Positions 1 through 64,000 of a stretch of 64,000 bases of DNA are shown piece by piece. The translations under genes were made by a program, and so were the position numbers. Numbering within the stretch: the first letter of the stretch is position 1; each line of letters begins with the position of its first letter. The notes under the pieces were generated by a model, which saw only the letters and a program-made list of their open reading frames with translations, was not told the DNA's origin and did not search any database. Location: the NCBI RefSeq assembly GCF_007483665.1, contig NZ_VIQO01000013.1, positions 62,001 to 126,000 of the forward strand. Direction: 5' to 3'. Origin of the DNA: Catellatospora sichuanensis (GTDB taxonomy: Bacteria > Actinomycetota > Actinomycetes > Mycobacteriales > Micromonosporaceae).

Positions 1-447
1 CGGCTCCTCGACCGCCTTGAGCAGGGCATTGCCCGCCGCCTCGGTGAGCCGGTCGGCGTCCTCGATGAGCAGCACCTGCCAGCGGCCGTTGGCCGGGGTG
101 GTGGCGGAGCGCATCACCAGCTCGCGCATCAGCGCGACCGGGATGCTAAGCCCGTCGGGCACCACCAGGCGCACGTCGGGATGGGTGCCGGCCAGCGTGG
201 TGTGGCAGCCGGTGCAGTGGCCGCAGCCCGGCCCGGCGGCCCGGTCGGTGCACTGCAGTGCCGCGGCGAAGGACCGTGCGGCGACCGAGCGGCCGGAGCC
301 GGCCGGCCCGGTGAACAACCAGGCGTGGGTCATCGCGCCTGCGCCGACGGCCTCACCCCGCAGCACCGCGGCGCCCGCTGCGGCGGCGGCGCGCAGCGTC
401 GCGGTGGCGTCGGGCTGGCCGACGAGCTGGTCGAAGACGTCCGTCAC
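1..447 (-). CDS. holB: DNA polymerase III subunit delta' (partial, C-terminus off window)
   Basis: Delta-prime subunit of the replicative clamp-loader complex, which loads the sliding clamp onto primed DNA. Only the first 149 codons are present; the gene runs off the left edge. The GTG start at 447 gives an N-terminus VTDVFDQLVGQ, the usual 'F..LVGQ' opening of this family. A P-loop-like FTGPAGSGRS sits at residues 45-54, with Arg where ATP-binding AAA+ proteins have Lys, which is common in delta-prime. It is followed by zinc-site cysteines (GCGHCTGC) and a Walker-B-like LLIEDADRL. It lies 144 bp downstream of the tmk fusion on the same strand, the usual tmk-holB pairing. Family assignment is secure; nothing can be said of the C-terminal collar domain. 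Confidence 0.93.
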   Translation of the reverse strand, partial: MTDVFDQLVGQPDATATLRAAAAAGAAVLRGEAVGAGAMTHAWLFTGPAGSGRSVAARSFAAALQCTDRAAGPGCGHCTGCHTTLAGTHPDVRLVVPDGLSIPVALMRELVMRSATTPANGRWQVLLIEDADRLTEAAGNALLKAVEEP

Positions 448-591
448 GCTGCCTCCCGCTCGTTCACGCCTGCTCCCTGCTCCGCTCGCCTACCGCCCGC
501 GAGGAACCCGTCCGCACGTCGCGCCCGGATTCTTCGCGCCCTCTGGCGACAGTACGGGGACCCGCTGACACGGTCCACGCGCTGCCCGGTG

Positions 592-2808
592 TCACGTGCG
601 GGTCACCCGTAACTCGGCGGGGATCTCGCCCGCGGAGCGCGGCTCACCGGGCGCGGGGACCCGCCCCGCGGTGCCGCCGCCGGCCCCGTCGTCGGCAACC
701 GGCACGGGCGGCGGCAGCAGTTTGGCGACCCGCAGCGCGATCTCCGCAGCCAGCTCCTGCTCGTCCCGGGTGCCGTCGAGCACCAGGTAGCGAGCGGGCT
801 CCGCGGCGGCCAGGTCGAGGAAGCCGTGCCGGACCCGCTCGTGGAACTCGACCGACTCCTGCTCCAGGCGGTCGGCCTCACCGCGCCGCCCGACCCGGGC
901 CAGCCCGGTCTGCGGGTCGATGTCGAGCAGCACCACCAGGTCGGGCTTGAGGCCGCCGGTGGCCCACGTGGACAGCCAGGAGATCTCGTCGACCGGCAGG
1001 GTGCGCCCGGCACCCTGGTACGCCAGCGAGCTGTCCACGTACCGGTCGGAGATGACGATCTCGCCGCGGCGCAGCGCGGGGCGCACCACGGTCGACACGT
1101 GATGGGCCCGGTCGGCGGCGTAGAGCAGCGCCTCGGCCCGCGGGGCCAGCGCGCTCGCGCCCACCGGCCCGGCTGCCGTGGTGTGCGTGTCCAGCACCAT
1201 CTTGCGGATGCGCGCGCCGATCTCGGTCGCCCCGGGCTCGCGGGTCACCACGACGGAACGGCCCTCGCCCAACAGGCGCTGGGCCAGCTGGGCGATCTGG
1301 GTCGACTTGCCCGCGCCCTCGCCGCCCTCGAAGACGATGAACACGCCGGTCTTCGCCGATTGCTCGGCGACTCCCAGCGGACGGCCTCGCATCGAGCTGA
1401 TCAGGTCGGCCAGCAGCGGCACACCGGGCTTGTCGTCCATCTGGCGCAGCGCCCAGAAGCCGGCCAGCACGCCCAGCACCCCGGCGACGGCCAGCAGCAC
1501 CCGGGTCGAGGAGATCGGCACGCCGGTACTGCCGACGTCGTGCGAGCCGCCCCCACCGGCCAGCACGCTGGACAGCGCGATGGCCAGCATCAGCACAACC
1601 CGGGTGCCGGTCTGCACCACGGCGAAGACCCGCCCGCGCACCTCGTCGTCCACCTCGCCGCCGAGCAGCGTGGTGCCGGACAGGAAGGCCATGCCCGCGC
1701 CGGAGCCGACCAGCAGTGCGCCCACCACGGCCAGTGACAGGTGCGGGGCCAGGGAGAGCAGCCCGACGGACACGCCGGCCAGCATGATGCTCAGGCAGAA
1801 CCACCGCCGCCGGGACAGGCCGCCGATCAGGCGCGGGCCCAGGGCGATGCCCAGCCCCAGCCCGATGAAGATCGCCGCGAACAGGATGGCGAAGGTGGCG
1901 TCACCACCGCCGAGGGACAGTGCGAAGAACTGGCCGGTGCCGATGACCACGCCGCCGGCCGCGAACGCACCCAGGATGCCGAGCACCAGGCCGCGCACCA
2001 TCGGCGTCTTGCCGATGAAGCGCCAGCCGTCGGTGAACTGGCGCAGCATGCTGGTCTCCTGCTTGCCGCCGCCGTTGTGGCCGGAGATCTCCCGGATGCC
2101 GTAAAAGACGACCAGGGCGCTGGCCAGGCGGGAGAAGGCGAGGAAGTACAGGGCGAGGCTGGACGGGCGGGCCCACATCGCGACGGTCACGCCGGAGCGA
2201 TCCAGCCACTGGTAGAACTGGTTGAGCCCGGCCAGCACCGCGGCGGCCAGCACCGGGGTGATGCCGTACGTCGTGATCAGGGTGAGCTGGTTCGCGGCCT
2301 CCAGCCGGGCCCGCGGGATCAGGTTCGGGACCGCGGCGTCCTTGGCCGGGATCCAGATCAGCGTGATCGCCTCGATGAGGAACGTCGCGGCGGCCGCCCA
2401 GCCGACGGTGATCTTGGCGTCGGTGGAGTAGAGCGCGACCGTCGGGATGGTGGCGAACAACACGAAGCGCAGCAGGTCACAGATGACCATCGTGTACCGC
2501 CGGTCCCAGCGGTCGGCCATGACGCCGGCCAGCGGGCCGAGCACCAGCGCGGGCAGCAGGCGCACCGCGATGACCGAACCGAAGGCCAGGCCCTTCGCGG
2601 CGGGGCCGGACACCTGCGCGGAGGCGAACGTCGCCGTGGCCAGCAGGCCCAGCCAGTCACCGAGCGAGGCCACGCTGAGCACCAGCCAGAGCCGGCGGAA
2701 GGGCCGGATGCGCAGGATCGCGCGCAGCTCGGCACCGCCGCTCAGGTCCGCCTGGGCGATGGCGGCCGGGAACGGTGCGGCGTCCGCTCCCTGCGATGGC
2801 GTGCTGAT
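592..2808 (-). CDS. tmk: MFS transporter-thymidylate kinase fusion protein (dTMP kinase)
   Basis: C-terminal half is dTMP kinase, which makes dTDP from dTMP and ATP for DNA synthesis. It has a P-loop FEGGEGAGKST, a DR(Y) motif ISDRYVDSSLAYQG and a LID segment GEADRLEQE. The N-terminal ~420 residues are a major-facilitator-type membrane domain of 10-12 hydrophobic segments with the loop GVMADRWDRRYT. This fusion is known in Micromonosporaceae. The ordinary GTG start (2682; 696 aa) would cut into the first helix. The frame stays open upstream to a stop at 2826-2828 and reads LRAILRIRPFRRLWLVLSV, a normal MFS N-terminus. A strong Shine-Dalgarno (GGGGAGGG, 2816-2823) sits 7 nt before an ATC codon at 2808 that opens ISTPSQG. 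I therefore extend to 2808 (738 aa) with a non-canonical ATC start; a base error turning ATG into ATC would look the same. What the transporter half carries is unknown. Confidence 0.88.
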   Translation of the reverse strand: MSTPSQGADAAPFPAAIAQADLSGGAELRAILRIRPFRRLWLVLSVASLGDWLGLLATATFASAQVSGPAAKGLAFGSVIAVRLLPALVLGPLAGVMADRWDRRYTMVICDLLRFVLFATIPTVALYSTDAKITVGWAAAATFLIEAITLIWIPAKDAAVPNLIPRARLEAANQLTLITTYGITPVLAAAVLAGLNQFYQWLDRSGVTVAMWARPSSLALYFLAFSRLASALVVFYGIREISGHNGGGKQETSMLRQFTDGWRFIGKTPMVRGLVLGILGAFAAGGVVIGTGQFFALSLGGGDATFAILFAAIFIGLGLGIALGPRLIGGLSRRRWFCLSIMLAGVSVGLLSLAPHLSLAVVGALLVGSGAGMAFLSGTTLLGGEVDDEVRGRVFAVVQTGTRVVLMLAIALSSVLAGGGGSHDVGSTGVPISSTRVLLAVAGVLGVLAGFWALRQMDDKPGVPLLADLISSMRGRPLGVAEQSAKTGVFIVFEGGEGAGKSTQIAQLAQRLLGEGRSVVVTREPGATEIGARIRKMVLDTHTTAAGPVGASALAPRAEALLYAADRAHHVSTVVRPALRRGEIVISDRYVDSSLAYQGAGRTLPVDEISWLSTWATGGLKPDLVVLLDIDPQTGLARVGRRGEADRLEQESVEFHERVRHGFLDLAAAEPARYLVLDGTRDEQELAAEIALRVAKLLPPPVPVADDGAGGGTAGRVPAPGEPRSAGEIPAELRVTRT

Positions 2809-2815
2809 GGCCGTA

Positions 2816-2823
2816 CCCTCCCC
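2816..2823 (-). promoter_or_regulatory. Ribosome binding site that decides the tmk start
   Basis: GGGGAGGG on the minus strand, 7 nt before an ATC codon at 2808. There is no ATG, GTG or TTG in frame between the upstream stop (2826-2828) and GTG 2682. The site is therefore the main evidence for a non-canonical or mutated start codon of the MFS-tmk fusion. Confidence 0.6.
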
Positions 2824-2994
2824 GCGTCACTGCCCGTCCTGGCCCCAGCGTGCTCGCTGTGCCTCGGCCATGGCAATAGCGCCCGGGCGTCCTGCGGCTT
2901 CACTCTAGTCCTGCCCCGGCTAGGGCCGACCCTGGTTCGACCCTGAAGACTTGCCACAAAAACGAGGGAGTGGTACGGCCCCTTGGCCCCGCTG

Positions 2995-3624
2995 TCAGGT
3001 CAGCGCGAAGGTCTGGAGGTAACCGCGTACCAGCCGCTTCGATTCTGCCAGCACGGCGGCGTCGCCGTCCGGGTGACGGCGGAACGCGAGCTTGATCAGC
3101 GCGTCGGCGGCCTCGACCGAGACGGTCAGCGCGAAGCGCAGCTCCCGCGAGTCCGGCGCGTGGTGGAACCTGATGAGCAGATCGGCCAGATGATCGGCGA
3201 TGACCGCGTTGTTGTCGCGCTCCGGGTCGATCAGGTGCACGTCCACCACGTCGCCGAAGTGCAGCGTACGGAAGCCGGGCACGCTGCGGTGCAGCTCGAT
3301 GTACTCCTCGATGGCCCCGTCGACGCCGTCCCACCAGTGCGAGAGCTCGCCGGCGGGGATGCGCTCGGCCAGCCGCTCCAGGTAGGCCTCGACGTTGCGC
3401 AGGGTCAGCGCCTGCACGATGGCCCGCTTGTCCGGGAAGAACTGATAGACCGACCCGATCGCGACGCCGGCCCGCTCGGCCAGCAGCGTGGTGCTGAGCC
3501 CGTCGTACCCGACTTCGTCAATCAACTCGGCGCACGCGTCGAGCATGCGCTGCACCCGCGCGACACTGCGCCCCTGTACCGGCACCCGGCGCAACGGCCC
3601 GGCACTGACAGCTGGTGTGGACAC
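2995..3624 (-). CDS. TetR/AcrR family transcriptional regulator
   Basis: One-component repressor-type DNA-binding protein. The N-terminal helix-turn-helix is visible as RMLDACAELIDEVGYDGLST followed by LAERAGVAIGSVYQFFPDKR, the classic TetR pattern of recognition helix then 'YxFFxDK'. The remaining ~140 residues are the helical ligand-binding and dimer domain, which does not reveal the ligand. I prefer GTG 3624 (209 aa) because GAGGAG lies 7 nt before it; the frame could start as early as GTG 3675. It sits downstream of topA on the same strand. A 33-bp imperfect palindrome at 3688-3720 lies just upstream and could be its own operator or the topA terminator. The regulated target is unknown. 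Confidence 0.87.
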   Translation of the reverse strand: MSTPAVSAGPLRRVPVQGRSVARVQRMLDACAELIDEVGYDGLSTTLLAERAGVAIGSVYQFFPDKRAIVQALTLRNVEAYLERLAERIPAGELSHWWDGVDGAIEEYIELHRSVPGFRTLHFGDVVDVHLIDPERDNNAVIADHLADLLIRFHHAPDSRELRFALTVSVEAADALIKLAFRRHPDGDAAVLAESKRLVRGYLQTFALT

Positions 3625-3687
3625 TGATCCGCTCCTCACCGCGGCGCGCGTTCCGGGAACCGAACCGGTCGCCACGCTCGCATCGAC

Positions 3688-3720
3688 ACCCTACCCAGGG
3701 TCAACGACCCTGGGCAGGGT
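3688..3720. promoter_or_regulatory. 33-bp imperfect palindrome: TetR operator or topA terminator
   Basis: Arms CCCAGGGTC (3694-3702) and GACCCTGGG (3706-3714) are perfect inverted repeats around AAC. They are extended outward by ACCCT (3688-3692) and AGGGT (3716-3720), each after one unpaired base. It begins 11 nt after the topA stop codon and ends about 64 nt before the preferred TetR start, so either role fits. No T-tract follows, which favours an operator. Confidence 0.5.
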
Positions 3721-3730
3721 CGGTAAGCGG

Positions 3731-6607
3731 TCAGCTTGCTGTCTTCTTCGCGGCAGCCTTCTTTGGCACGCTCTTGGTAGCGGCCGTGGCGGCCTTCTTC
3801 GCGGTCGCCGCCTTGGCCGTGGTGGCCTTCTTCGCAGCTCCAGCCTTTGTGGCCTTCGTCGCCTTGGCCGCCGTCGCCTTCTTCGCGGGCGCCTTCTTCG
3901 CCGGAGTTTTCTTCGGAGCCGGACCCTTGGCCCGCTTCTCCGACAGCATCTCGCTGGCCTGCTCGATGGTCAGGCTCTCCGGAGTCTGCCCGCGCCGCAG
4001 CGAGGCGTTGGACTCCCCGTCCGTGACGTACGGGCCGAACCGGCCGTCCTTGATGACCAGCTGCTTGTCGGTGAGCGGGTCGACGCCCATCTCCCGCAGC
4101 GGGGGCTGCGCCGCGCGGCGGCCCCGCTGCTTCGGGGCGGCCAGCAGCGTCAGCGCCTGCTCCAGGGTGACCGTGAAGAGCTGCTCCTCGTTCTCCAGCG
4201 ACCGGGAGTCGCCTTCGCGCTCGATGTACGGGCCGTACCGGCCGTTCTTGGCGAAGATCTCCTGGCCCTCGGCGTCCTTGCCGACCAGCCGCGGCAGCGA
4301 CAGCAGCCGCAGCGCCTCGGCCAGGGTCAGCTGATCGGGCACCTGCGTCTTCAGCAGGGACGAGTTCGTCTCGCCGCTGGACACGTACGGGCCGTACCGG
4401 CCGGACTTGAGCACCACCGGCTCGCCGGTCTGCGGGTGCTCGCCGAGCTTGCGCTCGCCGCCGCCGCCGAGGAACAGCTCGTCGACCTTCTCGGGGGTCA
4501 GCTCGTCCGGGGCGATGCCGTCCGGGATCGAGGCCCGGTCGCCGTCGGACGGGGTCTCCGCGTCCTGCCCGCCCTCGTCGGCCGGGATGTCTGTGGCGTC
4601 CTCGGCCGCGGGCGCGGCCGGCTTGCCGTTGCCGCCCTGCGGGCCGCGCTGCAGGTACGGGCCGAACTTGCCGACCCGGACCACCACGTCGCGGCCCTGG
4701 TCATCGGTGAACAGCTTGATCGAGTTGATGCTGCGCGCGTCGATCTCGCCGAGGTGCTCGGTGACCAGCTTCTTCAGGCCCCCGGCCTGCGCCACGGAGC
4801 CCACCTCCGCGGTCGGCGAGCCGAAGTAGAAGGAGGTCAGGAACTCCAGCGCGGTGGCGTCGCCGCCGGCGATCTGGTCGAGCTGGTCCTCCATCGCCGC
4901 GGTGAAGCCGTAGTCGACCAGCCGCGGGTAGTGCTGCTCGAGCAGCCCGATCACCGCGAACGCGACGAAGGTCGGGATCAGCGCCTGGCCACGCTTGGTG
5001 ACGTAGCCGCGGTCCTGGATCGTCTGCATGATCGACGAGTACGTCGACGGGCGGCCGATGCCGAGCTCCTCCAGCGCCTTGACCAGCGAGGCCTCGGTGT
5101 AGCGGGACGGCGGCTGGGTGGTGTGACCCACCGCCTCCAGGCCCTCCTCGGTCAGCTTCTGGTCCTTGACCAGCACCGGCAGCTTGCGCTCGGCGTCGTC
5201 GGCCTCGGCGGACTCGTCGTCGGAGGACTCCACGTACGCCCGCAGGAAGCCGGGGTCGGTGATGGTCCGGCCGCTGGCCGCGAAGTCGGCCTCCTCGTTC
5301 TGCGCGGTGGTCGCGCGGATGCGCACGCTCATCGTCATGCCGACCGCGTCGGACATCTGCGAGGCGATGGTGCGCTGCCAGATCAGCTCGTAGAGCCGGT
5401 ACTCCTCGGTGGACAGCTCGCCGCGCACCGAGCCCGGGGTGCGGAAGGTGTCGCCCGCGGGGCGGATCGCCTCGTGCGCCTCCTGCGCGTTCTTCACCTT
5501 GCCGGTGTAGCGGCGGGGCTGCGGCGGCACCGCGCCGGAGCCGTACAGCTCGGCGATCTGGGTGCGCGCGGCGGCGATCGCCGACTCGGAGAGGTTCACC
5601 GAGTCGGTACGCATGTAGGTGATGTAGCCGTTCTCGTACAGCCGCTGCGCGGTGCGCATCGTCGCCGCCGAGGAGAAGCGCAGCTTGCGGGCCGCCTCCT
5701 GCTGCAGCGTCGAGGTGATGAACGGCGCGTACGGCTTGCGCCGGTACGGCTTCTCCTCGACCTTGGTGACGGTGAACGGCCGGTCGTCGAGCCGGGCGGC
5801 CAGACCGCGCGCGCCGTCGCCGTCGAGCTGCACCACGCCCGAGCCGGGGCGCAGCCGGCCGGTGGTCGGCTCGAAGTCCTTGCCGGTGGCGATGCGGTCG
5901 CCGTCCAGCGCGATCAGCGTCGCGGTGAACGTACGCGGGCCGGTCTCGCTCGCCTTCTCGACCGCGAGGGTGGCGGTGATGTCCCAGTAGTCGGCGGCGC
6001 GGAACGCCATCCGCTGCTTCTCCCGCTCGACCACGATGCGGGTCGCGACCGACTGCACGCGGCCCGCGGACAGGCCGCGCTGCACCTTCTTCCACAGCAC
6101 CGCGGAGACGTCGTAGCCGTAGAGCCGGTCCAGGATGCGCCGGGTCTCCTGCGCGTCGACCAGGTCGCGGTCGATGTCGCGCGGGTTGGCCACGGCGGCC
6201 TGGATGGCCGGCTTGGTGATCTCGTGGAAGACCATCCGCTTGACCGGCACCTTGGGCTTCAGCGTCTCCACCAGGTGCCAGGCGATCGCCTCGCCCTCGC
6301 GGTCCTCATCTGTCGCCAGCAGGACTTCGTCGGCGTCCTTCATCAGCGCTTTCAGGCGCGTGACGTGCTTCGCACGGTCCGGGTTGACGATATATACCGG
6401 GGCGAAGCCGTTGTCGACGTCGACGCCCAGGTAGGCCCACGGTTCCTTCTTGTACTTCTCCGGCATCTGCTTCGCGCCGGCTGGCAGGTCGCGGATGTGC
6501 CCGAGGCTCGCCTCGACGACGTAACCCGGGCCGAGGTAGCCCGAGATCGTCTTCGCCTTCGCCGGAGACTCGACGATGACGAGACGGTTCCTGGAAGCTG
6601 TCGGCAC
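3731..6607 (-). CDS. topA: DNA topoisomerase I (type IA)
   Basis: Relaxes negative supercoils by transient single-strand cleavage through a 5'-phosphotyrosine. The Toprim domain begins near residue 8 (LVIVESPAKAKTI) and carries the acidic LLATDEDREGEAIAWH motif. The nucleophile is Tyr331 in YITYMRTDSVNLS. After the ~600-residue core come repeated C-terminal DNA-binding modules, each with a GRxGPYV-type motif (about residues 640-880) and none with the four-cysteine zinc fingers of E. coli TopA. The last ~60 residues are a very Lys/Ala-rich tail (KKAPAKKATAAKATKATKAG-like), typical of actinobacterial TopA and important for processivity in that group. Length 958 aa is normal. The start at 6607 gives MPTASRNRLVIVESPAKAK; a candidate promoter lies at 6831-6858. 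Confidence 0.97.
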   Translation of the reverse strand: MPTASRNRLVIVESPAKAKTISGYLGPGYVVEASLGHIRDLPAGAKQMPEKYKKEPWAYLGVDVDNGFAPVYIVNPDRAKHVTRLKALMKDADEVLLATDEDREGEAIAWHLVETLKPKVPVKRMVFHEITKPAIQAAVANPRDIDRDLVDAQETRRILDRLYGYDVSAVLWKKVQRGLSAGRVQSVATRIVVEREKQRMAFRAADYWDITATLAVEKASETGPRTFTATLIALDGDRIATGKDFEPTTGRLRPGSGVVQLDGDGARGLAARLDDRPFTVTKVEEKPYRRKPYAPFITSTLQQEAARKLRFSSAATMRTAQRLYENGYITYMRTDSVNLSESAIAAARTQIAELYGSGAVPPQPRRYTGKVKNAQEAHEAIRPAGDTFRTPGSVRGELSTEEYRLYELIWQRTIASQMSDAVGMTMSVRIRATTAQNEEADFAASGRTITDPGFLRAYVESSDDESAEADDAERKLPVLVKDQKLTEEGLEAVGHTTQPPSRYTEASLVKALEELGIGRPSTYSSIMQTIQDRGYVTKRGQALIPTFVAFAVIGLLEQHYPRLVDYGFTAAMEDQLDQIAGGDATALEFLTSFYFGSPTAEVGSVAQAGGLKKLVTEHLGEIDARSINSIKLFTDDQGRDVVVRVGKFGPYLQRGPQGGNGKPAAPAAEDATDIPADEGGQDAETPSDGDRASIPDGIAPDELTPEKVDELFLGGGGERKLGEHPQTGEPVVLKSGRYGPYVSSGETNSSLLKTQVPDQLTLAEALRLLSLPRLVGKDAEGQEIFAKNGRYGPYIEREGDSRSLENEEQLFTVTLEQALTLLAAPKQRGRRAAQPPLREMGVDPLTDKQLVIKDGRFGPYVTDGESNASLRRGQTPESLTIEQASEMLSEKRAKGPAPKKTPAKKAPAKKATAAKATKATKAGAAKKATTAKAATAKKAATAATKSVPKKAAAKKTAS

Positions 6608-6830
6608 GTTTCTTCTCCGCAGTGGTCCGGGTGGCTGGCGCCGCCAGAATGACGGCGCCGGTCTGAGGTGGTGGCTCGGTCAGAGGTGCTCGGTCTGAGG
6701 TTACGCAGCGGTCGGTGCACGGTGGGCGTCGCTGCCGCGACACGGTCCGCGGATGTCCAAGGTAACGCTCAGTGTGCGCCGAGGGTTGCGCACCCCATCG
6801 ACGTACGGGCACATTGCTGTGACCGCAGAC

Positions 6831-6858
6831 ACCATACTCCCCGCCACAATACGGACAA
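6831..6858 (-). promoter_or_regulatory. topA: Candidate topA promoter
   Basis: On the minus strand TTGTCC (6853-6858) is separated by 16 nt from TATGGT (6831-6836), a fair sigma-70-like pair. This implies a leader of over 200 nt before the topA start at 6607. The 6608-6902 gap otherwise shows nothing I can identify. Confidence 0.3.
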
Positions 6859-6902
6859 GGGGGATTCCCGGGTGGTAACCATCCGACCGGCATGAGCCGC
6901 GC

Positions 6903-7394
6903 TCAGCGCCCGCTCGCCCGTGCCTCGGCCTCGGCGCGCATCTCCGGGAACTCCGACCACTCCCCGGCGAGGTCGATGCCCAGATCGGGAAAGAGTTTCT
7001 CCAGGTCATCGGCGTTCGAGGCGCCATCCTGCGGGATGAACAGCTCAGGCTGCCCACCCAATACGATCTTGACGGGGACCATCGACAGGCTCAGCTGACC
7101 GTCCGGTCCGGGCGCGCCACAGACGGTCTTCGCCCAGATCACAGTGAGCTGCCCGACATTGCCCGCCCCTTCGGGTGCCGCGCCGAACGAGCGCACGCTG
7201 CACGTCACCGGCACCGCGTCCATCGTCGTGCGGTCCTTGAAGTCGATCTCCATCAGCTGCCGGACCAGCCGGTCCGCGTCGACCGTCAGCGCCTCACCGG
7301 GCCGCAGCGGCATCGCGTCGTCATCATCGCCGCAGCCGGCCACGGACGTCAGCAGCAGCGCCGCAGCGAGCAGCGGCAGGAGCGGTCGCCTCAT
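6903..7394 (-). CDS. Predicted lipoprotein of unknown function
   Basis: 163-residue exported protein. The N-terminus MRRPLLPLLAAALLLTSVAGC is a lipoprotein signal peptide with lipobox SVAGC (lipidated Cys ~21), followed by an acidic GDDDDAM linker. The mature part has two further cysteines (VTCSVRSFG and KTVCGAPG) that could form a disulfide. I do not recognise a family; it resembles the many small actinobacterial lipoproteins annotated as hypothetical. I chose ATG 7394 because the upstream extension of the frame has no signal-peptide character. It starts 1 bp after the stop of the TrmB/LuxR-type regulator gene, so the two are almost certainly co-transcribed. Confidence 0.75.
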   Translation of the reverse strand: MRRPLLPLLAAALLLTSVAGCGDDDDAMPLRPGEALTVDADRLVRQLMEIDFKDRTTMDAVPVTCSVRSFGAAPEGAGNVGQLTVIWAKTVCGAPGPDGQLSLSMVPVKIVLGGQPELFIPQDGASNADDLEKLFPDLGIDLAGEWSEFPEMRAEAEARASGR

Positions 7395-7395
7395 G

Positions 7396-8391
7396 TCACG
7401 CCCATTCGTGTCGGGCGGCGTGCCAACCCAGCTGCATGCGGGTCTCCACACCGGCCAGGTCCATCAGGTGGCGCAGCCGGCGCTGCAGGGTGCGCAGCGA
7501 CAGGTCGAGCTGCGTCGCGACCGCCTGGTCGGTGAGGCCGGACAGCAGCAGGGACAGGATACGGCGGTCGAGCTCGGTGGGTCCGTCGATGTCCAGCTCG
7601 ACGTACGGTAGCCCGCCCGATCCGAAACCGGACAGTTCCAGCGGATAGGCACGCTGCCATACCGTCTCGAACAGCGCCTCCAGCGCGGCCAGCAGACCGC
7701 TGCGGTGCAGCAGCACCGCGCCCGGTTCGCCGCCGGTGGGGAGCACTAGCGGGGCGGTGACCGGCACCAGGGCCAGGTCGGCGTCGGCGAGGATCAGTTT
7801 CATCGGCAGCCGGTCGGCCACCCGCAGTTCCACGCCACGCTGCAGCGAGTCGACGACCTCGTTGAGGATGCCCGGCTCGGCCAGCACCGAACGCTCCAGG
7901 ACCACCCGGAACCGCACCCCGCGCGCGGCCGCGGCGTCCTCCTGCGCGTTCGAGCCGGGCGGCACGGCGATGTAGGGCGAGGTCACGAAGTTGCGGATCT
8001 CGTGGCGGGCGGCCTGCTGCACCTGCTGGAACCGGTGCCGGATGGCGTCCACGCCGGAGACCACCTCGATCAGCTCGCTGATGCTGCGTCCGGCGACCGC
8101 CGCCCGGTGCTCCTCGGCGAGGCTGATCAGCGCCTGCTCGGCGATGCGCAGCCCGTCGCGGCGCTCGGTGATCAGCGCGCCCAGCGCCATCGCGGGCGGC
8201 GCGGCCGCGAACGCCTCACCGCCGGAACGGATGGCCAGGCCGCACTCCACCAGGCGGGACAGGACCTTCTCCACCTCGGCCTCGGGGCGGTCCAGCAGAT
8301 CGGCCAGCAGCATGGCGGTGGCACTGGGCCGACCGAGCAGCGCGCGGTAGACGAACTCCTCGTCGGGTTCGAGTCCCAGCGCACCGAGCAT
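7396..8391 (-). CDS. TrmB-like / LuxR-type two-ended HTH regulator
   Basis: 331-residue regulator with a DNA-binding domain at each end. The N-terminus (MLGALGLEPDEEFVYRALLG then LADLLDRPEAEVEKVLSRLV) is a TrmB/MarR-like winged helix. The middle (about 80-260) resembles the phospholipase-D-like effector part of TrmB proteins. The C-terminal ~65 residues are a LuxR/GerE helix-turn-helix (ELDRRILSLLLSGLTDQAVA, then LDLSLRTLQRRLRHLMDLAG). This architecture recurs in the regulator at 34035. The start at 8391 follows AGG 6 nt upstream; ATG 8411 is an alternative. It is read with the lipoprotein gene 1 bp downstream and lies just beyond the terminator-like hairpin 3' side of the subtilase gene. The signal it senses is unknown. 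Confidence 0.78.
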   Translation of the reverse strand: MLGALGLEPDEEFVYRALLGRPSATAMLLADLLDRPEAEVEKVLSRLVECGLAIRSGGEAFAAAPPAMALGALITERRDGLRIAEQALISLAEEHRAAVAGRSISELIEVVSGVDAIRHRFQQVQQAARHEIRNFVTSPYIAVPPGSNAQEDAAAARGVRFRVVLERSVLAEPGILNEVVDSLQRGVELRVADRLPMKLILADADLALVPVTAPLVLPTGGEPGAVLLHRSGLLAALEALFETVWQRAYPLELSGFGSGGLPYVELDIDGPTELDRRILSLLLSGLTDQAVATQLDLSLRTLQRRLRHLMDLAGVETRMQLGWHAARHEWA

Positions 8392-8487
8392 CGGCGACCT
8401 GCCCCTCTCCATCAGCAGCGGCGGGGAGAGTATGCGCCATACCGGCAGATCTTGAATAGCCCCTGTTGGCGAGCCAGGTGACGGGAA

Positions 8488-8517
8488 GGGCCCCGGGGAG
8501 TCGCCTCCCCGGGGCCC
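8488..8517 (-). terminator. Terminator-like hairpin after the subtilase gene
   Basis: Perfect 13-bp stem: GGGCCCCGGGGAG (8488-8500) and CTCCCCGGGGCCC (8505-8517) around a TCGC loop, 12 nt past the subtilase stop. No T-tract, as is usual in high-GC actinobacteria. Confidence 0.75.
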
Positions 8518-8528
8518 ATCGCTGAAAC

Positions 8529-11500
8529 TCATCGCAGGCCGTAGGCCCGGATGATCTCGTGCTTCACGCTGAACCCGGCGTCGGTCGCCGCGCTGCCGCG
8601 GATCGACAGGAAGCCGCCGGACTTGCCGGTCGCCTTGAACGAACCCGTCCAGTAACCGTCGGCACCCTTGGTCAGGTTGACCTTCTTCCAGGTCTTGCCG
8701 TCGTCGGAGGAGACGTCCAGGGTCACCGTGGTGACCTTGCCCGGCACGGTGCCCAGGTCCATCGACACCGGGTGCAGGCGGATCTGCTGCTGATCGCCGG
8801 CCTTCACGTCACCGTGCAGGTCGGTCTCCAGCAGGTAGTCCATGTTCAGCACCGAGAACGGCTGGAAGTAATCCGAGTCGACGGTGTCGGACATGAACGT
8901 CCACTCGCTGTGCGTACGGGTCGACAGCCGGAACTGCTCGCCCGGCCGCTCCACGTCCAGCACGGCGCGGTAGGGCAGGTTGCCCGCGGGCACCTCTTTC
9001 CACTGCATGTCCGCGCTGTAGGCGTTGTCGTGGATCAGCGTGTCGCCCTGGAACACCTGCAGGTGGCTCGGCACCTCGCCCCACGGCAGGTAACCGCCCA
9101 GCCGCATGGTGTCGCTCTGCGAGCTCCATGCCTGCACGTTCCAGGTCATGTAGTTCTGCGCACGCGAGTTGTAGACACCGAACGAGTCGCTGAACCCGGG
9201 CCGGGTCGCCGGGGCGAACCAGTCCGTGCGGGTGGTGCTGCCCTTGGCGAACGTGTTGACACCGGACACCATCTCCCACGGCAGCGGGCTGCCGAGGTAC
9301 TGCCCGTGCGACTCGACCCAGACCTGGCCCGGGGTCACCCACTCGGTGCGGGTGCCCGGGTGCCACTCGCGCTCGTGGAAGCCGAGCGACGGGCTGAGGG
9401 TGAGGTCGTAGCGGTAGCCCGAGCCGTCGGCCGGCTCACCGGCGTTGAACCACCGGGCGTCGATCTTGGCGAGGTCCCGCTGGCTCGGCTGGTAGACCAG
9501 CGGCTTGTCCGGCACCTGGCCGGGGTAGTCGCGGGCCAGGTCGTAGACGAACGGGGTGTATTCCACGCGCTTGGCGGTGAAGGTGAACAGGCCCAGCTTC
9601 GCCATGTTGATCAGAACCTTGCCCAGGTCCCGGTGCACCGAGGTGACCGGAACGGTGGACTCGCCGACGTACTCCAGCAGGGTGCCGGGGCGGTCGTTGA
9701 CGATGACGACGGCCTTGGCGCCGTCGGCGATCGCGTTGGCGACGCGCTCGGCCGCGGTGACCTCGTCACTGCGCTCCACCACGGCGATCTTGCCCTTGGC
9801 CTTGACCTTCGCGAAGTCGGCCACGGAGCCCTTGCCGGCGTAGACGGCGTCCAGGCGGTCCGTGGCGGTGTCGAGCTTCGAGCCGGCCTGCACGAACGTC
9901 GGGAAGTCGATCAGACCACCGAGCGCGCTCAGGCTGAACATCGGCTCGCCCTTGCGCCAGCGCGTGGTCAGCACGAACTCGCCCTTGGTCATCGGCTCGG
10001 TCGGCGAGACGTACAGGTCGTCGTAGGCCGGCGGGACCTGGAACGCGCTGCGCACGTCGAACCAGGAGTCCATGCCCGTGAAGTGGACGTTGAAGTCCAC
10101 CTTGCGCTGCCGGTCCTCGGTGCGCTGCGGCGCGTCGGTCTGCAGCAGGCGCGCCTTGCTGGCGTCCAGCACCACGTCGGCGGGGCCGTTGCTGAGCACC
10201 GTCTCCGGGTCGACCAGCGTGGCGACGCCGGTGCGGTCCGGCTTCTCGCCGGGAACGTCCAGGTACGACGTGGTGGTGTACGTGCCGGCGGGCACCCGCA
10301 GCGTGGCCGAACCCTCGACGTACAGCGTGTAGGGCCACTGGTCACCGGCCATGGCGACGCCGACGTAGCCGGAAGCCGGCTTGCCGTCGCGGCCGATCAG
10401 CTTGATGTTCAGGTCGTAGCGCTCGTCCTCCTTGATCAGCGCGACCGAGGTGCGGGTCACCGGCTGGCCGGTGGTCGCGTCGGTGCCGATCACGTAGCCG
10501 ACGTGCCGGACTCCGGCGGCGGCGGCCTGCGGGTCGCCGGTGACCGGGACGGTCGCCTTCGCGCCCGCCGGAATGGTCACCGAGGAGGCGCCGAGGGTGA
10601 ACGGGCCGCCCGCGTTGGTCAGCGCCAGGTTCAGCGTGACGTCGACGGCGCCGGTGTTGGTGAAGGTCAGGTCCTTCGTGACCGCGACGTCGCTCGCCTC
10701 GTGCGGCCAGGTGTAGTTGCCGTAGAACAGCGAACCGGTGCCACGGACCGCGGTCTTCACGGCGGTGGCCACGTCGAGGCGGCCGGTGCCGACCTCGTAC
10801 GGCGAGTAGTAGTCGGCCAGGCCCTTCGCGCTGCTCATCAGGTGTTCCTTGAGCATCGCGCCGGTCCAGTCCGGGTGCTGCTGGGCCAGGATCGCCGCCG
10901 CGCCCGCCACGTGCGGGGTGGCCATCGAGGTGCCGCTGATGGTGCGGTAGAGGCCCTCGGCACCGTCGGTCATCTGCTGCGAGCGGGCCGCGGTGATGTC
11001 CACACCGGGCGCCGCGATGTCCGGCTTCATGCCGCCGGAGTACGCCAGCGGGCCGGTGCTGGAGAAGTACGCGAGCTGGTCCGACTTGTCCGTGGCGGCC
11101 ACGGTCAGTGCCGAGGCGGCCGCGCCCGGGGTGGAGATGCTCTCCGGGCCCGCGTTGCCGGCGGCGATGACGAACAGGGCGCCGTACTGCGCGGACAGCG
11201 CGTCGACCGCCTGCGACATCGGGTCGCTGCCGTCGGTCGGGTAGGTGTCGCCGAGGCTCATGCTGACGATGTCGGCGCCCTGCTGGACGGCCCACTCCAT
11301 GCCCGCGATGATCCACGAGTCGTAGCCGTAGCCCTCGGTACCGCCGAGCACCTTGCCGACGATCATGTCGGCGTCGGGGGCGACGCCCTTCAGCTCACCG
11401 CCGGAGGCGGCGCCGGTGCCGACGATCGTCGAGACGACGTGGGTGCCGTGCCCGTTGACGTCGTCGGTCGCCGACTCGTCCGGCACGAAGCTGGCCGTGG

Positions 11501-12287
11501 CATCGATGACCCCGGCGAGGTCGGGGTGGCTGATGTCGACGCCGGTGTCGAGCACGGCGACCTTGGCGCCCTTGCCCGTGTATCCGGCCGCCCAGGCCTC
11601 GGGCGCGCCGATCAGCGGCACGCTCTCCTTGAGGTTGACCTCGACGCGGCCGTCGAGCCACAGCTTGGCCACGCCCTCGCCCAGCGTCGTGCTGCCCCGG
11701 CCCGTCGTGCTGCCCTGTGGCGCGACGGTGGTCCAGAACGAGCGGGCCTGCTTCTTGTCGGCGGTCAGCGCCGCGCCGCGGATGCCCTTGAGCTTGCGGG
11801 TCAGCTTGCTGCCGCGGGGAGCCTTCGGCTCGGCGACCGCACGCGACTGCGCCGCCGTGTACGTCGCGATCAGCGGCACGCCCGACGACTTCGCGTCGTC
11901 GTAACCCATCTCGATCAGGTCGGTGACGTTGAACAGCCGCCGGTCGAGCTTGTTCGCGTGGAGCAGCGACGCCGCCTCGTCCGGGATGACGTACAGGTCA
12001 CCCTTGATCTCCTGCAGCTTCACGCCGCCGACCGCGTGGGCGGGCCGGTCGACATCGGCGATCTGCTTGCCGTCGGCCATCGTGGTGACCGTGACGACGT
12101 CGCCGGTGACCAGCGTGACCTTGTGGGTCGCCGTCGGCTTGGCGGATGTGGTGGGTTTGCTCGGCGCGGCGACCGCGGGTGCCTGCAGGACGGCGATACC
12201 CGCCGCCAGCAGCGGTGCCGCGGTGGCCGCTGAAATCAGCTGCCAGCGCCTGCGCCGAAAGCGGGAAGGCTGTGAGGGGGAGAACAT
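8529..12287 (-). CDS. Secreted subtilisin-like serine protease (S8 family, with PA domain)
   Basis: 1252-residue exported endopeptidase. A signal peptide spans about residues 1-40 (arginine-rich start, hydrophobic core, cleavage near APAVAAPS). A propeptide follows to about residue 200. The catalytic triad is plain: Asp247 in VAVLDTGVDISHPDL, His280 in NGHGTHVVST and Ser454 in SGTSMATPHVAGAAAIL. Downstream is a fibronectin-like region. A protease-associated (PA) segment follows around 820-860 (VANAIADGAKAVVIVNDRPG), and then a long C-terminal beta-rich part of unknown role. It is much larger than a minimal subtilase but typical of the Streptomyces/Micromonospora S8 class. It is divergent from the SARP regulator; the 247-bp space holds a 36-bp palindrome (12331-12366) that may control one or both. 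Confidence 0.95.
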   Translation of the reverse strand: MFSPSQPSRFRRRRWQLISAATAAPLLAAGIAVLQAPAVAAPSKPTTSAKPTATHKVTLVTGDVVTVTTMADGKQIADVDRPAHAVGGVKLQEIKGDLYVIPDEAASLLHANKLDRRLFNVTDLIEMGYDDAKSSGVPLIATYTAAQSRAVAEPKAPRGSKLTRKLKGIRGAALTADKKQARSFWTTVAPQGSTTGRGSTTLGEGVAKLWLDGRVEVNLKESVPLIGAPEAWAAGYTGKGAKVAVLDTGVDISHPDLAGVIDATASFVPDESATDDVNGHGTHVVSTIVGTGAASGGELKGVAPDADMIVGKVLGGTEGYGYDSWIIAGMEWAVQQGADIVSMSLGDTYPTDGSDPMSQAVDALSAQYGALFVIAAGNAGPESISTPGAAASALTVAATDKSDQLAYFSSTGPLAYSGGMKPDIAAPGVDITAARSQQMTDGAEGLYRTISGTSMATPHVAGAAAILAQQHPDWTGAMLKEHLMSSAKGLADYYSPYEVGTGRLDVATAVKTAVRGTGSLFYGNYTWPHEASDVAVTKDLTFTNTGAVDVTLNLALTNAGGPFTLGASSVTIPAGAKATVPVTGDPQAAAAGVRHVGYVIGTDATTGQPVTRTSVALIKEDERYDLNIKLIGRDGKPASGYVGVAMAGDQWPYTLYVEGSATLRVPAGTYTTTSYLDVPGEKPDRTGVATLVDPETVLSNGPADVVLDASKARLLQTDAPQRTEDRQRKVDFNVHFTGMDSWFDVRSAFQVPPAYDDLYVSPTEPMTKGEFVLTTRWRKGEPMFSLSALGGLIDFPTFVQAGSKLDTATDRLDAVYAGKGSVADFAKVKAKGKIAVVERSDEVTAAERVANAIADGAKAVVIVNDRPGTLLEYVGESTVPVTSVHRDLGKVLINMAKLGLFTFTAKRVEYTPFVYDLARDYPGQVPDKPLVYQPSQRDLAKIDARWFNAGEPADGSGYRYDLTLSPSLGFHEREWHPGTRTEWVTPGQVWVESHGQYLGSPLPWEMVSGVNTFAKGSTTRTDWFAPATRPGFSDSFGVYNSRAQNYMTWNVQAWSSQSDTMRLGGYLPWGEVPSHLQVFQGDTLIHDNAYSADMQWKEVPAGNLPYRAVLDVERPGEQFRLSTRTHSEWTFMSDTVDSDYFQPFSVLNMDYLLETDLHGDVKAGDQQQIRLHPVSMDLGTVPGKVTTVTLDVSSDDGKTWKKVNLTKGADGYWTGSFKATGKSGGFLSIRGSAATDAGFSVKHEIIRAYGLR

Positions 12288-12330
12288 GACAACGGTCTAC
12301 CGGCCCGTTGTTACGGAGTGAATAGATGGC

Positions 12331-12366
12331 GTTGGCGGGGTTACGCCATGGCGAAACTCCGCCAAC
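12331..12366. promoter_or_regulatory. 36-bp near-perfect palindrome between subtilase and SARP genes
   Basis: Each 18-nt arm matches the reverse complement of the other at 16 of 18 positions. The outer arms are GTTGGCGG (12331-12338) and CCGCCAAC (12359-12366), and the centre is CGCCATGGCG (12344-12353). It lies 43 bp from the subtilase start and 168 bp from the SARP start. Size and symmetry suggest an operator for a dimeric or tetrameric regulator, but a cruciform or RNA hairpin is not excluded. Confidence 0.6.
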
Positions 12367-12534
12367 CCGCAGGTGGGACCGGTGCTCGCGAAGCCCCGCC
12401 GGGTGAACTTGGACAAATTGGTCAGCTGCTCCGTGCGCTAGCCTCTGACCTGCGATGTCGCGCCGGGCTGTGGTCCGCAGCCCCGGTCCGGCCGTACCCT
12501 GGAACGATCTAGTAGCGCGGCGGAGGAGTGCGAG

Positions 12535-15500
12535 GTGGAGTTCCGGTTGCTCGGACCCGTCTCGGCGTACGCCGGCGACGAGTCGGTGCCGCTCGGCGGC
12601 GCGAAACCGAAGGCGCTGCTCGCCGCCCTGCTCCTGGAGCACGGCCGGGTGGTGTCCGCCAACCGGCTGGTGGACGTCCTGTGGGACGACGACCCGCCGG
12701 ACACCGCCCGCGCGCTGATCCAGACGTACGTCTCCACGCTGCGCCGCACGTTCGCCAGACACGGCGCCGGTGACCTCATCGCGACCGCGGCCCCCGGCTA
12801 CGTGATCCGGATCGAGCCGGAGTCCCTCGACGTCGAGCTGTTCACCCGGCTGCTGGCGCAGGGGCGGGCCGCGGCGGCCGCCGGTGACCAGCCCGCCGCC
12901 GCGGAGCTGCTGCGCGCGGCGGACCTGCTCTGGCAGGGCCCGGCGCTGTCCGGCCTGGACGCCACCGAGCTCACCGTGCATGCGTCCCGCCTGGACGAGC
13001 TGCGGGCCACGGCCGTCGAGGAGCGCATCGCCGCGGAGATCGCCGCCGGCCAGTGGGGAGACCTGGTCGCCGAGCTGACCGTCCTGGTAGGCCACCGGCC
13101 GACGAACGAGCGCCTGCGTGGACAGCTGATGACCGTGCTGTACCGGCTGGGCCGCCAGGCCGAGGCGCTGGCCTGCTACCGCGAGGGCCGCGACGTGCTC
13201 ATCGGCGAGCTGGGCGTGGAGCCCGGCCCCGAGCTCAACGCGCTGCACCATGCGATCCTGCGCGGCGAGACCGAGCAGCTGGCCGTCGCCTCGCACGCGC
13301 CGGAGCTGGCCGGACCGGGCACGGTGCACCCGGTGCCGGCCCAGCTGCCGCCGGTGCCGGCCGACTTCACCGGCCGCGCCGCCGAGATCGAGGCGCTGGC
13401 GCAGGCCCTGCTGCCCGCGGGCGGCGCCCCGGCCGTGCAGGTCATCGCCGGCTCGGGTGGCACCGGCAAGTCCACCCTGGCCACCGCGGTGGCGCACCGG
13501 CTGGCCGAGCATTTCCCGGACGGCCAGCTCTACGCGGAGTTGCGCGGCATGAGCGACGCCCCGGCCGAGCCGGGCGAGGTGCTGTCCCGGTTCCTGCGCG
13601 CGCTCGGCGTCGAGCAGGCCCAGCTGCCGGAGGGCCTCGGCGAGCGGGCCGACCTCTACCGCTCGCTGCTCGCACAGCGCCGCATGCTGCTGGTGCTCGA
13701 CGACGCCGCTTCGGAGCAGCAGGTGCGGCCGCTGCTGCCGGGCCGGGCCGGCAACGCGGTCGTGATCACCAGCCGCGACCGCCTGGCCGGGCTGTCCGGA
13801 ACCACCCTGACCGACCTGCGTGTGCTGGAGCCCGACGAGGCGCTGCTGCTGCTGCGGCGGCTCGCCGGGGACGAGCGGGTCGACGAGGACGTCGACGCGG
13901 CCCAGCGGATCGTCGAGTACTGCGGCAACCTGCCGCTGGCGCTGCGCATCGTCAGCGCACGGCTGGCCGGGCGGCGGGCGCTGCCGCTCAAGCCGCTGGC
14001 CGACCGGCTGGCCGACGAGAGCCGCCGGCTCAACCACCTCTCCGCCGGCGATGTGGGCGTACGCAGCAGCATCGAGCTGAGCTACCGCGCGCTGGACCCC
14101 GACTGCCGCACCACGCTGCGCCGGCTGGGCTGGTTCGGCGTGCCCGACTTCTCGCCGTGGGTGGTGTCCTGGCTCGTCGAGACCTCGCCGGCCGAGGCCG
14201 AGGAGCTGGTCGAGCAGCTCGTCGACGCGCAACTGGTGGAGTTCGTCGGCGTGGACCGGATGGGCGGGCTGCGCTACCGGCTGCACGACCTGATCCGGCT
14301 CTACGCCCGGGAGTGCGCCGCGCTGGAGGAGCCCGCCCAGGACCTGGCCGCCGCGGTGGCCCGGGCGCTGCGCGGCTGGCTGGCCCTGATCCACCGCGCC
14401 GCGGTCGACTCACCGCCGGCCGAGATCCGGTGGCGGCGGCCGTTCAGCCCGCACGACGTGGCGGAGGAGCTGACCGCGCTGGTCATCGCCGACCCCTGGG
14501 ACTGGTTCGAGGCGGAGCAGTCCGCGCTGGCCTCCGGGGTGGAGCGGGCGCTGGCGCTCGGCCTGCACGACCTGGTCTTCGAGTTCGCGTCGGCCCGCAA
14601 CGCGTCGGCGTTCATGGGCGCGAACCGGTTCGCGGCGCGGACCCGGGTGATCGAGGCGGCGCTGACCGCGGCCCGGCGCGCCGGCAAGCCGCACGACGAG
14701 GCGGTGATCCTCACCGAGCTGGGGCAGCTGCGCTACGACCAGGACCACTACACCGAGGCACGGCGCCAGTTCCGGGCCGCGCTGAGCCTGTTCCGCGAGC
14801 TGAACGACGTCCCCGGCCAGGCCACCGCGCTGGCCGGGCTGGGCATCGCCTGCCGCGAGCCGGGCCGCTTCGCCGAGGGCGTGCACTTCCTCGACCAGGC
14901 CGCGGCGCTGCTGCACGAGGCCCGTGACGACATCGGCATCGGCTACTCCCGGCGCATCGCCGGCTCGGTGCGCCTGGAGCTGGGCGACTACGACGGGGCG
15001 CTGGCCGACCTGACCGAGTCGCTGGCCGCGTACCGGCGGGCGGGCAGCCGGCTCGGCGAGGGGCACACGCTGCGCACGCTCGGTCTCTACCACCGGGCCA
15101 GGGACGAGTGGGCGGCCGCCGAACGGCGCTGCGCCGAGTCCGCCGAGATCTTCCACGAACTCGGCGACGAACTGATGGAGGCGTACGCGGTGCGCGCGCT
15201 GGCCAAAACGCGAATGCGCCGGGGGCACCACGGCGAGGCGCTGCCCCGGCTCGAGTGGGCGCTGTCGGTCAGCCACACCATGGGCGACCGCTGGGGCCAG
15301 GGCGCGACGCTGCGCGTGCTGGGCCAGCTCCATCTCGCCGAGCACCGGCTCGACCTGGCCGAGGCCTGCTTCGACGCCGCGCACGACATCTGGCAGTCCA
15401 TGGACGTGCCGGTCTGGCAGGCCCGCCTGGACCTGGACCGGTCCCGGCTGCTGGCGGCCCGCGGCGACACGGCAGGGGCACAGACGGCGCGGGCGCATGC

Positions 15501-15561
15501 CCGGCGGGTCTTCCACGACCACGGCGCCCGCGAGATCCGCGAACTCGACGGCGACCGCTGA
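12535..15561 (+). CDS. SARP family regulator with NB-ARC and TPR domains (AfsR-like)
   Basis: 1008-residue large SARP. Residues 1-90 form an OmpR-type winged helix (MEFRLLGPVSAYAGDESVPL, and ALIQTYVSTLRRTFA). Residues 95-245 form the bacterial transcriptional activation domain, ending in LGVEPGPELNALHHAIL. An STAND/NB-ARC ATPase follows, with P-loop IAGSGGTGKSTLATAV at about 303 and a Walker B MLLVLDDAA. From ~690 to the end are tetratricopeptide repeats (for example LGLYHRARDEWAAAERR). Members usually activate secondary-metabolite or secreted-enzyme genes. No biosynthetic cluster is visible here, so the adjacent divergent subtilase is the nearest candidate target (inference). The GTG start at 12535 follows GGAGGAG. 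Transcription probably ends at the hairpin 15648-15679. Confidence 0.92.
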   Translation: MEFRLLGPVSAYAGDESVPLGGAKPKALLAALLLEHGRVVSANRLVDVLWDDDPPDTARALIQTYVSTLRRTFARHGAGDLIATAAPGYVIRIEPESLDVELFTRLLAQGRAAAAAGDQPAAAELLRAADLLWQGPALSGLDATELTVHASRLDELRATAVEERIAAEIAAGQWGDLVAELTVLVGHRPTNERLRGQLMTVLYRLGRQAEALACYREGRDVLIGELGVEPGPELNALHHAILRGETEQLAVASHAPELAGPGTVHPVPAQLPPVPADFTGRAAEIEALAQALLPAGGAPAVQVIAGSGGTGKSTLATAVAHRLAEHFPDGQLYAELRGMSDAPAEPGEVLSRFLRALGVEQAQLPEGLGERADLYRSLLAQRRMLLVLDDAASEQQVRPLLPGRAGNAVVITSRDRLAGLSGTTLTDLRVLEPDEALLLLRRLAGDERVDEDVDAAQRIVEYCGNLPLALRIVSARLAGRRALPLKPLADRLADESRRLNHLSAGDVGVRSSIELSYRALDPDCRTTLRRLGWFGVPDFSPWVVSWLVETSPAEAEELVEQLVDAQLVEFVGVDRMGGLRYRLHDLIRLYARECAALEEPAQDLAAAVARALRGWLALIHRAAVDSPPAEIRWRRPFSPHDVAEELTALVIADPWDWFEAEQSALASGVERALALGLHDLVFEFASARNASAFMGANRFAARTRVIEAALTAARRAGKPHDEAVILTELGQLRYDQDHYTEARRQFRAALSLFRELNDVPGQATALAGLGIACREPGRFAEGVHFLDQAAALLHEARDDIGIGYSRRIAGSVRLELGDYDGALADLTESLAAYRRAGSRLGEGHTLRTLGLYHRARDEWAAAERRCAESAEIFHELGDELMEAYAVRALAKTRMRRGHHGEALPRLEWALSVSHTMGDRWGQGATLRVLGQLHLAEHRLDLAEACFDAAHDIWQSMDVPVWQARLDLDRSRLLAARGDTAGAQTARAHARRVFHDHGAREIRELDGDR

Positions 15562-15647
15562 CGCGTCCGCGGTCACGGGCGGGCACGACGGCCGTCTATT
15601 ACAGAAAAGTTCCAGCGCCACCTGCGAATGTCACTCCTGTCGGAGGT

Positions 15648-15679
15648 ACGGGTGGCTCGGCACGGGGCGAGCCACCCGT
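15648..15679 (+). terminator. Terminator-like hairpin after the SARP gene
   Basis: Perfect 12-bp stem ACGGGTGGCTCG (15648-15659) and CGAGCCACCCGT (15668-15679) with an 8-nt loop, about 87 bp past the SARP stop and 80 bp before the VanX-like start. Confidence 0.65.
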
Positions 15680-15759
15680 CCCGGCGTTCATCGCGACCGG
15701 GCAGGTGGGGGACCCCTCGGGCGTGCACCGGGGGACGGGCCTGCGCGGGGAGGGATGTC

Positions 15760-16431
15760 ATGGCGGAGATGGTGCTCCTGTCGGACACGGCGGTCGTGGA
15801 GACGCCGGTGGCCGAGTGCGACGAGTGCCTCGTCGATCTGCGTACCGTCGGCGCGCTGAGGCTCGATCCGCGCCTGGCCGACGGCGACGGGGCCTTCGCC
15901 CACGTGCGCCTGAGCGTTGTCGACCGGCTGGTCACCGCGCAGACGCTGCTGCCCGCCGGGATGCGGCTGCTGATCGTCGAGTGCTACCGCCCGCTCACCC
16001 TGCAGCAGGACTACTTCGACTCCCACAAGCAGCGGCTGCGGGTCATCCAGCCCGGCCACGACGAGGCCTGGTATCACCGCCGGGCCAGCCGCTACATCTC
16101 CCCGCCCGAGGTCGCCCCGCACGTCGCGGGCGCGGCGGTGGACCTGACGCTGTGCACCGCCGACGGCACCGAGCTGTGGATGGGCACGCAGGTCAACGAC
16201 ACCGACAGCGAAGCCTGCCACACCGACTCCGCGAACGTCTCGGCCGAGGCCGCCCGCAACCGGCGCTACCTGTGCGACGCGCTGACCTCGGTCGGCATGG
16301 TGAACTACCCGACCGAGTGGTGGCACTGGTCCTACGGCGACCGGTACTGGGCGCACGTCACCGGCGCGCCGGTGGCCCGCTACGGCCCGGTGAAGTCGCT
16401 GCCCGTCCCGACCGTCGCCGCCCCGGCCTGA
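15760..16431 (+). CDS. VanX-like D-alanyl-D-alanine dipeptidase (M15D family)
   Basis: Zinc dipeptidase family that hydrolyses D-Ala-D-Ala, used in peptidoglycan turnover or, in van clusters, glycopeptide resistance. The M15D signature is visible: PHVAGAAVDLTL (zinc-binding His and Asp) and the C-terminal EWWHWSYGDRYWA (catalytic Glu and zinc His). The substrate-site Arg is in VECYRPLTLQQ. The protein has 223 residues, close to VanX (about 200), and no signal peptide, so it is cytoplasmic. ATG 15760 is chosen over the longer frame because GGGGAGGG precedes it and upstream codons look non-coding. There is no vanH or vanA next to it, so a resistance role is not supported. Its 3' end overlaps the convergent gene (ending 16380) by 52 bp. 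Confidence 0.85.
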   Translation: MAEMVLLSDTAVVETPVAECDECLVDLRTVGALRLDPRLADGDGAFAHVRLSVVDRLVTAQTLLPAGMRLLIVECYRPLTLQQDYFDSHKQRLRVIQPGHDEAWYHRRASRYISPPEVAPHVAGAAVDLTLCTADGTELWMGTQVNDTDSEACHTDSANVSAEAARNRRYLCDALTSVGMVNYPTEWWHWSYGDRYWAHVTGAPVARYGPVKSLPVPTVAAPA

Positions 16432-17255
16432 TCCGGCGCCCGCTCGATCGCAGCCTGATCCGCCTCGCTTCGGTCCTGCACGCCCGTGGCGGGCTCGCCC
16501 CGGCCCGGCCTTTCCGTGGTCGGTACGGCCAGCTCAGGCAGGACCTGGCCGGTGTCCAGCTGGCCAGGAGCCACGGCGGCCGGGCGCATCCGCGGTGATC
16601 GGACCGTCCGTGCCGGACGCGGTTCGGCCTGCTCCGCAGCGTTCGCCTCGTCGCCGCTCTCCTCGCCGACCGGCTGGTCGCCGGGCCACGCCCCCAGCGG
16701 GGCCATGGCCGGGCGCTCGCCGAGCAGCTCGCCGAGCCGGGCCACCCGGCGCCGCCCCGCGACCCGCAACACCGGCCCCCGGCCCAGCTCGGCCATGCAG
16801 GCCAGCGCCGTGAAGGCGCGCAGCGCCGGGGCCGCGCAGTGCTCGTCGTTGCCGCCCAGCCGCAGCACCGCGCCGTCGCCCTCCGGATCGACCGAACCCG
16901 CCGCCGCGAACCACAACCGCAGCCGCGCGCCGTCCAGCGCGAATCCGGCCGGCGGGCGCTTGCCCGAGCCCCGCAGCCACGCCTCGGCCAGCGGCGCCAG
17001 CATCCCGGTATAGGCGGTGCGCACCCCGAAGTGCCCGTCGATCGCGGCCGGCTCCCAGCTCGTCTCCAGCCCTCGCGCGGTGAACTCGGCGGCCAGCGCG
17101 TGCACCCGCCAGGCCGCGTCGACGACCACCGACACCCGTGCCGTGCCGCCCATCCGCGTCACCTGGCCCGGCCCGATGAGCAGGCCCGCGAGGTCGTACG
17201 CCGAGGGGCGGGCCGACTCGGCGGAGAACATGGCGAGCTGCCGGTTCAGAGACAC
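16380..17255 (-). CDS. Conserved protein of unknown function, coupled to upstream lipoprotein gene
   Basis: 291-residue predicted cytoplasmic protein that I do not recognise. Residues 1-180 look like a folded domain (FSAESARPSAYDLAGLLIGP, VSVVVDAAWRVHALAAEF, AALRLGGNDEH-like strands). The last ~90 residues are low-complexity, rich in Glu/Pro/Ala, probably disordered. The GTG start at 17255 lies 10 nt inside the end of the lipoprotein gene, indicating translational coupling; ATG 17231 is an alternative without a ribosome binding site. The mention of replacement-type motifs (helix-turn-helix, P-loop, membrane segments) would be unfounded: none is visible. The stop overlaps the 3' end of the convergent VanX-like gene by 52 bp. 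Confidence 0.65.
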   Translation of the reverse strand: MSLNRQLAMFSAESARPSAYDLAGLLIGPGQVTRMGGTARVSVVVDAAWRVHALAAEFTARGLETSWEPAAIDGHFGVRTAYTGMLAPLAEAWLRGSGKRPPAGFALDGARLRLWFAAAGSVDPEGDGAVLRLGGNDEHCAAPALRAFTALACMAELGRGPVLRVAGRRRVARLGELLGERPAMAPLGAWPGDQPVGEESGDEANAAEQAEPRPARTVRSPRMRPAAVAPGQLDTGQVLPELAVPTTERPGRGEPATGVQDRSEADQAAIERAPDQAGAATVGTGSDFTGP

Positions 17256-17779
17256 TCCGGCACCTCGCCGAAGGCCTGCTGCAGCTCGGTGGAGCGCAGC
17301 TCGCTGGTGTCCAGGGCGCTGGCGTCGTACTCCCGCTGCAGGGTCGTCATGACCGAGCTGACGCTGCTGTAGAAGGCGGACGCGTCGTCGGTGGACAGTG
17401 CGCGCATCGCCTCGCCGGCCCGGCCGTAGGCGTCGCGCACCTTCGCCAGCGACCCGGTGACCCCGTCGGCGATGGCGTCCCCGTCGTCCACCTCGGGCAC
17501 CCCGGCGTCGGCGATGCGGCCGCGCGCCTTCTCGCTGGCGTCCCGAGCCCCTTCCAGCATGCGGACCAGGTTCTCCTTGGCCTGCTGGGGCGTGGTCGAG
17601 GTGGGCGTCTGCTGCTGCGCGCGCGTCGTCAACGTGGCGATCTCCTCCCGCCACGGGTTGAGCGCCGAACACACCGAAGCCGCCCACACCCTGGGCGGCG
17701 GCCCGTCGGCGACACACCCACCCGACACCGCCACCACCACAACCAGCAGCGGCAAGAAACCAGCGCGGGGCCTACGCAT
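17246..17779 (-). CDS. Predicted lipoprotein
   Basis: 177-residue exported lipoprotein. The signal peptide runs MRRPRAGFLPLLVVVVAVSG to a lipobox VSGGC with the lipidated Cys at about 22. The mature part is mostly helical (for example QQAKENLVRMLEGARDASEK and SSVSSVMTTLQREYDASAL) with a cysteine pair, one near the start (VCSALNPW) and one three residues from the end (VPECL). Similar lipoproteins with 'W...C..L.PW' openings are widespread in actinobacteria, without known function. ATG 17779 is chosen because the extended frame upstream is not signal-like. It is the first gene of a two-gene unit with the unknown 291-residue protein. Confidence 0.78.
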   Translation of the reverse strand: MRRPRAGFLPLLVVVVAVSGGCVADGPPPRVWAASVCSALNPWREEIATLTTRAQQQTPTSTTPQQAKENLVRMLEGARDASEKARGRIADAGVPEVDDGDAIADGVTGSLAKVRDAYGRAGEAMRALSTDDASAFYSSVSSVMTTLQREYDASALDTSELRSTELQQAFGEVPECL

Positions 17780-17810
17780 GATGTGCAGCCTAGCGCCGCC
17801 CCCGACCGCC

Positions 17811-17886
17811 GCGGCGATCTTGTACGGATGTACCCCGCGACACGGGCAAACGGGGCAGCCCCGGGGCATTCGCGCAAGATCGCCGC
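17811..17886. repeat. 76-bp inverted-repeat element (REP-like) between lipoprotein and hppA
   Basis: Perfect 12-bp terminal inverted repeats GCGGCGATCTTG (17811-17822) and CAAGATCGCCGC (17875-17886) enclose 52 bp with an inner hairpin (GGGGCAGCCCC). It looks like a compact intergenic palindromic element rather than a gene. My memory of similar GCGATCTTG-ended elements in Micromonospora genomes is unverified. Confidence 0.5.
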
Positions 17887-17919
17887 CACGAAGCGGGGCC
17901 GGGGGACGCACAAAAGGGA

Positions 17920-17952
17920 GCGGCGCCCCCCCCCGGGTGGGGAGGGCGCCGC
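17920..17952 (-). terminator. hppA: Terminator-like hairpin after hppA
   Basis: GCGGCGCCC (17920-17928) pairs with GGGCGCCGC (17944-17952) around a G/C-rich 15-nt loop, starting 15 nt past the hppA stop. Confidence 0.65.
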
Positions 17953-17966
17953 GTAGAGGCGAAACG

Positions 17967-20312
17967 TCAGGCGTTGACCTTTTCGCGCTGCGTCGGCGCA
18001 GCGTCAGCTTTTCCCTGGTCGTCGCCGCCGACGGTGATCGGCTTCCGCTTGCTGATGAACACGGCCACCACGATCACGGCGGTCGCGCCGATCGCGATCA
18101 GGTTGCGCGCGGTCGCGTTCTCGGTGCTGCCGTACCAGAGCGCCACCACGGCGGGGGCGATCAGCAGCGACACCAGGTTCATGACCTTGAGCAGCGGGTT
18201 GATGGCCGGACCGGCGGTGTCCTTGAACGGGTCGCCGACCGTGTCGCCGATGATGGTCGCCTCGTGCGACGACGAGCCCTTGCCGCCGTGTGCGCCGTCC
18301 TCGACCATCTTCTTCGCGTTGTCCCAGGCGCCACCGGAGTTGGCCAGGAACACCGCCATCAGGGTGCCCGCGCCGATGGCGCCGGCCAGGTACGCCGCCA
18401 GCGCGCCCGCGCCGAGGCCGAAGCCCACGGCGATCGGGGCGAGGACCGCGAGCAGGCCCGGGGTCATCAGCTCACGCTGGGCGTCACGGGTGCAGATGTC
18501 GACGACCTTGCCGTACTCGGGCCGCTGCGTGCCGTCCATGATGCCCGGCAGCTCGCGGAACTGGCGGCGCACCTCGTGCACCACCGCCCCGGCCGAACGC
18601 GACACCGCGTTGATGGCCAGACCCGAGAACAGGAAGACGACCGACACACCGATCAGCAGGCCGACCAGGTTGGCCGGGTTCGCCACGTTGAGCATGTTGT
18701 TGACGAAGCCCTCCGCGGTCTCACCGGCCTCGGCCAGCGAGACGCCCAGGGTGTCGGTGTACGACCCGAACAGCGCGGTCGCGGCCAGCACGGCCGTCGC
18801 GATCGCGATGCCCTTGGTGATCGCCTTGGTGGTGTTGCCGACCGCGTCGAGCTCGGTCAGCGTGCGCGACCCCTGCTCGTCGATGTCGCCGGACATCTCC
18901 GCGATGCCCTGCGCGTTGTCGGAGATCGGGCCGAAGGTGTCCATGGCCACGATGACGCCGACCGTGGTCAGCAGGCCGCAGCCGGCCAGCGCGATGGCGA
19001 ACAGCGACACGACCAGCGTGCCGCCGCCGAGCAGGAATGCGCCGTACACCGCGGCACCGATGAGCAGCGCCGAGTAGACGGCCGACTCCAGGCCGACGCT
19101 GATGCCCGCGAGCACCACGGTGGCCGCACCGGTCTCCGAGGACTTGCCGATGTCCTGCACCGGGCGGCGCCCGGTCTCGGTGAAGTAGCCGGTCAGCGCC
19201 TGGATGGCGGCGGCCAGCACGATGCCGATGATGACCGCGCCGATGGCGACGATCTGCGGGTTGCCGCTGGTCTCGGGCTTGCCCAGCGCGGCAAAGGTGT
19301 TCGGCAGGTAGTACAGCGAAGCCCCGGCCACCACGACCGCGGACAGCGCGGCCGAGATGTAGAAGGCGCGGTTGATCGCCTGCAGGCCGTTCTTGTCGGA
19401 CTTGCGCAGGCGGGTCAGGAACACGCCGACGATCGCGATCAGCACACCGATGGTGGACACGATCAGCGGGAAGACGAGCCCGTCCACGCCGAACGCGGCA
19501 CGGCCCAGGATCAGGGCCGCGACCAGGGTCACCGCGTACGACTCGAACAGGTCGGCGGCCATGCCGGCGCAGTCGCCGACGTTGTCGCCCACGTTGTCGG
19601 CGATGGTCGCCGCGTTGCGGGGGTCGTCCTCGGGAATACCCTGCTCGACCTTGCCGACCAGGTCCGCGCCGACGTCGGCGGCCTTGGTGAAGATGCCGCC
19701 GCCGACCCGCATGAACATCGCGAGCAGCGCGGCGCCGAAGCCGAAGCCCTCCAGCACGGTCGCGGCGTCGATCCCGTAGATCCACACCACCAGCGCCGCG
19801 CCCAACAGGCCCAGACCGACGGTCAGGAAGCCGACCACACCACCGGTGCGGAAGGCGATCGCCATGGCGGCCTCGCGGCCACCCTCGGCCTCGCGGGCCG
19901 CCGCGGCCACCCGCACGTTGGCGCGGGTCGCCATGGCCATGCCGGCGCCGCCGATGAAGGCGCTGAACAGCGCGCCCACCACGAAGAATGCGGAACGGCC
20001 GATCTTCAGCGCGGTGTCGTTGTCACCGTCGCCGTGGACCGGCAGCAGGAAGAGCAGGATGACCGCGAGCACCACGAAGATGCCGAGCGTTTTGAACTGG
20101 CGGAACAGGTATGCCGACGCGCCCTCCTGGACGGCCCCGGCAATCTCCTGCATCTTTTCGGTGCCCTTACCGGTTGCAAGCACGGACTTGACCAGCACGG
20201 CGGCAAAACCCAGCGCCACCAGTGCGATCACAGCCGCGACGACCACGTACGAAACGTTTGCGCCGGTAAGGGCCAGCTCGCCGTCAGGAGCGACGAGAGT
20301 GGACCCGGACAT
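17967..20312 (-). CDS. hppA: Membrane-bound H+-translocating pyrophosphatase
   Basis: Integral membrane enzyme that couples hydrolysis of cytoplasmic pyrophosphate to proton export. The 781-residue protein has about 15-16 membrane segments. The catalytic loop is intact, with DVGADLVGKVEQGIPEDD and the following NVGDNVGDCAGMAADL. The GNTTKA motif carries Lys at the position that is Ala in potassium-dependent enzymes, so this is predicted to be the K+-independent proton-pumping type. ATG 20312 is preferred over the longer frame because GGGAGG lies 6 nt before it. Gene order hppA / anti-sigma / bldG / helicase matches Streptomyces. A hairpin follows the stop; the 216-bp upstream space holds no gene. 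Confidence 0.97.
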   Translation of the reverse strand: MSGSTLVAPDGELALTGANVSYVVVAAVIALVALGFAAVLVKSVLATGKGTEKMQEIAGAVQEGASAYLFRQFKTLGIFVVLAVILLFLLPVHGDGDNDTALKIGRSAFFVVGALFSAFIGGAGMAMATRANVRVAAAAREAEGGREAAMAIAFRTGGVVGFLTVGLGLLGAALVVWIYGIDAATVLEGFGFGAALLAMFMRVGGGIFTKAADVGADLVGKVEQGIPEDDPRNAATIADNVGDNVGDCAGMAADLFESYAVTLVAALILGRAAFGVDGLVFPLIVSTIGVLIAIVGVFLTRLRKSDKNGLQAINRAFYISAALSAVVVAGASLYYLPNTFAALGKPETSGNPQIVAIGAVIIGIVLAAAIQALTGYFTETGRRPVQDIGKSSETGAATVVLAGISVGLESAVYSALLIGAAVYGAFLLGGGTLVVSLFAIALAGCGLLTTVGVIVAMDTFGPISDNAQGIAEMSGDIDEQGSRTLTELDAVGNTTKAITKGIAIATAVLAATALFGSYTDTLGVSLAEAGETAEGFVNNMLNVANPANLVGLLIGVSVVFLFSGLAINAVSRSAGAVVHEVRRQFRELPGIMDGTQRPEYGKVVDICTRDAQRELMTPGLLAVLAPIAVGFGLGAGALAAYLAGAIGAGTLMAVFLANSGGAWDNAKKMVEDGAHGGKGSSSHEATIIGDTVGDPFKDTAGPAINPLLKVMNLVSLLIAPAVVALWYGSTENATARNLIAIGATAVIVVAVFISKRKPITVGGDDQGKADAAPTQREKVNA

Positions 20313-20527
20313 CTTTGTCCTCCCAAAGATCACGATCTACTTGTGAGGCAGCCGCGTCGTCGGCCACGAGTGACGTCGGTTACGGCTTGGAAACAACCCG
20401 TGAACTGTAAACCGGACACGTGGCCCGGGTCACACCCGCCACCTGCCGTGTCGCGGTGATCTTCGTTGCTGCGCCGCTACCAGGTTGTGCGGTACGCTCA
20501 GCGACTCTATGCCCGCAAACCGCTGAA

Positions 20528-20938
20528 TCAGCGCCCGAGGCGCGAGGCGCGCCGGACCGGCCAGGCCATCTGCACCTCGGTGCCGGGGCCGCCCTCCAGC
20601 GGGCGAACCTGCAGATCCTTCACGATCGCCTGCAGCAGGCTCGCGCTCACGTCGACGGTGAGCTGCTCCTCGTCGGTGATCTGCTCCTCGTCGCCGGCGT
20701 GGTCCCACACCTGCACGACATACCGGTCGCCGTCGGTGAACGCGACCGCGACCACGTCGCGCAGACCCACCCGCTGGTGCCGGGCCACCGCCCGGGCGCA
20801 CGCCTCGCCGATCGCCAGGCGCACCTCGTCCAGCTGGTCGTCGGGCACCCCCGCGCGCCGGGCGACGGCCACGCCGACGAGCCGCGCCGTACGCACGTGC
20901 GCGGGTTCAGGGGTGAATTCGAGCCGGACGGTCGCCAT
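20528..20938 (-). CDS. RsbW-like anti-sigma factor / HATPase_c kinase
   Basis: 136-residue serine-kinase-type anti-sigma factor of the GHKL ATPase fold. The N box is degenerate (DEVRLAIGEACARAVARHQ, with Glu and Ala where RsbW has ENA/N). The G1-type segment reads VQVWDHAGDEEQ, and GGPGTEVQMAW fits the G2 box. These departures suggest altered ATP binding or kinase activity. It lies 11 bp downstream of bldG on the same strand, as the anti-sigma gene downstream of bldG does in Streptomyces. The likely role is partner switching: BldG, when unphosphorylated, binds this protein and frees a sigma factor. The cognate sigma factor is not in the window. ATG 20938 opens MATVRLEFTPEPAHV. Confidence 0.85.
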   Translation of the reverse strand: MATVRLEFTPEPAHVRTARLVGVAVARRAGVPDDQLDEVRLAIGEACARAVARHQRVGLRDVVAVAFTDGDRYVVQVWDHAGDEEQITDEEQLTVDVSASLLQAIVKDLQVRPLEGGPGTEVQMAWPVRRASRLGR

Positions 20939-20949
20939 GTCCGCGCTGG

Positions 20950-21285
20950 TCAACTCGCGGTGGCCGCGTCGACGGACGGGTACAGCGGCAGCACCTGGTC
21001 GAGCGCGGTGATCCGGAAGATCTTCAGTAGCGACTCCCGCGAACACACCACCCCGAAGGTGGCTCCGGCGTTGCCCGCCCTGCGATTCGCGCCGACCAGC
21101 ACGCCAAGCCCGGTCGAGTCCATGAAGTCGACCCGGGCGAGGTCGACCACCACCGCGGTCACCCCGCTGTCCAGCAGCTCGGTGATGCGTTCCCGCAGCT
21201 TCGGAGCGGTATAGACGTCCACCTCGCCGCCGACTTCGAGCACGGTGTGCGCGGCTACGACACGCGTTGCCAGCGACAGCTCCAT
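20950..21285 (-). CDS. bldG: Anti-sigma factor antagonist, BldG-like (STAS domain)
   Basis: 111-residue STAS-domain protein, small enough to be that domain alone. The phosphorylation site is the Ser in DFMDSTGLGVLVGANRR. The sequence EVGGEVDVYTAPKLRERI and the tail LLKIFRITALDQVLPLY match Streptomyces BldG closely, which controls development and antibiotic production there. The ATG at 21285 has a strong AGGAGG 6 nt upstream; the GTG 6 nt earlier overlaps that site. The gene is first in a bicistronic unit with the anti-sigma factor and divergent from the helicase, the same order as in Streptomyces. Function as an unphosphorylated activator of a sigma factor is inferred from homology. Confidence 0.92.
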   Translation of the reverse strand: MELSLATRVVAAHTVLEVGGEVDVYTAPKLRERITELLDSGVTAVVVDLARVDFMDSTGLGVLVGANRRAGNAGATFGVVCSRESLLKIFRITALDQVLPLYPSVDAATAS

Positions 21286-21569
21286 CGGCACCTCCTCTAC
21301 GACGTCCGGTCACGGCCCGGAATCTCTCCGTGCGCCCGATCCTCATGCATCTAACCACTGGTCTGGTTTCCGGGCTACGCGCCCTTTGCCCTTAACGCGT
21401 ACCTGGACGACCTGCGGTTGCGGGCAAGGTACCGCCCCGACCGGAGCCTCCGCGGGGCATTCGGAGAAACCGCAGGTGGCGCCCACGCGCCGGAAGCCCC
21501 GGCCCGGCCCGCGACGGAGCGGGCATCGGCGGCTGGCCGTGGCGCGGCCCGCGGTGGCAGAGTGCTGGG

Positions 21570-23945
21570 GTGGACCTGCTGCCGTACTGGCTCAAACGTG
21601 ACCAGGTCACTCATGTCGAGCTGCTGCCCGCGCGGGCCGGGCGCGCCGCCGCGTGGCCGGACTGGGTTCCCGCTCCTCTGCTCGATGCGCTGCACGCAGG
21701 CGGCATCACCGCGCCGTGGGAGCATCAGGTCGAAGCCGCCGAGCTGGCCTGGGGCGGCACCGACGTGGTCGTCTCCACCGGCACCGGCTCCGGCAAGTCG
21801 CTGGCCTACCAGTTGCCCGCGCTGTCCGCGGTGCTCACCCGGCCCCGGGCCCGTGTCCTCTATCTCGCGCCGACCAAGGCGCTCGCCGCCGACCAGCACC
21901 GCGCGCTGACCGGGCTGAACCTGCCCGGCCTGCGGGCCGCGGTCTGCGACGGCGACACCCCGCGCGAGGAGCGCGACTGGATCCGCCAGCACGCCAACCT
22001 CATCCTCACCAACCCCGACCTGCTGCACCACAGCCTGCTCCCGGGCCATCAGCGCTGGTCCGGAGTGCTGCGCAACCTCCACTACGTGATCGTCGACGAG
22101 AGCCACAGCTACCGCGGCGTCTTCGGCGCCCACGTCGCCCACATCCTCCGCCGCCTGCGCCGCCTCACCGAAAGGAAGGGCACCTTCTTAACGGAATCCG
22201 TAGAGGAAGGGCACCTTCTTGACCTCGGCGGCGGGGAAGGCGCGGCCGGTGCCATCGCCGGCGCGGGACGGGCCAGGTCCGGCCGAGGCACGGCGCGCGG
22301 GGCCGGGCCGGTGTTCCTGCTGGCCTCGGCAACCTCCGGTGACCCGGCGGGCAGCGCGAGCAAACTCATCGGCCGAGCCGTGCAGGCCGTCACCGAGGAC
22401 GCCGCGCCACGCGGTTCGATGACCTTCGCCCTGTGGGAGCCGCCTGAGCTGCCCGGCGCCGACAGCAACGGCGACGCCGCCCCCGTTCGCCGCTCCGCGC
22501 TGCGCGAAACCGCCGACCTGCTCGCCGACGCGGTCGTCCAGGGCGTACGCACCCTCGCCTTCGTACCCTCCCGTCGCGGCGCCGAGGTGGTGGCCGGGCA
22601 CGCGCGCACCGCGCTGGAGGAGGCGCAACCGGGCCTCGGCCGCCAGGTCGCCGCCTACCGGGCCGGCTACCTGCGCGAGGAGCGGCGCACCCTGGAACAG
22701 CAGCTCACCGATGGCACCCTCACCGGCGTGGCCACCACCAGCGCCCTGGAACTGGGCATCGACGTCACCGGCCTGGACGCGGTGCTGCTGGCCGGCTACC
22801 CCGGCACCCGCGCCGCGGTCTGGCAGCGGGCGGGCCGGGCGGGCCGGGCCGGCCGGGACGGGCTGTGCGTGCTCGTCGCCCGCGACGACCCGCTGGACAC
22901 CTACCTGGTGCACCACCCGCAGGCGCTGTTCGGCAAAGCCGTCGAGGCCACCGTGTTCGACCCCGCCAACCCGTACGTGCTCGCCCCGCACCTGTGCACC
23001 GCCGCCGCCGAGCAGCCGCTCACCGAGGCCGACCTGCCGCTGTTCGGCGCGGACGTCGCCCTGCTCGACGAACTCGTCGCCGCGGGCGCGCTGCGCCGCC
23101 GCCCCACCGGCTGGTACTGGACCCACCCGCAGCGCCCCGACATCGACCTGCGCGGCACCGGCGGGCCGCCGATCGCCGTCATCGAGGCCGCCACCGGCCG
23201 CCTCATCGGCACCGCCGACGCCGGCGCCGCCCACCACCACCTGCACCCCGGCGCCGTCTACACGCACCAGGGCCGCACCTACGTGGTGCAGTCGCTGGAC
23301 CTCGCCGACGGGGTGGCCCTGGTCGAGGCCGACAACCCGCCGTACTCCACGCACGCCCGCGACACCATCGACCTCACCGTGCTGGAGGTGCGCTCCCAGG
23401 TCGACGCCGGGCCGGTCCGGCTGTTCCTCGGCGACGTCGAGGTGACCAGCCAGGTCGTGTCGTTCCAGCGGCGGCGGATGGACAGCGGAGAGGTGCTCGG
23501 CACCTGGCCCCTCGAACTGCCCACCCGGACCCTGCGCACCGTCGCGGTCTGGGCCACCATCGCCGAGCACGCCGTCGCCGGGATCGAGGACCTGCCCGGC
23601 TCCCTGCACGCCGCCGAGCACGCCGCGATCGGGCTGCTGCCGCTGGTCGCGAGCTGCGACCGGTGGGACATCGGCGGCCTGTCCACCGCCCGGCACGCCG
23701 ACACCGACGCGCCGACCATCTTCGTGTACGACGGCCACCCCGGCGGGGCCGGTTTCGCCGAGCGGGCGTACGGCATGGCGGCCGAGTGGCTCGGCGCGAC
23801 CCGGACCGCGGTCGCCGAATGCGCCTGCGAGCGCGGCTGCCCCAGCTGCGTCCAGTCCCCCAAGTGCGGAAACGGCAACAACCCCCTGGACAAATCCGGC
23901 GCCGTCACCGTCCTCGACACCATCCTCACCCACCTCCCGGGCTGA
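21570..23945 (+). CDS. DEAD/DEAH-box helicase with C-terminal zinc-binding DUF1998-like domain (MrfA-like)
   Basis: 791-residue superfamily 2 helicase, homologous by arrangement to mycobacterial Rv3649 and Bacillus MrfA, a 3'-5' DNA helicase for mitomycin-type damage. Walker A is STGTGSGKSLAYQLP (~residue 70); motif II is VIVDESHSYRG; motif III is LASATS; motif VI is QRAGRAGRAGRDG. The C-terminal domain ends in four cysteines (CACERGCPSC then KCGNGNN), the zinc site of this family. The GTG start at 21570 has no good ribosome binding site. Odd: about 36-40 extra residues follow HILRRLRRLTER (residue ~203), and their DNA holds two exact 16-bp copies of a palindromic repeat (22174-22189, 22205-22220). 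The 3' end overlaps the convergent TadE-like gene by 20 bp. Confidence 0.92.
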   Translation: MDLLPYWLKRDQVTHVELLPARAGRAAAWPDWVPAPLLDALHAGGITAPWEHQVEAAELAWGGTDVVVSTGTGSGKSLAYQLPALSAVLTRPRARVLYLAPTKALAADQHRALTGLNLPGLRAAVCDGDTPREERDWIRQHANLILTNPDLLHHSLLPGHQRWSGVLRNLHYVIVDESHSYRGVFGAHVAHILRRLRRLTERKGTFLTESVEEGHLLDLGGGEGAAGAIAGAGRARSGRGTARGAGPVFLLASATSGDPAGSASKLIGRAVQAVTEDAAPRGSMTFALWEPPELPGADSNGDAAPVRRSALRETADLLADAVVQGVRTLAFVPSRRGAEVVAGHARTALEEAQPGLGRQVAAYRAGYLREERRTLEQQLTDGTLTGVATTSALELGIDVTGLDAVLLAGYPGTRAAVWQRAGRAGRAGRDGLCVLVARDDPLDTYLVHHPQALFGKAVEATVFDPANPYVLAPHLCTAAAEQPLTEADLPLFGADVALLDELVAAGALRRRPTGWYWTHPQRPDIDLRGTGGPPIAVIEAATGRLIGTADAGAAHHHLHPGAVYTHQGRTYVVQSLDLADGVALVEADNPPYSTHARDTIDLTVLEVRSQVDAGPVRLFLGDVEVTSQVVSFQRRRMDSGEVLGTWPLELPTRTLRTVAVWATIAEHAVAGIEDLPGSLHAAEHAAIGLLPLVASCDRWDIGGLSTARHADTDAPTIFVYDGHPGGAGFAERAYGMAAEWLGATRTAVAECACERGCPSCVQSPKCGNGNNPLDKSGAVTVLDTILTHLPG
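22174..22220. repeat. Doublet of a 16-bp palindromic repeat inside the helicase gene
   Basis: GGAAGGGCACCTTCTT occurs exactly twice, at 22174-22189 and 22205-22220, 31 bp apart. Each is a near-palindrome (AGGAAGG-GCA-CCTTCTT). The two copies lie in frame in the helicase coding sequence, inside a segment that looks inserted relative to the usual helicase core. Confidence 0.65.
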
Positions 23946-24261
23946 CCGCCTCGCGGACCGGCCCCGCTACGGCGGTGGCTTCGGCGGCGCCGGCGCCGGT
24001 CACCACCTGCACGGAGAGGGTGAGGTCGAGGCCGTCGAGGCGGCAGGCGGTGACGGTCGCGGCGTTGGCCGCGGCGATCGCACCGGCCCGGGCGCAGGCC
24101 GCGGCGGCCCCGTCGACCGCGTACGCCGCGCCCGCGAGGGCCCCCAGGTCGGCGGCGGTCTGCGCCTGTTCGCGGGCGATCAGCTGTGCCCCGTCGGCGG
24201 CCACCACGGTGCCCGCGGCCACGAAGACGAGGCCCACGCCGAGCGCATACAGCGAACTCAC
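23926..24261 (-). CDS. TadE/Rv3654c-like pilus-associated protein
   Basis: 111-residue membrane-anchored pseudopilin-like protein, last gene of the Tad pilus operon. The N-terminus SSLYALGVGLVFVAAGTVVA is a hydrophobic segment followed by AREQAQTAADLGALAGA, the signature of Rv3654c-type TadE/TadG relatives. Two cysteines (AACARAG and TACRLDG) may pair. The GTG start at 24261 overlaps the stop of the preceding TadE gene by 4 nt (GTGA). Its 3' end overlaps the helicase gene, on the opposite strand, by 20 bp. It probably acts at the membrane in pilus assembly or as a minor pilin. Confidence 0.8.
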   Translation of the reverse strand: MSSLYALGVGLVFVAAGTVVAADGAQLIAREQAQTAADLGALAGAAYAVDGAAAACARAGAIAAANAATVTACRLDGLDLTLSVQVVTGAGAAEATAVAGPVREAVSPGGG

Positions 24262-24548
24262 GGCGCACCCGGTTCCCGGGCGGCGGTCGCGGTGCAGGTC
24301 AGCTCGGTCACCCGGATCGAGCGTCGCACCGTCGCGGTGACGGTGTCTCCGGTGACGTCCACGTTCGCGCCACCGTGCGTGCCGCCGCCCCTGGCCGCGG
24401 TGAGCGCCGCGTCGCGGGCGGCGGCGACGCAGCCCAGCTTCACGGTCACCGCGGCGACCGCGCCGATGCCGGTGACCAGCAGCAGCACCACGGCGGGTAG
24501 CGCGACCGCCAGCTCGGCGGTCGCGCTACCCCGGTCCGTTCGGCTCAC
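24258..24548 (-). CDS. TadE-like minor pilin
   Basis: 96-residue protein with the TadE signature: RGSATAELAVALPAVVLLLV, in which a Glu sits at the position typical of pseudopilins, followed by one membrane helix. The rest (KLGCVAAARDAALTAARG and VTELTCTATAA) carries two cysteines. The GTG start at 24548 overlaps the DUF4244 gene stop by 4 nt (GTGA), and its own stop overlaps the next start by 4 nt, so the three genes are translationally coupled. Likely processed by a prepilin peptidase encoded elsewhere; none is in the window. Confidence 0.82.
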   Translation of the reverse strand: MSRTDRGSATAELAVALPAVVLLLVTGIGAVAAVTVKLGCVAAARDAALTAARGGGTHGGANVDVTGDTVTATVRRSIRVTELTCTATAAREPGAP

Positions 24549-24925
24549 CCGAGCGCCCGTTGGATCACACCGGCCAGCGCCGCCTGCACGCTGTCGCTGG
24601 TCAGCACCTTGAGCAGCAGGCCCGCGAAGGCGACCGCCGCCAGCGTGCCGACGGCGTACTCGGCGGTGTTCATCCCGGCGTCGGGCGGGCCGGCCAGGCG
24701 GGTCGACGCGCCCGGGGCCGACGGCGTGCCCTCGGTGCGGGCCGAACGTCCCGCCGGCGCCGTGGCGGCCGCGTTCACCGCCTCGGCGAGGATGGCGGCG
24801 GCGTCGATGTCGATGTCGCGCAGCAGGGCCGGTGCGGGCACAGGCGGGCGGAGCGGCGTGCGGACCGCGGTGTCCGCGGGCGGCGCGAGCAGGCCCTCCG
24901 CTCGCTGGGACCTCTGTCGGGGCAT
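24545..24925 (-). CDS. DUF4244 Flp-type pilin-like protein
   Basis: 126-residue protein. The C-terminal ~45 residues are the DUF4244 / Flp pilin core: AGMNTAEYAVGTLAAVAFAG then LLLKVLTS, a pseudopilin-type Glu plus one hydrophobic helix. The N-terminal ~80 residues are a Pro/Ala/Arg-rich leader, long for this family and probably cytoplasmic before processing. This is the best candidate for the main pilus subunit. ATG 24925 has AGGAGAT 5-6 nt upstream, and the gene lies 24 bp after the TadB-TadC gene. It corresponds in position to Rv3656c of Mycobacterium tuberculosis. Confidence 0.82.
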   Translation of the reverse strand: MPRQRSQRAEGLLAPPADTAVRTPLRPPVPAPALLRDIDIDAAAILAEAVNAAATAPAGRSARTEGTPSAPGASTRLAGPPDAGMNTAEYAVGTLAAVAFAGLLLKVLTSDSVQAALAGVIQRALG

Positions 24926-24949
24926 GGCGATCTCCTTTCGAAGTGGGGG

Positions 24950-26353
24950 TCAGAGCACCTCGCCGAGCACGGCGAGGACCACCGGCACCAGGCCGGCGAG
25001 TACGAAGGCGGGCAGGAAGCACAGCCCGAGCGGAAGGACGATCAGGACACCGGCGCGTTGTGCACCGGCCTGGCGGCGTACGGCGGCATCGGCGCGCAGG
25101 TCGTCGGCGCAGCGAAACAGCGCGCCCGCCAGCGCGGATCCGTTGGCGGAACTGCGTTCCACGGCCGTCACCAGGCGCGCGGCCGGTGGCAGGTCCGCCA
25201 GGTGCGACCAGGCCTCGGCAGCGGTGGCCCCCAGCCGCAGGGAACGTCCGATCCGCTGCAGCCGGCTGCCGAGCGGCCCGTCGAGCGCCGTGGCCACGCT
25301 CAGCACGGCGTGGTCGAGCGGGGCGCCGGCCCGCAGCGCGGTGCCGGTCAGGTCGACGGCCCACGGCAGGTCGGCGAGCGCCCGCTCCCGTTCCGCGCGG
25401 ACCGACGCGGGTTCCATCCGCCGCAGCACCAGCACGGTCCCGGCCGCCACGACAGCACCCAGCACAGCTCCGGGCGGGGACGGCATCAGCGCGATCACCG
25501 CGCCGCCCGCCACGAAGCCGAACAGCCATGGCGTACGCCCACGCGCCTGCTCGGCGGACCGCCGCAGCGGCAGCCGGCGCAGCCGCCGCCGGGCCGTGAA
25601 ACGTCCGACGGCCCGGTCGACGGCGGAACGGGTCGGCGGCCGTAGCAGCCGCCGGGTCCAGGCGATCCCGGCCGCCTGCAGCATGCCCGCCCCGCAGGCG
25701 CAGGCGACGCCGGTCGGCGTGTGCAGCAGGATCCGCAGCGCGTCGACGCCGATCAGGTGGCCGAGCCCGATGCCGCCGATCGGCAGTGCGGCGAGCAGCA
25801 CCGCGGTCAGTTGTGCACCGGCCGCCTGCGCGTGCGCCGCGGCGTCGGCCCGGTCCGCGGCGCGGCACTGCGCCTCCAGCCTTTCCAGCAGGTCGGCCAG
25901 GGGCGCGCCGGTGCTCGCGGCGAGCCGCTGCGCGGCGTGCACCGACCGGTCCAGCTCGTCGTCCGGCAGCAGCAGCACCGTGCCCGCGCCACCGGCCCGC
26001 AACTCGGCCGCGGAGGCGGCGAGCAGGTCGAGGGCCCGTTCCCGGTGCCCCGAGTTCCGCCGTGCGGTGCGCTGGTCGCGCCACATGCGCAGGGCGAGCA
26101 GGGTGTATCCCGCCGCGACCAGCCCGCCGACAGGCGAGTCGAGCAGCAGCCACGCGCCCACGCCGGTGGCCGCCGCGACGGCCCGGGCATGGCGCGGCGA
26201 GCACAGGTCGGCCGTCGCGCCATGCCGGGTCCTGCCGGCCGGCTGCCCGCCGTGGCGGGTTCCCGCGATCGCGGTCGAATCGCCAGGCCGCATCCCCGCC
26301 GTCGCCCGCGCGAGGCGACGCCGCGCGGTGGGCGCGAGAACAGACGTTCTCAT
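24950..26353 (-). CDS. TadB-TadC fusion, type II secretion F-family inner membrane protein
   Basis: 467-residue inner-membrane assembly protein of the Tad pilus. Two T2SSF-type units are present in one uninterrupted frame. The first covers about residues 105-245 (ERALDLLAASAAELRAGGAG ... GAQLTAVLLAALPIGGIGLG). The second covers about 310-460 (LADLPWAVDLTGTALRAGAP ... RAGVLIVLPLGLCFLPAFVL). Most Tad loci encode these as separate tadB and tadC genes. ATG 26353 overlaps the tadA stop by 4 nt (ATGA). The first ~60 residues are Arg/Thr/Gly-rich and not conserved-looking, so an internal start is possible. The mature platform would work with the TadA ATPase. Confidence 0.83.
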   Translation of the reverse strand: MRTSVLAPTARRRLARATAGMRPGDSTAIAGTRHGGQPAGRTRHGATADLCSPRHARAVAAATGVGAWLLLDSPVGGLVAAGYTLLALRMWRDQRTARRNSGHRERALDLLAASAAELRAGGAGTVLLLPDDELDRSVHAAQRLAASTGAPLADLLERLEAQCRAADRADAAAHAQAAGAQLTAVLLAALPIGGIGLGHLIGVDALRILLHTPTGVACACGAGMLQAAGIAWTRRLLRPPTRSAVDRAVGRFTARRRLRRLPLRRSAEQARGRTPWLFGFVAGGAVIALMPSPPGAVLGAVVAAGTVLVLRRMEPASVRAERERALADLPWAVDLTGTALRAGAPLDHAVLSVATALDGPLGSRLQRIGRSLRLGATAAEAWSHLADLPPAARLVTAVERSSANGSALAGALFRCADDLRADAAVRRQAGAQRAGVLIVLPLGLCFLPAFVLAGLVPVVLAVLGEVL

Positions 26354-27366
26354 CGCTCCTCCAGCCAGGTCGGCGGGGTGACGTCGCGGGCGCGCAGCAG
26401 GGCGGCGAGCTCGTCGGCCGCGGGCAGCACGCCACCGGCCCGCCGCCACACCGGGCGGGCCGCCACCAGGCGTTCGGGGCCGTCCGCGGCGAGCAGGCAC
26501 ACCTCGTCGAGCACCCGGCCCGACGGCGTGCGGCGCAGGTGCAGCAGCACCCGGATAGCCGCGGCGACCTGCGCGTGCAGCGCGGGGCGGGGCAGCCCGC
26601 CGAGCAGGCCGAGCGCCTCCAGCCGCGCGGGCACGTCCGCGGGCGCATTGGCGTGCAGCGTGCCCGCGCTGCCCTCGTGCCCGGTGTTGAGCGCGGCCAG
26701 CAGATCCACCACCTCCGCGCCCCGGCACTCGCCCACCACCAGCCGGTCCGGGCGCATCCGTAGCGCCTGCCGGACCAGTTCGGAAAGTCCGACCACGCCG
26801 ACGCCCTCCACATTGGAGGTGCGTGCCTGCAGCGCGACCACGTGCGGGTGCGCGGGTCGCAGCTCGGCCGAGTCCTCCACCAGCACGATGCGTTCCCGGC
26901 CGGGTACGGCGGCGAGCATCGCGCCGAGCAGCGTGGTCTTGCCGGATCCGGTGCCGCCGGAGACGAGGAAGGTCAGCCGGGCCGCGACGATCGCCGACAG
27001 CAGCGCGACGACCTCGGGTGCGGCCAGCTCGGCCAATGCCATCGGCCGCTGCCGGAACGTGCGCAGTGACAGGTACGGCCCTGCCGTCGCCACCGGGGGC
27101 AGCACCGCGTGCAGGCGGGTGCCGTCGGCCAGACGCGCATCGACGAACGGCTGCCCGTCGTCGAGCCGCCGCCCGCACGCGGCCGCGAGGCGCTGCGCGA
27201 GCCGCCGCACCGCCTCCGCCGACGGCATGGTGAACGGTTCACGGACCAGACCGGAGCCCCGGTCGGTCCACACCTGCACCCCGTTGACCAGGACGTCGGT
27301 GACCTCGGGCGCGGCCAGCAGCAAGCCCAGCGGCCCGGCCCCGACCAGCTCCACGGGCCCGCTCAT
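26350..27366 (-). CDS. Tad pilus assembly ATPase TadA (CpaF family)
   Basis: 338-residue secretion ATPase that powers pilus extension. Walker A is LVSGGTGSGKTTLLGAMLA (about residue 140), followed by the Asp box (IVLVEDSAELRP), Walker B (RPDRLVVGECRGAEVVDLLA) and the His box (NTGHEGSAGTLHANAP). It is shorter than proteobacterial CpaF, lacking the long N-terminal extension, as is normal in actinobacteria (Rv3659c type). ATG 27366 overlaps by 4 nt the stop of a 21-codon mini-ORF (27363-27428) that links it to tadZ. Confidence 0.93.
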   Translation of the reverse strand: MSGPVELVGAGPLGLLLAAPEVTDVLVNGVQVWTDRGSGLVREPFTMPSAEAVRRLAQRLAAACGRRLDDGQPFVDARLADGTRLHAVLPPVATAGPYLSLRTFRQRPMALAELAAPEVVALLSAIVAARLTFLVSGGTGSGKTTLLGAMLAAVPGRERIVLVEDSAELRPAHPHVVALQARTSNVEGVGVVGLSELVRQALRMRPDRLVVGECRGAEVVDLLAALNTGHEGSAGTLHANAPADVPARLEALGLLGGLPRPALHAQVAAAIRVLLHLRRTPSGRVLDEVCLLAADGPERLVAARPVWRRAGGVLPAADELAALLRARDVTPPTWLEER

Positions 27367-27428
27367 GCCTTCTCCTCGCTGCGCTCGTCGGCGCCATGCC
27401 AACCTGGCCACTCGATTCGCCCGCTCAT
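27363..27428 (-). CDS. 21-codon mini-ORF coupling tadZ to tadA
   Basis: A tiny frame, ATG 27428 to TGA 27363-27365, encodes MSGRIEWPGWHGADERSEEK plus Ala. Its start overlaps the tadZ stop as ATGA and its stop overlaps the tadA start as ATGA. It therefore exactly bridges the two genes. The DNA at both starts shares GGCATGAGCGGGC, suggesting the bridge arose by a small duplication of the tadA start. It may only keep ribosomes coupled; a function for the peptide is not shown. Confidence 0.5.
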   Translation of the reverse strand: MSGRIEWPGWHGADERSEEKA

Positions 27429-28525
27429 GCCATGACCTCGCTGATGAGGCGGCCGCACAGGGTCGCCAGCGGGCCGCGGGGCGCGCTGCCCGGCGCTTCG
27501 CCGCGTTCGAGGGCGGTGGCCAGGCGCGGTTCCGGGGCGAGCATGCCCGCCAACGGCAGACCCAGTGCCCGGGCCAGGTCCTCGGGGCCGAGCCGGCCGG
27601 GTGCCGGGCCGCGCACGACCACGGACAGTTCCCGCCGGTATGCCGAGACGGCGTCGACCACCCGCGCGGCCGCGGCAGCCGCGCGCAGCTCGGCGGGCAC
27701 CACGAGCAGCACCCGGTCGGCCGCCTGCAGCACCACGGCCGCCGCGTCGTCGAGGCGCCGGGGCAGGTCGACGACGATGAGGTCGCGACCTCGGCGGCCC
27801 GCGTCGAGCGCGGCGGCCATCGCGTCGGGCGGCAGCTCCGGCGAGATCGGGGTGTCCTCGTCGGGTACGTCGCGGGCGCAGGACAGCACCACCAGGTCGC
27901 CACGGCTCGGCAACGCGTCGACGAACGCCGCCGGGTCGACGGGGCCGCTGGCCCGGGCGAGTTGCGGCCAGCGCAGCCCGCGCAGCTCCTCCCAGCCGAG
28001 CAGCAGATCCGCGCCGCCGCCGAGCGGGTCGGCGTCGACGAGCAGGGTGCGCAGCCGCGTGCGGCAGGCGGTGACGGCGAGACCTGCGGCCAGCACGCTG
28101 GCTCCGGCTCCGCCGCGCCCGCCGAGCACCGCCAGCACTCGCCCGGCCCCTCGGGCGGGCGCGCGGCCGATCCCGGCGAGGCGGTCGACCAGCCAGGACT
28201 CGGCGGCGGGCAGTAGTGCGACGTGCTCGGCCCCGAGTGGTTGGGCGAAGTCCCATGGCCGTGTATCGCTGCTGTCCCGGCAGACCACGACGACCCCGGC
28301 CCGGTGCGGCAACCGGGCCCGCACGCAGCCGGGCACCATGTCGCCGCCGATCAGCACGAGCGGGGCTGGTCCGTAGCGCGGGCGTGCCGCGGGCAGGTCG
28401 TGGGCGACCTCGACCTCCGCGCCCGCGGCGGATCCCAGGCGCAGCAGGTCGTCGAGCAGGTCGGCATCGGCGGTCACCAGCAGGATGCGGGCGGATGCGG
28501 GTGGGGCGGCGGACGGACGGCTCAT
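27425..28525 (-). CDS. TadZ/CpaE-like protein (Ssd family, MinD-like fold)
   Basis: 366-residue protein with an N-terminal receiver-like domain (RILLVTADADLLDDLLRLGS) and a C-terminal MinD/ParA-like domain. It is the first gene of the Tad operon and corresponds to Rv3660c (septum-site determining protein, Ssd). The deviant Walker A is LGGRGGAGASVLAAGLAV: the Lys residues of ParA proteins are absent, as in the Ssd group. The Walker B-like segment reads LIVVDLPRRLDD. TadZ proteins position the pilus machine at the pole; in mycobacteria Ssd affects division. ATG 28525 is preferred over the start 9 nt upstream on family grounds; neither has a clear ribosome binding site. Confidence 0.82.
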   Translation of the reverse strand: MSRPSAAPPASARILLVTADADLLDDLLRLGSAAGAEVEVAHDLPAARPRYGPAPLVLIGGDMVPGCVRARLPHRAGVVVVCRDSSDTRPWDFAQPLGAEHVALLPAAESWLVDRLAGIGRAPARGAGRVLAVLGGRGGAGASVLAAGLAVTACRTRLRTLLVDADPLGGGADLLLGWEELRGLRWPQLARASGPVDPAAFVDALPSRGDLVVLSCARDVPDEDTPISPELPPDAMAAALDAGRRGRDLIVVDLPRRLDDAAAVVLQAADRVLLVVPAELRAAAAAARVVDAVSAYRRELSVVVRGPAPGRLGPEDLARALGLPLAGMLAPEPRLATALERGEAPGSAPRGPLATLCGRLISEVMA

Positions 28526-28711
28526 GCCGGGCACTGTGCGCCGTCACCGTCTCGGCGGAACAGCGCCCGCGGACCGCGCCTGTGGACAGACCGGCACTTG
28601 TGGACAGTGCGCCGATCATCGTGTGGATCTGTTATGGCGCGACGCGCACGGCGACGTGGCGTCGCATGCCTGGCGTGCAGGTCAGATGACCCGCGGCGGG
28701 CGCGGCCCAGA

Positions 28712-28832
28712 TGACGACGACCCCCGTCCGGGGAGACGGGGGTCGTCCTGGGGTCCGGCTCTCAGGGGGGATGGTGAGCCGGAGCCCGCTCAGCGGCTGC
28801 GGGGGGGGTGGCACCCGCTGAGGGCTGTTGGC
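28712..28832 (-). ncRNA. 6C RNA (actinobacterial small RNA, B11-type)
   Basis: On the minus strand two stem-loops each expose a run of six or more C. Stem 1 pairs CTCAGCGG with CCGCTGAG (arms at 28815-28822 and 28789-28796) and its loop holds eight C. Stem 2 pairs TCCGGCTC with GAGCCGGA (28776-28783 and 28754-28761) and its loop holds six C. A 13-bp terminator hairpin follows at 28716-28747. This is the 6C motif, and the position between tadZ (Rv3660c-like) and the HAD gene (Rv3661-like) is where the M. tuberculosis 6C RNA (B11) lies. The 5' end is estimated. In mycobacteria the C-rich loops base-pair with G-rich ribosome binding sites. Confidence 0.9.
28716..28747 (-). terminator. 6C RNA terminator
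   Basis: Perfect 13-bp stem GACGACCCCCGTC (28716-28728) and GACGGGGGTCGTC (28735-28747), 6-nt loop, directly after the second C-loop hairpin. Confidence 0.8.
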
Positions 28833-29054
28833 GAAAGCATGCCTGACTTGACGGCGCGCCGTCGAGAGGGATCGGGGCCGACACGCCACGACACGCCGTA
28901 GACGAACCCAAGATCCTACGCTGCGCAATCACTGAGTCGTCGCTCAGTTACCACGCTCTGCGGACGTTCCCGCACACCGCGGCGCGAGCGGCTGCCGGTA
29001 TCCGACCCACCGGCGGACACCGCCGCGACGGCGGCCCGGCTACACTTTGCGACC

Positions 29055-29858
29055 GTGGGCCGCAGCGCCGCGTTTTTCGACCTGGACAAGACCGTCATCG
29101 CGACTTCCAGCGCGCTGGCATTCGGCAGACCGTTCTATCGTGACGGTCTGATCACTAAGCGTGACGTAGTTAAGACGGCGTTCGCCCAGTTCATGTTCAA
29201 GCGCGGGGGCGCCGACGACCAGGCGATGGTCCGCACCCGCGACTACATGGCGGAGCTGGTCAAGGGCTGGCGGGTGGACCAGGTCCGCCAGATCGTCAAC
29301 GAGACCCTGCACGAGCTGATCGACCCGTACATCTACGCCGAGGCGGCGACCCTCATCGAGGAGCACCAGGCGGCCGGGCGCGACATCGTGCTGGTGTCGG
29401 CGTCGGGCGAGGAGATGGTGCAGCCCATCGGCGCGCAACTCGGCGTCACCGACGTCATCGCCACCCGGATGAAGGTCGCCGAAGGCCAGTACACCGGTGA
29501 GATCGAGTTCTACGCCGCGGGCGGGGCCAAGGTCGAGGCGGTGCGCAAGCTCGCCGCCGAGCGGGGCTACGACCTCGCCGAGTGTTACGCCTACTCGGAC
29601 TCCATCTCCGACATCCCGCTGCTCGCCGCCGTCGGGCATCCCAGCGCGGTCAACCCCGACAAGGCGTTGCGCCGCGAGGCCAACGAGCGGCGCTGGCCGG
29701 TGCTGGAGTTCCGGCACCCGGTGCCGCTGGGCCGCCGGCTGCGCAGCCGGCCGGCCGTTCCGGTCGCGGCCGCGCTCGGCATCGGGGTCGGCGTCGCCAT
29801 CGGCATCGCGTGGTACGGGCGCCGTAAGCGTGCGCGTGCCGCGGCTTCTGCCCTCTGA
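29055..29858 (+). CDS. HAD-IB family phosphatase with C-terminal membrane segment (SerB-like)
   Basis: 267-residue haloacid dehalogenase subfamily IB hydrolase, like Rv3661. Motif I is AFFDLDKTVIA (nucleophile Asp), motif II is IVLVSASGEEM, and motif IV is CYAYSDSISDIPLLAAVG. The cap segment resembles phosphoserine phosphatase, but the substrate is not known. A hydrophobic stretch near the C-terminus (AAALGIGVGVAIGIAWYG) followed by Arg/Lys suggests a tail anchor. The GTG at 29055 has no Shine-Dalgarno. A -10-like TACACT at 29041-29046 lies 8 nt before it, so the message is probably leaderless. Confidence 0.87.
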   Translation: MGRSAAFFDLDKTVIATSSALAFGRPFYRDGLITKRDVVKTAFAQFMFKRGGADDQAMVRTRDYMAELVKGWRVDQVRQIVNETLHELIDPYIYAEAATLIEEHQAAGRDIVLVSASGEEMVQPIGAQLGVTDVIATRMKVAEGQYTGEIEFYAAGGAKVEAVRKLAAERGYDLAECYAYSDSISDIPLLAAVGHPSAVNPDKALRREANERRWPVLEFRHPVPLGRRLRSRPAVPVAAALGIGVGVAIGIAWYGRRKRARAAASAL

Positions 29859-30120
29859 CGGGTGATTTCGCCGCCACAACAGCCCCACCTGTCACACATT
29901 CCGCCCGAAGCCTGGCCATCACCCTCAAACGGGCGTAGAAAAGTGGTTACGAAAGCATTCTGCAGCTGGAAGTAGCTGGCAGAAGCCGGCTTTCGGGCAC
30001 GGCCTCCGGGCACCCACGCGCGATCTAGCCGTCGTGAAGGCAAAGTCCCGGTGTGATCTTCGGGTCCACTGAGGGCGGTTGCTAAGAGGTGCACGCCTGG
30101 TAACCCGGCGGGACGTGCGC

Positions 30121-30148
30121 GATGGCGCCGCGAACGTGCGGCGCCATC
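30121..30148 (-). terminator. Terminator-like hairpin after the Fic-like gene
   Basis: Perfect 11-bp stem GATGGCGCCGC (30121-30131) and GCGGCGCCATC (30138-30148), 6-nt loop, 10 nt past the stop of the minus-strand Fic-like gene. The rest of the 29859-30157 gap shows nothing identifiable. Confidence 0.6.
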
Positions 30149-30157
30149 CATACTTTG

Positions 30158-30898
30158 TCAGCCCACCGACGCCAGGACGGCGTCTCCGACCACGGCGATC
30201 TCCGAGCAGCCCTGCTCGACCGCCGTGGCGTAGTGGCGCAGCCACGAACGCAAACCGTCCGGGGTGCCGGTGGCGAAGGCCCCGGCGGCCCCGATGTACT
30301 CGGGCTCGCGAGCCAGCTGAGCCAGTTCCAGCGCGACCAGCCCCCGCGGGTCGAAGCCGCTGCCGACCAGGGTGAGCCGGGCGGCGGCCCGGGCCACGAT
30401 GCCGTTCACGCCGGGGAACGGTTGTGCCGCCAGCAGTTCGCCGTGCACCACGGCCGCGCGGATCAGCGGATTGCCCGCCTCCCCGGACACGATCTCCAGC
30501 AGGGTGTCCAGCCGGGCGGCGCTTTCCGGAGCGGGCCGGCCGAGCGCGTCGGCGGGCAGCACGCCCGTGCCGGCCAGCAGGTGCAGCTTCGCCAGCACCT
30601 GCCGGGGCGCACTGTGCCAGTGCTGGTGGAGGCCGGGCAGCGCCTCGGCGACCCGCAGCGCCCCCTGCAGCACCGCGTCCAGCACGGTGCCGCCGCGCAC
30701 GTCGCTCAGCTCGTACCGGTGGCCCTCCAGCGCGGCGCTGGCCACCGCACAGCGCAGGCTGATCTCCGCGGCCACCATGCCGCCCTGGCGCCGCAACGCG
30801 CGGTGCTTGTACGCACCGTCCACCGCAGCGCGTGCGCCATTCACCGCAGATTCGACGTCGGCCAGTTTCAACAGCGGTGCCAGCGGATCCATAGTCAC
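30158..30898 (-). CDS. Degenerate Fic-domain-like protein
   Basis: 246-residue helical protein of the group sometimes labelled oxidoreductase next to acs in Streptomyces. Residues ~150-175 read HGELLAAQPFPGVNGIVARA, which aligns with the Fic motif HxFx(D/E)GNGRxxR. The catalytic His is Gln, the acidic residue is Val and the GNGR core is VNGI. AMP-transfer activity is therefore unlikely, and the fold may serve binding only. The upstream helix (AALEGHRYELSDV) resembles the segment that precedes Fic cores. GTG 30898 is preceded by TACGCT and 6 nt (30905-30910), suggesting a leaderless message; ATG 30892 is an alternative. It is divergent from acs. Confidence 0.68.
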   Translation of the reverse strand: MTMDPLAPLLKLADVESAVNGARAAVDGAYKHRALRRQGGMVAAEISLRCAVASAALEGHRYELSDVRGGTVLDAVLQGALRVAEALPGLHQHWHSAPRQVLAKLHLLAGTGVLPADALGRPAPESAARLDTLLEIVSGEAGNPLIRAAVVHGELLAAQPFPGVNGIVARAAARLTLVGSGFDPRGLVALELAQLAREPEYIGAAGAFATGTPDGLRSWLRHYATAVEQGCSEIAVVGDAVLASVG

Positions 30899-31040
30899 AG
30901 CCAGAGCGTAACGAAGCCGGCTGAGGCAGCCGGAGCAAAATAGTTAGGGACCCTTACTGTAAGGCGGGGACATCGGGCCGTAACATCACCCGGAGACCCA
31001 CGTCACAGGGCATGACCATCACCCCTAGGGAGGCGCTGTA

Positions 31041-32993
31041 GTGAGCGAGACCCTCGAAAACCTGCTGCACGAGTCGCGCCGGTTCCCCCCGCCGGCGGAG
31101 ATCGCCGCGCACGCGAACGTCACCGCCGAGGCTTACGCGCAGGCCGACGCCGACCGGTTGGCGTTCTGGGAGACCCAGGCCAAGCGGCTGGACTGGGCCC
31201 GGCCGTGGGACGAGGTACTGGACTGGTCCAACCCGCCGTTCGCGAAGTGGTTCGTCGGCGGTCAGCTCAACATCGCGTACAACTGCCTGGACCGGCACCT
31301 GGCCAACGGGCTGGGCGACCGGGTCGCCATCCACTGGGAGGGCGAGCCGGGCGACACCCGCACCATCACGTACGCCGACCTGCACGCCGAGGTGTGCCAG
31401 GCGGCCAACGCGCTGACCGGTCTCGGCGTGCACGCCGGTGACCGGGTCGCGATCTACATGCCGATGATTCCCGAGGCCGCCGTCGCGATGCTGGCCTGCG
31501 CCCGCATCGGCGCGACCCACTCGGTGGTGTTCGGCGGCTTCAGCAAGGACGCGCTGGGCGGCCGGATCCAGGACGCCAGCGCCAAGGTCGTCATCACCGC
31601 GGACGGCGGCTACCGCCGCGGCGCGCCGAGCGCGCTCAAGCCGACCGTCGACGAGTCCGTGGCCGAGTGCCCGACCGTCGAGAAGGTCCTGGTGGTCCGC
31701 CGGACCGGCCAGGAGGTCGCCTGGGACGACGAGCGCGACGTCTGGTGGCACGACGTGGTCGGCAACGCCAGCCCCGAACACGAGGCGCAGCCGTTCGACG
31801 CCGAGCACCCGCTGTTCATCCTCTACACCTCGGGCACCACCGCGAAGCCGAAGGGCATCCTGCACACCACCGGCGGATACCTGACCCAGACCTCGTACAC
31901 CCACCACGCGGTGTTCGATCTCAAGCCGGAGACCGACGTCTACTGGTGCACCGCCGACATCGGCTGGGTGACCGGGCACAGCTACATCGTGTACGGCCCG
32001 CTCTCCAACGGCGCCACCCAGGTCATGTACGAGGGCACCCCGGACACCCCGCACCGCGGCCGGTTCTGGGAGATCGTGGAGAAGTACCGCGTCACGATCC
32101 TCTACACCGCGCCCACCGCGATCCGCACGTTCGCCAAGTGGGGCGACGACATCCCGGCCCAGTTCGACCTCAGCTCGCTGCGACTGCTCGGCTCGGTCGG
32201 CGAGCCGATCAACCCCGAGGCCTGGATGTGGTACCGCGAGCACATCGGCGGCAACCGCTGCCCGGTCGTGGACACCTGGTGGCAGACCGAGACCGGGGCC
32301 ATCATGATCTCCCCGCTGCCCGGCGTGACCGACTGCAAGCCGGGCTCGGCGATGGGCCCGCTGCCGGGCATCAAGGCCGAGGTAGTCGCGGACGACGGCT
32401 CGATCGTGGGCAACGGCGGCGGCGGTTACCTGGCGCTGACCGGTCCGTGGCCGTCGATGCTGCGCACCATCTGGGGCGACGACAAGCGTTTCCTGGAGAC
32501 GTACTGGTCGCGCTTCGCCGAGCAGGGCTTCTATTTCGCCGGTGACGGCGCGAAGCGTGACGAGGACGGGGCGATCTGGCTGCTCGGCCGGGTCGACGAC
32601 GTGATGCTGGTGTCCGGCCACAACATCTCCACCACCGAGGTCGAGTCGGCGCTGGTCGCCCACCCGGCAGTGGCAGAGGCTGCGGTCGTCGGCGCCACCG
32701 ACCCGACCACCGGTCAGGCCATCGTCGCCTTCGTGATCCTCAAGGGCGGGGCCGAGGTCGGTGTGCCGGAGCTGCGTGACCACGTCGCCAAGACGCTGGG
32801 CCCGATCTGCAAGCCGCGCCAGATCATGCTGGTGACCGAGCTGCCGAAGACCCGCTCCGGAAAGATCATGCGGCGGCTGCTGCGCGACGTGGCGGAGAAC
32901 CGGTCGCTCGGTGACGTCACGACCCTGCAGGACTCCGCGGTGATGAACCTGATCTCCGCGGGTATGCAGTCGAGCAAGTCGGACGAGGACTGA
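31041..32993 (+). CDS. acs: Acetyl-CoA synthetase (AMP-forming)
   Basis: Activates acetate to acetyl-CoA through acetyl-AMP. The 650-residue length is normal. Signature segments are all present: the P-loop-like [46 protein letters not shown], and the hinge and catalytic C-terminal [15 protein letters not shown]. The Lys in SGK is the residue acetylated by Pat-type enzymes in other bacteria. GTG 31041 has GGGAGG about 9 nt upstream. The promoter region between it and the Fic-like gene holds TAACAT near 31000. Transcription ends at a 20-bp hairpin (33006-33046) that is also the left border of the duplicated regulator module. Confidence 0.97.
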
Positions 32994-33005
32994 CCCGAAC
33001 CGAGC

Positions 33006-33046
33006 GAAGGGGCGGCCACCGGTGTGACACCGGTGGCCGCCCCTTC
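33006..33046 (+). terminator. Strong hairpin after acs (first copy of the module border)
   Basis: Two perfect 20-nt arms (33006-33025 and 33027-33046) fold around a single G, beginning 13 nt after the acs stop. A diverged copy lies at 33669-33710. The 32994-33371 gap otherwise holds promoter sequence of the small HTH gene. Confidence 0.85.
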
Positions 33047-33250
33047 GTCATCGTCGGCACGCGGTCCCCCGTATCCGCCGGCTGACGCCCGCGGGCACGC
33101 ACGTACCTCGCGGCACCGGGACCTCGGCGGTTTTCGATCGGTGTCTGCACCGCCGAAACGCCGGGACCCGGAGCCCGACCTCCACCCGGAGGAACGTCGT
33201 GCTCTGAACATAAGCCGACGCGGGCCAGCGACCAAGATCACTGGGTACCG

Positions 33251-33266
33251 TTGCAGGATCCTGCAA
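33251..33266 (+). promoter_or_regulatory. Operator candidate TTGCA-N6-TGCAA (copy 1)
   Basis: TTGCA (33251-33255), GGATCC, TGCAA (33262-33266): here a perfect 16-bp palindrome. The same TTGCA-N6-TGCAA stands before the paralogous regulator at 33917-33932. Both are followed about 40 bp later by a shared GTCTAGnTTGCTCT block that may hold the -10 element. Confidence 0.6.
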
Positions 33267-33371
33267 TCTGCACAACAGGCCTGGCCCGTGCCGGTAGCAC
33301 TGTCTAGGTTGCTCTAGTCCGGCCGGGCGGACCCCGCACCGGCATGATTCGACGGGGGGCCTATATCACCC

Positions 33372-33608
33372 ATGCAGCTCACCCCACGTGAGAGCACCAT
33401 TGTCGCGCTGCTGGCCGCAGGCCACACCGACGCCGCGATCGCGGCGAAACTCGACATCAGCGTGCGCACCATCGCCTACACCCTGTCCGCCCTCATGGAG
33501 CGGTTCGAGGTGTCCAACCGATTCCAGCTGGGGCTGCGCCTCGGAGCCGAAGCGGCGCAGCAGACACCCGTCGAGAGACCGGCCGAAGAGGAGCCCGACG
33601 ACACGTGA
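33372..33608 (+). CDS. Truncated LuxR-type HTH protein (remnant of a duplicated regulator)
   Basis: 78-residue protein consisting of a GerE/LuxR helix-turn-helix and a short acidic tail (LTPRESTIVALLAAGHTDAA then LDISVRTIAYTLSALMERF). It is about 75% identical by eye to the last 78 residues of the regulator at 34035. It lacks the N-terminal winged helix and middle domain. Its promoter region is also paralogous to that of the full-length gene. So it looks like a duplicate whose first ~270 codons were deleted, leaving a new ATG in front of the HTH. It might still bind the shared operator and compete with the full protein (inference), or be inert. Confidence 0.65.
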   Translation: MQLTPRESTIVALLAAGHTDAAIAAKLDISVRTIAYTLSALMERFEVSNRFQLGLRLGAEAAQQTPVERPAEEEPDDT

Positions 33609-33668
33609 CGACGCGGGCGATGATCACGCGACGTGCCCGTCCGCGACGAGGCCGATCGTCACCTGTGC

Positions 33669-33710
33669 GAAGGGGCGGCTACCGGCGTCACACCGGTAGC
33701 CGCCCCTTTC
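33669..33710 (+). terminator. Hairpin at the left border of the second module copy
   Basis: GAAGGGGCGGCTACCGG pairs with CCGGTAGCCGCCCCTTTC apart from the end bases, with a loop CGTCACA. It is a diverged copy of the hairpin at 33006-33046 and would terminate the small HTH gene. The 33609-34034 gap otherwise contains the paralogous promoter. Confidence 0.75.
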
Positions 33711-33916
33711 GTCGCCGCCGGCACGTGGTCCCCCGTACTACGTCGGGCGATGCCCGCCGTGCACGCACGTGCTTCGCGACACCGAGACCCGCGGCCGTCG
33801 TGGTGTACACACCGCCGATGCGCCGGGACCCGTGGCTCGCGACCCGCCCTGGATGGGGAGGTCATGCCGATGAACATAGGGCGGGCCGGACCCACCTCCA
33901 AGATCACTAGTCGCGA

Positions 33917-33932
33917 TTGCACAAACATGCAA
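33917..33932 (+). promoter_or_regulatory. Operator candidate TTGCA-N6-TGCAA (copy 2)
   Basis: TTGCA (33917-33921), CAAACA, TGCAA (33928-33932), extended to ATTGCA/TGCAAT. The spacer differs from copy 1 while the arms are kept, which supports binding-site conservation. It lies about 100 bp before the regulator start. Confidence 0.6.
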
Positions 33933-34034
33933 TCCGTCGGACGGGCTCTGGTCGGCATTGATTCGCCTGTCTAGATTGCTCTTGTCCGGCGCGGTACGAG
34001 CCTGCATCGGAGAGGTTTCACGGGGGAGGCCTTC

Positions 34035-35090
34035 ATGCTCGACGCACCTGTCGTGCCCTCACTGACGAGGTGGGGCGTGTCGCCACACGCCGACCTGGTC
34101 TACCGCACCCTCATCACCTTCGGGCCCTGGTCGGTGGAGCACATCAGCCGTTCCCTGGAGATGAAGTCGCGGCTGGTGCGCACTGCCCTGGACGAACTCA
34201 CCGCGCTCGGAGCGGCCGTCCCGGCCCGCCGGGCGCTCGTCGAGGGGACCGGCGACGACCGCATCTGGTCCACCCGCGCCCCCGCGCAGGTGGTGGCCCT
34301 GCTCCGCGACCGGCACCACCACACCGCGCTGGCCAGGCACCGGCTGCGCCAGCGGCTCACCCGGATGACGTATCCCGACATCGTCACCGACCTCGGCCGA
34401 CTGCCCGTCGACGACGCCCGGCCACTCGACGGCCTGTCCAAGACGATCGAGCGGCTCCTGGAACTGGCGGCGGCGGAACGCCACGAACACATGAGCATGA
34501 ACCCGGAGCCGGCTTTCAGCGCCGCCGCCTTGAAGACGGCTGCGCCCGCGGAGCGCAAGATGCTCGCCCGCGGCATCTCGTTCCTCAGCCTGGGCGTGCC
34601 CGCGTCGACCGACGACGAGTCGGAGGTGCACGACACCGAACTCCGCTTCCACGGCATGCAGTATCGGGAGCTGCCGCAGGTGCCGGGCAAGATGATCATC
34701 TTTGATCGCGCCACGGCGCTCGTGCCGCAGGATCCCTCCGACCGTACGCGCGGCATGTGGGAGATCAGCGCACCGCGGGTCGTCGCCGAGCTCACGGCGC
34801 TCTTCCTGCAGCAATGGGCCCAGGCGAAGGACCCCGGCCGCGATTGGACACCGCCCGCGCACCTGACCCCCCGGGAGAGCACCATCGTGGTGCTGCTGGC
34901 CAGGGGCTACACCGACGCCGCGCTCGCGGCGAAGCTCGACATCAGCGTACGCACCATCGCCTACACCCTCTCCGCGCTGATGGACAGATACGACGTGATC
35001 AACCGGTTCCAGCTCGGACTACGGCTGGGCGCAGAGGCAGCGCAGCACGCGCCCGTCGACGAGACCACGCACGAACCCGAAGGGGAGTGA
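34035..35090 (+). CDS. TrmB-like / LuxR-type HTH regulator (full-length module copy)
   Basis: 351-residue regulator. The N-terminal ~80 residues are a TrmB/MarR-like winged helix (SPHADLVYRTLITFGPWSVE then MKSRLVRTALDELTALGAAV). The middle is an unrecognised effector domain. The C-terminal 70 residues are a LuxR/GerE HTH (LTPRESTIVVLLARGYTDAA, LDISVRTIAYTLSALMDRY). The architecture matches the regulator at 7396-8391. ATG 34035 follows GGGGGAGG. It is 3 bp upstream of the secreted-protein gene at 35094, so the two form an operon, and its promoter carries the TTGCA-N6-TGCAA dyad. It probably controls its own operon and the paralogous copies (inference); the inducing signal is unknown. Confidence 0.82.
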   Translation: MLDAPVVPSLTRWGVSPHADLVYRTLITFGPWSVEHISRSLEMKSRLVRTALDELTALGAAVPARRALVEGTGDDRIWSTRAPAQVVALLRDRHHHTALARHRLRQRLTRMTYPDIVTDLGRLPVDDARPLDGLSKTIERLLELAAAERHEHMSMNPEPAFSAAALKTAAPAERKMLARGISFLSLGVPASTDDESEVHDTELRFHGMQYRELPQVPGKMIIFDRATALVPQDPSDRTRGMWEISAPRVVAELTALFLQQWAQAKDPGRDWTPPAHLTPRESTIVVLLARGYTDAALAAKLDISVRTIAYTLSALMDRYDVINRFQLGLRLGAEAAQHAPVDETTHEPEGE

Positions 35091-35093
35091 CCC

Positions 35094-35654
35094 GTGCGCC
35101 GTACCCTCCGCGCCTTGGTCCTGACCGCTACCACGATGATCCTGGCCGCCACGGCGGTCGCCCCGGCTACGGCGGTGCCCGGAGGGCTCCGCTACTACAG
35201 GTGGCTCGACTGCCCCGCCGGCACGAGCAACGCCGCACGCATCGATTCGATGTGGACCGACGTCGACTACATGGGCCGCACCCTGGTGTCCTTCGTGGGC
35301 GAGGTGTTCCCCTGCGCATCGCCGACGCTGGACGAGGAAGTCTGGGCCCTGGCGGCGTACAGCAGCAACTCCGCCTCCGGCAAGGCCCATCCCTACCGGT
35401 TCGGGAACCTGTACAACGGCCATTACTACGGCACGAGGGGGATTGGGCCGGCCGTGCAGGCGGTGTGTGTCATCGCCGACGAGACGACCCGCCTCGCCTG
35501 CGTGTCCATCAGCTGGGTCGACACCGACGGGGTGCTGCTGCCCGTCGTCGAGGGCCCGCTGCCCGTCGACTCGCCGCGGGTGGCCGCACCCGCCGTCACG
35601 AACATGTCGGTGTATCCGGACCCCATCGGTCCGGGTTGCGGGCTCTGCCCCTGA
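35094..35654 (+). CDS. Small secreted cysteine-containing protein (module partner, copy 1)
   Basis: 186-residue exported protein of no family I know. The signal peptide is RRTLRALVLTATTMILAATA with cleavage near ATAVP. The mature part (~155 aa) has six cysteines spread as single residues (DCPAGTS, FPCASP, VCVIADE, LACVSISW) plus a C-terminal CGLC pair. The last residues DPIGPGCGLCP are nearly the same as in the paralog at 36026. Aromatic residues are frequent (YYRW, YNGHYYG). The GTG start at 35094 has GGGGAG upstream, overlapping the end of the regulator gene. It is probably disulfide-bonded and secreted by Sec. The role is unknown; the pairing with a dedicated regulator suggests a stress- or signal-induced extracellular protein. 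Confidence 0.75.
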   Translation: MRRTLRALVLTATTMILAATAVAPATAVPGGLRYYRWLDCPAGTSNAARIDSMWTDVDYMGRTLVSFVGEVFPCASPTLDEEVWALAAYSSNSASGKAHPYRFGNLYNGHYYGTRGIGPAVQAVCVIADETTRLACVSISWVDTDGVLLPVVEGPLPVDSPRVAAPAVTNMSVYPDPIGPGCGLCP

Positions 35655-35671
35655 CAACCACCTCCGACAGC

Positions 35672-35700
35672 GGCAGGCGGCCCGCAGCGGGCCGCCTGCC
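35672..35700 (+). terminator. Terminator-like hairpin after the first secreted-protein gene
   Basis: GGCAGGCGGCCCGC (35672-35685) and GCGGGCCGCCTGCC (35687-35700) are perfect 14-nt arms around one base, 17 nt past the stop. Confidence 0.75.
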
Positions 35701-35773
35701 CTGCCACCGCACGCACAGGTCGATACAGCACCGGCACGGACCCGAAAGCAACGTCTCGCGAGGAGCACCGGCA

Positions 35774-35898
35774 ATGAGAACAGTCATCCGCAGGCTGCCG
35801 GCGACCGTCGCCGCGGCGGCAGACGGCGCACCCTCGCCGCCGGCCAAGTACGTCCAGTACAAGTGGTTGTCCTGTCCGGCAGGAACTGCCCCTGATCC
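35774..35898 (+). pseudogene. Truncated secreted-protein gene (5' fragment, module copy 2)
   Basis: ATG 35774 has a good AGGAG 8 nt upstream and opens MRTVIRRLPATVAAAADGAP, then KYVQYKWLSCPAGTAP. The latter aligns with the mature starts of the two intact paralogs (RYYRWLDCPAGTS, VQLKWLICPEGTS). The hydrophobic signal core is missing and the homology stops at about 35890, where sequence from a regulator 3' end begins. The frame stays open through to 36601 in frame with the next gene, so a 275-residue chimeric protein could be made. Confidence 0.7.
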
Positions 35899-36019
35899 CT
35901 GTCCGCCCTCATGGACAGATACGTCATCAGCCGATATCAGCCAGGCCTGCGACCGGGCGCCGAGGCAGCGCGGCACGCGTCCGCCGACGAGACGGGCCGA
36001 CCCGAACCCGAGGGGATCC
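35899..36019 (+). pseudogene. Fragment of a LuxR-type HTH regulator 3' end
   Basis: Read from 35899, the DNA encodes LSALMDRYVISRYQPGLRPG then AEAARHASADETGRPEPEG. This matches the C-terminus of the regulator at 34035 (LSALMDRYDVINRFQLGLRL then GAEAAQHAPVDETTHEPEG) with a one-codon deletion. The helix-turn-helix itself is gone and there is no start signal. It lies directly before a secreted-protein start, the same order as in the intact copy. Confidence 0.75.
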
Positions 36020-36025
36020 ACAGTC

Positions 36026-36601
36026 ATGAACAGAATCATCCGCGCTGTGTCCGTTGCTGTCGCCGCGATGGCCTTGGCCACCGCGGGCACGATGGCACCC
36101 GCCGTGGCGACGCCGACCTCCTCGAAGACCGTCCAGCTCAAGTGGCTGATCTGCCCGGAAGGTACGAGCAACACCGGCTGGATCGACAGCTCTCGGACGT
36201 ACCAGCCCGAGGGGGGCACCCATTATCGAATCGAGCTCGGCGGCACGATCGTGACCTGCTCGCAGCCGTACGCGCCTTGGTATGTCTTCGGGCTTGGGAC
36301 GTACACCAGCACCGACGCCATCGGTAGGGCCGTGCCGTTCAGCGCGGACGCTCCGCGGACCTACGACTTCCTCAGCAGCTTCCCGATCCGCACGGACGTC
36401 CAGGCGGTGTGTCTGCTGGCCAACGAGACGACCCGCCTGGACTGCCTGTCCATCGGCTGGGTCACCGAGAACGGCAGCACGCACCCGGTGATCGAGGGTG
36501 CGCTTCCCGTCGACTCGCCTCGCGTCGCCATGCCCGCCGTCACCGATCTGACACGCCCCGGCGACAACCCGGTCGGGCCCGGCTGTGGGCTCTGTCTCTG
36601 A
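36026..36601 (+). CDS. Small secreted cysteine-containing protein (module partner, copy 2)
   Basis: 191-residue paralog of the protein at 35094. The signal peptide MNRIIRAVSVAVAAMALATA ends near APAVATP. The mature part keeps the cysteine pattern (ICPEGTS, TCSQPYAP, VCLLANE, LDCLSIGW, CGLC) and the C-terminal block DNPVGPGCGLCL. Shared segments such as ETTRLxCxSIxWV and LPVDSPRVAxPAVT show clear common origin. ATG 36026 has GAGGGG upstream. An in-frame upstream start at 35774 would add 84 residues of chimeric sequence; the internal start with a proper signal peptide is more likely the functional one. A terminator hairpin follows. Function unknown. Confidence 0.75.
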   Translation: MNRIIRAVSVAVAAMALATAGTMAPAVATPTSSKTVQLKWLICPEGTSNTGWIDSSRTYQPEGGTHYRIELGGTIVTCSQPYAPWYVFGLGTYTSTDAIGRAVPFSADAPRTYDFLSSFPIRTDVQAVCLLANETTRLDCLSIGWVTENGSTHPVIEGALPVDSPRVAMPAVTDLTRPGDNPVGPGCGLCL

Positions 36602-36617
36602 CCCCTCCCGAGTCCTG

Positions 36618-36659
36618 ACGCCGAGAGGCGGTCCGCGAATGCGGGCCGCCTCTCGGCGT
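36618..36659 (+). terminator. Terminator-like hairpin after the second secreted-protein gene
   Basis: Perfect 14-bp stem ACGCCGAGAGGCGG (36618-36631) and CCGCCTCTCGGCGT (36646-36659), 14-nt loop, 16 nt past the stop. Confidence 0.8.
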
Positions 36660-36838
36660 TCCAGACGCCCGGTGCCGTGACCCCGCGCAGGAGCAGACTG
36701 TGGATCGGAAGATCGCATCCACCGATCAGCGGATGTGATCCGTCGGCGGATGACATTTGCCTGTCACCCCGTTGCCACACTCCGGCACGACGCCCTCCGA
36801 TATCCGGGCCATGCCTCGCGGTGCCTTCATTTGCCATT

Positions 36839-36856
36839 GTGAAGTGCTTGCTTCAC
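36839..36856 (+). promoter_or_regulatory. Leader dyad GTGAAG-N6-CTTCAC of metalloprotease 1
   Basis: GTGAAG (36839-36844), TGCTTG, CTTCAC (36851-36856), flanked by sequence shared with the second metalloprotease leader (ATTTGCnATTGTGAAG before, CACGTGAGCC after). It lies 135 bp before the start codon. A candidate operator or RNA hairpin. The 36602-36990 gap contains this and the hairpin at 36894-36919. Confidence 0.6.
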
Positions 36857-36893
36857 GTGAGCCTTTACCTCCGACAGGCTCGTGAAGCGCATC

Positions 36894-36919
36894 GGCATGG
36901 GGGGCAGGGCTCCCATGCC
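36894..36919 (+). promoter_or_regulatory. Leader hairpin of metalloprotease 1
   Basis: GGCATGGG (36894-36901) pairs with CCCATGCC (36912-36919) around a loop containing GGCAGGG. A similarly placed hairpin with a GGCAGG loop (40119-40138) is in the leader of the second metalloprotease, so the structure is probably conserved. Confidence 0.45.
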
Positions 36920-36990
36920 TCCCCTCCAACTGTTCCTCCGGCCGCGGCGCCCACTGCCCGTGGCGGAGACCCCCGAGGAATGGAGTGACC

Positions 36991-39765
36991 ATGAGGCACG
37001 CCATCCAAACGCGGAGAAGGCGGCGGCTACTCGCCGCGGTTCCCGCGTTGGCGCTGGCCGCTGTCGGGCTGTACGGCCCGGGAACGGCCAATGCCGTTGC
37101 CGCACCTGCCGTGATCAGCCCCAGCGAGTTCTACATCAACTACGCCGAGCCCGCCGTCCAGCCGGACACCACGGGCAAGGAGACCAAGGGCGCCAACGGC
37201 ATCTACGGCGGCGCGGGTGACAAGACCCGCGCGTTCGACCGTAAGCACGCCAACGGCAACCCGCTCACCGCACGTCAGCTCGCCAAGCTCGAAGCGAAGT
37301 CCATCAAGACCGGCAAGAACCCGCGCAACCTCAAGCAGGCGCCGACCACCCAGGTCGCGAAGCTGCTGACGATGCTGGTCGAATACAGCACCACCGCGAA
37401 CGACGACTTCACCGACGTCGTGGTCACGAACACGACCGACGCGGACCGGTCCTGCGGCTACGGCAACATCCAGAACGGGCCCACGCACAACACCATCCCG
37501 AACCCGGCGACGATGGCCCACGAGGACAACAACTCGATGTGGGTCGCCGACTTCGACCAGGACCACTACAACAAGATGCTCTACACCTCCACGGGCATCA
37601 CCGAGCGGGTCCGCCCCGACCTCACCGGTCCGGACGGCAAGGCGGGCATCGACCTCACCGGTCTGACGATGCGCAACATGTACCTGGAGATGTCGAAGGG
37701 CGCGTACACCGTCGAGGGTCAGGCGACCCCGTGGATCACGCTGCCGCACTCCGAGGCGTGGTACGGCGCGACGACCTGCTACCTGGAGAACGGCGTCTAC
37801 AAGATGCCGGCCATCCAGTCGATGAACGGCCACCCGGACAACAAGCTGGGTGCGCAGCAGATGGCCATGGACGCGGTGGACGCGCTGGCCGCGGCCCAGC
37901 CGAACTTCCCCTGGGCCGACTACGACATCGAGGACCAGGGCGACCGGGACGGCGACGGCAACTTCTACGAGCCGGACGGCGTCATCGACCACCTCGTCAT
38001 GGTGCACGCCGGTGAGGACAAGTCCGGCGGCGGCGGCGCGCAGGGGGCCTACGCCATCTGGGCGCACTCCTCCGCGGTCGCGGGCGGCTACTCGATCCCC
38101 GGCACGAATCTGAAGATCTCGAACTACATCGTGCAGCCCGAGGACTCGGGCGTGGGCGTGTTCGCCCACGAGTACGGCCACGACCTCGGTCTGCCGGACC
38201 TGTACGACACCTCGGGCGCCGGCGAGTCGGACATCGACTTCTGGGACCTCATGTCCTCGGGTTCGCACTCCGGCCCGATCTTCCAGGCGATGCCGACGCA
38301 CATGGGCATCTGGGACAAGTGGGTGCTCGGCTGGGCCGACCCGCTGACCCTCGCGCCCGGCGCCTCGGACCGCGACGTGCAGCTGGGCCAGACCTCGCGC
38401 ACGCCGAAGGGCACCAAGGACGGCATCAAGATCGACCTGCCGCCGAAGACCGTCACGCTGGCGACCGCACACAGTGGTGCCAACATGTGGTACACCGGCA
38501 CGGATCAGGACTGGGCCGACATCAAGATCGCACGTGAGGTCGCCGTTCCGGCCGCGGCCGACGCGAAGTTCTGGATGTGGAACAACTACGTCATCGAGGC
38601 GGACTGGGACTTCGGTTTCGTCGAGGTCTCGACCGACGGCGGCAGCACCTGGACCGACCTCAAGATCTACGATGAGGCCGGCAACCTGGTGTCCACGGAC
38701 GACGGTTACGCCGACCCCAACGGCAACATGGCGACGTTCCAGAACCGCTACGGCCTGACCGGCGACAGCCACGGCTGGCGTCACGACTACGTCGACCTGT
38801 CCGCGTACGCCGGCAGCACGGTGCAGGTCCGCCTGCGCCAGGCCACCGACGCCGCCGCACAGGAGCGCGGCTGGTTCGCCGACGACTTCTCGGTCACCGG
38901 CGGCGGCGCCACCACCTGGAGCGACGACGTCGAGGGCGGCACCGCCGGCTGGACCGCCTCCGGCGGCACCTGGGCCGACACCACCGGCCCCGGCTGGCGC
39001 ATCGACACCGGCACCTCGGTGAAGGCGCACTACTACCTGGCCGAGTGGCGCAACTTCGACGGGTTCGACAACGGCCTGAAGTACGCCTACGACAGCACCT
39101 ACCTGCGTGACGGCGCATGGAAGGTCGAGAAGATCAAGTACAACGCGCCCGGCATGCTGTTGTGGTACCGCGACACCACGTTCGGTAGCACCAACCACGT
39201 CACGGCGAACCTGACGGCGCTGCCGAGCGTGGGCGCCAAGGGCGGCCTGCTGCTGGTGGACTCGCACTTCGACCCGTTCCGCCGCACCGGCGTCGCGGCC
39301 ACGAAGGACACGTCCACGCTGAAGAACCTGCAGGGCCGGCCGCAGTCGTCGAACGCGGCGTTCACGCTGAACCCGACGTACCCGTTCAACGAGTGCCTGG
39401 AGGTGCCCGCCGAGCCGTTCGTCGAGTACTGCACCTCCTTCGGGCCGCAGCCGGGTGTGGCGGCGTTCACCGACGCCAAGGGCTGGGTGCCGGGTCTGGA
39501 ACTGCGGGGCAGCAGCCTGTTCTACCGGGACGCCGACGCCTCCGTCGTCATCCCGTCGAAGGGCAACGCGCCGTACACCACCCGGGTCGTCAACCCCGAC
39601 GGCACGCCCGCGACCGATGCCTACGGCCTCGACCTCGGGTTCACCATCCTCGGCACGGGCAACCCCGGCGACCAGGACGCCTCCTACGGCGTCACGATCA
39701 CCATCGTCCGGGCCGCGAAGGACAATTCGTACGCCACCGTGCACGTCACGCCCGCGAACGGCTGA
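36991..39765 (+). CDS. Secreted M6-family zinc metalloprotease (immune inhibitor A type), copy 1
   Basis: 924-residue exported protease. The signal peptide is arginine-rich (RRRRRLLAAVPALALAAVGL) with cleavage near NAVAAP. A propeptide-like region follows (ISPSEFYINYAEPAVQPDTT). The peptidase M6 domain starts about residue 110 and holds the zinc motif FAHEYGHDLGLPDLYD (His393, Glu394, His397; third ligand in GLPD) and a downstream Met-turn-like FWDLMSSG. An acidic DYDIEDQGDRDGDGNFYEPD segment probably binds calcium. The C-terminal ~350 residues are beta-rich. The frame also has GTG 6 nt earlier, but GGAG spacing favours ATG 36991. It is a tandem paralog of the next gene. Confidence 0.93.
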   Translation: MRHAIQTRRRRRLLAAVPALALAAVGLYGPGTANAVAAPAVISPSEFYINYAEPAVQPDTTGKETKGANGIYGGAGDKTRAFDRKHANGNPLTARQLAKLEAKSIKTGKNPRNLKQAPTTQVAKLLTMLVEYSTTANDDFTDVVVTNTTDADRSCGYGNIQNGPTHNTIPNPATMAHEDNNSMWVADFDQDHYNKMLYTSTGITERVRPDLTGPDGKAGIDLTGLTMRNMYLEMSKGAYTVEGQATPWITLPHSEAWYGATTCYLENGVYKMPAIQSMNGHPDNKLGAQQMAMDAVDALAAAQPNFPWADYDIEDQGDRDGDGNFYEPDGVIDHLVMVHAGEDKSGGGGAQGAYAIWAHSSAVAGGYSIPGTNLKISNYIVQPEDSGVGVFAHEYGHDLGLPDLYDTSGAGESDIDFWDLMSSGSHSGPIFQAMPTHMGIWDKWVLGWADPLTLAPGASDRDVQLGQTSRTPKGTKDGIKIDLPPKTVTLATAHSGANMWYTGTDQDWADIKIAREVAVPAAADAKFWMWNNYVIEADWDFGFVEVSTDGGSTWTDLKIYDEAGNLVSTDDGYADPNGNMATFQNRYGLTGDSHGWRHDYVDLSAYAGSTVQVRLRQATDAAAQERGWFADDFSVTGGGATTWSDDVEGGTAGWTASGGTWADTTGPGWRIDTGTSVKAHYYLAEWRNFDGFDNGLKYAYDSTYLRDGAWKVEKIKYNAPGMLLWYRDTTFGSTNHVTANLTALPSVGAKGGLLLVDSHFDPFRRTGVAATKDTSTLKNLQGRPQSSNAAFTLNPTYPFNECLEVPAEPFVEYCTSFGPQPGVAAFTDAKGWVPGLELRGSSLFYRDADASVVIPSKGNAPYTTRVVNPDGTPATDAYGLDLGFTILGTGNPGDQDASYGVTITIVRAAKDNSYATVHVTPANG
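39021..39389 (+). repeat. 369-bp exact direct repeat, copy in metalloprotease 1
   Basis: Identical base for base to 42244-42612. After one mismatch the identity continues for 51 bp (39391-39441). The flanks are clearly diverged, which points to gene conversion between the two genes. Confidence 0.88.
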
Positions 39766-39793
39766 CAGCACACAGCATCTGAGCAGCAATGAC

Positions 39794-39835
39794 GGAGAGG
39801 GCGGCCCGCACTCGGCGGGTCGCCCTCTCCTTTTT
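39794..39835 (+). terminator. Rho-independent terminator after metalloprotease 1
   Basis: Stem GGAGAGGGCG (39794-39803) with CGCCCTCTCC (39821-39830), inner pairs CCCGC/GGG, followed at once by TTTTT (39831-39835). One of the few T-tract terminators in the window. Confidence 0.88.
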
Positions 39836-40058
39836 CGCGCATGAAGGCCGGAGCCGGGCCGCGACGGGATGTCGAGCCGACAACGGAGGGGGACCAGCGG
39901 CCGTCATACGGTTGACGGCATCCGTGTAGCGGTCACCCGACATACACATCCACCGTTCGGCTGATTTCATCTATCGTGATGGGACAGTGATCGTGGACCG
40001 TTCGGAGTGATCCCCTCCGATGTCCGGGCAATGCCTGACGGTGCATTCATTTGCGATT

Positions 40059-40076
40059 GTGAAGTGCTTGCTTCAC
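40059..40076 (+). promoter_or_regulatory. Leader dyad GTGAAG-N6-CTTCAC of metalloprotease 2
   Basis: GTGAAG (40059-40064), TGCTTG, CTTCAC (40071-40076), identical including spacer to 36839-36856, in otherwise diverged DNA and 132 bp before the start. The 39766-40207 gap holds the terminator of copy 1, this dyad and the hairpin at 40119. Confidence 0.6.
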
Positions 40077-40118
40077 GTGAGCCGCAAGACCCCATCCGCC
40101 ACGTGAGGCCGCGTCGGT

Positions 40119-40138
40119 GTGGGAGGGCAGGCTCCCAC
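40119..40138 (+). promoter_or_regulatory. Leader hairpin of metalloprotease 2
   Basis: GTGGGAG (40119-40125), loop GGCAGG, CTCCCAC (40132-40138), perfect 7-bp stem. It matches the position and loop of the hairpin in the copy 1 leader. Confidence 0.45.
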
Positions 40139-40207
40139 GCCCCCGTTCTCCACCTGTTACCGCCACGGCCCCCTGTCATGGCGGACACCCCGAGGAATGG
40201 AGTGACC

Positions 40208-42988
40208 ATGAAGCACGCCATCCATGCGCAGCGGAGACGGCGGCTACTAGCCGCCGTCCCTGCGCTGGCTTTGGCCGCTGTCGGGCTGTACGCACCCACC
40301 GCGGCCACCGCCGCGAGCCCGACGGCCACGATCAGCCCCAGCGAGTTCTACATCAACTACGCCGAGCCCACGATCCAGCCGGACACCACGGGCAAGGAGA
40401 CCAAGGGCGCGGGCGGCGTCTACGGCGCGAAGGCCGACAAGACCCGTGCCTTCGACAAGAAGCACGCCGCCGGCAACCCGCTCACCTCGCACCAGCTCGC
40501 CAGGCTCGAAGCGAAGTCCATCAGGGAGCGCAAGAGCCCCCGCAAGATCAAGCAGGCGCCGACCACCCAGGTCGCCAAACTGCTGACGATGCTGGTCGAG
40601 TACAACCCGAACGCGAACGACGACTTCACCGGCACCATGGTCACGTCGTCGACCGAGGCGAACCGGACCTGCGTGCCGGGCACGATCCAGAACGGTCCGC
40701 TGCACAACGGCATCCCGAACCCGGCGACGATGTCCCACCTGGACAACAACTCCATGTGGGTCGCCGACTTCAACCAGGACCACTACAACAAGATGCTCTA
40801 CACCTCCACGGGCATCACGAAGCGGGTCCGCACCGACCTCAAGGGTCCGGACGGCAAAAAGGGCATCGACCTCACCGGTCTGACGATGCGCAACATGTAC
40901 CTGGAGATGTCGAAGGGTGCCTACACCGTCGCCGGTGAGGCGACGCCGTGGATCACCCTGCCGCACTCGGAGGGCTGGTACGCCGCGACGACCTGCTACC
41001 AGGGCGAGAGCGGCGAATGGCTGATGCCGGCCATCCAGTCGATGAACGGCCACCCGAACAACCCCGGGGGCCCGCAGAAGATGGCGACGGACGCGGTGGA
41101 CGCGCTCGCCGCGGCCCAGCCGAACTTCCCCTGGGCCGACTACGACATCGAGGACCAGGGCGACCGGGACGGCGACGGCAACTTCTACGAGCCGGACGGC
41201 GTCATCGACCACCTGGTGCTGGTGCACGCCGGTGAGGACAAGTCCGGCGGCGGCGGCGCACAGGGCACGTACGCCATCTGGGCGCACTCCTCGGCCGTGC
41301 CCAGTGGCTACACCATCCCCGGCACCAACCTGAAGATCTCGAACTACATCGTGCAGCCCGAGGACTCGGGCGTGGGCGTGTTCGCCCACGAGTACGGCCA
41401 CGACCTCGGCCTGCCGGACCTGTACGACACCTCGGGCGCCGGCGAGTCCGGCATCGACTTCTGGGACCTCATGTCCTCGGGCTCGCACTCCGGCCCGATC
41501 TTCCAGGCGATGCCGACGCACATGGGCATCTGGGACAAGTGGGTTCTCGGCTGGGCCGACCCGAAGGTGCTCGCCCCGGGTTCCGGCCTCACGAGCGTGA
41601 AGCTGGGCCAGACCTCCCGCACGCCGGTCGGTACCGAGGACGGCATCAAGATCGACCTGCCGCCGAAGACCATCACGCTGGCCAACCCGCACAGCGGCGC
41701 CAACATGCGGTACACGGGCGCGGACCAGGACTGGGCCGACATCAAGCTCACGCGTGAGGTCGCCGTGCCCAACGCGGCCGACGCCAAGTTCTGGATGTGG
41801 AACAACTACGTCATCGAGGCGGACTGGGACTACGGCTTCGTCGAGGTCTCGACCAACGGCGGCAGCACCTGGACCAACCTCAAGATCTACGACGAGGCCG
41901 GCAACCTGGTGTCCACGGACGACGGTTACGCCGACCCCAACGGCAACATGAACACGGCATTCAAGCTGAAGTACGGCCTGACCGGCGACAGCCACGGCTG
42001 GCGTCACGACTACGTCGACCTGTCCGGGTACGCCGGCAGCACGGTGCAGGTCCGCCTGCGCCTGGCCACCGACGCCGCCTTCCAGGAGCGCGGCTGGTTC
42101 GTCGACGACCTCTCGGTCACCGGCGGCGGCGCCACCACCTGGAGCGACGACGCTGAGAGCGGTGCCAACGGCTGGACCGCGACTGGCGGCACCTGGACGG
42201 ACACCACCGGCCCCGGCTGGCGCATCGACACCGGCACCTCTTCGAAGGCGCACTACTACCTGGCCGAGTGGCGCAACTTCGACGGGTTCGACAACGGCCT
42301 GAAGTACGCCTACGACAGCACCTACCTGCGTGACGGCGCATGGAAGGTCGAGAAGATCAAGTACAACGCGCCCGGCATGCTGTTGTGGTACCGCGACACC
42401 ACGTTCGGTAGCACCAACCACGTCACGGCGAACCTGACGGCGCTGCCGAGCGTGGGCGCCAAGGGCGGCCTGCTGCTGGTGGACTCGCACTTCGACCCGT
42501 TCCGCCGCACCGGCGTCGCGGCCACGAAGGACACGTCCACGCTGAAGAACCTGCAGGGCCGGCCGCAGTCGTCGAACGCGGCGTTCACGCTGAACCCGAC
42601 GTACCCGTTCAAGGAGTGCCTGGAGGTGCCCGCCGAGCCGTTCGTCGAGTACTGCACCTCCTTCAAGGCGCAGAAGGGCGTCGGTGCCTTCACCGACGCC
42701 AAGGGCTGGGTGCCGGGCCTGGAGCTGCGCGGCGAAAGCCTGTTCCACCGGGACGCCGACGCCAGCGTCGTCATCCCGTCGAAGGGCAACGCGCCGTACA
42801 CCACCCGGATCGTCAACCCCGACGGCACGCCCGCGACCGACGTCTACGGCACCGACCTCGGGTTCACCGTCCTCGGCACCGGTAACCCCGGTGACGCGGC
42901 AGTCGCCAACGGCGTCAAGCTGACCCTCCTGTGGGCGCCGCACGACAACGCGTACGCCTACGTGCTGGTCACGCCGGCGAACGGCTGA
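40208..42988 (+). CDS. Secreted M6-family zinc metalloprotease (immune inhibitor A type), copy 2
   Basis: 926-residue close paralog of the gene at 36991. Signal peptide RRRRLLAAVPALALAAVGLY, zinc motif FAHEYGHDLGLPDLYD with the first His at residue 394, and the same Asp-rich DRDGDGNFYEPD segment. The mature proteins differ at scattered positions, mainly in the N-terminal half and near residues 470-500. By contrast a 369-bp stretch (42244-42612) is identical in DNA to 39021-39389. ATG 40208 has GGAG 6 nt upstream; the frame's earlier start at 40007 would run through the leader dyad and is rejected. Both proteases carry similar leaders, so they are probably co-regulated but separately transcribed. 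Confidence 0.93.
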   Translation: MKHAIHAQRRRRLLAAVPALALAAVGLYAPTAATAASPTATISPSEFYINYAEPTIQPDTTGKETKGAGGVYGAKADKTRAFDKKHAAGNPLTSHQLARLEAKSIRERKSPRKIKQAPTTQVAKLLTMLVEYNPNANDDFTGTMVTSSTEANRTCVPGTIQNGPLHNGIPNPATMSHLDNNSMWVADFNQDHYNKMLYTSTGITKRVRTDLKGPDGKKGIDLTGLTMRNMYLEMSKGAYTVAGEATPWITLPHSEGWYAATTCYQGESGEWLMPAIQSMNGHPNNPGGPQKMATDAVDALAAAQPNFPWADYDIEDQGDRDGDGNFYEPDGVIDHLVLVHAGEDKSGGGGAQGTYAIWAHSSAVPSGYTIPGTNLKISNYIVQPEDSGVGVFAHEYGHDLGLPDLYDTSGAGESGIDFWDLMSSGSHSGPIFQAMPTHMGIWDKWVLGWADPKVLAPGSGLTSVKLGQTSRTPVGTEDGIKIDLPPKTITLANPHSGANMRYTGADQDWADIKLTREVAVPNAADAKFWMWNNYVIEADWDYGFVEVSTNGGSTWTNLKIYDEAGNLVSTDDGYADPNGNMNTAFKLKYGLTGDSHGWRHDYVDLSGYAGSTVQVRLRLATDAAFQERGWFVDDLSVTGGGATTWSDDAESGANGWTATGGTWTDTTGPGWRIDTGTSSKAHYYLAEWRNFDGFDNGLKYAYDSTYLRDGAWKVEKIKYNAPGMLLWYRDTTFGSTNHVTANLTALPSVGAKGGLLLVDSHFDPFRRTGVAATKDTSTLKNLQGRPQSSNAAFTLNPTYPFKECLEVPAEPFVEYCTSFKAQKGVGAFTDAKGWVPGLELRGESLFHRDADASVVIPSKGNAPYTTRIVNPDGTPATDVYGTDLGFTVLGTGNPGDAAVANGVKLTLLWAPHDNAYAYVLVTPANG
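42244..42612 (+). repeat. 369-bp exact direct repeat, copy in metalloprotease 2
   Basis: Partner of 39021-39389. The encoded segment begins KAHYYLAEWRNFDGFDNGLK and ends near NPTYPFK in this copy. Confidence 0.88.
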
Positions 42989-43012
42989 TCCGACAGCACT
43001 GATCCGAAAAGA

Positions 43013-43045
43013 GGGGGGCCACCGGCATCGCGCCGGTGGCCCCCC
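43013..43045. terminator. Bidirectional terminator hairpin between metalloprotease 2 and haloperoxidase
   Basis: Perfect 14-bp stem GGGGGGCCACCGGC (43013-43026) and GCCGGTGGCCCCCC (43032-43045), 5-nt loop. It lies between convergent genes: 24 bp past one stop, 11 bp past the other. Confidence 0.85.
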
Positions 43046-43056
43046 TTCGTCACGCG

Positions 43057-44568
43057 TCAGCGCACGTAGAGCGCCGCCGTCTCATTCGAGTACTCGACGC
43101 ACTTGTACTCCTCGTACGAGCCCCCCTGGACGAGGGCGGTGCCGGCGCCGTGGCAGGCGGGGCTGTCGGGGTAGACGCCGCCGTACTGCTGCCACTGGGT
43201 GAGCTCGTGACCGACGACGTGGGTCGCCACACCGTCACCGGCCGCCAGGCCGTAGTCGGCGTCGAACCGGTAGTGCACGCCCAGATAGATCCGGCTGAGC
43301 GCGTTCTCGGTCGCGGCCGCCGAGATGCTGGTGAAGGTGCGGGTCACGCCCACGGCGTGCGGATCCTCCGTGGTGGCGGTCCAGGTCACCGCATCGGTGC
43401 CGAGGTACGCCTTCATGACTCCCGCCCAGGCGGCGGCGAACGTGGCATGCCCCGAGATGTACGCCGGGAACGGCGGGCTGAAGTTCACCCCGCTGGTGTT
43501 CGCGGACAGCGGCTTCCAGGTCGGGTCCGCCACGGTCGCGGCGTTGCCGTCGGTGTCGGCCAGCCGCACTGCGGACTCCGGTCGCCACAGGTCGATGGCG
43601 GTGCGGTATTTCGCGTCCCACGAGGCGATGCCCGCGTCGGCCATCGCGATCGCCACCAGGGCGAAGAGCCGGACGTTCGACGTGGTCGACAGGCCGCGCA
43701 GCTGCGAGAGGATCGCGGTGTGGGCGAACAGCTGGCCCGGCGGCTTGTAGGTGCCGTCGAGGTCGTTGGCCCAGAACCACGCCAGCTGGGTCTGATCCGC
43801 GGTCCGCGTGGTGGAGGTCGCCGAACCGAAGCTCTTGATCTCGTTGACCTGTGCGGCGTATCCGGAGCTGGCCAGCAGGCTCGCGTAGTTCGCGTAGCCC
43901 AGCGGCAGCTGCGGCCGGAACTGTGTGCCGGACGTCATGCTGAACGGCGTGACACCGCCCCAGTTGGGTGTCGCGGCGGAGCCGGAGCCGGTGTTGCGCC
44001 ACGCTCCCGGCACGGTGCCCTCGACATACGGCGGGGTGTTGGTGGAACCGTCAGCGGCTCGCGCCGAGTTCATCGCGTTTCCGGCCGTCTGGCCGATGTA
44101 GATGGCCTCCTTCTGGTTGCCGGTCGTGCCCACACCCTCCTGCGCCGTGGCCAGATCCGCGTCGAAGTCGACGGTCGGGTAGAGGCTGCGGAGCACGGTC
44201 ACGGCGGCGTAGTCGATGGCCGTGTTCATGACGGGCGCGTTGGCCCCGGCGTTCTTCACCGTCGTGACGTTGACCAGGTACTTCTTGCCGATGCAGGTGT
44301 CGATGACAGGATTCGCCGTGGTCCCCACCCGGCACTTGGCGGAGTTGGCGGCGTCGTACATGGCGGCGTGCATCATCGCCCCGGCACGAGCCAGCGGTCC
44401 CGGCGCGCCGCCCATGCGGTAGATGCGCAGGAGCACGCCGTTCCAGTAGAGCGTGTGATCGGCGGGTGCCACGGCGTGTGCCGCCCCCGCCGGAATGACA
44501 GCGGCTCCCACCGCTGCGACGACCAGTGTCAGGGCGCCAAGCAGCGCCCGGCTTCTCAGCCGAGTCAA
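43057..44568 (-). CDS. Secreted vanadium-dependent haloperoxidase family protein (PAP2-like)
   Basis: 503-residue exported protein of the vanadium haloperoxidase/acid phosphatase superfamily. The vanadate/phosphate-binding pattern is present: Lys and Arg in KYRTAIDLWRPESAVR, the PSGH-like segment FPAYISGHATFAAAW, and Arg plus catalytic His (about 432) in LSRIYLGVHYRFDADYG. Whether it oxidises halides or acts as a phosphatase cannot be read from sequence. The signal peptide is RSRALLGALTLVVAAVGAAV with cleavage near GAAHA. The start is TTG 44568, 6 nt after GGGAGG; no ATG/GTG nearby gives a signal peptide. A C-terminal extension contains a likely disulfide (PACHGAG, YKCVEYS). The promoter region has three adjacent palindromes and an 11-bp-spaced direct repeat. 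Confidence 0.86.
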   Translation of the reverse strand: MTRLRSRALLGALTLVVAAVGAAVIPAGAAHAVAPADHTLYWNGVLLRIYRMGGAPGPLARAGAMMHAAMYDAANSAKCRVGTTANPVIDTCIGKKYLVNVTTVKNAGANAPVMNTAIDYAAVTVLRSLYPTVDFDADLATAQEGVGTTGNQKEAIYIGQTAGNAMNSARAADGSTNTPPYVEGTVPGAWRNTGSGSAATPNWGGVTPFSMTSGTQFRPQLPLGYANYASLLASSGYAAQVNEIKSFGSATSTTRTADQTQLAWFWANDLDGTYKPPGQLFAHTAILSQLRGLSTTSNVRLFALVAIAMADAGIASWDAKYRTAIDLWRPESAVRLADTDGNAATVADPTWKPLSANTSGVNFSPPFPAYISGHATFAAAWAGVMKAYLGTDAVTWTATTEDPHAVGVTRTFTSISAAATENALSRIYLGVHYRFDADYGLAAGDGVATHVVGHELTQWQQYGGVYPDSPACHGAGTALVQGGSYEEYKCVEYSNETAALYVR

Positions 44569-44592
44569 GTCGTTCCTCCCCCGTGTATGTAC

Positions 44593-44635
44593 CCCATCAC
44601 GATGGGACACATTTGACTGTGTCCATACGATATGG
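44593..44635 (-). promoter_or_regulatory. Three abutting palindromes in the haloperoxidase leader
   Basis: On the plus strand: CCCATC-AC-GATGGG (44593-44606), GGACACA-TTTGAC-TGTGTCC (44605-44624) and CCATA-CGA-TATGG (44623-44635). Each is perfect and they share end bases. They start 25 bp upstream of the TTG start. Operators or RNA structures. Confidence 0.55.
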
Positions 44636-44662
44636 AGCAGGTCGGGGGTCCTCAGGCCCGTT

Positions 44663-44681
44663 CGATAACGTCTCGATAACG
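44663..44681 (-). promoter_or_regulatory. Direct repeat CGATAACG-N3-CGATAACG upstream of the haloperoxidase
   Basis: CGATAACG at 44663-44670 and 44674-44681, 11-bp period (one helical turn), 95-113 bp upstream of the haloperoxidase start. Such spacing is typical of OmpR/PhoB- or SARP-type winged-helix dimers. Confidence 0.45.
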
Positions 44682-44726
44682 AGATCATCGGCGGGGGAGC
44701 GGCGCCGAAGCTCCCGCAAGTCCACA

Positions 44727-45833
44727 TCAGAGGGAATAAGTCATGCCTTCTCCCCCCGTACACGGTGGTCCAGGTACGAGACGGATGAACCGCTCATCCA
44801 AATCCATGAGCACGGTCCAGATCGTCGCCGAGCGGTCCTCGATCGCATCGCGCTCATCGGCGTGACGACAGATGGAGACCGGATGGCTGTGGTGATCCTG
44901 CAGCACCGCCCGCAGGTCGGCCGACGTCAGCGGCTTGCGGACCGTGTCCAGCAGCCGGCGTGCCCGCGCCGAGCGGAACAGCGACGAGCCGCCCCAGTCC
45001 TTGATGGTGTCGTACACCGGCAGCGCCGTCTCGAAGTGGTTCGCGTGCACCAGCACCCCGTCCACCGGGTGCAGCCAGCCCGCGTCGCCGGGCACCAGCT
45101 CCAGGTCGATCAGCTCGCCGCCGGCCGGATCCGCCTGGCCGATCAGCAGGTTGATCGAGGCCGAACGCGGTACACGCATCGCGTTGCGGATCGCCCAGGA
45201 CAGCGAGTCCGCCTCCAGCACCGAGCGCAGCAGCACGTGGTACGGCACGCCGCCGGGCCGGCCGTCGCGGTCGCAGCCGAGCAGGTTGACGCAGACCCCC
45301 ACCCCGGCGGAGTTGAGACCGGACTTGGCGAGCATGCCCGCCTCCGTCAACGTCAGCACCTCGTGGCCGCGTTCGTCCCGGGTGATCAGCAGGACGTTGT
45401 AGTCCCGGTGATCGGGGTGCCAGTCCCAGTTCTGCGCGAGCAGGGTGCGCCCGCCGTCGCTGCGCGGACCGAGCACGCCCAGGCTGGTGCACTCGCCCCG
45501 GTCGCCGGAGTCGCCGGGTGAGCCGCAGGCGGGCGTGCCGTAGAGCAGCTCGGAGCGGGCGTTGATCGCGTAGATCAGCTCAGGTGCGACGGACGCGCCC
45601 CGGGCGACGCCGTCGAGCATCGCCGCCAGGCGGGGCAGGTGGGTCAGCGTCGTCTCGCGGAAGGCCGCGCCCCGCTCGATCACCGCCGCCCGGTCGAGTC
45701 CGGCGGCGCGGGTGAACCGGCCCAGATAGGCGGTCACGTTGAGATTGATCAGATCGGCGGCGGCACGGCCGTACGCCGTACCCATCTCCTCGGGGGTGCC
45801 GCTCACGTCGACCACGGTCAGGGGGGTGTTCAT
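44727..45833 (-). CDS. C45 family peptidase / acyl-CoA:6-aminopenicillanate acyltransferase-like protein
   Basis: 368-residue Ntn-hydrolase of the C45 (penicillin acyltransferase-like) group. These proteins self-cleave before a Cys that becomes the nucleophile; the candidate is the Cys in RGECTSLGVLGP (about residue 115). The following AQNWDWHPDHRDYNVLL and AGMLAKSGLNSAGVGVCVN are the typical strands after the nucleophile. The N-terminus (GTPEEMGTAYGRAAADLINL) also fits. No signal peptide is seen. In bacteria the natural substrates are mostly unknown, so penicillin acylation should not be assumed. ATG 45833; divergent from nhaA with 117 bp between. Confidence 0.83.
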   Translation of the reverse strand: MNTPLTVVDVSGTPEEMGTAYGRAAADLINLNVTAYLGRFTRAAGLDRAAVIERGAAFRETTLTHLPRLAAMLDGVARGASVAPELIYAINARSELLYGTPACGSPGDSGDRGECTSLGVLGPRSDGGRTLLAQNWDWHPDHRDYNVLLITRDERGHEVLTLTEAGMLAKSGLNSAGVGVCVNLLGCDRDGRPGGVPYHVLLRSVLEADSLSWAIRNAMRVPRSASINLLIGQADPAGGELIDLELVPGDAGWLHPVDGVLVHANHFETALPVYDTIKDWGGSSLFRSARARRLLDTVRKPLTSADLRAVLQDHHSHPVSICRHADERDAIEDRSATIWTVLMDLDERFIRLVPGPPCTGGEGMTYSL

Positions 45834-45950
45834 GCCCGGCCACTCTGCCGCACCCACCGCTCGGCGCGCCAGCGGGTAAACCCGGCGATCAGGGCTGCTT
45901 CGCGGCGAACCGCCCGGTACACGCCCGATGGGAACCGTAGTATCCGGATC

Positions 45951-47198
45951 ATGGGAGACAGCCGGACCCGGCCGAAGTCCAGCCCGCGCCAGAAGCGGAT
46001 GCAGCGCCGTCGTGCCCAGGCCGCCCGCAGCGCCGCCGCCGAGGTGGTGCGCTTCCTGCGTACGGAGCAGATCGGCGGCCTGGTGCTGCTCGGCGCCACC
46101 GCGCTGGCACTGATCATCGCCAACTCGCCGCTGGCCGACGCGTATCAGCGGCTCAGCGCGTACACCTTCGGGCCGCAGTCGCTGCACCTCAACCTGTCGG
46201 TGGCACAGTGGGCCCAGGACGGCCTGCTCACCGTGTTCTTCGTGGTCGCCGGGCTGGAACTCAAACGCGAGCTGGTCGTCGGCGAACTGCGCAGCCCGCG
46301 CCAGGCCGCGCTGCCCATCGCCGGCGCGATCGGCGGCATGGTCGTCCCGGCTCTGCTCTGCTTCCTCATCGCGTTCGGCGCACCCGGCGGGTCCGACGCG
46401 TGGGCCGTCCCGGTCGCCACCGACATCGCCTTCGCCCTCGCCGTGCTCGCCATCTGCGCCCGCGACCTGCCCCCCAGTCTGCGGGTCTTCCTGCTGTCCC
46501 TGGCGATCGTCGACGACCTCGGCGCCATCCTGCTGATCGCGCTGGTCTTCACCGCGCACGTGGCGTTCCTGCCGCTGCTCGGCGCAGCCGCCGTGCTGGT
46601 GGTGTACGGCCTGCTCCAGCAGTTCCGCTTCCGCGGCTGGTGGCTCTACGTGCCGCTGGCGCTGGCCGCCTGGGCACTGGTGCACGCCTCCGGGGTGCAC
46701 GCCACCATCGCGGGTGTCGCCATCGGCCTGCTCACCCGGGTCAAGCACGATCCCGGCGAGCACGAGTCCCCCGCCGAGGCGCTGGAGCACCGGATCCAGC
46801 CGATCTCGGCCGGGATCTGCGTGCCGCTGTTCGCGTTCTTCTCCGCGGGCATCGCCATCAGCGCCGGTGCGCTCGGCGCGATCTTCGCCGACCGGGCTTC
46901 GCTCGGCGTGCTGCTCGGCCTCGTCGTCGGCAAGACGGTCGGCGTGCTGCTCGGGGCGGTCGTGGCGGTGCGGTCGAAGCTGGCCGAGCTGCCCGAGGCG
47001 CTGGAATGGCGCGACCTGGTCGCGGTCGCGGTGGTCACCGGATGCGGCTTCACGGTCAGCCTGCTCATCGCGGAGCTGGCCTTCGACTACGGAGAGCAAC
47101 AGGCCCGGATCAAGGGCGCGGTGCTGCTCGGCTCCTTGATCGCATCGCTGCTGGCCGCGGCCCTGCTGCGCAGACAGGTCCGCGTACGCACACGCTAG
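45951..47198 (+). CDS. nhaA: Na+/H+ antiporter NhaA
   Basis: 415-residue inner-membrane antiporter exchanging external protons for internal sodium. About 11-12 membrane segments. Key residues match E. coli NhaA: Asp in ATDIAFALAVLAICARDLP, the Asp pair in LAIVDDLGAILLIAL, and the unwound-helix region GCGFTVSLLIAELAF. The N-terminal ~35 residues are basic (RQKRMQRRRAQAARS). ATG 45951 is preceded by TAGTAT (45938-45943) at 7 nt with no Shine-Dalgarno, so transcription probably starts at the start codon. It is followed 9 bp later by the alpha/beta-hydrolase gene. Confidence 0.95.
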   Translation: MGDSRTRPKSSPRQKRMQRRRAQAARSAAAEVVRFLRTEQIGGLVLLGATALALIIANSPLADAYQRLSAYTFGPQSLHLNLSVAQWAQDGLLTVFFVVAGLELKRELVVGELRSPRQAALPIAGAIGGMVVPALLCFLIAFGAPGGSDAWAVPVATDIAFALAVLAICARDLPPSLRVFLLSLAIVDDLGAILLIALVFTAHVAFLPLLGAAAVLVVYGLLQQFRFRGWWLYVPLALAAWALVHASGVHATIAGVAIGLLTRVKHDPGEHESPAEALEHRIQPISAGICVPLFAFFSAGIAISAGALGAIFADRASLGVLLGLVVGKTVGVLLGAVVAVRSKLAELPEALEWRDLVAVAVVTGCGFTVSLLIAELAFDYGEQQARIKGAVLLGSLIASLLAAALLRRQVRVRTR

Positions 47199-47207
47199 CC
47201 TGCAGTC

Positions 47208-48137
47208 ATGAGTGAACGCGCCGGGAACACGTCCGTGGACGAGTCGTGCGTCCTGGACGAGGGTCCGTGGACACACCGGTTCGTCAACGCCAACGGCAGT
47301 CGGTTCCACGTCGTGGAGCAGGGCACCGGGCCGCTGGTGGTGCTCCTGCACGGCTTCCCCGAGTTCTGGTGGGCGTGGCACCGGCAGCTGCCCCTGCTCG
47401 CGGACGCGGGCCTGCGGGCGGTGGCGGTCGATCTGCGCGGTTACGGCGCGACCGACAAGCCCCCGCGGGGGTACGACGGATTCACCCTCGCCGCCGACGT
47501 GGTGGGCCTGATCCGTGCGCTCGGCGAGCGCAACGCCACGGTCGTGGGCGCGGGTGCCGGCGGCCTGATCGGCTGGTCCGCGGCGGCGCTGCACCCGCGG
47601 CTGGTGAACCGGCTGGTGGTGCTCGGCGCGGCGCACCCGCTGCGGCTGCGCTCGGCGCTGGTCGCCAACGCCGCGCAGCGCCGGGCCGGCCGCGACCTGC
47701 TGCGCTTCCAGCTGCCCCGGTACGAGCACGTGCTGACCCGGGACGACGCCGCGCTCGCCGGCGGGCTGATGCGGGCCTGGTCGTCACCGGCGTTCCGGCA
47801 GACCGCCGACTACGCCGACTACGAGCACCGGTACCGCGAGGCCATCCGCATCCCGCAGGCCGCGTTCTGCGCGATGGAGGCGTACCGCTGGGCGTTCCGG
47901 TCCACGCTGCGCCTGCACGGTTACCGCTTCCTGCGCGCGATCCGCCAGCCGATCATCTCGCCCACCCTGCAGTTGCAGGGCGCCCTCGATCCGATCACCC
48001 TGCCCGCCACCGCCCAGGGCTCCGGCCGCTACGTGCTCGCCGACTACGAATGGCGGCTGCTCGAGGACACCGGCCACTTTCCCCACCTCGAACGCCCCGA
48101 CCTGGTCGCCGGCGAGATCATCCGCTGGACCAAATGA
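47208..48137 (+). CDS. Alpha/beta-hydrolase, epoxide hydrolase-like
   Basis: 309-residue alpha/beta-hydrolase, positionally like Rv3670 (EphE). The oxyanion HGFPEFWWAWHRQLP is the epoxide-hydrolase type HGxP motif. The usual nucleophile elbow G-x-D-x-G is here VVGAGAGGLIGWSAA, so the nucleophilic Asp appears replaced by Ala, which is a real oddity. The C-terminal catalytic His is in LLEDTGHFPHLERPDLV, and the acid may be Asp in LQGALDPITLP. Without the nucleophile it may not be an active epoxide hydrolase. ATG 47208 is preceded by TAGCCT plus 6 nt (47196-47201) and could have its own leaderless message besides being read from nhaA. Confidence 0.85.
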   Translation: MSERAGNTSVDESCVLDEGPWTHRFVNANGSRFHVVEQGTGPLVVLLHGFPEFWWAWHRQLPLLADAGLRAVAVDLRGYGATDKPPRGYDGFTLAADVVGLIRALGERNATVVGAGAGGLIGWSAAALHPRLVNRLVVLGAAHPLRLRSALVANAAQRRAGRDLLRFQLPRYEHVLTRDDAALAGGLMRAWSSPAFRQTADYADYEHRYREAIRIPQAAFCAMEAYRWAFRSTLRLHGYRFLRAIRQPIISPTLQLQGALDPITLPATAQGSGRYVLADYEWRLLEDTGHFPHLERPDLVAGEIIRWTK

Positions 48138-48155
48138 CCCGCCCGGCGGGACGGG

Positions 48156-48518
48156 TCAGAGGCGGGATTCGCGGAGGTCGGTGACCTCCTGCTTCGGGGC
48201 CCAGCCCTGATAGACGCCGTAGTCGAACTCCTCGAGGCCGAGTTCGGCGGCGACGGGGGCCTTGCCACCGGTGTACTCGACGCGCAGCCACGCCTCGTGC
48301 TCGGCGAGCACGATGAAGGGCTGGCCGCGCCAGTTGCAGACGCTGCGCACGTACGCCAGGTCGTCGACCTCGGCCGCGGGCACCACCCGCACATGCCGGC
48401 CGGGCCGGACCTCCTCGAAGCCCTCAGCGGGCTCCGGACGGTAGAGGCGCACGGTGTCGCCGTCGGGGCTGGCCTCGTACTCGCGACCCAGGTAGCGGGC
48501 GATGTAGCCGTCGCGCAT
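48156..48518 (-). CDS. Unknown protein, last gene of the SseB-ESX unit
   Basis: 120-residue soluble protein that I do not recognise. It opens MRDGYIARYLGREYEASPDG and has the sequences VRVVPAAEVDDLAYVRSVCN and VEYTGGKAPVAAELGLEEFD. It has a compact beta-rich look, with no signal peptide or membrane segment. ATG 48518 is chosen because GAGGAG lies 8 nt upstream; GTG 48527 would overlap the SseB-like gene stop by 4 nt. It is translationally coupled to the SseB-like gene and convergent with the hydrolase gene, so a role beside type VII secretion (an adaptor or immunity-like function) is only a guess. Confidence 0.6.
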   Translation of the reverse strand: MRDGYIARYLGREYEASPDGDTVRLYRPEPAEGFEEVRPGRHVRVVPAAEVDDLAYVRSVCNWRGQPFIVLAEHEAWLRVEYTGGKAPVAAELGLEEFDYGVYQGWAPKQEVTDLRESRL

Positions 48519-48523
48519 GCGCA

Positions 48524-50644
48524 TCACTCCTCGCCCCCGTCGGTGCGCAGCCAGCGCGGCCCGTCGGCGTCGAGCACCGCGACCATCTCCTCTTTGCCGT
48601 CGGCGTCCACGCGCAGCAGGCGCGCACCGTGCGGCAGCCGGGCGCTGTCCACCTTGAACTCGGCGATGATCTCGGTGCTGTCCCCGGGTGCGAAGCCGTT
48701 GCCCCGGAACGGGGGGCGCTCGATGACCCAGCCCTCCATGGCCTTCATCGCCGCCTCGTGCTGCCCGCCGTACGGGATCCGGTACAGGCTGGGCCGGTAG
48801 GCCGGCCAGCGCAGCACGTAGATCTCCTTGTCGTCCGCGGTGAACGGGGAACCCGTCCAGGTCAGGCCGAGCGCGCTGCGCAGCGCCTGGGGGCCCCGCA
48901 GGTGGCCGACCTCGCGGGCGCGGTGCACGAAACCGGAGACCCGGTCGTAGCCCCGGTCCAGGTAGTAGCCGATCTGGCTGGCCGCGATCACCTTCTGCAT
49001 CTCGGTGATCTCCGGGTCGCGGCGGCCCGGCGGCGGCGCGGCGCCCGCCGTCGGCGCGGTCACGGCCGGTTCCCTCTCGTCGCCGCCGAGGCCCATCTCG
49101 GCAGCCCAGCGGGCCAGTTCCAGGAGCTGGTCACCGGGCAGGCTGGCACCGACCGCGGTGCCCGGGTTGACCGCGAACGACCAGGTCGGGTCGGGCCAGG
49201 CCGCGATGAGCTTGACGAAGCGCACCGGCACCGCCTCGACCGGTTCGGGCATGGTCTGCGTGGACGTGTAGCAGACGATGTGCGGCTCGCCGTCGATGTC
49301 GCGCGGCTGCCAGGTGTATCCCGGCTCGCCGGGCCGGGGCGCGCTCGACCCGCCCGGCACCGGCACCAGCACCGTCGCGAGCAGCAACGTGGACAGGAAG
49401 GCGTCGGTGTTGCCCGCGTCGGCCGCTTCGAGCAGCTGCTCCTCGACGGAGTTCGACGGGGTGAAGTCGTCCTCGGGCCCGCCCGGCCGCTCGTGCCGCG
49501 GACCCGGTTCCCGGACCGGCGGCACGGGCACGTCGGGCATCGTCACCGCCGCGGTCACGGGCTCGAACAGCGACCCCTCACCGGGCCGTGCGGCCGGCAC
49601 GGGCTCGGCGGCGGGCTGCACAGCGGCGGTCGAGTAGGTGGAGACCGGTTCGAACAGCGACCCCTCACCCGGGCGTCCGGCAGGCACGGTCGGGGCGGCG
49701 GGCTCGGTCGCGGACGGCACGGCGGCCGGCGGGTAGGTGGACACGGGCTCGAACAGCGACCCTTCACCGGGTCGTGCGGCGGGCTCGGTCGCGGGCGACA
49801 CGGCGGCCGGCGGGTAGGTGGACACCGGCTCGAACAGCGACCCTTCACCGGGTCGTGCGGCGGGCGCGGGCTCGGGCGCGGGCGGCGGCACGGCGGCCGG
49901 CGGGGACGGCGTGTGCGCTGCGGCAGCCGGCGAGATCGGCTCGGCGGAGAAGGCGGGGTCTGCCGGGAAGAACCGGCCGCCGGGCTGCGCGGTCGGCACC
50001 GCAGCCGGCACCGGCGGCGCGGCGGGCGACTCGAGCGCCAGCGGGGTGTGCACCTGCGGCGCGGCGACCGGCCGCACCTCCGCGACGTCGATCACCTCGG
50101 CGTCGAGGATCAGGTCCTCGTCGAGGTGCGGGTCGTATGCCGGTTGCGGCGGCTGCGGCCCGCGGGCCTGGATCGGCGGCGGCGCGGTCCGGGCGGCCTT
50201 CGCGCGTTCGAGCGCCTCCAGCCGTTCGAGCCGGCCGCGGGCGACCGCGGGTGCACCGGGAATGCGCACGTCACCACGGACCAGCTGGGTCACGAACCAG
50301 GCCGGCAGGTATCCCTCGATCGGCAGTCCCGGGTCCACTGCCAGCCACCATTCGTGGTTGGGCCACGAGGAGGCGAGCTCCTGGAACGGCACGCGCCGCG
50401 CGGGACCGGCGTGCTCGGCCAGACAGGAGCGCAGCGCCGCGGACGAGGTGAAGGCGAGCACATGGGTGCGGTTCTCCGCGGTCCAGGTGCCCCAGCCTGC
50501 GGAACCGCGGGCCGACGCGGCGTCGCCGGCGACCGGCAGCAGCAGCTCCGAACGGCCGAGGATACGGAAGTAGAGCTCCTGATCCCCGGCGCGCAGGGCG
50601 TCACGCAGCGCGATCTCGGTATCGGTGGCCGGCTCCCAACCCAT
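48524..50644 (-). CDS. SseB-like protein with tandem-repeat linker (type VII secretion associated)
   Basis: 706-residue protein. Residues 1-150 form an SseB N-terminal-type domain (DALRAGDQELYFRILGRSEL, and a WWLAVDPGLPIEGYLP segment). Residues ~150-390 are a Pro/Ala-rich linker with four tandem copies of ARPGEGSLFEPVSTY. A second SseB-like domain follows at about 395-530 (SVEEQLLEAADAGNTDAFLS, WSFAVNPGTAVGASLP), then a C-terminal domain (QALRSALGLTWTGSPFTADD). SseB-like proteins accompany ESX loci in actinobacteria; their role there is unclear. ATG 50644 follows a GGAGG-type site. It is divergent from the mycosin gene. Its stop overlaps the start region of the 120-codon unknown gene. Confidence 0.72.
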   Translation of the reverse strand: MGWEPATDTEIALRDALRAGDQELYFRILGRSELLLPVAGDAASARGSAGWGTWTAENRTHVLAFTSSAALRSCLAEHAGPARRVPFQELASSWPNHEWWLAVDPGLPIEGYLPAWFVTQLVRGDVRIPGAPAVARGRLERLEALERAKAARTAPPPIQARGPQPPQPAYDPHLDEDLILDAEVIDVAEVRPVAAPQVHTPLALESPAAPPVPAAVPTAQPGGRFFPADPAFSAEPISPAAAAHTPSPPAAVPPPAPEPAPAARPGEGSLFEPVSTYPPAAVSPATEPAARPGEGSLFEPVSTYPPAAVPSATEPAAPTVPAGRPGEGSLFEPVSTYSTAAVQPAAEPVPAARPGEGSLFEPVTAAVTMPDVPVPPVREPGPRHERPGGPEDDFTPSNSVEEQLLEAADAGNTDAFLSTLLLATVLVPVPGGSSAPRPGEPGYTWQPRDIDGEPHIVCYTSTQTMPEPVEAVPVRFVKLIAAWPDPTWSFAVNPGTAVGASLPGDQLLELARWAAEMGLGGDEREPAVTAPTAGAAPPPGRRDPEITEMQKVIAASQIGYYLDRGYDRVSGFVHRAREVGHLRGPQALRSALGLTWTGSPFTADDKEIYVLRWPAYRPSLYRIPYGGQHEAAMKAMEGWVIERPPFRGNGFAPGDSTEIIAEFKVDSARLPHGARLLRVDADGKEEMVAVLDADGPRWLRTDGGEE
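49550..49870 (-). repeat. Four tandem copies of a ~27-33 codon coding repeat in the SseB-like gene
   Basis: The DNA GGCTCGAACAGCGACCC recurs (with one variant base in one copy) near 49560, 49650, 49748 and 49828, encoding GSLFEPVS-type repeats. Periods are about 90, 98 and 80 bp. The copies are near identical, so the array is probably prone to slippage. Confidence 0.75.
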
Positions 50645-50850
50645 CACGCGCTCACCTCCTGCTGCCGCCAGAGTACTGAGACACAACTTACCTTGCGCCC
50701 CGTAGGCGTGTCGCAACCAGCAGTCTAGGTCCGCTCCTTCCGATAGCATCTGCGCCGGGGCTCAGCCACGCGGGAAACCGCGCAGCGGCGTCACGGCGGT
50801 CACCCGCCGCGCGTGACGCGGCCGACCCGTACAAAGCCTGGGGAGGCGAC

Positions 50851-52086
50851 ATGTACCGCAGCCGGCCGACGGTCGCCTTCGCGGCCCGCACGGTGGCGTT
50901 CAGCGTGGTGTTCAGCTTCGGCGTCGTCGGGATCGCGACAGCGCCCGCCGCCGCGGCGCCGTGTCCGAGCGGCAACCGCGCGGCGAGCGAGGTGATCGCT
51001 GCCAAGCCATGGCCGCAGCAGCGCTGGGACCTGTCCGCGCTGCCGCGCGGCATCGACGGGTCGGGCGTGATCGTGGCGGTGCTCGACTCCGGGGTCGACA
51101 AGGACCACCCGCAGCTGCGCGGGCAGGTCGTGCCGGGCCGGGACATGCTGCCCGGCGGCGGCACCGACGGGCGGCAGGACTGCGTCGGCCACGGCACCGG
51201 CGTGGCCAGTGTCATCGCTGCGAAGCCGCTGGCCGGGGTGGAGTTCCGCGGCCTCGCCCCCGGTGTGCAGATCCTGCCGATCCGGGTGAGCGAGCAGCTC
51301 GGCGGTCAGGAGAATTCGAGCAGCGCCCGCCAGGCCGACGTGAAGGACATGGCCACCGCGGTCCGCTACGCGGTGAGCAAAGACGCCGACGTGATCAACC
51401 TTTCGCTGAGCTACGGCGACACCGCCCCGAACAAGCTGGCCGAGTTCCGCGAGGCGATCCGGGAGGCCGTCGCCGCGGACGTGGTCGTGATCGCGGCGGT
51501 CGGCAACGCCAAGCAGAAGGGCAACCCCACGCCGTATCCCGCCTCCTGGGACAACGTGCTCGGGGTCGGCGCGATCGACGAGGCCGGGCAGCGGCTGCAG
51601 GCCTCCCAGACGGGGCCGTACGTCGACCTCGTCGCCCCCGGTGACCAGGTGACCGTGGCCCGCCCCGGCCGAGGGCACGGCAAGGAGAGCGGCACCAGCT
51701 TCGCCGCCCCGATGGTGGCCGCCACGGCGGCACTGGTCCGCCAGGCCTACCCGAAGCTCACCGAATCGCAGGTGCGCAAGCGGCTCTCCGCCACGGCCGA
51801 CCCGGCGCCGGGCGGCCGCCTCAGCGACGACTACGGCGTGGGCATCCTCAACCCGGTCCGGGCGGTGACCGACGTGCTCGACGGCGCGACCCGGGTCACC
51901 CCGGCCGCGCTGGCCCCACGGGCCGCCGACCCGGCCGCGGAGGCCGCCGCCGACCGGGCCGCGCAGCAGCGCTCCCAGGCGCTGTGGCTGGCCGGGCTCG
52001 GCGCCATCCTGGCCGGCCTGGTGCTCGCCCTGGCCGTGGCGCTGCCCAACGGCATCCGCCGCCGCTGGCGGGCGGCCGGGAACTGA
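50851..52086 (+). CDS. mycP: Type VII secretion mycosin (S8 serine protease MycP)
   Basis: 411-residue membrane-anchored subtilase of the ESX machinery. The signal peptide is about 1-34 (AFSVVFSFGVVGIATAPAAA). The catalytic triad is in VAVLDSGVDKDHPQL (Asp), GHGTGVASVIAA (His) and SGTSFAAPMVAATAA (Ser). Cysteines in APCPSGN and RQDCVGHG match the conserved mycosin disulfide. A C-terminal helix (ALWLAGLGAILAGLVLALAV) followed by Arg residues anchors it. In mycobacteria mycosins stabilise the secretion complex and process some substrates. It is convergent with the WXG100 genes, with a shared terminator at 52176-52207. Confidence 0.93.
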   Translation: MYRSRPTVAFAARTVAFSVVFSFGVVGIATAPAAAAPCPSGNRAASEVIAAKPWPQQRWDLSALPRGIDGSGVIVAVLDSGVDKDHPQLRGQVVPGRDMLPGGGTDGRQDCVGHGTGVASVIAAKPLAGVEFRGLAPGVQILPIRVSEQLGGQENSSSARQADVKDMATAVRYAVSKDADVINLSLSYGDTAPNKLAEFREAIREAVAADVVVIAAVGNAKQKGNPTPYPASWDNVLGVGAIDEAGQRLQASQTGPYVDLVAPGDQVTVARPGRGHGKESGTSFAAPMVAATAALVRQAYPKLTESQVRKRLSATADPAPGGRLSDDYGVGILNPVRAVTDVLDGATRVTPAALAPRAADPAAEAAADRAAQQRSQALWLAGLGAILAGLVLALAVALPNGIRRRWRAAGN

Positions 52087-52175
52087 CGGAAGGACCTGTT
52101 CGCCCTGCGCCGCACCCTGGCCCTGCGCCACGGCGTCGATCGCAAGCTGCGGTGTGGCCACGCGCTACGCACGCA

Positions 52176-52207
52176 GCCCGGGGCAGCGGTCGTCAGCTGC
52201 CCCGGGC
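52176..52207. terminator. Bidirectional terminator hairpin between mycP and WXG100 genes
   Basis: Perfect 12-bp stem GCCCGGGGCAGC (52176-52187) and GCTGCCCCGGGC (52196-52207), 8-nt loop, between convergent genes. Confidence 0.78.
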
Positions 52208-52221
52208 CACGGCGACGTGGG

Positions 52222-52518
52222 TCAGTGGAACAGCCGGGTGTTGCGGTCCTCGGCGTCCTTGAACTGGACGGCGGCCTCGTCGACCGCGCCCTTGATGTCA
52301 CGCAGCATCACGGACAGCTCGTCCGCGGCCTTACGCCACTTGGCCTGGCGCTCGTGGTACGCCGCCTGCGCGGCGCCCGACCACGTGTTCACCATGGGCT
52401 GGGCGTCGCTTTCGAGCTCGCCCAGCGTGGTCTCCAGCTGGCCCAGCGCCTTCTGGATGTGCCCGCTCGCATCGTGCAGCGAGGCGAAGTTGACGACGAG
52501 CCTCTCGCCGTTGCTCAT
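52222..52518 (-). CDS. WXG100 family type VII secretion target (EsxA/B-like), gene 2 of pair
   Basis: 98-residue helical hairpin protein with the family turn motif TWSGAAQAAYHERQAKW: WxG at about residue 46, with the following Y/W-rich helix. Residues before it (GHIQKALGQLETTLGELESD) form helix 1. The C-terminus FKDAEDRNTRLFH lacks a perfect YxxxD/E secretion tag, so export may depend on its partner. It lies 37 bp downstream of the other WXG100 gene; the two probably form a heterodimer. ATG 52518 has an AGG-rich stretch (GGGGGAGG) upstream. Confidence 0.88.
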   Translation of the reverse strand: MSNGERLVVNFASLHDASGHIQKALGQLETTLGELESDAQPMVNTWSGAAQAAYHERQAKWRKAADELSVMLRDIKGAVDEAAVQFKDAEDRNTRLFH

Positions 52519-52555
52519 ATCGGTCCTCCCCCTTTCGGTCCGTGGTCTGCCGCGC

Positions 52556-52876
52556 TCACAGGTTCAGCGAGACGCCACCGGAGTTGCGGGAGGCGACGCG
52601 GCCTGCCTGCTCCTCGTCGGCGCGGCTGTATTCCTGGCCTGCGGTGCGAATCGCCTTCGACGTCTCGGCGAGCGCCTGGTGCAGCGCCTTCTGGTCCTGC
52701 GACCAGGCGATCTTGACCTGCTCGAAGGAGCTGCCGGCCCGACCCACCCAACTGGTCTGCAGCATCTCCAGCTCGCTCAACAGGCGGCTGAGCATGGTCT
52801 GCAGCCCGTCGTTGGCCGAGTCGAACTTGGTCGCGGTCGCGGCCATGATCGCAGCTTCGGACGCGGTTTCCGCCAT
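52556..52876 (-). CDS. WXG100 family type VII secretion target (EsxA/B-like), gene 1 of pair
   Basis: 106-residue WXG100 protein. The turn reads TSWVGRAGSSFEQVKIAW (Trp-x-Gly at about residue 43-45) between two helices, and the tail has EYSRADEEQ, resembling the YxxxD/E export signal (Tyr-Ser-Arg-Ala-Asp). It is therefore the likelier carrier of the secretion signal in the pair. ATG 52876 opens MAETASEAAIMAATATKFDS. The 154-bp gap to eccB upstream probably holds the promoter; no clear operator is visible. Confidence 0.88.
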   Translation of the reverse strand: MAETASEAAIMAATATKFDSANDGLQTMLSRLLSELEMLQTSWVGRAGSSFEQVKIAWSQDQKALHQALAETSKAIRTAGQEYSRADEEQAGRVASRNSGGVSLNL

Positions 52877-53030
52877 TGTCGAACGTCACCCCATTCCCTT
52901 TGTGCAGTTACGCATCCACCGTCCTATGCGGAGCATTGGTGATGGTGCGTCTGTCTCGGTGACGGTAGCGTCCCGCGTCGACTCGTGCCAGCCCGGAGCC
53001 GTCGCCTGTGGATAACCCGGACGTTCCGGC

Positions 53031-54407
53031 TCAGCCGAGAGCCAGCTGCGCGGAGGCGGTCTGCGGGTCCAGACCCGGTCCCGGGGGCAGCAGGTCGACC
53101 AGCGACGACGGCAGCCGCAGCGGCGTCGGATCGTGGTATCCGAGCATCGGCAGCACGTCCGGCCGGGCCGCGTCGTAGCGCACACCCTGGTCGGTGACCA
53201 GGCTCATCGTGGTGCCCGCGGCGACGATCGCACCCCGGCCCGAAGGCACCAGCACGTAGTCGGCGTACGCGCCGCCCTCGGCACTGCGGGCCACGGTCGC
53301 GATGCGCCCGTTCAGGTCCAGCGGCACCTCGGCGCGCACCTCGGTGGTGCCGGCGTCGTCGCGGACCACCGCGCACAGCGCGCCCTGGCCGTAGGCGGCG
53401 ATGGTCGGCATGTTCGCCGGTGGCTGCCGCGGGTCGCCGGCGTCGGGGACCAGGCTGGCGGGCGAGTTGTCGTACTCGGCGAGCTCGGTCTGGTCGATCT
53501 CGATCTCCCGGCCGATGGCGTGCTTCTGGCGGTACCGGCCGAGCAGCAGCGCGGCCTGCACCGGCGTGATCATCGCCAGGCCGTCCGCGCGGACCACCGC
53601 GTACTGGTGGGACTTGCCGTCCAAGCCCTTGATCTTGATGACCTGGCCGTTCTTGAGGTCCTTGACGTCCGAGGTCTCACCCGGCTCGCTGATCCGCGGC
53701 TCGTCCAGCGGCTGCCCCTGCGGCATCCCGTTGACGAACGCGGCCGGCACGGCCACCGGCTGCGCCCCGCCGGCCAGGTCGGCGAACTCGTCGGCGTCGG
53801 CGTTGTAGAGCCGGCCGTGCCAGAGCAGGTAGATCATCTCGCCGGCGCGTACGAACAGCGCGTCGTCGCCGCCCATCACCCGGCCCTTGCCGGCGAGCCC
53901 GGTGTCGCCCACCACCAGCACGGAGGCCGGTTTGCCCGACGCGGTGGCCGAGCAGATCGACCAGGGCAGCCCGAGCAGGGCGTTCGGGTCGGGCAGCGAG
54001 TCCGGCAGATCCACCACGCCGACCGTGAGCCCGCGCGGCACGTCCACAAGCGACTTGCGGGCCACCGTCGCGACCTTCGGCTGGGCCTGGCCGGAGGCCA
54101 GCATCGCCGAGGTCAGGTTCAGCGCCGGGTGCAGTTTTCCGTCGCGGTAGACGAAGTGCGCGCCCGAATCCTCCTCGATGATGACGGTGCCGTCGGCCTT
54201 CCAGCCGTTGTCACCGCGGTTGCTGAACACGCCGTACACCCCGTATCCGGCCGCGATGACGACGGCCAGCAGGATGCTGGCGAGGGTGGCGCCGGCGGCG
54301 CGGCGAAACGGCGCCTGCGCCGGATCGGTGTCGCGCATCACCAGCGCCGAGACCACTCGCTGCACCGTGAACTGGTACGAGTGCAGTTGGTCCTGTCTCG
54401 ACGGCAT
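53031..54407 (-). CDS. eccB: Type VII secretion protein EccB
   Basis: 458-residue core component of the ESX membrane complex. The short cytoplasmic N-terminus SRQDQLHSYQFTVQRVVSAL is the conserved EccB opening. It is followed by one membrane helix (ATLASILLAVVIAAGYGVYG) and a large periplasmic domain of repeats (for example WSICSATASGKPASVLVVGD, and LPMLGYHDPTPLRLPSSLVD at the end). Cysteines in WSICSATA and GALCAVVRD probably form the family disulfide. ATG 54407 has GGGGAGGG 3-4 nt upstream and the longer frame is rejected. It is divergent from eccE (141 bp). Confidence 0.93.
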   Translation of the reverse strand: MPSRQDQLHSYQFTVQRVVSALVMRDTDPAQAPFRRAAGATLASILLAVVIAAGYGVYGVFSNRGDNGWKADGTVIIEEDSGAHFVYRDGKLHPALNLTSAMLASGQAQPKVATVARKSLVDVPRGLTVGVVDLPDSLPDPNALLGLPWSICSATASGKPASVLVVGDTGLAGKGRVMGGDDALFVRAGEMIYLLWHGRLYNADADEFADLAGGAQPVAVPAAFVNGMPQGQPLDEPRISEPGETSDVKDLKNGQVIKIKGLDGKSHQYAVVRADGLAMITPVQAALLLGRYRQKHAIGREIEIDQTELAEYDNSPASLVPDAGDPRQPPANMPTIAAYGQGALCAVVRDDAGTTEVRAEVPLDLNGRIATVARSAEGGAYADYVLVPSGRGAIVAAGTTMSLVTDQGVRYDAARPDVLPMLGYHDPTPLRLPSSLVDLLPPGPGLDPQTASAQLALG

Positions 54408-54548
54408 GGGCCCTCCCCACGGGTCAGCCAGCGGCTCTACCATGAGCCGGGCGAAGTGCGGCGGCACAGCTGTTGGATGTCCTCGGCGATCCGCCGCCGG
54501 GCGGACCACAAGGCCGCCACTAGCTGGAGCCTAGGGGAGGCTATCGCG

Positions 54549-56393
54549 ATGACGGTCGACACGGTGACCGGGCCGACGGCGCGCACCGCCGGCGAGGAGG
54601 CCGCACCGGCGGCGCGCCCGCGCCCGGCCCGGCGCTTCCTGGGCCTCGGCAGCGGCCAGATCGTCGCCGCGCAGTTGGCATTGGTGCTGCTGGTGGCCGC
54701 CACGCAGGCGGGCGTCGGCTTCCTGCTGCCCGCCGTGCCGGTGGCCGTGGCCCTCGTCGTGCTCGCCTGGGGCCGCTGGCGTGGCCGCTGGCTGTCCGAG
54801 TGGGCCGCCGTCTATCTGCGCTACCGCAGCCGCCGCCGGCGGATCGAGCCGACCGGCGACGCGGCGGAACTGCTGGCCGCGGCCGCGCCCGGCAGTCGCC
54901 TGTCCACGCTGGACATCGAGGGTGTGTCATGCGCCGCGCTCGCCGACGCCGAGGGCATGTGCGTGCTGCTGGAACTCGGTGACCAGGCGGTCATGCCGGC
55001 CCGCGCCTGGCACCCGCTGCCCTCGCCGGCCGCGCTGCTGCCCGCGCCCGGCGCGGACACCCCGCCGGTCCGGTTGCAGCTGCTGCTGCACGCCAACGCG
55101 GCCAACGGCTCGTCGCCCGCGGCGTCGTCCTACCGCCAGCTGTCCGGCGGGCGGCTGCTGGCCAACGAGCGCGCCGTGCTCGCGGTGCGGGTGCACCGGG
55201 CCGAGGGCTGGCACGAGGCCGACCTGGAGCGCGCGCTGACCGGCGCGGTGCGCAAGGTCCGCGCGAAGCTGGGCGACGTCCCGCACCGGCTGCTCGGCGA
55301 CGTCGCGGCGCTGCGGGCGGTGGCCGAGGCCGCCGGGCACGACGGCACGTCCCCCGCCCAGGAGGGCTGGTCCGCGCTGCACATCGGCGGCCTGTACGCG
55401 AGCTCGTACGCGGTGGAGCGCTGGCCGACGCCGCACCCCGACCCCGCCCACGCGCTGCTGCCGCGGCTGCTCCGGCTGCCGGCCACCACGGTGTCGGTGT
55501 CGCTGACCGCAGGCCCGTGGGCCGACGGCGGCGCCACCGTGCAGGCCGAGCTCACGGTGCGGCTCACCGCCCCCGACCACACCTCGCTCGGCAACGCCGG
55601 CACGGCACTGCGCCAGCTGCTGGCCACCGAGCACGCCCACGCCCGCCGCCTGGACGGGCAGCAGTTCGACGGCCTGACCGCGACCCTGCCGTTGGCCGGG
55701 CCCGGCCCCGCCGAACTCGGCGCGGGCGGGCGCGGCGGCGTCGCCCGGCGACCGGCCGCGGTCGCCGCGCTGGCCACGCCGTACGGCGGCAGCGGGCTCA
55801 TGATCGGGGTCAACCGCCACAGCGAGCCGGTCTCCTTCCGGCTGTTCCGCCCGGAGGCCACCCGGGTGGTCCTGATCGGCGGCGTCACCGTGGCCCAGAT
55901 CGTCGCCGTGCGCGCCATGGCCCTCGGGGCGTACGTGCTGGTCCAGACGACCCGCCCGTGGGCGTGGGAGCCGTTCAGCCGCGGTCTGGGCTCCGGCGCG
56001 CCACTGGCCGTGATGGCGCCCGGCCCGGTCAACGTGCCGCCCGGCACGCCGCTGCGCCCGCTGCTCAGCATCGTCGACGCGGGCCCGGTGGCCGCCGACC
56101 GCACACCGGGCACGCCCTGGCACAGCACCCTGGTGGTACGCGACGACCTGTCGCCGGTGGACGTCGACGTGCTCGGCCGCGCCGATCTGGCGCTGCTCCA
56201 GCCGCTGCAGCCGGCCGAGGCCGCGGTCGCGGTGTCCGTGCTGGGCCTGAGCCGGGACCAGGAGGCGTGGCTGTCCCGCGCCCAGCCCGGCATGATCGGC
56301 GTGGTGCATCGCCGTTCGGTGCGCTGGGCGGCGCTCGGCACGACCGGTTACGAGCAGCAACTGATCAACGCTACCCAGCAGAACGGACGCTGA
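54549..56393 (+). CDS. eccE: Type VII secretion protein EccE
   Basis: 614-residue membrane protein. Two hydrophobic segments lie near the N-terminus (SGQIVAAQLALVLLVAATQA and FLLPAVPVAVALVVLAWGRW), followed by a cytoplasmic domain containing RYRSRRRRIEP and a long C-terminal part. This is the EccE layout, longer than mycobacterial EccE (about 400-500 aa). ATG 54549 has AGGGGAGG 8 nt upstream; the frame's long upstream extension overlaps eccB antisense and is rejected. EccC and EccD, the motor and channel components, are not in the window, so the cluster is split or continues elsewhere. Family call is based on order and topology; residue-level motifs are weak. Confidence 0.82.
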   Translation: MTVDTVTGPTARTAGEEAAPAARPRPARRFLGLGSGQIVAAQLALVLLVAATQAGVGFLLPAVPVAVALVVLAWGRWRGRWLSEWAAVYLRYRSRRRRIEPTGDAAELLAAAAPGSRLSTLDIEGVSCAALADAEGMCVLLELGDQAVMPARAWHPLPSPAALLPAPGADTPPVRLQLLLHANAANGSSPAASSYRQLSGGRLLANERAVLAVRVHRAEGWHEADLERALTGAVRKVRAKLGDVPHRLLGDVAALRAVAEAAGHDGTSPAQEGWSALHIGGLYASSYAVERWPTPHPDPAHALLPRLLRLPATTVSVSLTAGPWADGGATVQAELTVRLTAPDHTSLGNAGTALRQLLATEHAHARRLDGQQFDGLTATLPLAGPGPAELGAGGRGGVARRPAAVAALATPYGGSGLMIGVNRHSEPVSFRLFRPEATRVVLIGGVTVAQIVAVRAMALGAYVLVQTTRPWAWEPFSRGLGSGAPLAVMAPGPVNVPPGTPLRPLLSIVDAGPVAADRTPGTPWHSTLVVRDDLSPVDVDVLGRADLALLQPLQPAEAAVAVSVLGLSRDQEAWLSRAQPGMIGVVHRRSVRWAALGTTGYEQQLINATQQNGR

Positions 56394-56445
56394 CCGGCCC
56401 GGCCGGGGGTGCGCACCGGGGCGAATCATGGCACGATGCCGCACC

Positions 56446-56817
56446 ATGGGCATCCTCCTCCGTCTGGCCGCCAGCGCCGCCGCCGTCTGGGTGGCGACCA
56501 TGCTCGTCCCAGGCATCCGCGTGACCGCCGATTCCGTCCTGGGGACGATCGGCACGTTCGTCGCGATCGCCGTCATCTTCGGACTCTGCAACGCGTTCAT
56601 CCGCCCCATCGTCAAGATGGTCGGCTGCGGGCTGTACGTCTTCACCCTCGGCCTGATCGCGCTGGTCGTGAACGGTGCGCTGTTCATGCTGACCAGCTTC
56701 ATCGCCGGCTTGCTGGACGTGCCGTTCCACGTCGACAACTTCTGGCCCGCCGCCATCCTCGGCGCGCTGGTCGTCGGTCTCACCAGCTGGGCATTGAACT
56801 GGTTCATCGAGGACTGA
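56446..56817 (+). CDS. Phage-holin-IV family membrane protein
   Basis: 123-residue integral membrane protein with four hydrophobic helices (LRLAASAAAVWVATMLVPGI, TIGTFVAIAVIFGLCNAFIR, YVFTLGLIALVVNGALFMLT, FWPAAILGALVVGLTSWALN). The motif NAFIRPIVK is typical of this widespread family. Despite the name the family is chromosomal and there is no phage gene nearby. Function is unknown. ATG 56446 is preferred; the earlier in-frame start adds six polar residues. It stands between eccE and rarD on the same strand. Confidence 0.82.
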   Translation: MGILLRLAASAAAVWVATMLVPGIRVTADSVLGTIGTFVAIAVIFGLCNAFIRPIVKMVGCGLYVFTLGLIALVVNGALFMLTSFIAGLLDVPFHVDNFWPAAILGALVVGLTSWALNWFIED

Positions 56818-56889
56818 TTCTTCCCATCAGCTGAGCGAGCTGGCTCACATGTCAGGAGTCGAGGCGGAGCTCCCCCTTACCATTGATCG

Positions 56890-57825
56890 GTGAGTCAGCT
56901 TCGCCTCGGCTACCTGTACGGGTTCGGCGCCTACGCTCTGTGGGGCTTCTTCCCGGCGTACTTCAAGCTGCTCAAACCCTCCGGCCCGATCGAGGTGCTG
57001 GCGCACCGGATCGCGTGGTCGGCGCTGTTCATGGTCCTCGTGCTCACCGCGGTGCGGCGCTGGCGGCAGATCGCGGCACTGCTGCGCCGCCCCGCCACCG
57101 TCGGCGGCATCGCACTGGCCGCCGTCTTCATCGGCGTCAACTGGGGCACCTACATCTACGGCGTGAACGTGGACCGGGTGGTGGAGACGTCGCTCGGCTA
57201 CTTCATCAACCCGCTCGTCGTCATCGTGCTCGGCGTTTTCGTGCTGGGCGAGCGGCTGCGCCCCGCGCAGTGGGCCGCGGTGGGCGTCGGCACGTTCGCC
57301 GTGCTGGTGCTGGCCGTCGACTACGGCCACCCGCCGTGGATCGCCCTGATCCTGGCCTGCTCCTTCGCGCTGTACGGGCTGACCAAGAAGCGCCTGGCCC
57401 TGCCGCCCGCGGACGGCCTGTTCGTCGAGTCCGCGGTGCTGACGCTGCCCGCACTGGCGGCGCTCGGCTGGCTCGCCTTCTCCGGCGACCTGACCTTCGG
57501 CCAGGTGAGCACCGGCCACACGCTGCTGCTGGCCGCCGCGGGCGTGATCACGGCGATCCCGCTGCTGATGTTCGCCGGAGCCGCCAACCGCATCCCGTTC
57601 ACCGGCCTCGGCATGCTGCAGTACGTCGCCCCGACCCTGCAGCTGGCGCTGGGCGTGTTCGCCTTCCACGAGCCCATGCCCCCCGCCCGCCTGTTCGGCT
57701 TCGGCCTGGTCTGGCTCGCCCTGGCCGTCTTCACCTGGGACGGCCTGCGCAACGCCCGCCGCAACCGCCTCGCCCTCGCCACCGGCGACGCCACCCCCCT
57801 CACCCCGGCCACCACCCGCGCCTGA
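56890..57825 (+). CDS. rarD: EamA-family transporter RarD
   Basis: 311-residue inner-membrane permease of the drug/metabolite transporter superfamily with ten predicted helices. It opens GYLYGFGAYALWGFFPAYFK and keeps the RarD segments EVLAHRIAWSALFM and NWGTYIYGVNVDRVVETSLG, then YFINPLVVIVLGVFVLGERL. RarD was named from chloramphenicol sensitivity; the transported compound is uncertain. GTG 56890 is preceded by TACCAT (56878-56883) and 6 nt, with no Shine-Dalgarno, so it is probably leaderless. Downstream is a 59-bp inverted-repeat element (57881-57939). Confidence 0.88.
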   Translation: MSQLRLGYLYGFGAYALWGFFPAYFKLLKPSGPIEVLAHRIAWSALFMVLVLTAVRRWRQIAALLRRPATVGGIALAAVFIGVNWGTYIYGVNVDRVVETSLGYFINPLVVIVLGVFVLGERLRPAQWAAVGVGTFAVLVLAVDYGHPPWIALILACSFALYGLTKKRLALPPADGLFVESAVLTLPALAALGWLAFSGDLTFGQVSTGHTLLLAAAGVITAIPLLMFAGAANRIPFTGLGMLQYVAPTLQLALGVFAFHEPMPPARLFGFGLVWLALAVFTWDGLRNARRNRLALATGDATPLTPATTRA

Positions 57826-57880
57826 CCCCGTCCGGCCGCCCCCGCCGTGCGGCCCGGCCGAGCCCGGTCCAAGGTCATTC

Positions 57881-57939
57881 GACTTGCCGGGCAAGTGGGC
57901 GAAAGCGTGCCCAAGATACGCACATGTGCCCGGCAAGTC
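57881..57939. repeat. 59-bp inverted-repeat element (REP-like) after rarD
   Basis: Perfect 13-bp terminal repeats GACTTGCCGGGCA (57881-57893) and TGCCCGGCAAGTC (57927-57939) enclose 33 bp holding an inner stem (TGGGC/GCCCA). It may serve as the rarD terminator but has the size and nesting of a mobile palindromic element. Confidence 0.5.
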
Positions 57940-57976
57940 GGGCGATCTTGACCGCGCGCGGCGGCTGCCTGGTGGT

Positions 57977-57998
57977 GTTCATGTGGTGTTCATCCATG
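57977..57998 (+). promoter_or_regulatory. PHO box upstream of phoX
   Basis: Two directly repeated 11-bp units, GTTCATGTGGT (57977-57987) and GTTCATCCATG (57988-57998), fit the PhoP-binding direct repeats of Streptomyces (GTTCA-based 11-mers). An inverted GGATGAAC follows at 57999-58006. It lies 81 bp before the phoX start. It implies induction in phosphate limitation. Confidence 0.72.
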
Positions 57999-58078
57999 GG
58001 ATGAACGCGGCTCACTCGGCCTCCCTACGTTCCGGACGACGGCACTACCTGTCGACCCGACGTATGGAGGCAACTCCC

Positions 58079-60214
58079 ATGAACGAATCCCGCCGCCGGC
58101 TCCCCCTGCTCGGCGGGGACGGCCACAGCGGAGGCAGCAGGTCGTCCATGACCTGTCTGTACCGCTGCGGCAACGCCTGTGACCACCCGGCCCCGAACAC
58201 GTCGCCCAACGAGTACTTCGGTGACGTCGTGCAGGCCGAGGTGTCCCGGCGCGGCATGCTCAAGGCCGGTTCGGCCGGTGCCATCGCGCTCGGCTTCGCC
58301 GGTGCGGTGGCCGGTGCCACCGCCGCCACGCCGGCGTTCGCCGAGGGCGGCGAGGCGGGGGCGGCCGAGGAGTTCTCCGTGGACGCGCTGACCCGCACCG
58401 GGAAGCCGACCGCGCTGACCTTCTCGCCGATTCCCCCGAACACCCTGGACAACCTGGTGGTGCCCAACGGGTACGACCACAACGTGATCATCCGCTGGGG
58501 CGACGAGGTCGTGCCGGGCGCGGCCGGCTTCGACCCGGCGAAGCAGACCGCGGCCACCCAGTCCAAGCAGTTCGGCTACAACAACGACTTCGTCGCGGTG
58601 CTGCCGCTGGGCCGTGGCGGCGACCGCGCCCTGCTGGTCTGCAACCACGAGTACACCAACGAGGAGCTGATGTTCCCCGGCTTCGCCGGGCTCGACGCGC
58701 TCACCACCGACCAGATCCAGGCCACCATCGCCGCCCACGGCATGTCGGTCGTCGAGCTGGAGCGGGTCGGGCGCACCGGGCAGTGGGTCGTGGTCGGCAA
58801 GGGCAGGCGGCCGTACAACCGGCGCATCACCGGCCTGTCGACCGTTTTCGCGATGACCGGCCCGGCAGCGGGCTCGGCGCTGCTGAAGACCGCGACCGAC
58901 CCGACCGGCAAGAAGGTCATCGGCACGTTCAACAACTGCGCGGGCGGCGTCACCCCCTGGGGCACCGTGCTGTCCGGCGAGGAGAACTGGAACCAGTACT
59001 TCGTCGGCGGCGAGGGCGCGCCCGCGGAGAACAAGGCGTCGCTGGCCCGCTACGGCGTCTCCACCTCGGCCCGCTACCCCAGCGGCTCGCGCAAGTGGGA
59101 CCGGGTCGACGCCCGGTTCGACCTGACCGCCAACCCGAACGAGATCCACCGGCACGGCTGGATCGTCGAGGTCGACCCGTTCGACCCGGGCTCGACCCCG
59201 CGCAAGCACACCGCGCTGGGCCGGTTCAAGCACGAGGGCGCCAACGTCATCGTGGCCGACAGCGGGCACGTCGTGGCATACATGGGCGACGACGAGCGGC
59301 ACGACTACATCTACAAGTTCGTGTCGCACAAGAAGTTCGCCCGCGGCAACTCGTGGTGGGCCCGCAAGCAGAACATGTCCCTGCTGGAGTCCGGCGACCT
59401 GTACGTGGCGCAGCTCGGCTACACCAGCGCCGCCGAGATCGACGGCACCGGCAAGCTGCCCGCCGACGGCGCGTTCAACGGCACCGGTGTCTGGATCCCG
59501 CTGGTGAAGGACAACAAGCCGATGGTGCCGGGCTGGACCGTCGAGCAGATCCTGGTGCACACCCGGCTCGCGGCCGACCTGGTCAACCCGACCAAGATGG
59601 ACCGCCCCGAGGATGTCGAGCCGAATCCGGTCACCGGCAAGATCTACGCCGCGCTGACCAACAACACGGCTCGCGGCACCACCGGCGGGCGCAACGCGCC
59701 GGCCGACGAGGCCAACCCGCGCAACGGCAACAAGCACGGGCACGTCTTCGAGATCACCGAGGACGGCGGGAACCACACGGGTACCACGTTCACCTGGGCG
59801 GTTCCGATCGTCTGCGGCGACCCGGCGGACCCGTCGACCTACTTCATGGGGTACGACAAGACGAAGGTCTCGCCGATCTCCTGCCCGGACAACCTGGCGT
59901 TCGACGGCGCGGGCAACCTGTGGATCTCCACAGACGGCAACGCGCTGCTCTCCAACGACGGCCTCTTCGCGACCGCGCTGAGCGGCCCCGAGGCCGGGCA
60001 CCTCAAGCAGTTCCTCACCGTGCCCCGCGGGGCCGAGGCCTGCGGCCCGTTCATCAGCGTGGACAACAAGACGGTGTTCGTCGCCCCGCAGCACCCGGGC
60101 GAGATCAGCGGCGCGTCCATCGAGAAGCCGGCCAGCACCTGGCCCGACGGCGACTACGCCAAGCCGGGCATCGTCGGCGTGTGGCGGCTCGACGGCCGCC
60201 CCGTCGGCAGCTGA
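58079..60214 (+). CDS. phoX: PhoX family alkaline phosphatase (DUF839), Tat-exported
   Basis: 711-residue secreted phosphatase releasing phosphate from organic esters; PhoX enzymes use calcium and iron. The Tat signal is SRRGMLKAGSAGAIALGFAG (about residues 56-75) with cleavage near PAFAEGG. Unusually, a ~55-residue stretch precedes the twin arginines, including CLYRCGNACDHP. The mature protein has family segments NPNEIHRHGWIVEVDPFDP, SGEENWNQYF, CPDNLAFDGAGNLWISTDGN and CGPFISVDNKTVFVAPQHPG. ATG 58079 follows GGAGG. The upstream PHO box fits regulation by PhoR-PhoP. A UUCG-loop terminator follows. Confidence 0.93.
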   Translation: MNESRRRLPLLGGDGHSGGSRSSMTCLYRCGNACDHPAPNTSPNEYFGDVVQAEVSRRGMLKAGSAGAIALGFAGAVAGATAATPAFAEGGEAGAAEEFSVDALTRTGKPTALTFSPIPPNTLDNLVVPNGYDHNVIIRWGDEVVPGAAGFDPAKQTAATQSKQFGYNNDFVAVLPLGRGGDRALLVCNHEYTNEELMFPGFAGLDALTTDQIQATIAAHGMSVVELERVGRTGQWVVVGKGRRPYNRRITGLSTVFAMTGPAAGSALLKTATDPTGKKVIGTFNNCAGGVTPWGTVLSGEENWNQYFVGGEGAPAENKASLARYGVSTSARYPSGSRKWDRVDARFDLTANPNEIHRHGWIVEVDPFDPGSTPRKHTALGRFKHEGANVIVADSGHVVAYMGDDERHDYIYKFVSHKKFARGNSWWARKQNMSLLESGDLYVAQLGYTSAAEIDGTGKLPADGAFNGTGVWIPLVKDNKPMVPGWTVEQILVHTRLAADLVNPTKMDRPEDVEPNPVTGKIYAALTNNTARGTTGGRNAPADEANPRNGNKHGHVFEITEDGGNHTGTTFTWAVPIVCGDPADPSTYFMGYDKTKVSPISCPDNLAFDGAGNLWISTDGNALLSNDGLFATALSGPEAGHLKQFLTVPRGAEACGPFISVDNKTVFVAPQHPGEISGASIEKPASTWPDGDYAKPGIVGVWRLDGRPVGS

Positions 60215-60228
60215 CCCACCTGCACCAG

Positions 60229-60260
60229 CGGCGCCTGCGGCCTTCGGGCCGCAGGCGCCG
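60229..60260 (+). terminator. Terminator hairpin with UUCG loop after phoX
   Basis: Perfect 14-bp stem CGGCGCCTGCGGCC (60229-60242) and GGCCGCAGGCGCCG (60247-60260) closed by TTCG, 14 nt past the stop. Confidence 0.88.
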
Positions 60261-60281
60261 TTCCTGTCTACGCTGGCCGGT

Positions 60282-60665
60282 ATGACCGAGAACACGCCCC
60301 GGCTGGAGCTGTCCGGCATCGTGCTGGACTCACCCGATGCGCAGGCCCTGGCCGCCTTCTACGAGCGGCTGCTCGGCTGGTCCCGGGAGCAGGACGAACC
60401 CGACTGGGTCAAGCTGCGCGGGCCCGGCGGCGGGCCCGGCCTGTCGTTCCAGACCGAGTCGGCGTACGTCCGCCCGGTGTGGCCCGCCGGCCCCGGCGAG
60501 CCGCAGATGATGGTCCACCTCGACATCGCCGTCGACGACCTGGCGACCTCCGGGGCGCACGCGGTGGCCGCGGGCGCCACGCTCGCCGACTTCCAGCCGC
60601 AGGACGACGTCCGGGTCTACCTCGACCCGGACGGGCACCCGTTCTGCCTCTTCCTGGCCGATTGA
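60282..60665 (+). CDS. VOC family (glyoxalase/bleomycin resistance-like) protein
   Basis: 127-residue protein of two beta-alpha-beta-beta-beta repeats. The N-terminal repeat is LELSGIVLDSPDAQALAAFY then ERLLGWSREQDEPDWVKLRG. The C-terminal one starts MMVHLDIAVDDL and ends VRVYLDPDGHPFCLFLAD. Metal-ligand-like positions are present (His in MVHLD, His in DGHPF) but the glyoxalase pattern is incomplete, so the enzyme activity is unknown. ATG 60282 is preceded by TACGCT (60269-60274) and 7 nt, suggesting a leaderless transcript that begins just after the phoX terminator. Confidence 0.82.
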   Translation: MTENTPRLELSGIVLDSPDAQALAAFYERLLGWSREQDEPDWVKLRGPGGGPGLSFQTESAYVRPVWPAGPGEPQMMVHLDIAVDDLATSGAHAVAAGATLADFQPQDDVRVYLDPDGHPFCLFLAD

Positions 60666-60772
60666 GGAGGGCTGCCGACCGGCACGGCCCCGGCTGCCGC
60701 CTGCCACGCGGACGGCCGGGGAACCGGCGCCTCCCGCCGGTCGCGTGAACGAGCGGACGGCCGCCGGGTGGG

Positions 60773-61582
60773 TCAGGCCGCGGCGGCGCCCGGAGCGGCC
60801 GCCAGCGGAGCGTTGAGGGCCGATTGGAGCGCTCGGGCCGTGGCGTGCAGCCGTTCCCGGATCACCGGCGCCTGCTTCACGAGGTCCACCGCCGGCAACG
60901 CGCAGGCGACCACGTAGCGCTGGCCAAGGTCGCCGGCGGTCTGCACGGAGACCGAGGCGCAGGCCACGCCCTGCCGGAACTGCCCGATCTCGACCTGCAT
61001 GCCGCGGCGCATCCCCGCCGCGATGTCGGCGTCGAGCGCGGTGTGCGAGCGCAGCGTGGCCTGGGTGAACGCCCGCATGCCGTGCTCCTTGAGGTAGCGC
61101 TCGCGCTGCACCTGGTCGAGCGTGGCCAGCAGGTTCTTACCGAGGGCGGTCGCGTGCGCGCCCTCGTCGAACCCGGGCACCAGGTCCTCGACGTGCGGGG
61201 AGCGGAAGCCCTCGGCCACCGCGGTGATCGCGATCCGGCCGTCGACGAAGCTGCCCAGGTAGTGGCTGTAACCGATCTCGGCGCTGGCCCGGCGCAGCAC
61301 CGAACCGACCTCGGCCGGCCCGCGCATCGCGCTGACCAGTTCACGGAAGCGGTCGGCCACCGCCAGCCCCAGCGTGTACGCCCCGTCGGCGCGGCGCATC
61401 ACGTACCCCTGGTGGGCCAGCGTGCGCAACATCCGGTACGCGGCGGCGATGGTGATGTCGCACCGGCGGGCGATCTGCTTGGGGGACAGCCCCGCGGGCG
61501 ATTCGCCCACGACCTCCAGCACCCGCAGCGCGCGCGCCACGCTGCTGACCATGTCCGATGGCGGAACCGCTGAATCTCGCAC
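60773..61582 (-). CDS. IclR family transcriptional regulator
   Basis: 269-residue regulator. The N-terminal winged helix is visible as SSVARALRVLEVVGESPAGL, then KQIARRCDITIAAAYRMLRT and LAHQGYVMRRADGAYTLGLA. The C-terminal effector-binding domain covers about residues 90-255 (YSHYLGSFVDGRIAITAVAE, FDEGAHATALGKNLLATLDQ). The GTG start at 61582 has GGAGG 5 nt upstream. An ATG 12 nt earlier (61594) is in frame, but that reading overlaps the ribosome binding site. Ligand and target are unknown; no catabolic operon adjoins it. The 313-bp space upstream (61583-61895) holds a C-rich tract and the 67-bp palindrome at 61762-61828. Confidence 0.87.
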   Translation of the reverse strand: MRDSAVPPSDMVSSVARALRVLEVVGESPAGLSPKQIARRCDITIAAAYRMLRTLAHQGYVMRRADGAYTLGLAVADRFRELVSAMRGPAEVGSVLRRASAEIGYSHYLGSFVDGRIAITAVAEGFRSPHVEDLVPGFDEGAHATALGKNLLATLDQVQRERYLKEHGMRAFTQATLRSHTALDADIAAGMRRGMQVEIGQFRQGVACASVSVQTAGDLGQRYVVACALPAVDLVKQAPVIRERLHATARALQSALNAPLAAAPGAAAA

Positions 61583-61761
61583 CGTCACCTCCATGCAGTC
61601 GCACCTACGATATGCAAATGCACGCCCGGCGTGAAGAGTCCCGACGTAACGAAATCCCTCGATCCATTCCGGACGGTCCCGACCACCGCCCGCCAGCACC
61701 TCCACTCACCCCGCACCCCCCCCACCAACCACCGGGCGACCCGCGCGCAACCCCCGCTCTG

Positions 61762-61828
61762 CATAGACGCTGGCCTATGACATCGATTATCCGTAGATCG
61801 AAGTCGATGTCATAGGCCAGCGTCTATG
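61762..61828. repeat. 67-bp element with 25-bp perfect inverted repeats
   Basis: Arms CATAGACGCTGGCCTATGAC plus ATCGA (61762-61786) and the exact reverse complement (61804-61828) enclose a 17-bp loop. Base composition is far more AT-rich than the surroundings. No T-tract lies on the transcript side, and the length exceeds a normal terminator. A mobile palindromic or hairpin element is likely; terminator use for the polyprenyl synthase gene is possible. Confidence 0.6.
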
Positions 61829-61895
61829 AAAAAGCGCGGCGGGCAGACCCGGTCGCGGTGTGCGGCCGGGTCGCGGTGTGCAAGGCGGTGGCGGG

Positions 61896-62945
61896 TCAGG
61901 CGATGCGGTCGGCGATGACGTCGCAGAGGGACTCGAGCGCGTCCCGGGCCGCGTTGCGGGGCAGGCCCTGCAGCTGGGCACGGGCCTGCTCGGCGTACCC
62001 GCGCACGGTCTCCCGGGCGCGCTTGAGCGCCACGCTGTCCCGCAGCAGCTCCAGCGCCTCGGCGTGCAGCGCGTCGTCGGTGACGGGGCCGTCGGCCAGG
62101 ATCCGGCGCAGCCGGACCGCGGCCGGGTCACTGTCCTCGGAGGCCAGCGCGTACAGCACGGGCAGGGTGGGCACGCCCTCGCGCAGGTCGGTGCCGGGGG
62201 TCTTGCCGGAGTCGGTGGAGTCGCTGGAGATGTCGAGCAGGTCGTCGGAGAGCTGGAAGGCCAGCCCCAGCGTCTCGCAGTACGTGGTGAGGGCCGCGGT
62301 GGTCGCCGGGGACGCACCCGAGAACATGCCGCCGAAGGTGCCGCAGGTCGCCATCAGCGACGCGGTCTTGCCGTCGAGCACCTTGAGGTAGTGCTCGACC
62401 GGGTCGGCGTCGCGCGGGCCCACGGTCTCCGCGATCTGGCCGTGCACCAGCTGGGCGAACGTCTGCGCCTGGATGCGCACCGCGTCGGGGCCGAGGCCCG
62501 CGGCGAGCTCGGCGGCCCGGGAGAAGAGGAAGTCACCGACGAGGATGGCCAGCGAGTTGCCCCAGCGGGCGTTGGCGCTGGGGGTGCCCCGGCGTACGAG
62601 CGCCTCGTCCATGACGTCGTCGTGGTACAGCGTGGCGACGTGGGTCAGTTCCAGCACCGCCGCGGCGTCGATCAGCTCGGGCGCGTCGGGGTCGCCGAAG
62701 TGCGCGCAGACCGCGACCAGCATCGGCCGGAACCGCTTGCCACCGGCCTCCAGCAGGTGCTTGGCGGCCTCGGTCACGAAGGGGTCGGCGGACTCGACGC
62801 ACTCGCGCAGGCGGTCCTCCACCAACGCCAGGTTCGCCATCACCGAGGCCTCCAGGGCCGGGTCATCGAACCGGGCTCCGGTGCTCCGGGCAGTACGACC
62901 GTTCACGCTGCTCACCACGTCCTCACGATGCCACATGGCCGTCAC
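61896..62945 (-). CDS. Polyprenyl (heptaprenyl/nonaprenyl-type) diphosphate synthase
   Basis: Trans-isoprenyl diphosphate synthase that adds isopentenyl diphosphate units to make the menaquinone side-chain precursor (GrcC-type); the chain length is not readable. The first Asp-rich motif is YHDDVMDEALVRRG, the second FQLSDDLLDISSD, with GGKRFRPML for the pyrophosphate site. Full reading is 349 aa from GTG 62945. The start is ambiguous: ATG 62936 and GTG 62915 (after GTGAGG, 5 nt) are alternatives, and the first may be too long. It is downstream of nuoN, consistent with a quinone-linked neighbourhood. Its promoter region overlaps the nuoN terminator. Confidence 0.88.
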   Translation of the reverse strand: MTAMWHREDVVSSVNGRTARSTGARFDDPALEASVMANLALVEDRLRECVESADPFVTEAAKHLLEAGGKRFRPMLVAVCAHFGDPDAPELIDAAAVLELTHVATLYHDDVMDEALVRRGTPSANARWGNSLAILVGDFLFSRAAELAAGLGPDAVRIQAQTFAQLVHGQIAETVGPRDADPVEHYLKVLDGKTASLMATCGTFGGMFSGASPATTAALTTYCETLGLAFQLSDDLLDISSDSTDSGKTPGTDLREGVPTLPVLYALASEDSDPAAVRLRRILADGPVTDDALHAEALELLRDSVALKRARETVRGYAEQARAQLQGLPRNAARDALESLCDVIADRIA

Positions 62946-62949
62946 ATGA

Positions 62950-62997
62950 TCGAAGCTCCCCCCATGCCCAGCGGACCGGTCGTGGGGGGAGCTTCGA
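62950..62997 (-). terminator. nuoN: Terminator hairpin after nuoN
   Basis: Perfect 15-bp stem TCGAAGCTCCCCCCA (62950-62964) and TGGGGGGAGCTTCGA (62983-62997) around an 18-nt loop, 11 nt past the nuoN stop and abutting the start of the polyprenyl synthase gene. Confidence 0.82.
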
Positions 62998-63008
62998 ATT
63001 TACGACTA

Positions 63009-64000
63009 CTACCGGATGAAGTTGGACACGTTGGCCGTCAGGTCGAGCAGCGGGCTCGGCCAGACCCCCAGCACCAGCGTGACCAGCACACCGATCATGA
63101 GGGCGGTCGAGGTCAGCGCACCGGGGATCGAGACGCTCGGCGTCGTCTCACCGGGCTCGTTCAGCCACATCAGCACCACGACCCGGATGTACGGGAAGGC
63201 CAGGATGATGCTGCTGAGCACGCCGAAGAGCACCAGCCAGGTCTGGTCACCGGCGATACCGGCCCCGAACACCGCGAACTTCGCCACGAAACCGCTGGTG
63301 AGCGGGATGCCCGCGAAGGCCAGCAGCAGGAAGCTGAAGACGCCGGCGAACAGCGGCGACCGCTTGCCCAGGCCCGCCCAGCGGGACAGGTGGGTGGCCT
63401 CCCCGTCGGCGTCGCGGACCAGCGTGAGCATGCCGAAGGCCGCGATCACGAGGAAGCCGTACGCCACGAGGTAGAACAACATGCTGCTCAGGCCCTCCTT
63501 GCCGCCGCCGAGCACACCGATCAGCAGGTAGCCGGCGTTGGCGATCGACGAGTAGGCCAGCAGCCGCTTGAGGTCGGTCTGGGTGACCGCGAGGATCGCG
63601 CCGATCAGCATGGTCAGTACCGCGATGACACCCAGCACCGGCGTGAACTCCCAGCCGAGCCCGTCGAACCCGACGTAGAGCACCCGGGCCAGCGCGCCGA
63701 ACGCGGCGACCTTGGTGCAGGCCGCCATGAACGCGGTGATCGGGGTCGGCGCGCCCTGGTAGACGTCGGGCGTCCAGACGTGGAACGGTGCCGCGGCGGC
63801 CTTGAACAGCAGACCGATGGACAGCATCGCGAGGCCGATGAACAGCAGGATCGGGCTGTTCGCCGAGCCGGTCACCGACTCGTGGATCGTCCGGAAGTCG
63901 ACCGCGCCGGCGAAGCCGTAGACCATCGCCAGGCCGAACAGGAAGAACGCCGAAGCGTACGCGCCGAGCAGGAAGTACTTGAGCGCGGCTTCCTGCGACA
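63009..64000 (-). CDS. nuoN: NADH-quinone oxidoreductase subunit N (partial, N-terminus off window)
   Basis: Antiporter-like membrane subunit of respiratory complex I. Only the last ~330 codons are present; the gene enters from the right edge. The sequence SQEAALKYFLLGAYASAFFL and the conserved KAAAAPFHVWTPDVYQGAPT (with the Lys in the membrane) are typical of NuoN/Nqo14. Further helices (ACTKVAAFGALARVLYVGFD, DLKRLLAYSSIANAGYLLIG) carry the proton-path Lys residues. It is the last gene of the nuo operon and ends before a terminator hairpin. Confidence 0.97.
   Translation of the reverse strand, partial: SQEAALKYFLLGAYASAFFLFGLAMVYGFAGAVDFRTIHESVTGSANSPILLFIGLAMLSIGLLFKAAAAPFHVWTPDVYQGAPTPITAFMAACTKVAAFGALARVLYVGFDGLGWEFTPVLGVIAVLTMLIGAILAVTQTDLKRLLAYSSIANAGYLLIGVLGGGKEGLSSMLFYLVAYGFLVIAAFGMLTLVRDADGEATHLSRWAGLGKRSPLFAGVFSFLLLAFAGIPLTSGFVAKFAVFGAGIAGDQTWLVLFGVLSSIILAFPYIRVVVLMWLNEPGETTPSVSIPGALTSTALMIGVLVTLVLGVWPSPLLDLTANVSNFIR

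Follow-up and report, generated by a model that had tools for sequence, protein, structure and literature searches.

The 64,000-nucleotide stretch of Catellatospora sichuanensis DNA analysed here (the window) carries a repeated leader, a regulator gene and genes for small secreted cysteine proteins side by side, and the question raised by this locus is whether these form a regulator-effector pair, as a preliminary description had proposed, what the regulator reads and what the secreted partner does.

Organization of the cassette

The gene order in the window is HTH-only gene, REG, SEC1, a SEC/REG remnant and SEC2, and together these make up a self-contained cassette. The left edge of the duplicated leader is a terminator-like hairpin (33001..33053, + strand, z -8.91) lying 3' of an acyl/acetyl-CoA synthetase gene. 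The leader contains operator 1 (TTGCAGGATCCTGCAA, 33251..33266, no strand) and, 38 bp after it, a predicted -10 element TAGGTT (33305..33310, +, suggested by the leader alignment), and is followed by the HTH-only gene (33372..33608, +), which encodes a LuxR/GerE-type mini-regulator of 78 residues. A second hairpin 3' of this gene (33668..33711, +, z -5.29) is followed by operator 2 (TTGCACAAACATGCAA, 33917..33932, no strand), centred about 60 bp upstream of the predicted REG-SEC1 transcription start, with a putative -10 element TAGATT 39 bp after it (33972..33977, +). REG (34035..35090, +) encodes 351 residues comprising a TrmB-like winged HTH and body and then a C-terminal LuxR-type HTH, with Ala 309 in the recognition helix. 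SEC1 (35094..35654, +; 186 residues, predicted exported six-cysteine protein) begins 3 bp past the REG stop codon, in agreement with the preliminary description, and a hairpin lies 3' of it (35668..35703, +, z -4.29). Beyond this, a remnant of a SEC N-terminus (35780..35890, +; E 6.6e-5, profile positions 7-46) adjoins a regulator 3'-end remnant (35897..36015, +; 76% over 122 bp) at a deletion scar. The degenerate regulator 3' end is followed, as had been noted, by a second predicted exported six-cysteine protein, SEC2 (36026..36601, +; 191 residues), which lies behind a hairpin without an operator of its own and has a further hairpin 3' of it (36615..36664, +, z -8.11).

All four hairpins (near 33001, 33660, 35666 and 36610) fold much better than shuffled sequences and, judging by their location, we read them as transcript ends; none is in the output of a consensus terminator scan, because the T-run that the scan requires is absent. 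The two leaders (33001-33371 and 33665-34034) have the same base at 258 of the 361 positions aligned (71.5%), close to the 70% originally estimated. Matches per alignment length come to 0.679, whereas pairs of random segments of equal length reach no more than 0.488. The proposal that the pair is being amplified and pruned by recombination holds in part. Local amplification is supported by two REG-SEC units in genome G010 and two SEC genes behind a single REG in G004 and G005. The remnants at 35.8-36.0 kb are debris, but the 78-residue HTH gene is not supported as a pruned copy (see below). The HTH-REG-SEC block is common to several species and is therefore no recent event of the window genome.

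SEC matches no described family

SEC2 is identical to SEC1 at 73 of 168 positions, and both have a hydrophobic N-terminus with an AxA motif and six cysteines in register, bearing out the shared cysteine pattern; the six cysteines are invariant in all 44 aligned family members. The C-terminal PGCGLC block described for the two proteins is present locally, but family-wide only CxxC is retained. It was rejected as a family motif: three of its five matches in the genome lie elsewhere with no SEC match around them, and we therefore attribute those three to chance. Among the 44 members, no Pfam family was matched by more than one at 0.1, no NCBIfam entry was matched at 0.01, and the best PDB match had an E-value of 0.22, so that the secreted partner is, as first thought, without a described family. 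SEC evolves quickly, with dN/dS of 0.35-0.70 (5 pairs) compared with 0.06-0.10 for the synthetase (2 pairs).

Linkage of SEC and REG

Profile matches to SEC were found in 66 of 354 Micromonosporaceae genomes, with eight in one of them (G323). The loci for the linkage count were located by SEC profiles alone; L222 and L223, whose matches are weaker than 1e-8, L224 and L225, where no match passed the cut, and the weak candidate G114:C83 are not part of the count. At 71 of the 83 such loci outside Catellatospora a full REG gene is adjacent on the same strand, which upholds the proposed pairing and answers the suggestion that regulators be sought beside SEC homologues in other genomes. SEC without a linked regulator, which the preliminary description had named as evidence against a pair, does occur at the other 12 loci, but at 9 of these the operator lies upstream. 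Neither a full REG nor an exact operator is present at L121, L126 and L217, of which L126 has regulator fragments. Within Catellatospora, full REG accompanies 11 of 15 SEC loci (counting L137, a SEC C-terminal fragment without REG), and L045, the second SEC of L149 and L137 have neither full REG nor exact operator. Conversely, 12 of 35 strong REG matches have no SEC listed alongside, one of these 12 having a divergent SEC.

Among 4590 other ORFs (40-450 residues, 1e-6) near the 93 loci of both rounds, none had relatives in more than four genera. The top-ranking shared neighbours look by eye like common ABC and SARP-type genes. M6 proteases, which are neighbours in several Catellatospora, were considered as part of the cassette and rejected, as they were not among the families listed as shared by other genera, either in this comparison or in one of ORFs of at least 130 residues at 1e-20 around the first-round loci. 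Spread beyond Micromonosporaceae was looked for in 394 genomes of the class. Apart from the window genome, no more than two weak matches came up, with 8 candidates scored per genome in the rows listed, so that distant members can be missed. In the literature search, no title among the matches listed named the REG-SEC pair.

Domain composition of REG

The REG profile aligns over positions 19-260 to residues 23-262 of TrmBL2 (E 3.3e-4), and PF01978 is matched by 19 of 36 regulator members; the window REG alone gave no PF01978 match at E 1. The GerE domain PF00196 is present in 36 of 36 members, and in REG itself the C-terminal GerE-type HTH is above the Pfam cut-off (28.7 bits vs 23.5). The original assignment as a TrmB/LuxR-type regulator is thus sustained. 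At 0.01 the 36 regulators together match 24 Pfam families, none of which is a receiver, AHL-binding or TPR domain. For REG, dN/dS is 0.16-0.28 (3 pairs). A defence role was considered and set aside: PADLOC gave CARF/CasR/Csa3 matches, and that of the window REG falls in its LuxR HTH.

Operator and residue-base covariation

The operator, which is absent from the preliminary description, is a 16-bp palindrome TTGC-N8-GCAA with the fuller consensus TTGC-RNRATYNY-GCAA. It is found within 250 bp upstream of 70 of 76 cassettes that begin with REG or the HTH-only gene (47 exact, 23 with one mismatch), compared with 113 of 3000 control stretches (1 exact, 112 with one mismatch). Exact sites number 65 in 191,881 bp of cassettes and 7 in 780,908 bp of surroundings, and the window has two sites where 0.03 are expected. 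Cassettes that begin with or consist only of SEC carry an exact operator in only 8 of 21 cases. The promoter layout is common to 14 of 16 leaders, the shared -10 element being absent from those of G008 and G009. No sigma-70-type pair was found at the REG promoter by a promoter scan, a weak result given that 0.3 would be expected by chance.

Base 5 of the operator is A in all 24 regulators with Ala at the position of Ala 309 and G in all 19 with Thr, Val or Ser there. This 43/43 agreement holds across four switches of both base and residue on a tree from which the HTH was left out; four is few, and one of them (L125) is a single, weakly supported tip. The agreement is perfect only at the promoter-distal half-site, the other half following the rule in 33 of 43 (counted by eye). 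We take the covariation as strong evidence that REG reads the operator. That an ordinary duplicated regulator merely happens to lie beside an unrelated secreted protein is extremely improbable in view of the linkage at 71 of 83 loci, the shared operators and the covariation; nothing was found in its favour.

The 11 Catellatospora genomes contain 34 exact TTGCA-N6-TGCAA sites, 20 of them at a cassette. A wider regulon was rejected, as the 14 off-cassette sites are close in number to the 12 of a reversed-pattern control; 13 of the 14 were inspected (all but G001:C11) and have no REG, and SEC matches at these loci are weak (E 8e-4 and 0.04 in L233, 0.04 in L234). Two pairs of off-cassette sites precede related exported proteins.

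The HTH-only gene

Over 72 positions the HTH-only protein shares 56 identical residues with the C-terminal portion of the 351-residue REG. Of the 10 Catellatospora genomes that have the cassette, 6 also have this gene, which in the window has its own predicted operator-promoter. Such genes also lie beside the cassette in other genera. Given this recurrence and the purifying selection seen in the pairwise comparisons (dN/dS 0.11-0.26 in each of the 15 pairs over 60 codons), the gene is probably not debris, contrary to the pruned copy first suggested. That it is what remains of the C-terminus of a duplicated regulator now in decay strikes us as improbable. Weak other-frame regulator pieces just upstream of the gene in G003 and G005 and the clustering of HTH-only genes with regulators of their own lineage would fit decay, and low dN/dS between distant pairs could partly predate truncation; however, the two closest pairs also give 0.107 (window vs G004) and 0.151, all 16 genes examined have an unbroken frame and a candidate start, and the larger groups each span several species.

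Proposed mechanism and alternatives

In some actinobacteria, then, a regulator, sometimes accompanied by a miniature copy, appears to control its own promoter together with a fast-evolving exported protein. The reading we favour, and consider rather probable, is an autoregulated export cassette. Its computed basis is the linkage, the operator, the residue-base covariation and the selection estimates; from these we infer dimerization, activation, the part played by the HTH-only protein, export and an outside partner. REG would be a one-component regulator in which a TrmB-like sensor body is joined to a LuxR-type HTH. It would bind TTGC-RNRATYNY-GCAA about 60 bp upstream of its own predicted transcript start, as a dimer to judge from the symmetry of the site, and control the REG-SEC operon as well as SEC genes elsewhere that bear the same operator. 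From the position of the site and the lack of a recognisable -35 element, we think that REG may activate from there. The HTH-only protein, because its DNA-reading helix is the same as that of REG, would bind the same operators whether or not the signal is present, thereby damping or setting the switch. SEC would carry a signal peptide, be held probably by disulfides, and act extracellularly on a partner that varies.

Alternatively, REG might be a repressor, bound at the operator and limiting REG-SEC expression for as long as its TrmB-like body has met no ligand, with the HTH-only protein as a ligand-blind co-repressor. The operator evidence and the covariation serve this account equally and TrmB-family members are known for repression as well as activation, but the operator lies some 60 bp upstream of the predicted start rather than over the -10 element, which, like the failure to find a sigma-70-type pair (weak, as stated), fits an activator better, and we regard repression as somewhat unlikely. 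As to SEC, one reading, which we regard as somewhat unlikely, is an antagonistic effector, either an antimicrobial or an inhibitor of another organism's enzyme, with its expression gated by REG. Fast evolution, many copies in some genomes (eight matches in G323) and a patchy distribution (66/354) would suit such a role, whereas no immunity-like gene is common to the neighbourhoods and SEC matches no inhibitor or toxin family. SEC could also be an extracellular protein signal that the producer senses, either as such or after processing to a fragment, and REG-SEC would then form a self-recognition or density-sensing loop. The dedicated autoregulation, with few predicted targets outside the cassette, rapid SEC divergence and an exported product beside the regulator in most loci point this way, yet no receptor or importer gene is common to the neighbourhoods, a mature protein of about 160 residues with six invariant cysteines fits a folded protein rather than a peptide precursor, and REG has no TPR or AHL-binding domain among its Pfam matches; we hold this to be quite unlikely. 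The same low probability attaches to a new self-addressed loop, in which REG would mainly target its own operon and drive a SEC that returns as a self-recognition signal, the mini-regulators competing for the operator and setting the threshold; on that account they arose several times from the REG family.

Under the favoured autoregulated cassette, SEC is an undescribed, predicted exported family that comes with a handle, namely a regulator, an operator and a readable residue-to-base code. With this code, the matching of regulators to operators can be tested from sequence throughout Micromonosporaceae, and the HTH-only partners, having appeared repeatedly, provide a natural test of the way in which truncated regulators are retained.

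Comparison with known systems

REG resembles TrmB/TrmBL2 (PDB 5box, 5bpd, 5bqt) in having a winged HTH followed by a TrmB body, but differs in its extra C-terminal LuxR-type HTH, which by covariation would read the operator, in being bacterial and in its exported partner. It shares the GerE domain with LuxR/NarL regulators and GerE, although unlike LuxR/NarL proteins it has no receiver or AHL-binding domain among its Pfam matches. The HTH-only protein resembles GerE (74-residue chain 1fse) in size and domain, being a short HTH alone, and differs in having as its partner a full regulator whose helix is of the same type. RRNPP systems are regulator-propeptide pairs in which the regulator gene is followed by the gene for an exported product; the cassette is alike in this order, whereas REG has no TPR domain and SEC is a conserved cysteine protein. 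The TrmB-like/LuxR regulators of Streptomyces are 28-32% identical to REG over 90-94% of its length (best 15 of 80 plasmid records). Four that were inspected match the REG profile at E 1e-52 or better but, unlike REG, have neither a SEC match nor an exact operator in their neighbourhoods. These Streptomyces relatives are annotated as LuxR C-terminal-related or helix-turn-helix regulators.

Organization of the cassette

The cassette lies in a genome of 9.45 Mb between a gene at 31041–32993 on its left, presumed to encode an acyl/acetyl-CoA synthetase, and an M6 protease gene (36985–39765) on its right. From left to right it features a hairpin, operator 1, an HTH-only gene of 78 codons, a hairpin, operator 2, the gene for the 351-residue regulator REG, that for the exported six-cysteine protein SEC1, a hairpin, a scar, the gene for a second such protein (SEC2) and a hairpin. 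The leaders of the HTH-only gene (33001–33371) and of REG (33665–34034) share 71.5% identity across 361 aligned positions, with random pairs well below this value. SEC2 sits behind a hairpin without an operator of its own. In the scar, at 35.78–36.02 kb, the start of a SEC gene adjoins the end of a regulator gene. The preliminary description had the module being pruned as well as amplified; pruning did occur at this scar, but it is the only clear loss. Directly 3' of the cassette are tandem M6 (immune inhibitor A-like) exported proteases (36985–39765 and 40202–42985) with 85% mutual identity, and M6 homologs are also found near the cassette in several Catellatospora genomes.

Linkage of the regulator and SEC

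The TrmB/LuxR label proposed for REG holds because its GerE HTH match exceeds the Pfam cut-off, a profile of 36 regulators matched TrmBL2 structures across the entire body (E 3.3e-4), and 19 of these 36 matched PF01978; REG of the window searched alone gave no PF01978 match. A more distant TrmB-like/LuxR paralog (28%) is encoded on the minus strand at 7414–8394 (C9:69414–70394).

Within the genus, SEC is present in 10 of 11 genomes, and regulators at E <1e-100 are found in the same 10. The eleventh genome, G007, contains a 38% regulator with the operator; no SEC was detected beside this regulator, and one weak SEC-like match (E 5.5e-4) lies elsewhere in the genome. A full regulator is found in 11 of the 15 SEC clusters of the genus, which include L137, where SEC is a C-terminal fragment and both regulator and operator are missing. 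Outside the genus, the SEC places from the first and wider profile searches, minus one weak place, were examined in two rounds, and linkage was counted over 83 SEC clusters at E ≤1e-8. A full regulator adjoins SEC on the same strand in 71 of these, and an HTH-only stretch is found in 11, one of which (L126) is a broken full regulator. The pair predicted in the preliminary description thus recurs in other genomes. SEC without a linked regulator, which was to count against the pairing, does occur, in that a full regulator is absent from the SEC strand in 12 of the 83 (at one of them, L209, a full regulator with its own operator lies ~0.9 kb off on the opposite strand), but nine regulator-less clusters still have an exact operator, located 51–180 bp before the first gene of seven lone SEC genes and of two SEC genes preceded by an HTH gene only. 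The regulator usually comes first, and SEC-first order is also seen (e.g. L111, L174).

In the reverse search, 35 regulators were matched at E 1e-60 or better (61 genomes), and SEC from the wider profile adjoins 23 of them. Examination of the remaining 12 revealed a divergent SEC at L252, a SEC fragment at L250, and an exact operator at most about 130 bp upstream with no SEC at L243 and L249. No other neighbor with relatives in more than four genera was found among 4590 ORFs of 40–450 residues near 93 loci. The REG–SEC pair is genuine.

At L253 (G324:C1 near 267135), also among the 12, the family regulator is followed by an exported protein that by eye resembles a ricin-B lectin, in place of SEC. 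About 1.5 kb separate the regulator from the second SEC at L148 (9693–11170) and at the same place in L149 (G008 and G009), and in G008 this second SEC is preceded, at a distance of 311 bp, by an operator of its own. The 58% identical regulator at L140 5834–6847 (G010:C19) has no exact operator and no SEC, and the gene after it looks by eye like a thiamine-diphosphate decarboxylase; a change of job is possible for this regulator.

The SEC family

The preliminary description knew of no family for the secreted partner, and our searches agree. SEC1 and SEC2 had zero matches in Pfam and a single NCBIfam match (E 0.12) taken as chance; among 44 SEC members, no Pfam family was matched by more than one member at 0.1 and no NCBIfam family at 0.01, and the best PDB match had E 0.22. 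The six cysteines are invariant across the 44-member alignment, all 44 have a CxxC no more than 6 residues from where the sequence used ends (many were trimmed by us at that point), and 41 begin with a hydrophobic run and an AxA-like site. The first profile matched 36 of 354 Micromonosporaceae genomes and the wider profile 66, in 18 of 44 genera, its weakest matches being doubtful. Among the candidates scored in 394 genomes of the class, nothing matched apart from the genome that carries the window and two weak hits. The third SEC of this genome (L045, G000:C16, 8641–9213) shares 78% identity with the second of the SEC proteins of G004 and has neither regulator nor exact operator; the DNA just upstream resembles by eye an IS630-type transposase end.

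Between orthologous pairs, dN/dS was 0.35–0.70 for SEC (5 pairs), 0.16–0.28 for REG (3) and 0.06–0.10 for the synthetase (2). The SEC values, together with changes in copy number, suggest that SEC, a predicted exported protein, contacts a changing partner outside the cell; it may serve as a signal, an inhibitor or an antimicrobial.

The operator and its probable reader

The palindrome TTGCA-N6-TGCAA is present in both leaders, and these are the only two sites in 64 kb, versus 0.03 expected. It lies ~98–138 bp before the regulator in each of the 10 cassette-bearing Catellatospora genomes. The 11 genus genomes contain 34 sites, 20 of them at the cassette (one just behind a SEC gene), compared with 12 occurrences of the reversed pattern. 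The family-wide form is TTGC-N8-GCAA, with the inner eight bases roughly symmetric too (R-N-R-A-T-Y-N-Y). In the 250 bp preceding the first gene, the operator was exact in 47 and had one mismatch in 23 of 76 REG- or HTH-first cassettes, the corresponding numbers being 8 and 5 for 21 SEC-first or SEC-only cassettes and 1 and 112 for 3000 control stretches of the same loci. The TTGCA-N6-TGCAA pattern is also seen before two large exported proteins, related to each other, that are encoded in the window's genome (L226 6952 and L228 3462; G000:C22 and C29); these sites may be a second target, or a chance occurrence copied when the genes were duplicated. It likewise precedes related exported proteins in two other genomes (L230 3172 in G005, L234 3170 in G010).

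The HTH was compared with the site for 43 regulators having an exact upstream operator. The position of Ala 309, in the recognition helix of REG, is Ala in 24/24 regulators with a TTGCA site and Thr, Val or Ser in 19/19 with TTGCG, the best of 60 columns scanned. On a regulator tree built without the HTH, residue and base change four times each and agree in 43/43, with shuffled labels requiring at least nine changes; one of the four switches (L125) is confined to one tip, where local support is weak. The correspondence is less strict in the other half-site (33/43, counted by eye). Of the evidence here that REG itself reads the operator, this covariation is the strongest.

A plausible −10 element, TANNTT, follows the operator by ~38–40 bp in 14 of 16 aligned genus leaders (those of G008 and G009 differ), and a scan for a sigma-70-type pair found none. 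Since the candidate −10 is so spaced, the operator center would fall near −60, the place of an activator. The HTH-only gene and REG of the window are both of the TTGCA/Ala type, and the HTH-only product may act as a signal-blind competitor or a constitutive partner. An unbroken frame with a candidate start was found for all 16 HTH-only genes examined; dN/dS was 0.107 for the HTH-only gene of the window against that of G004 and 0.11–0.26 over 15 pairs of 60 codons. In a small HTH tree, where support is modest, the HTH-only genes fall into several groups placed close to regulators from the same lineage.
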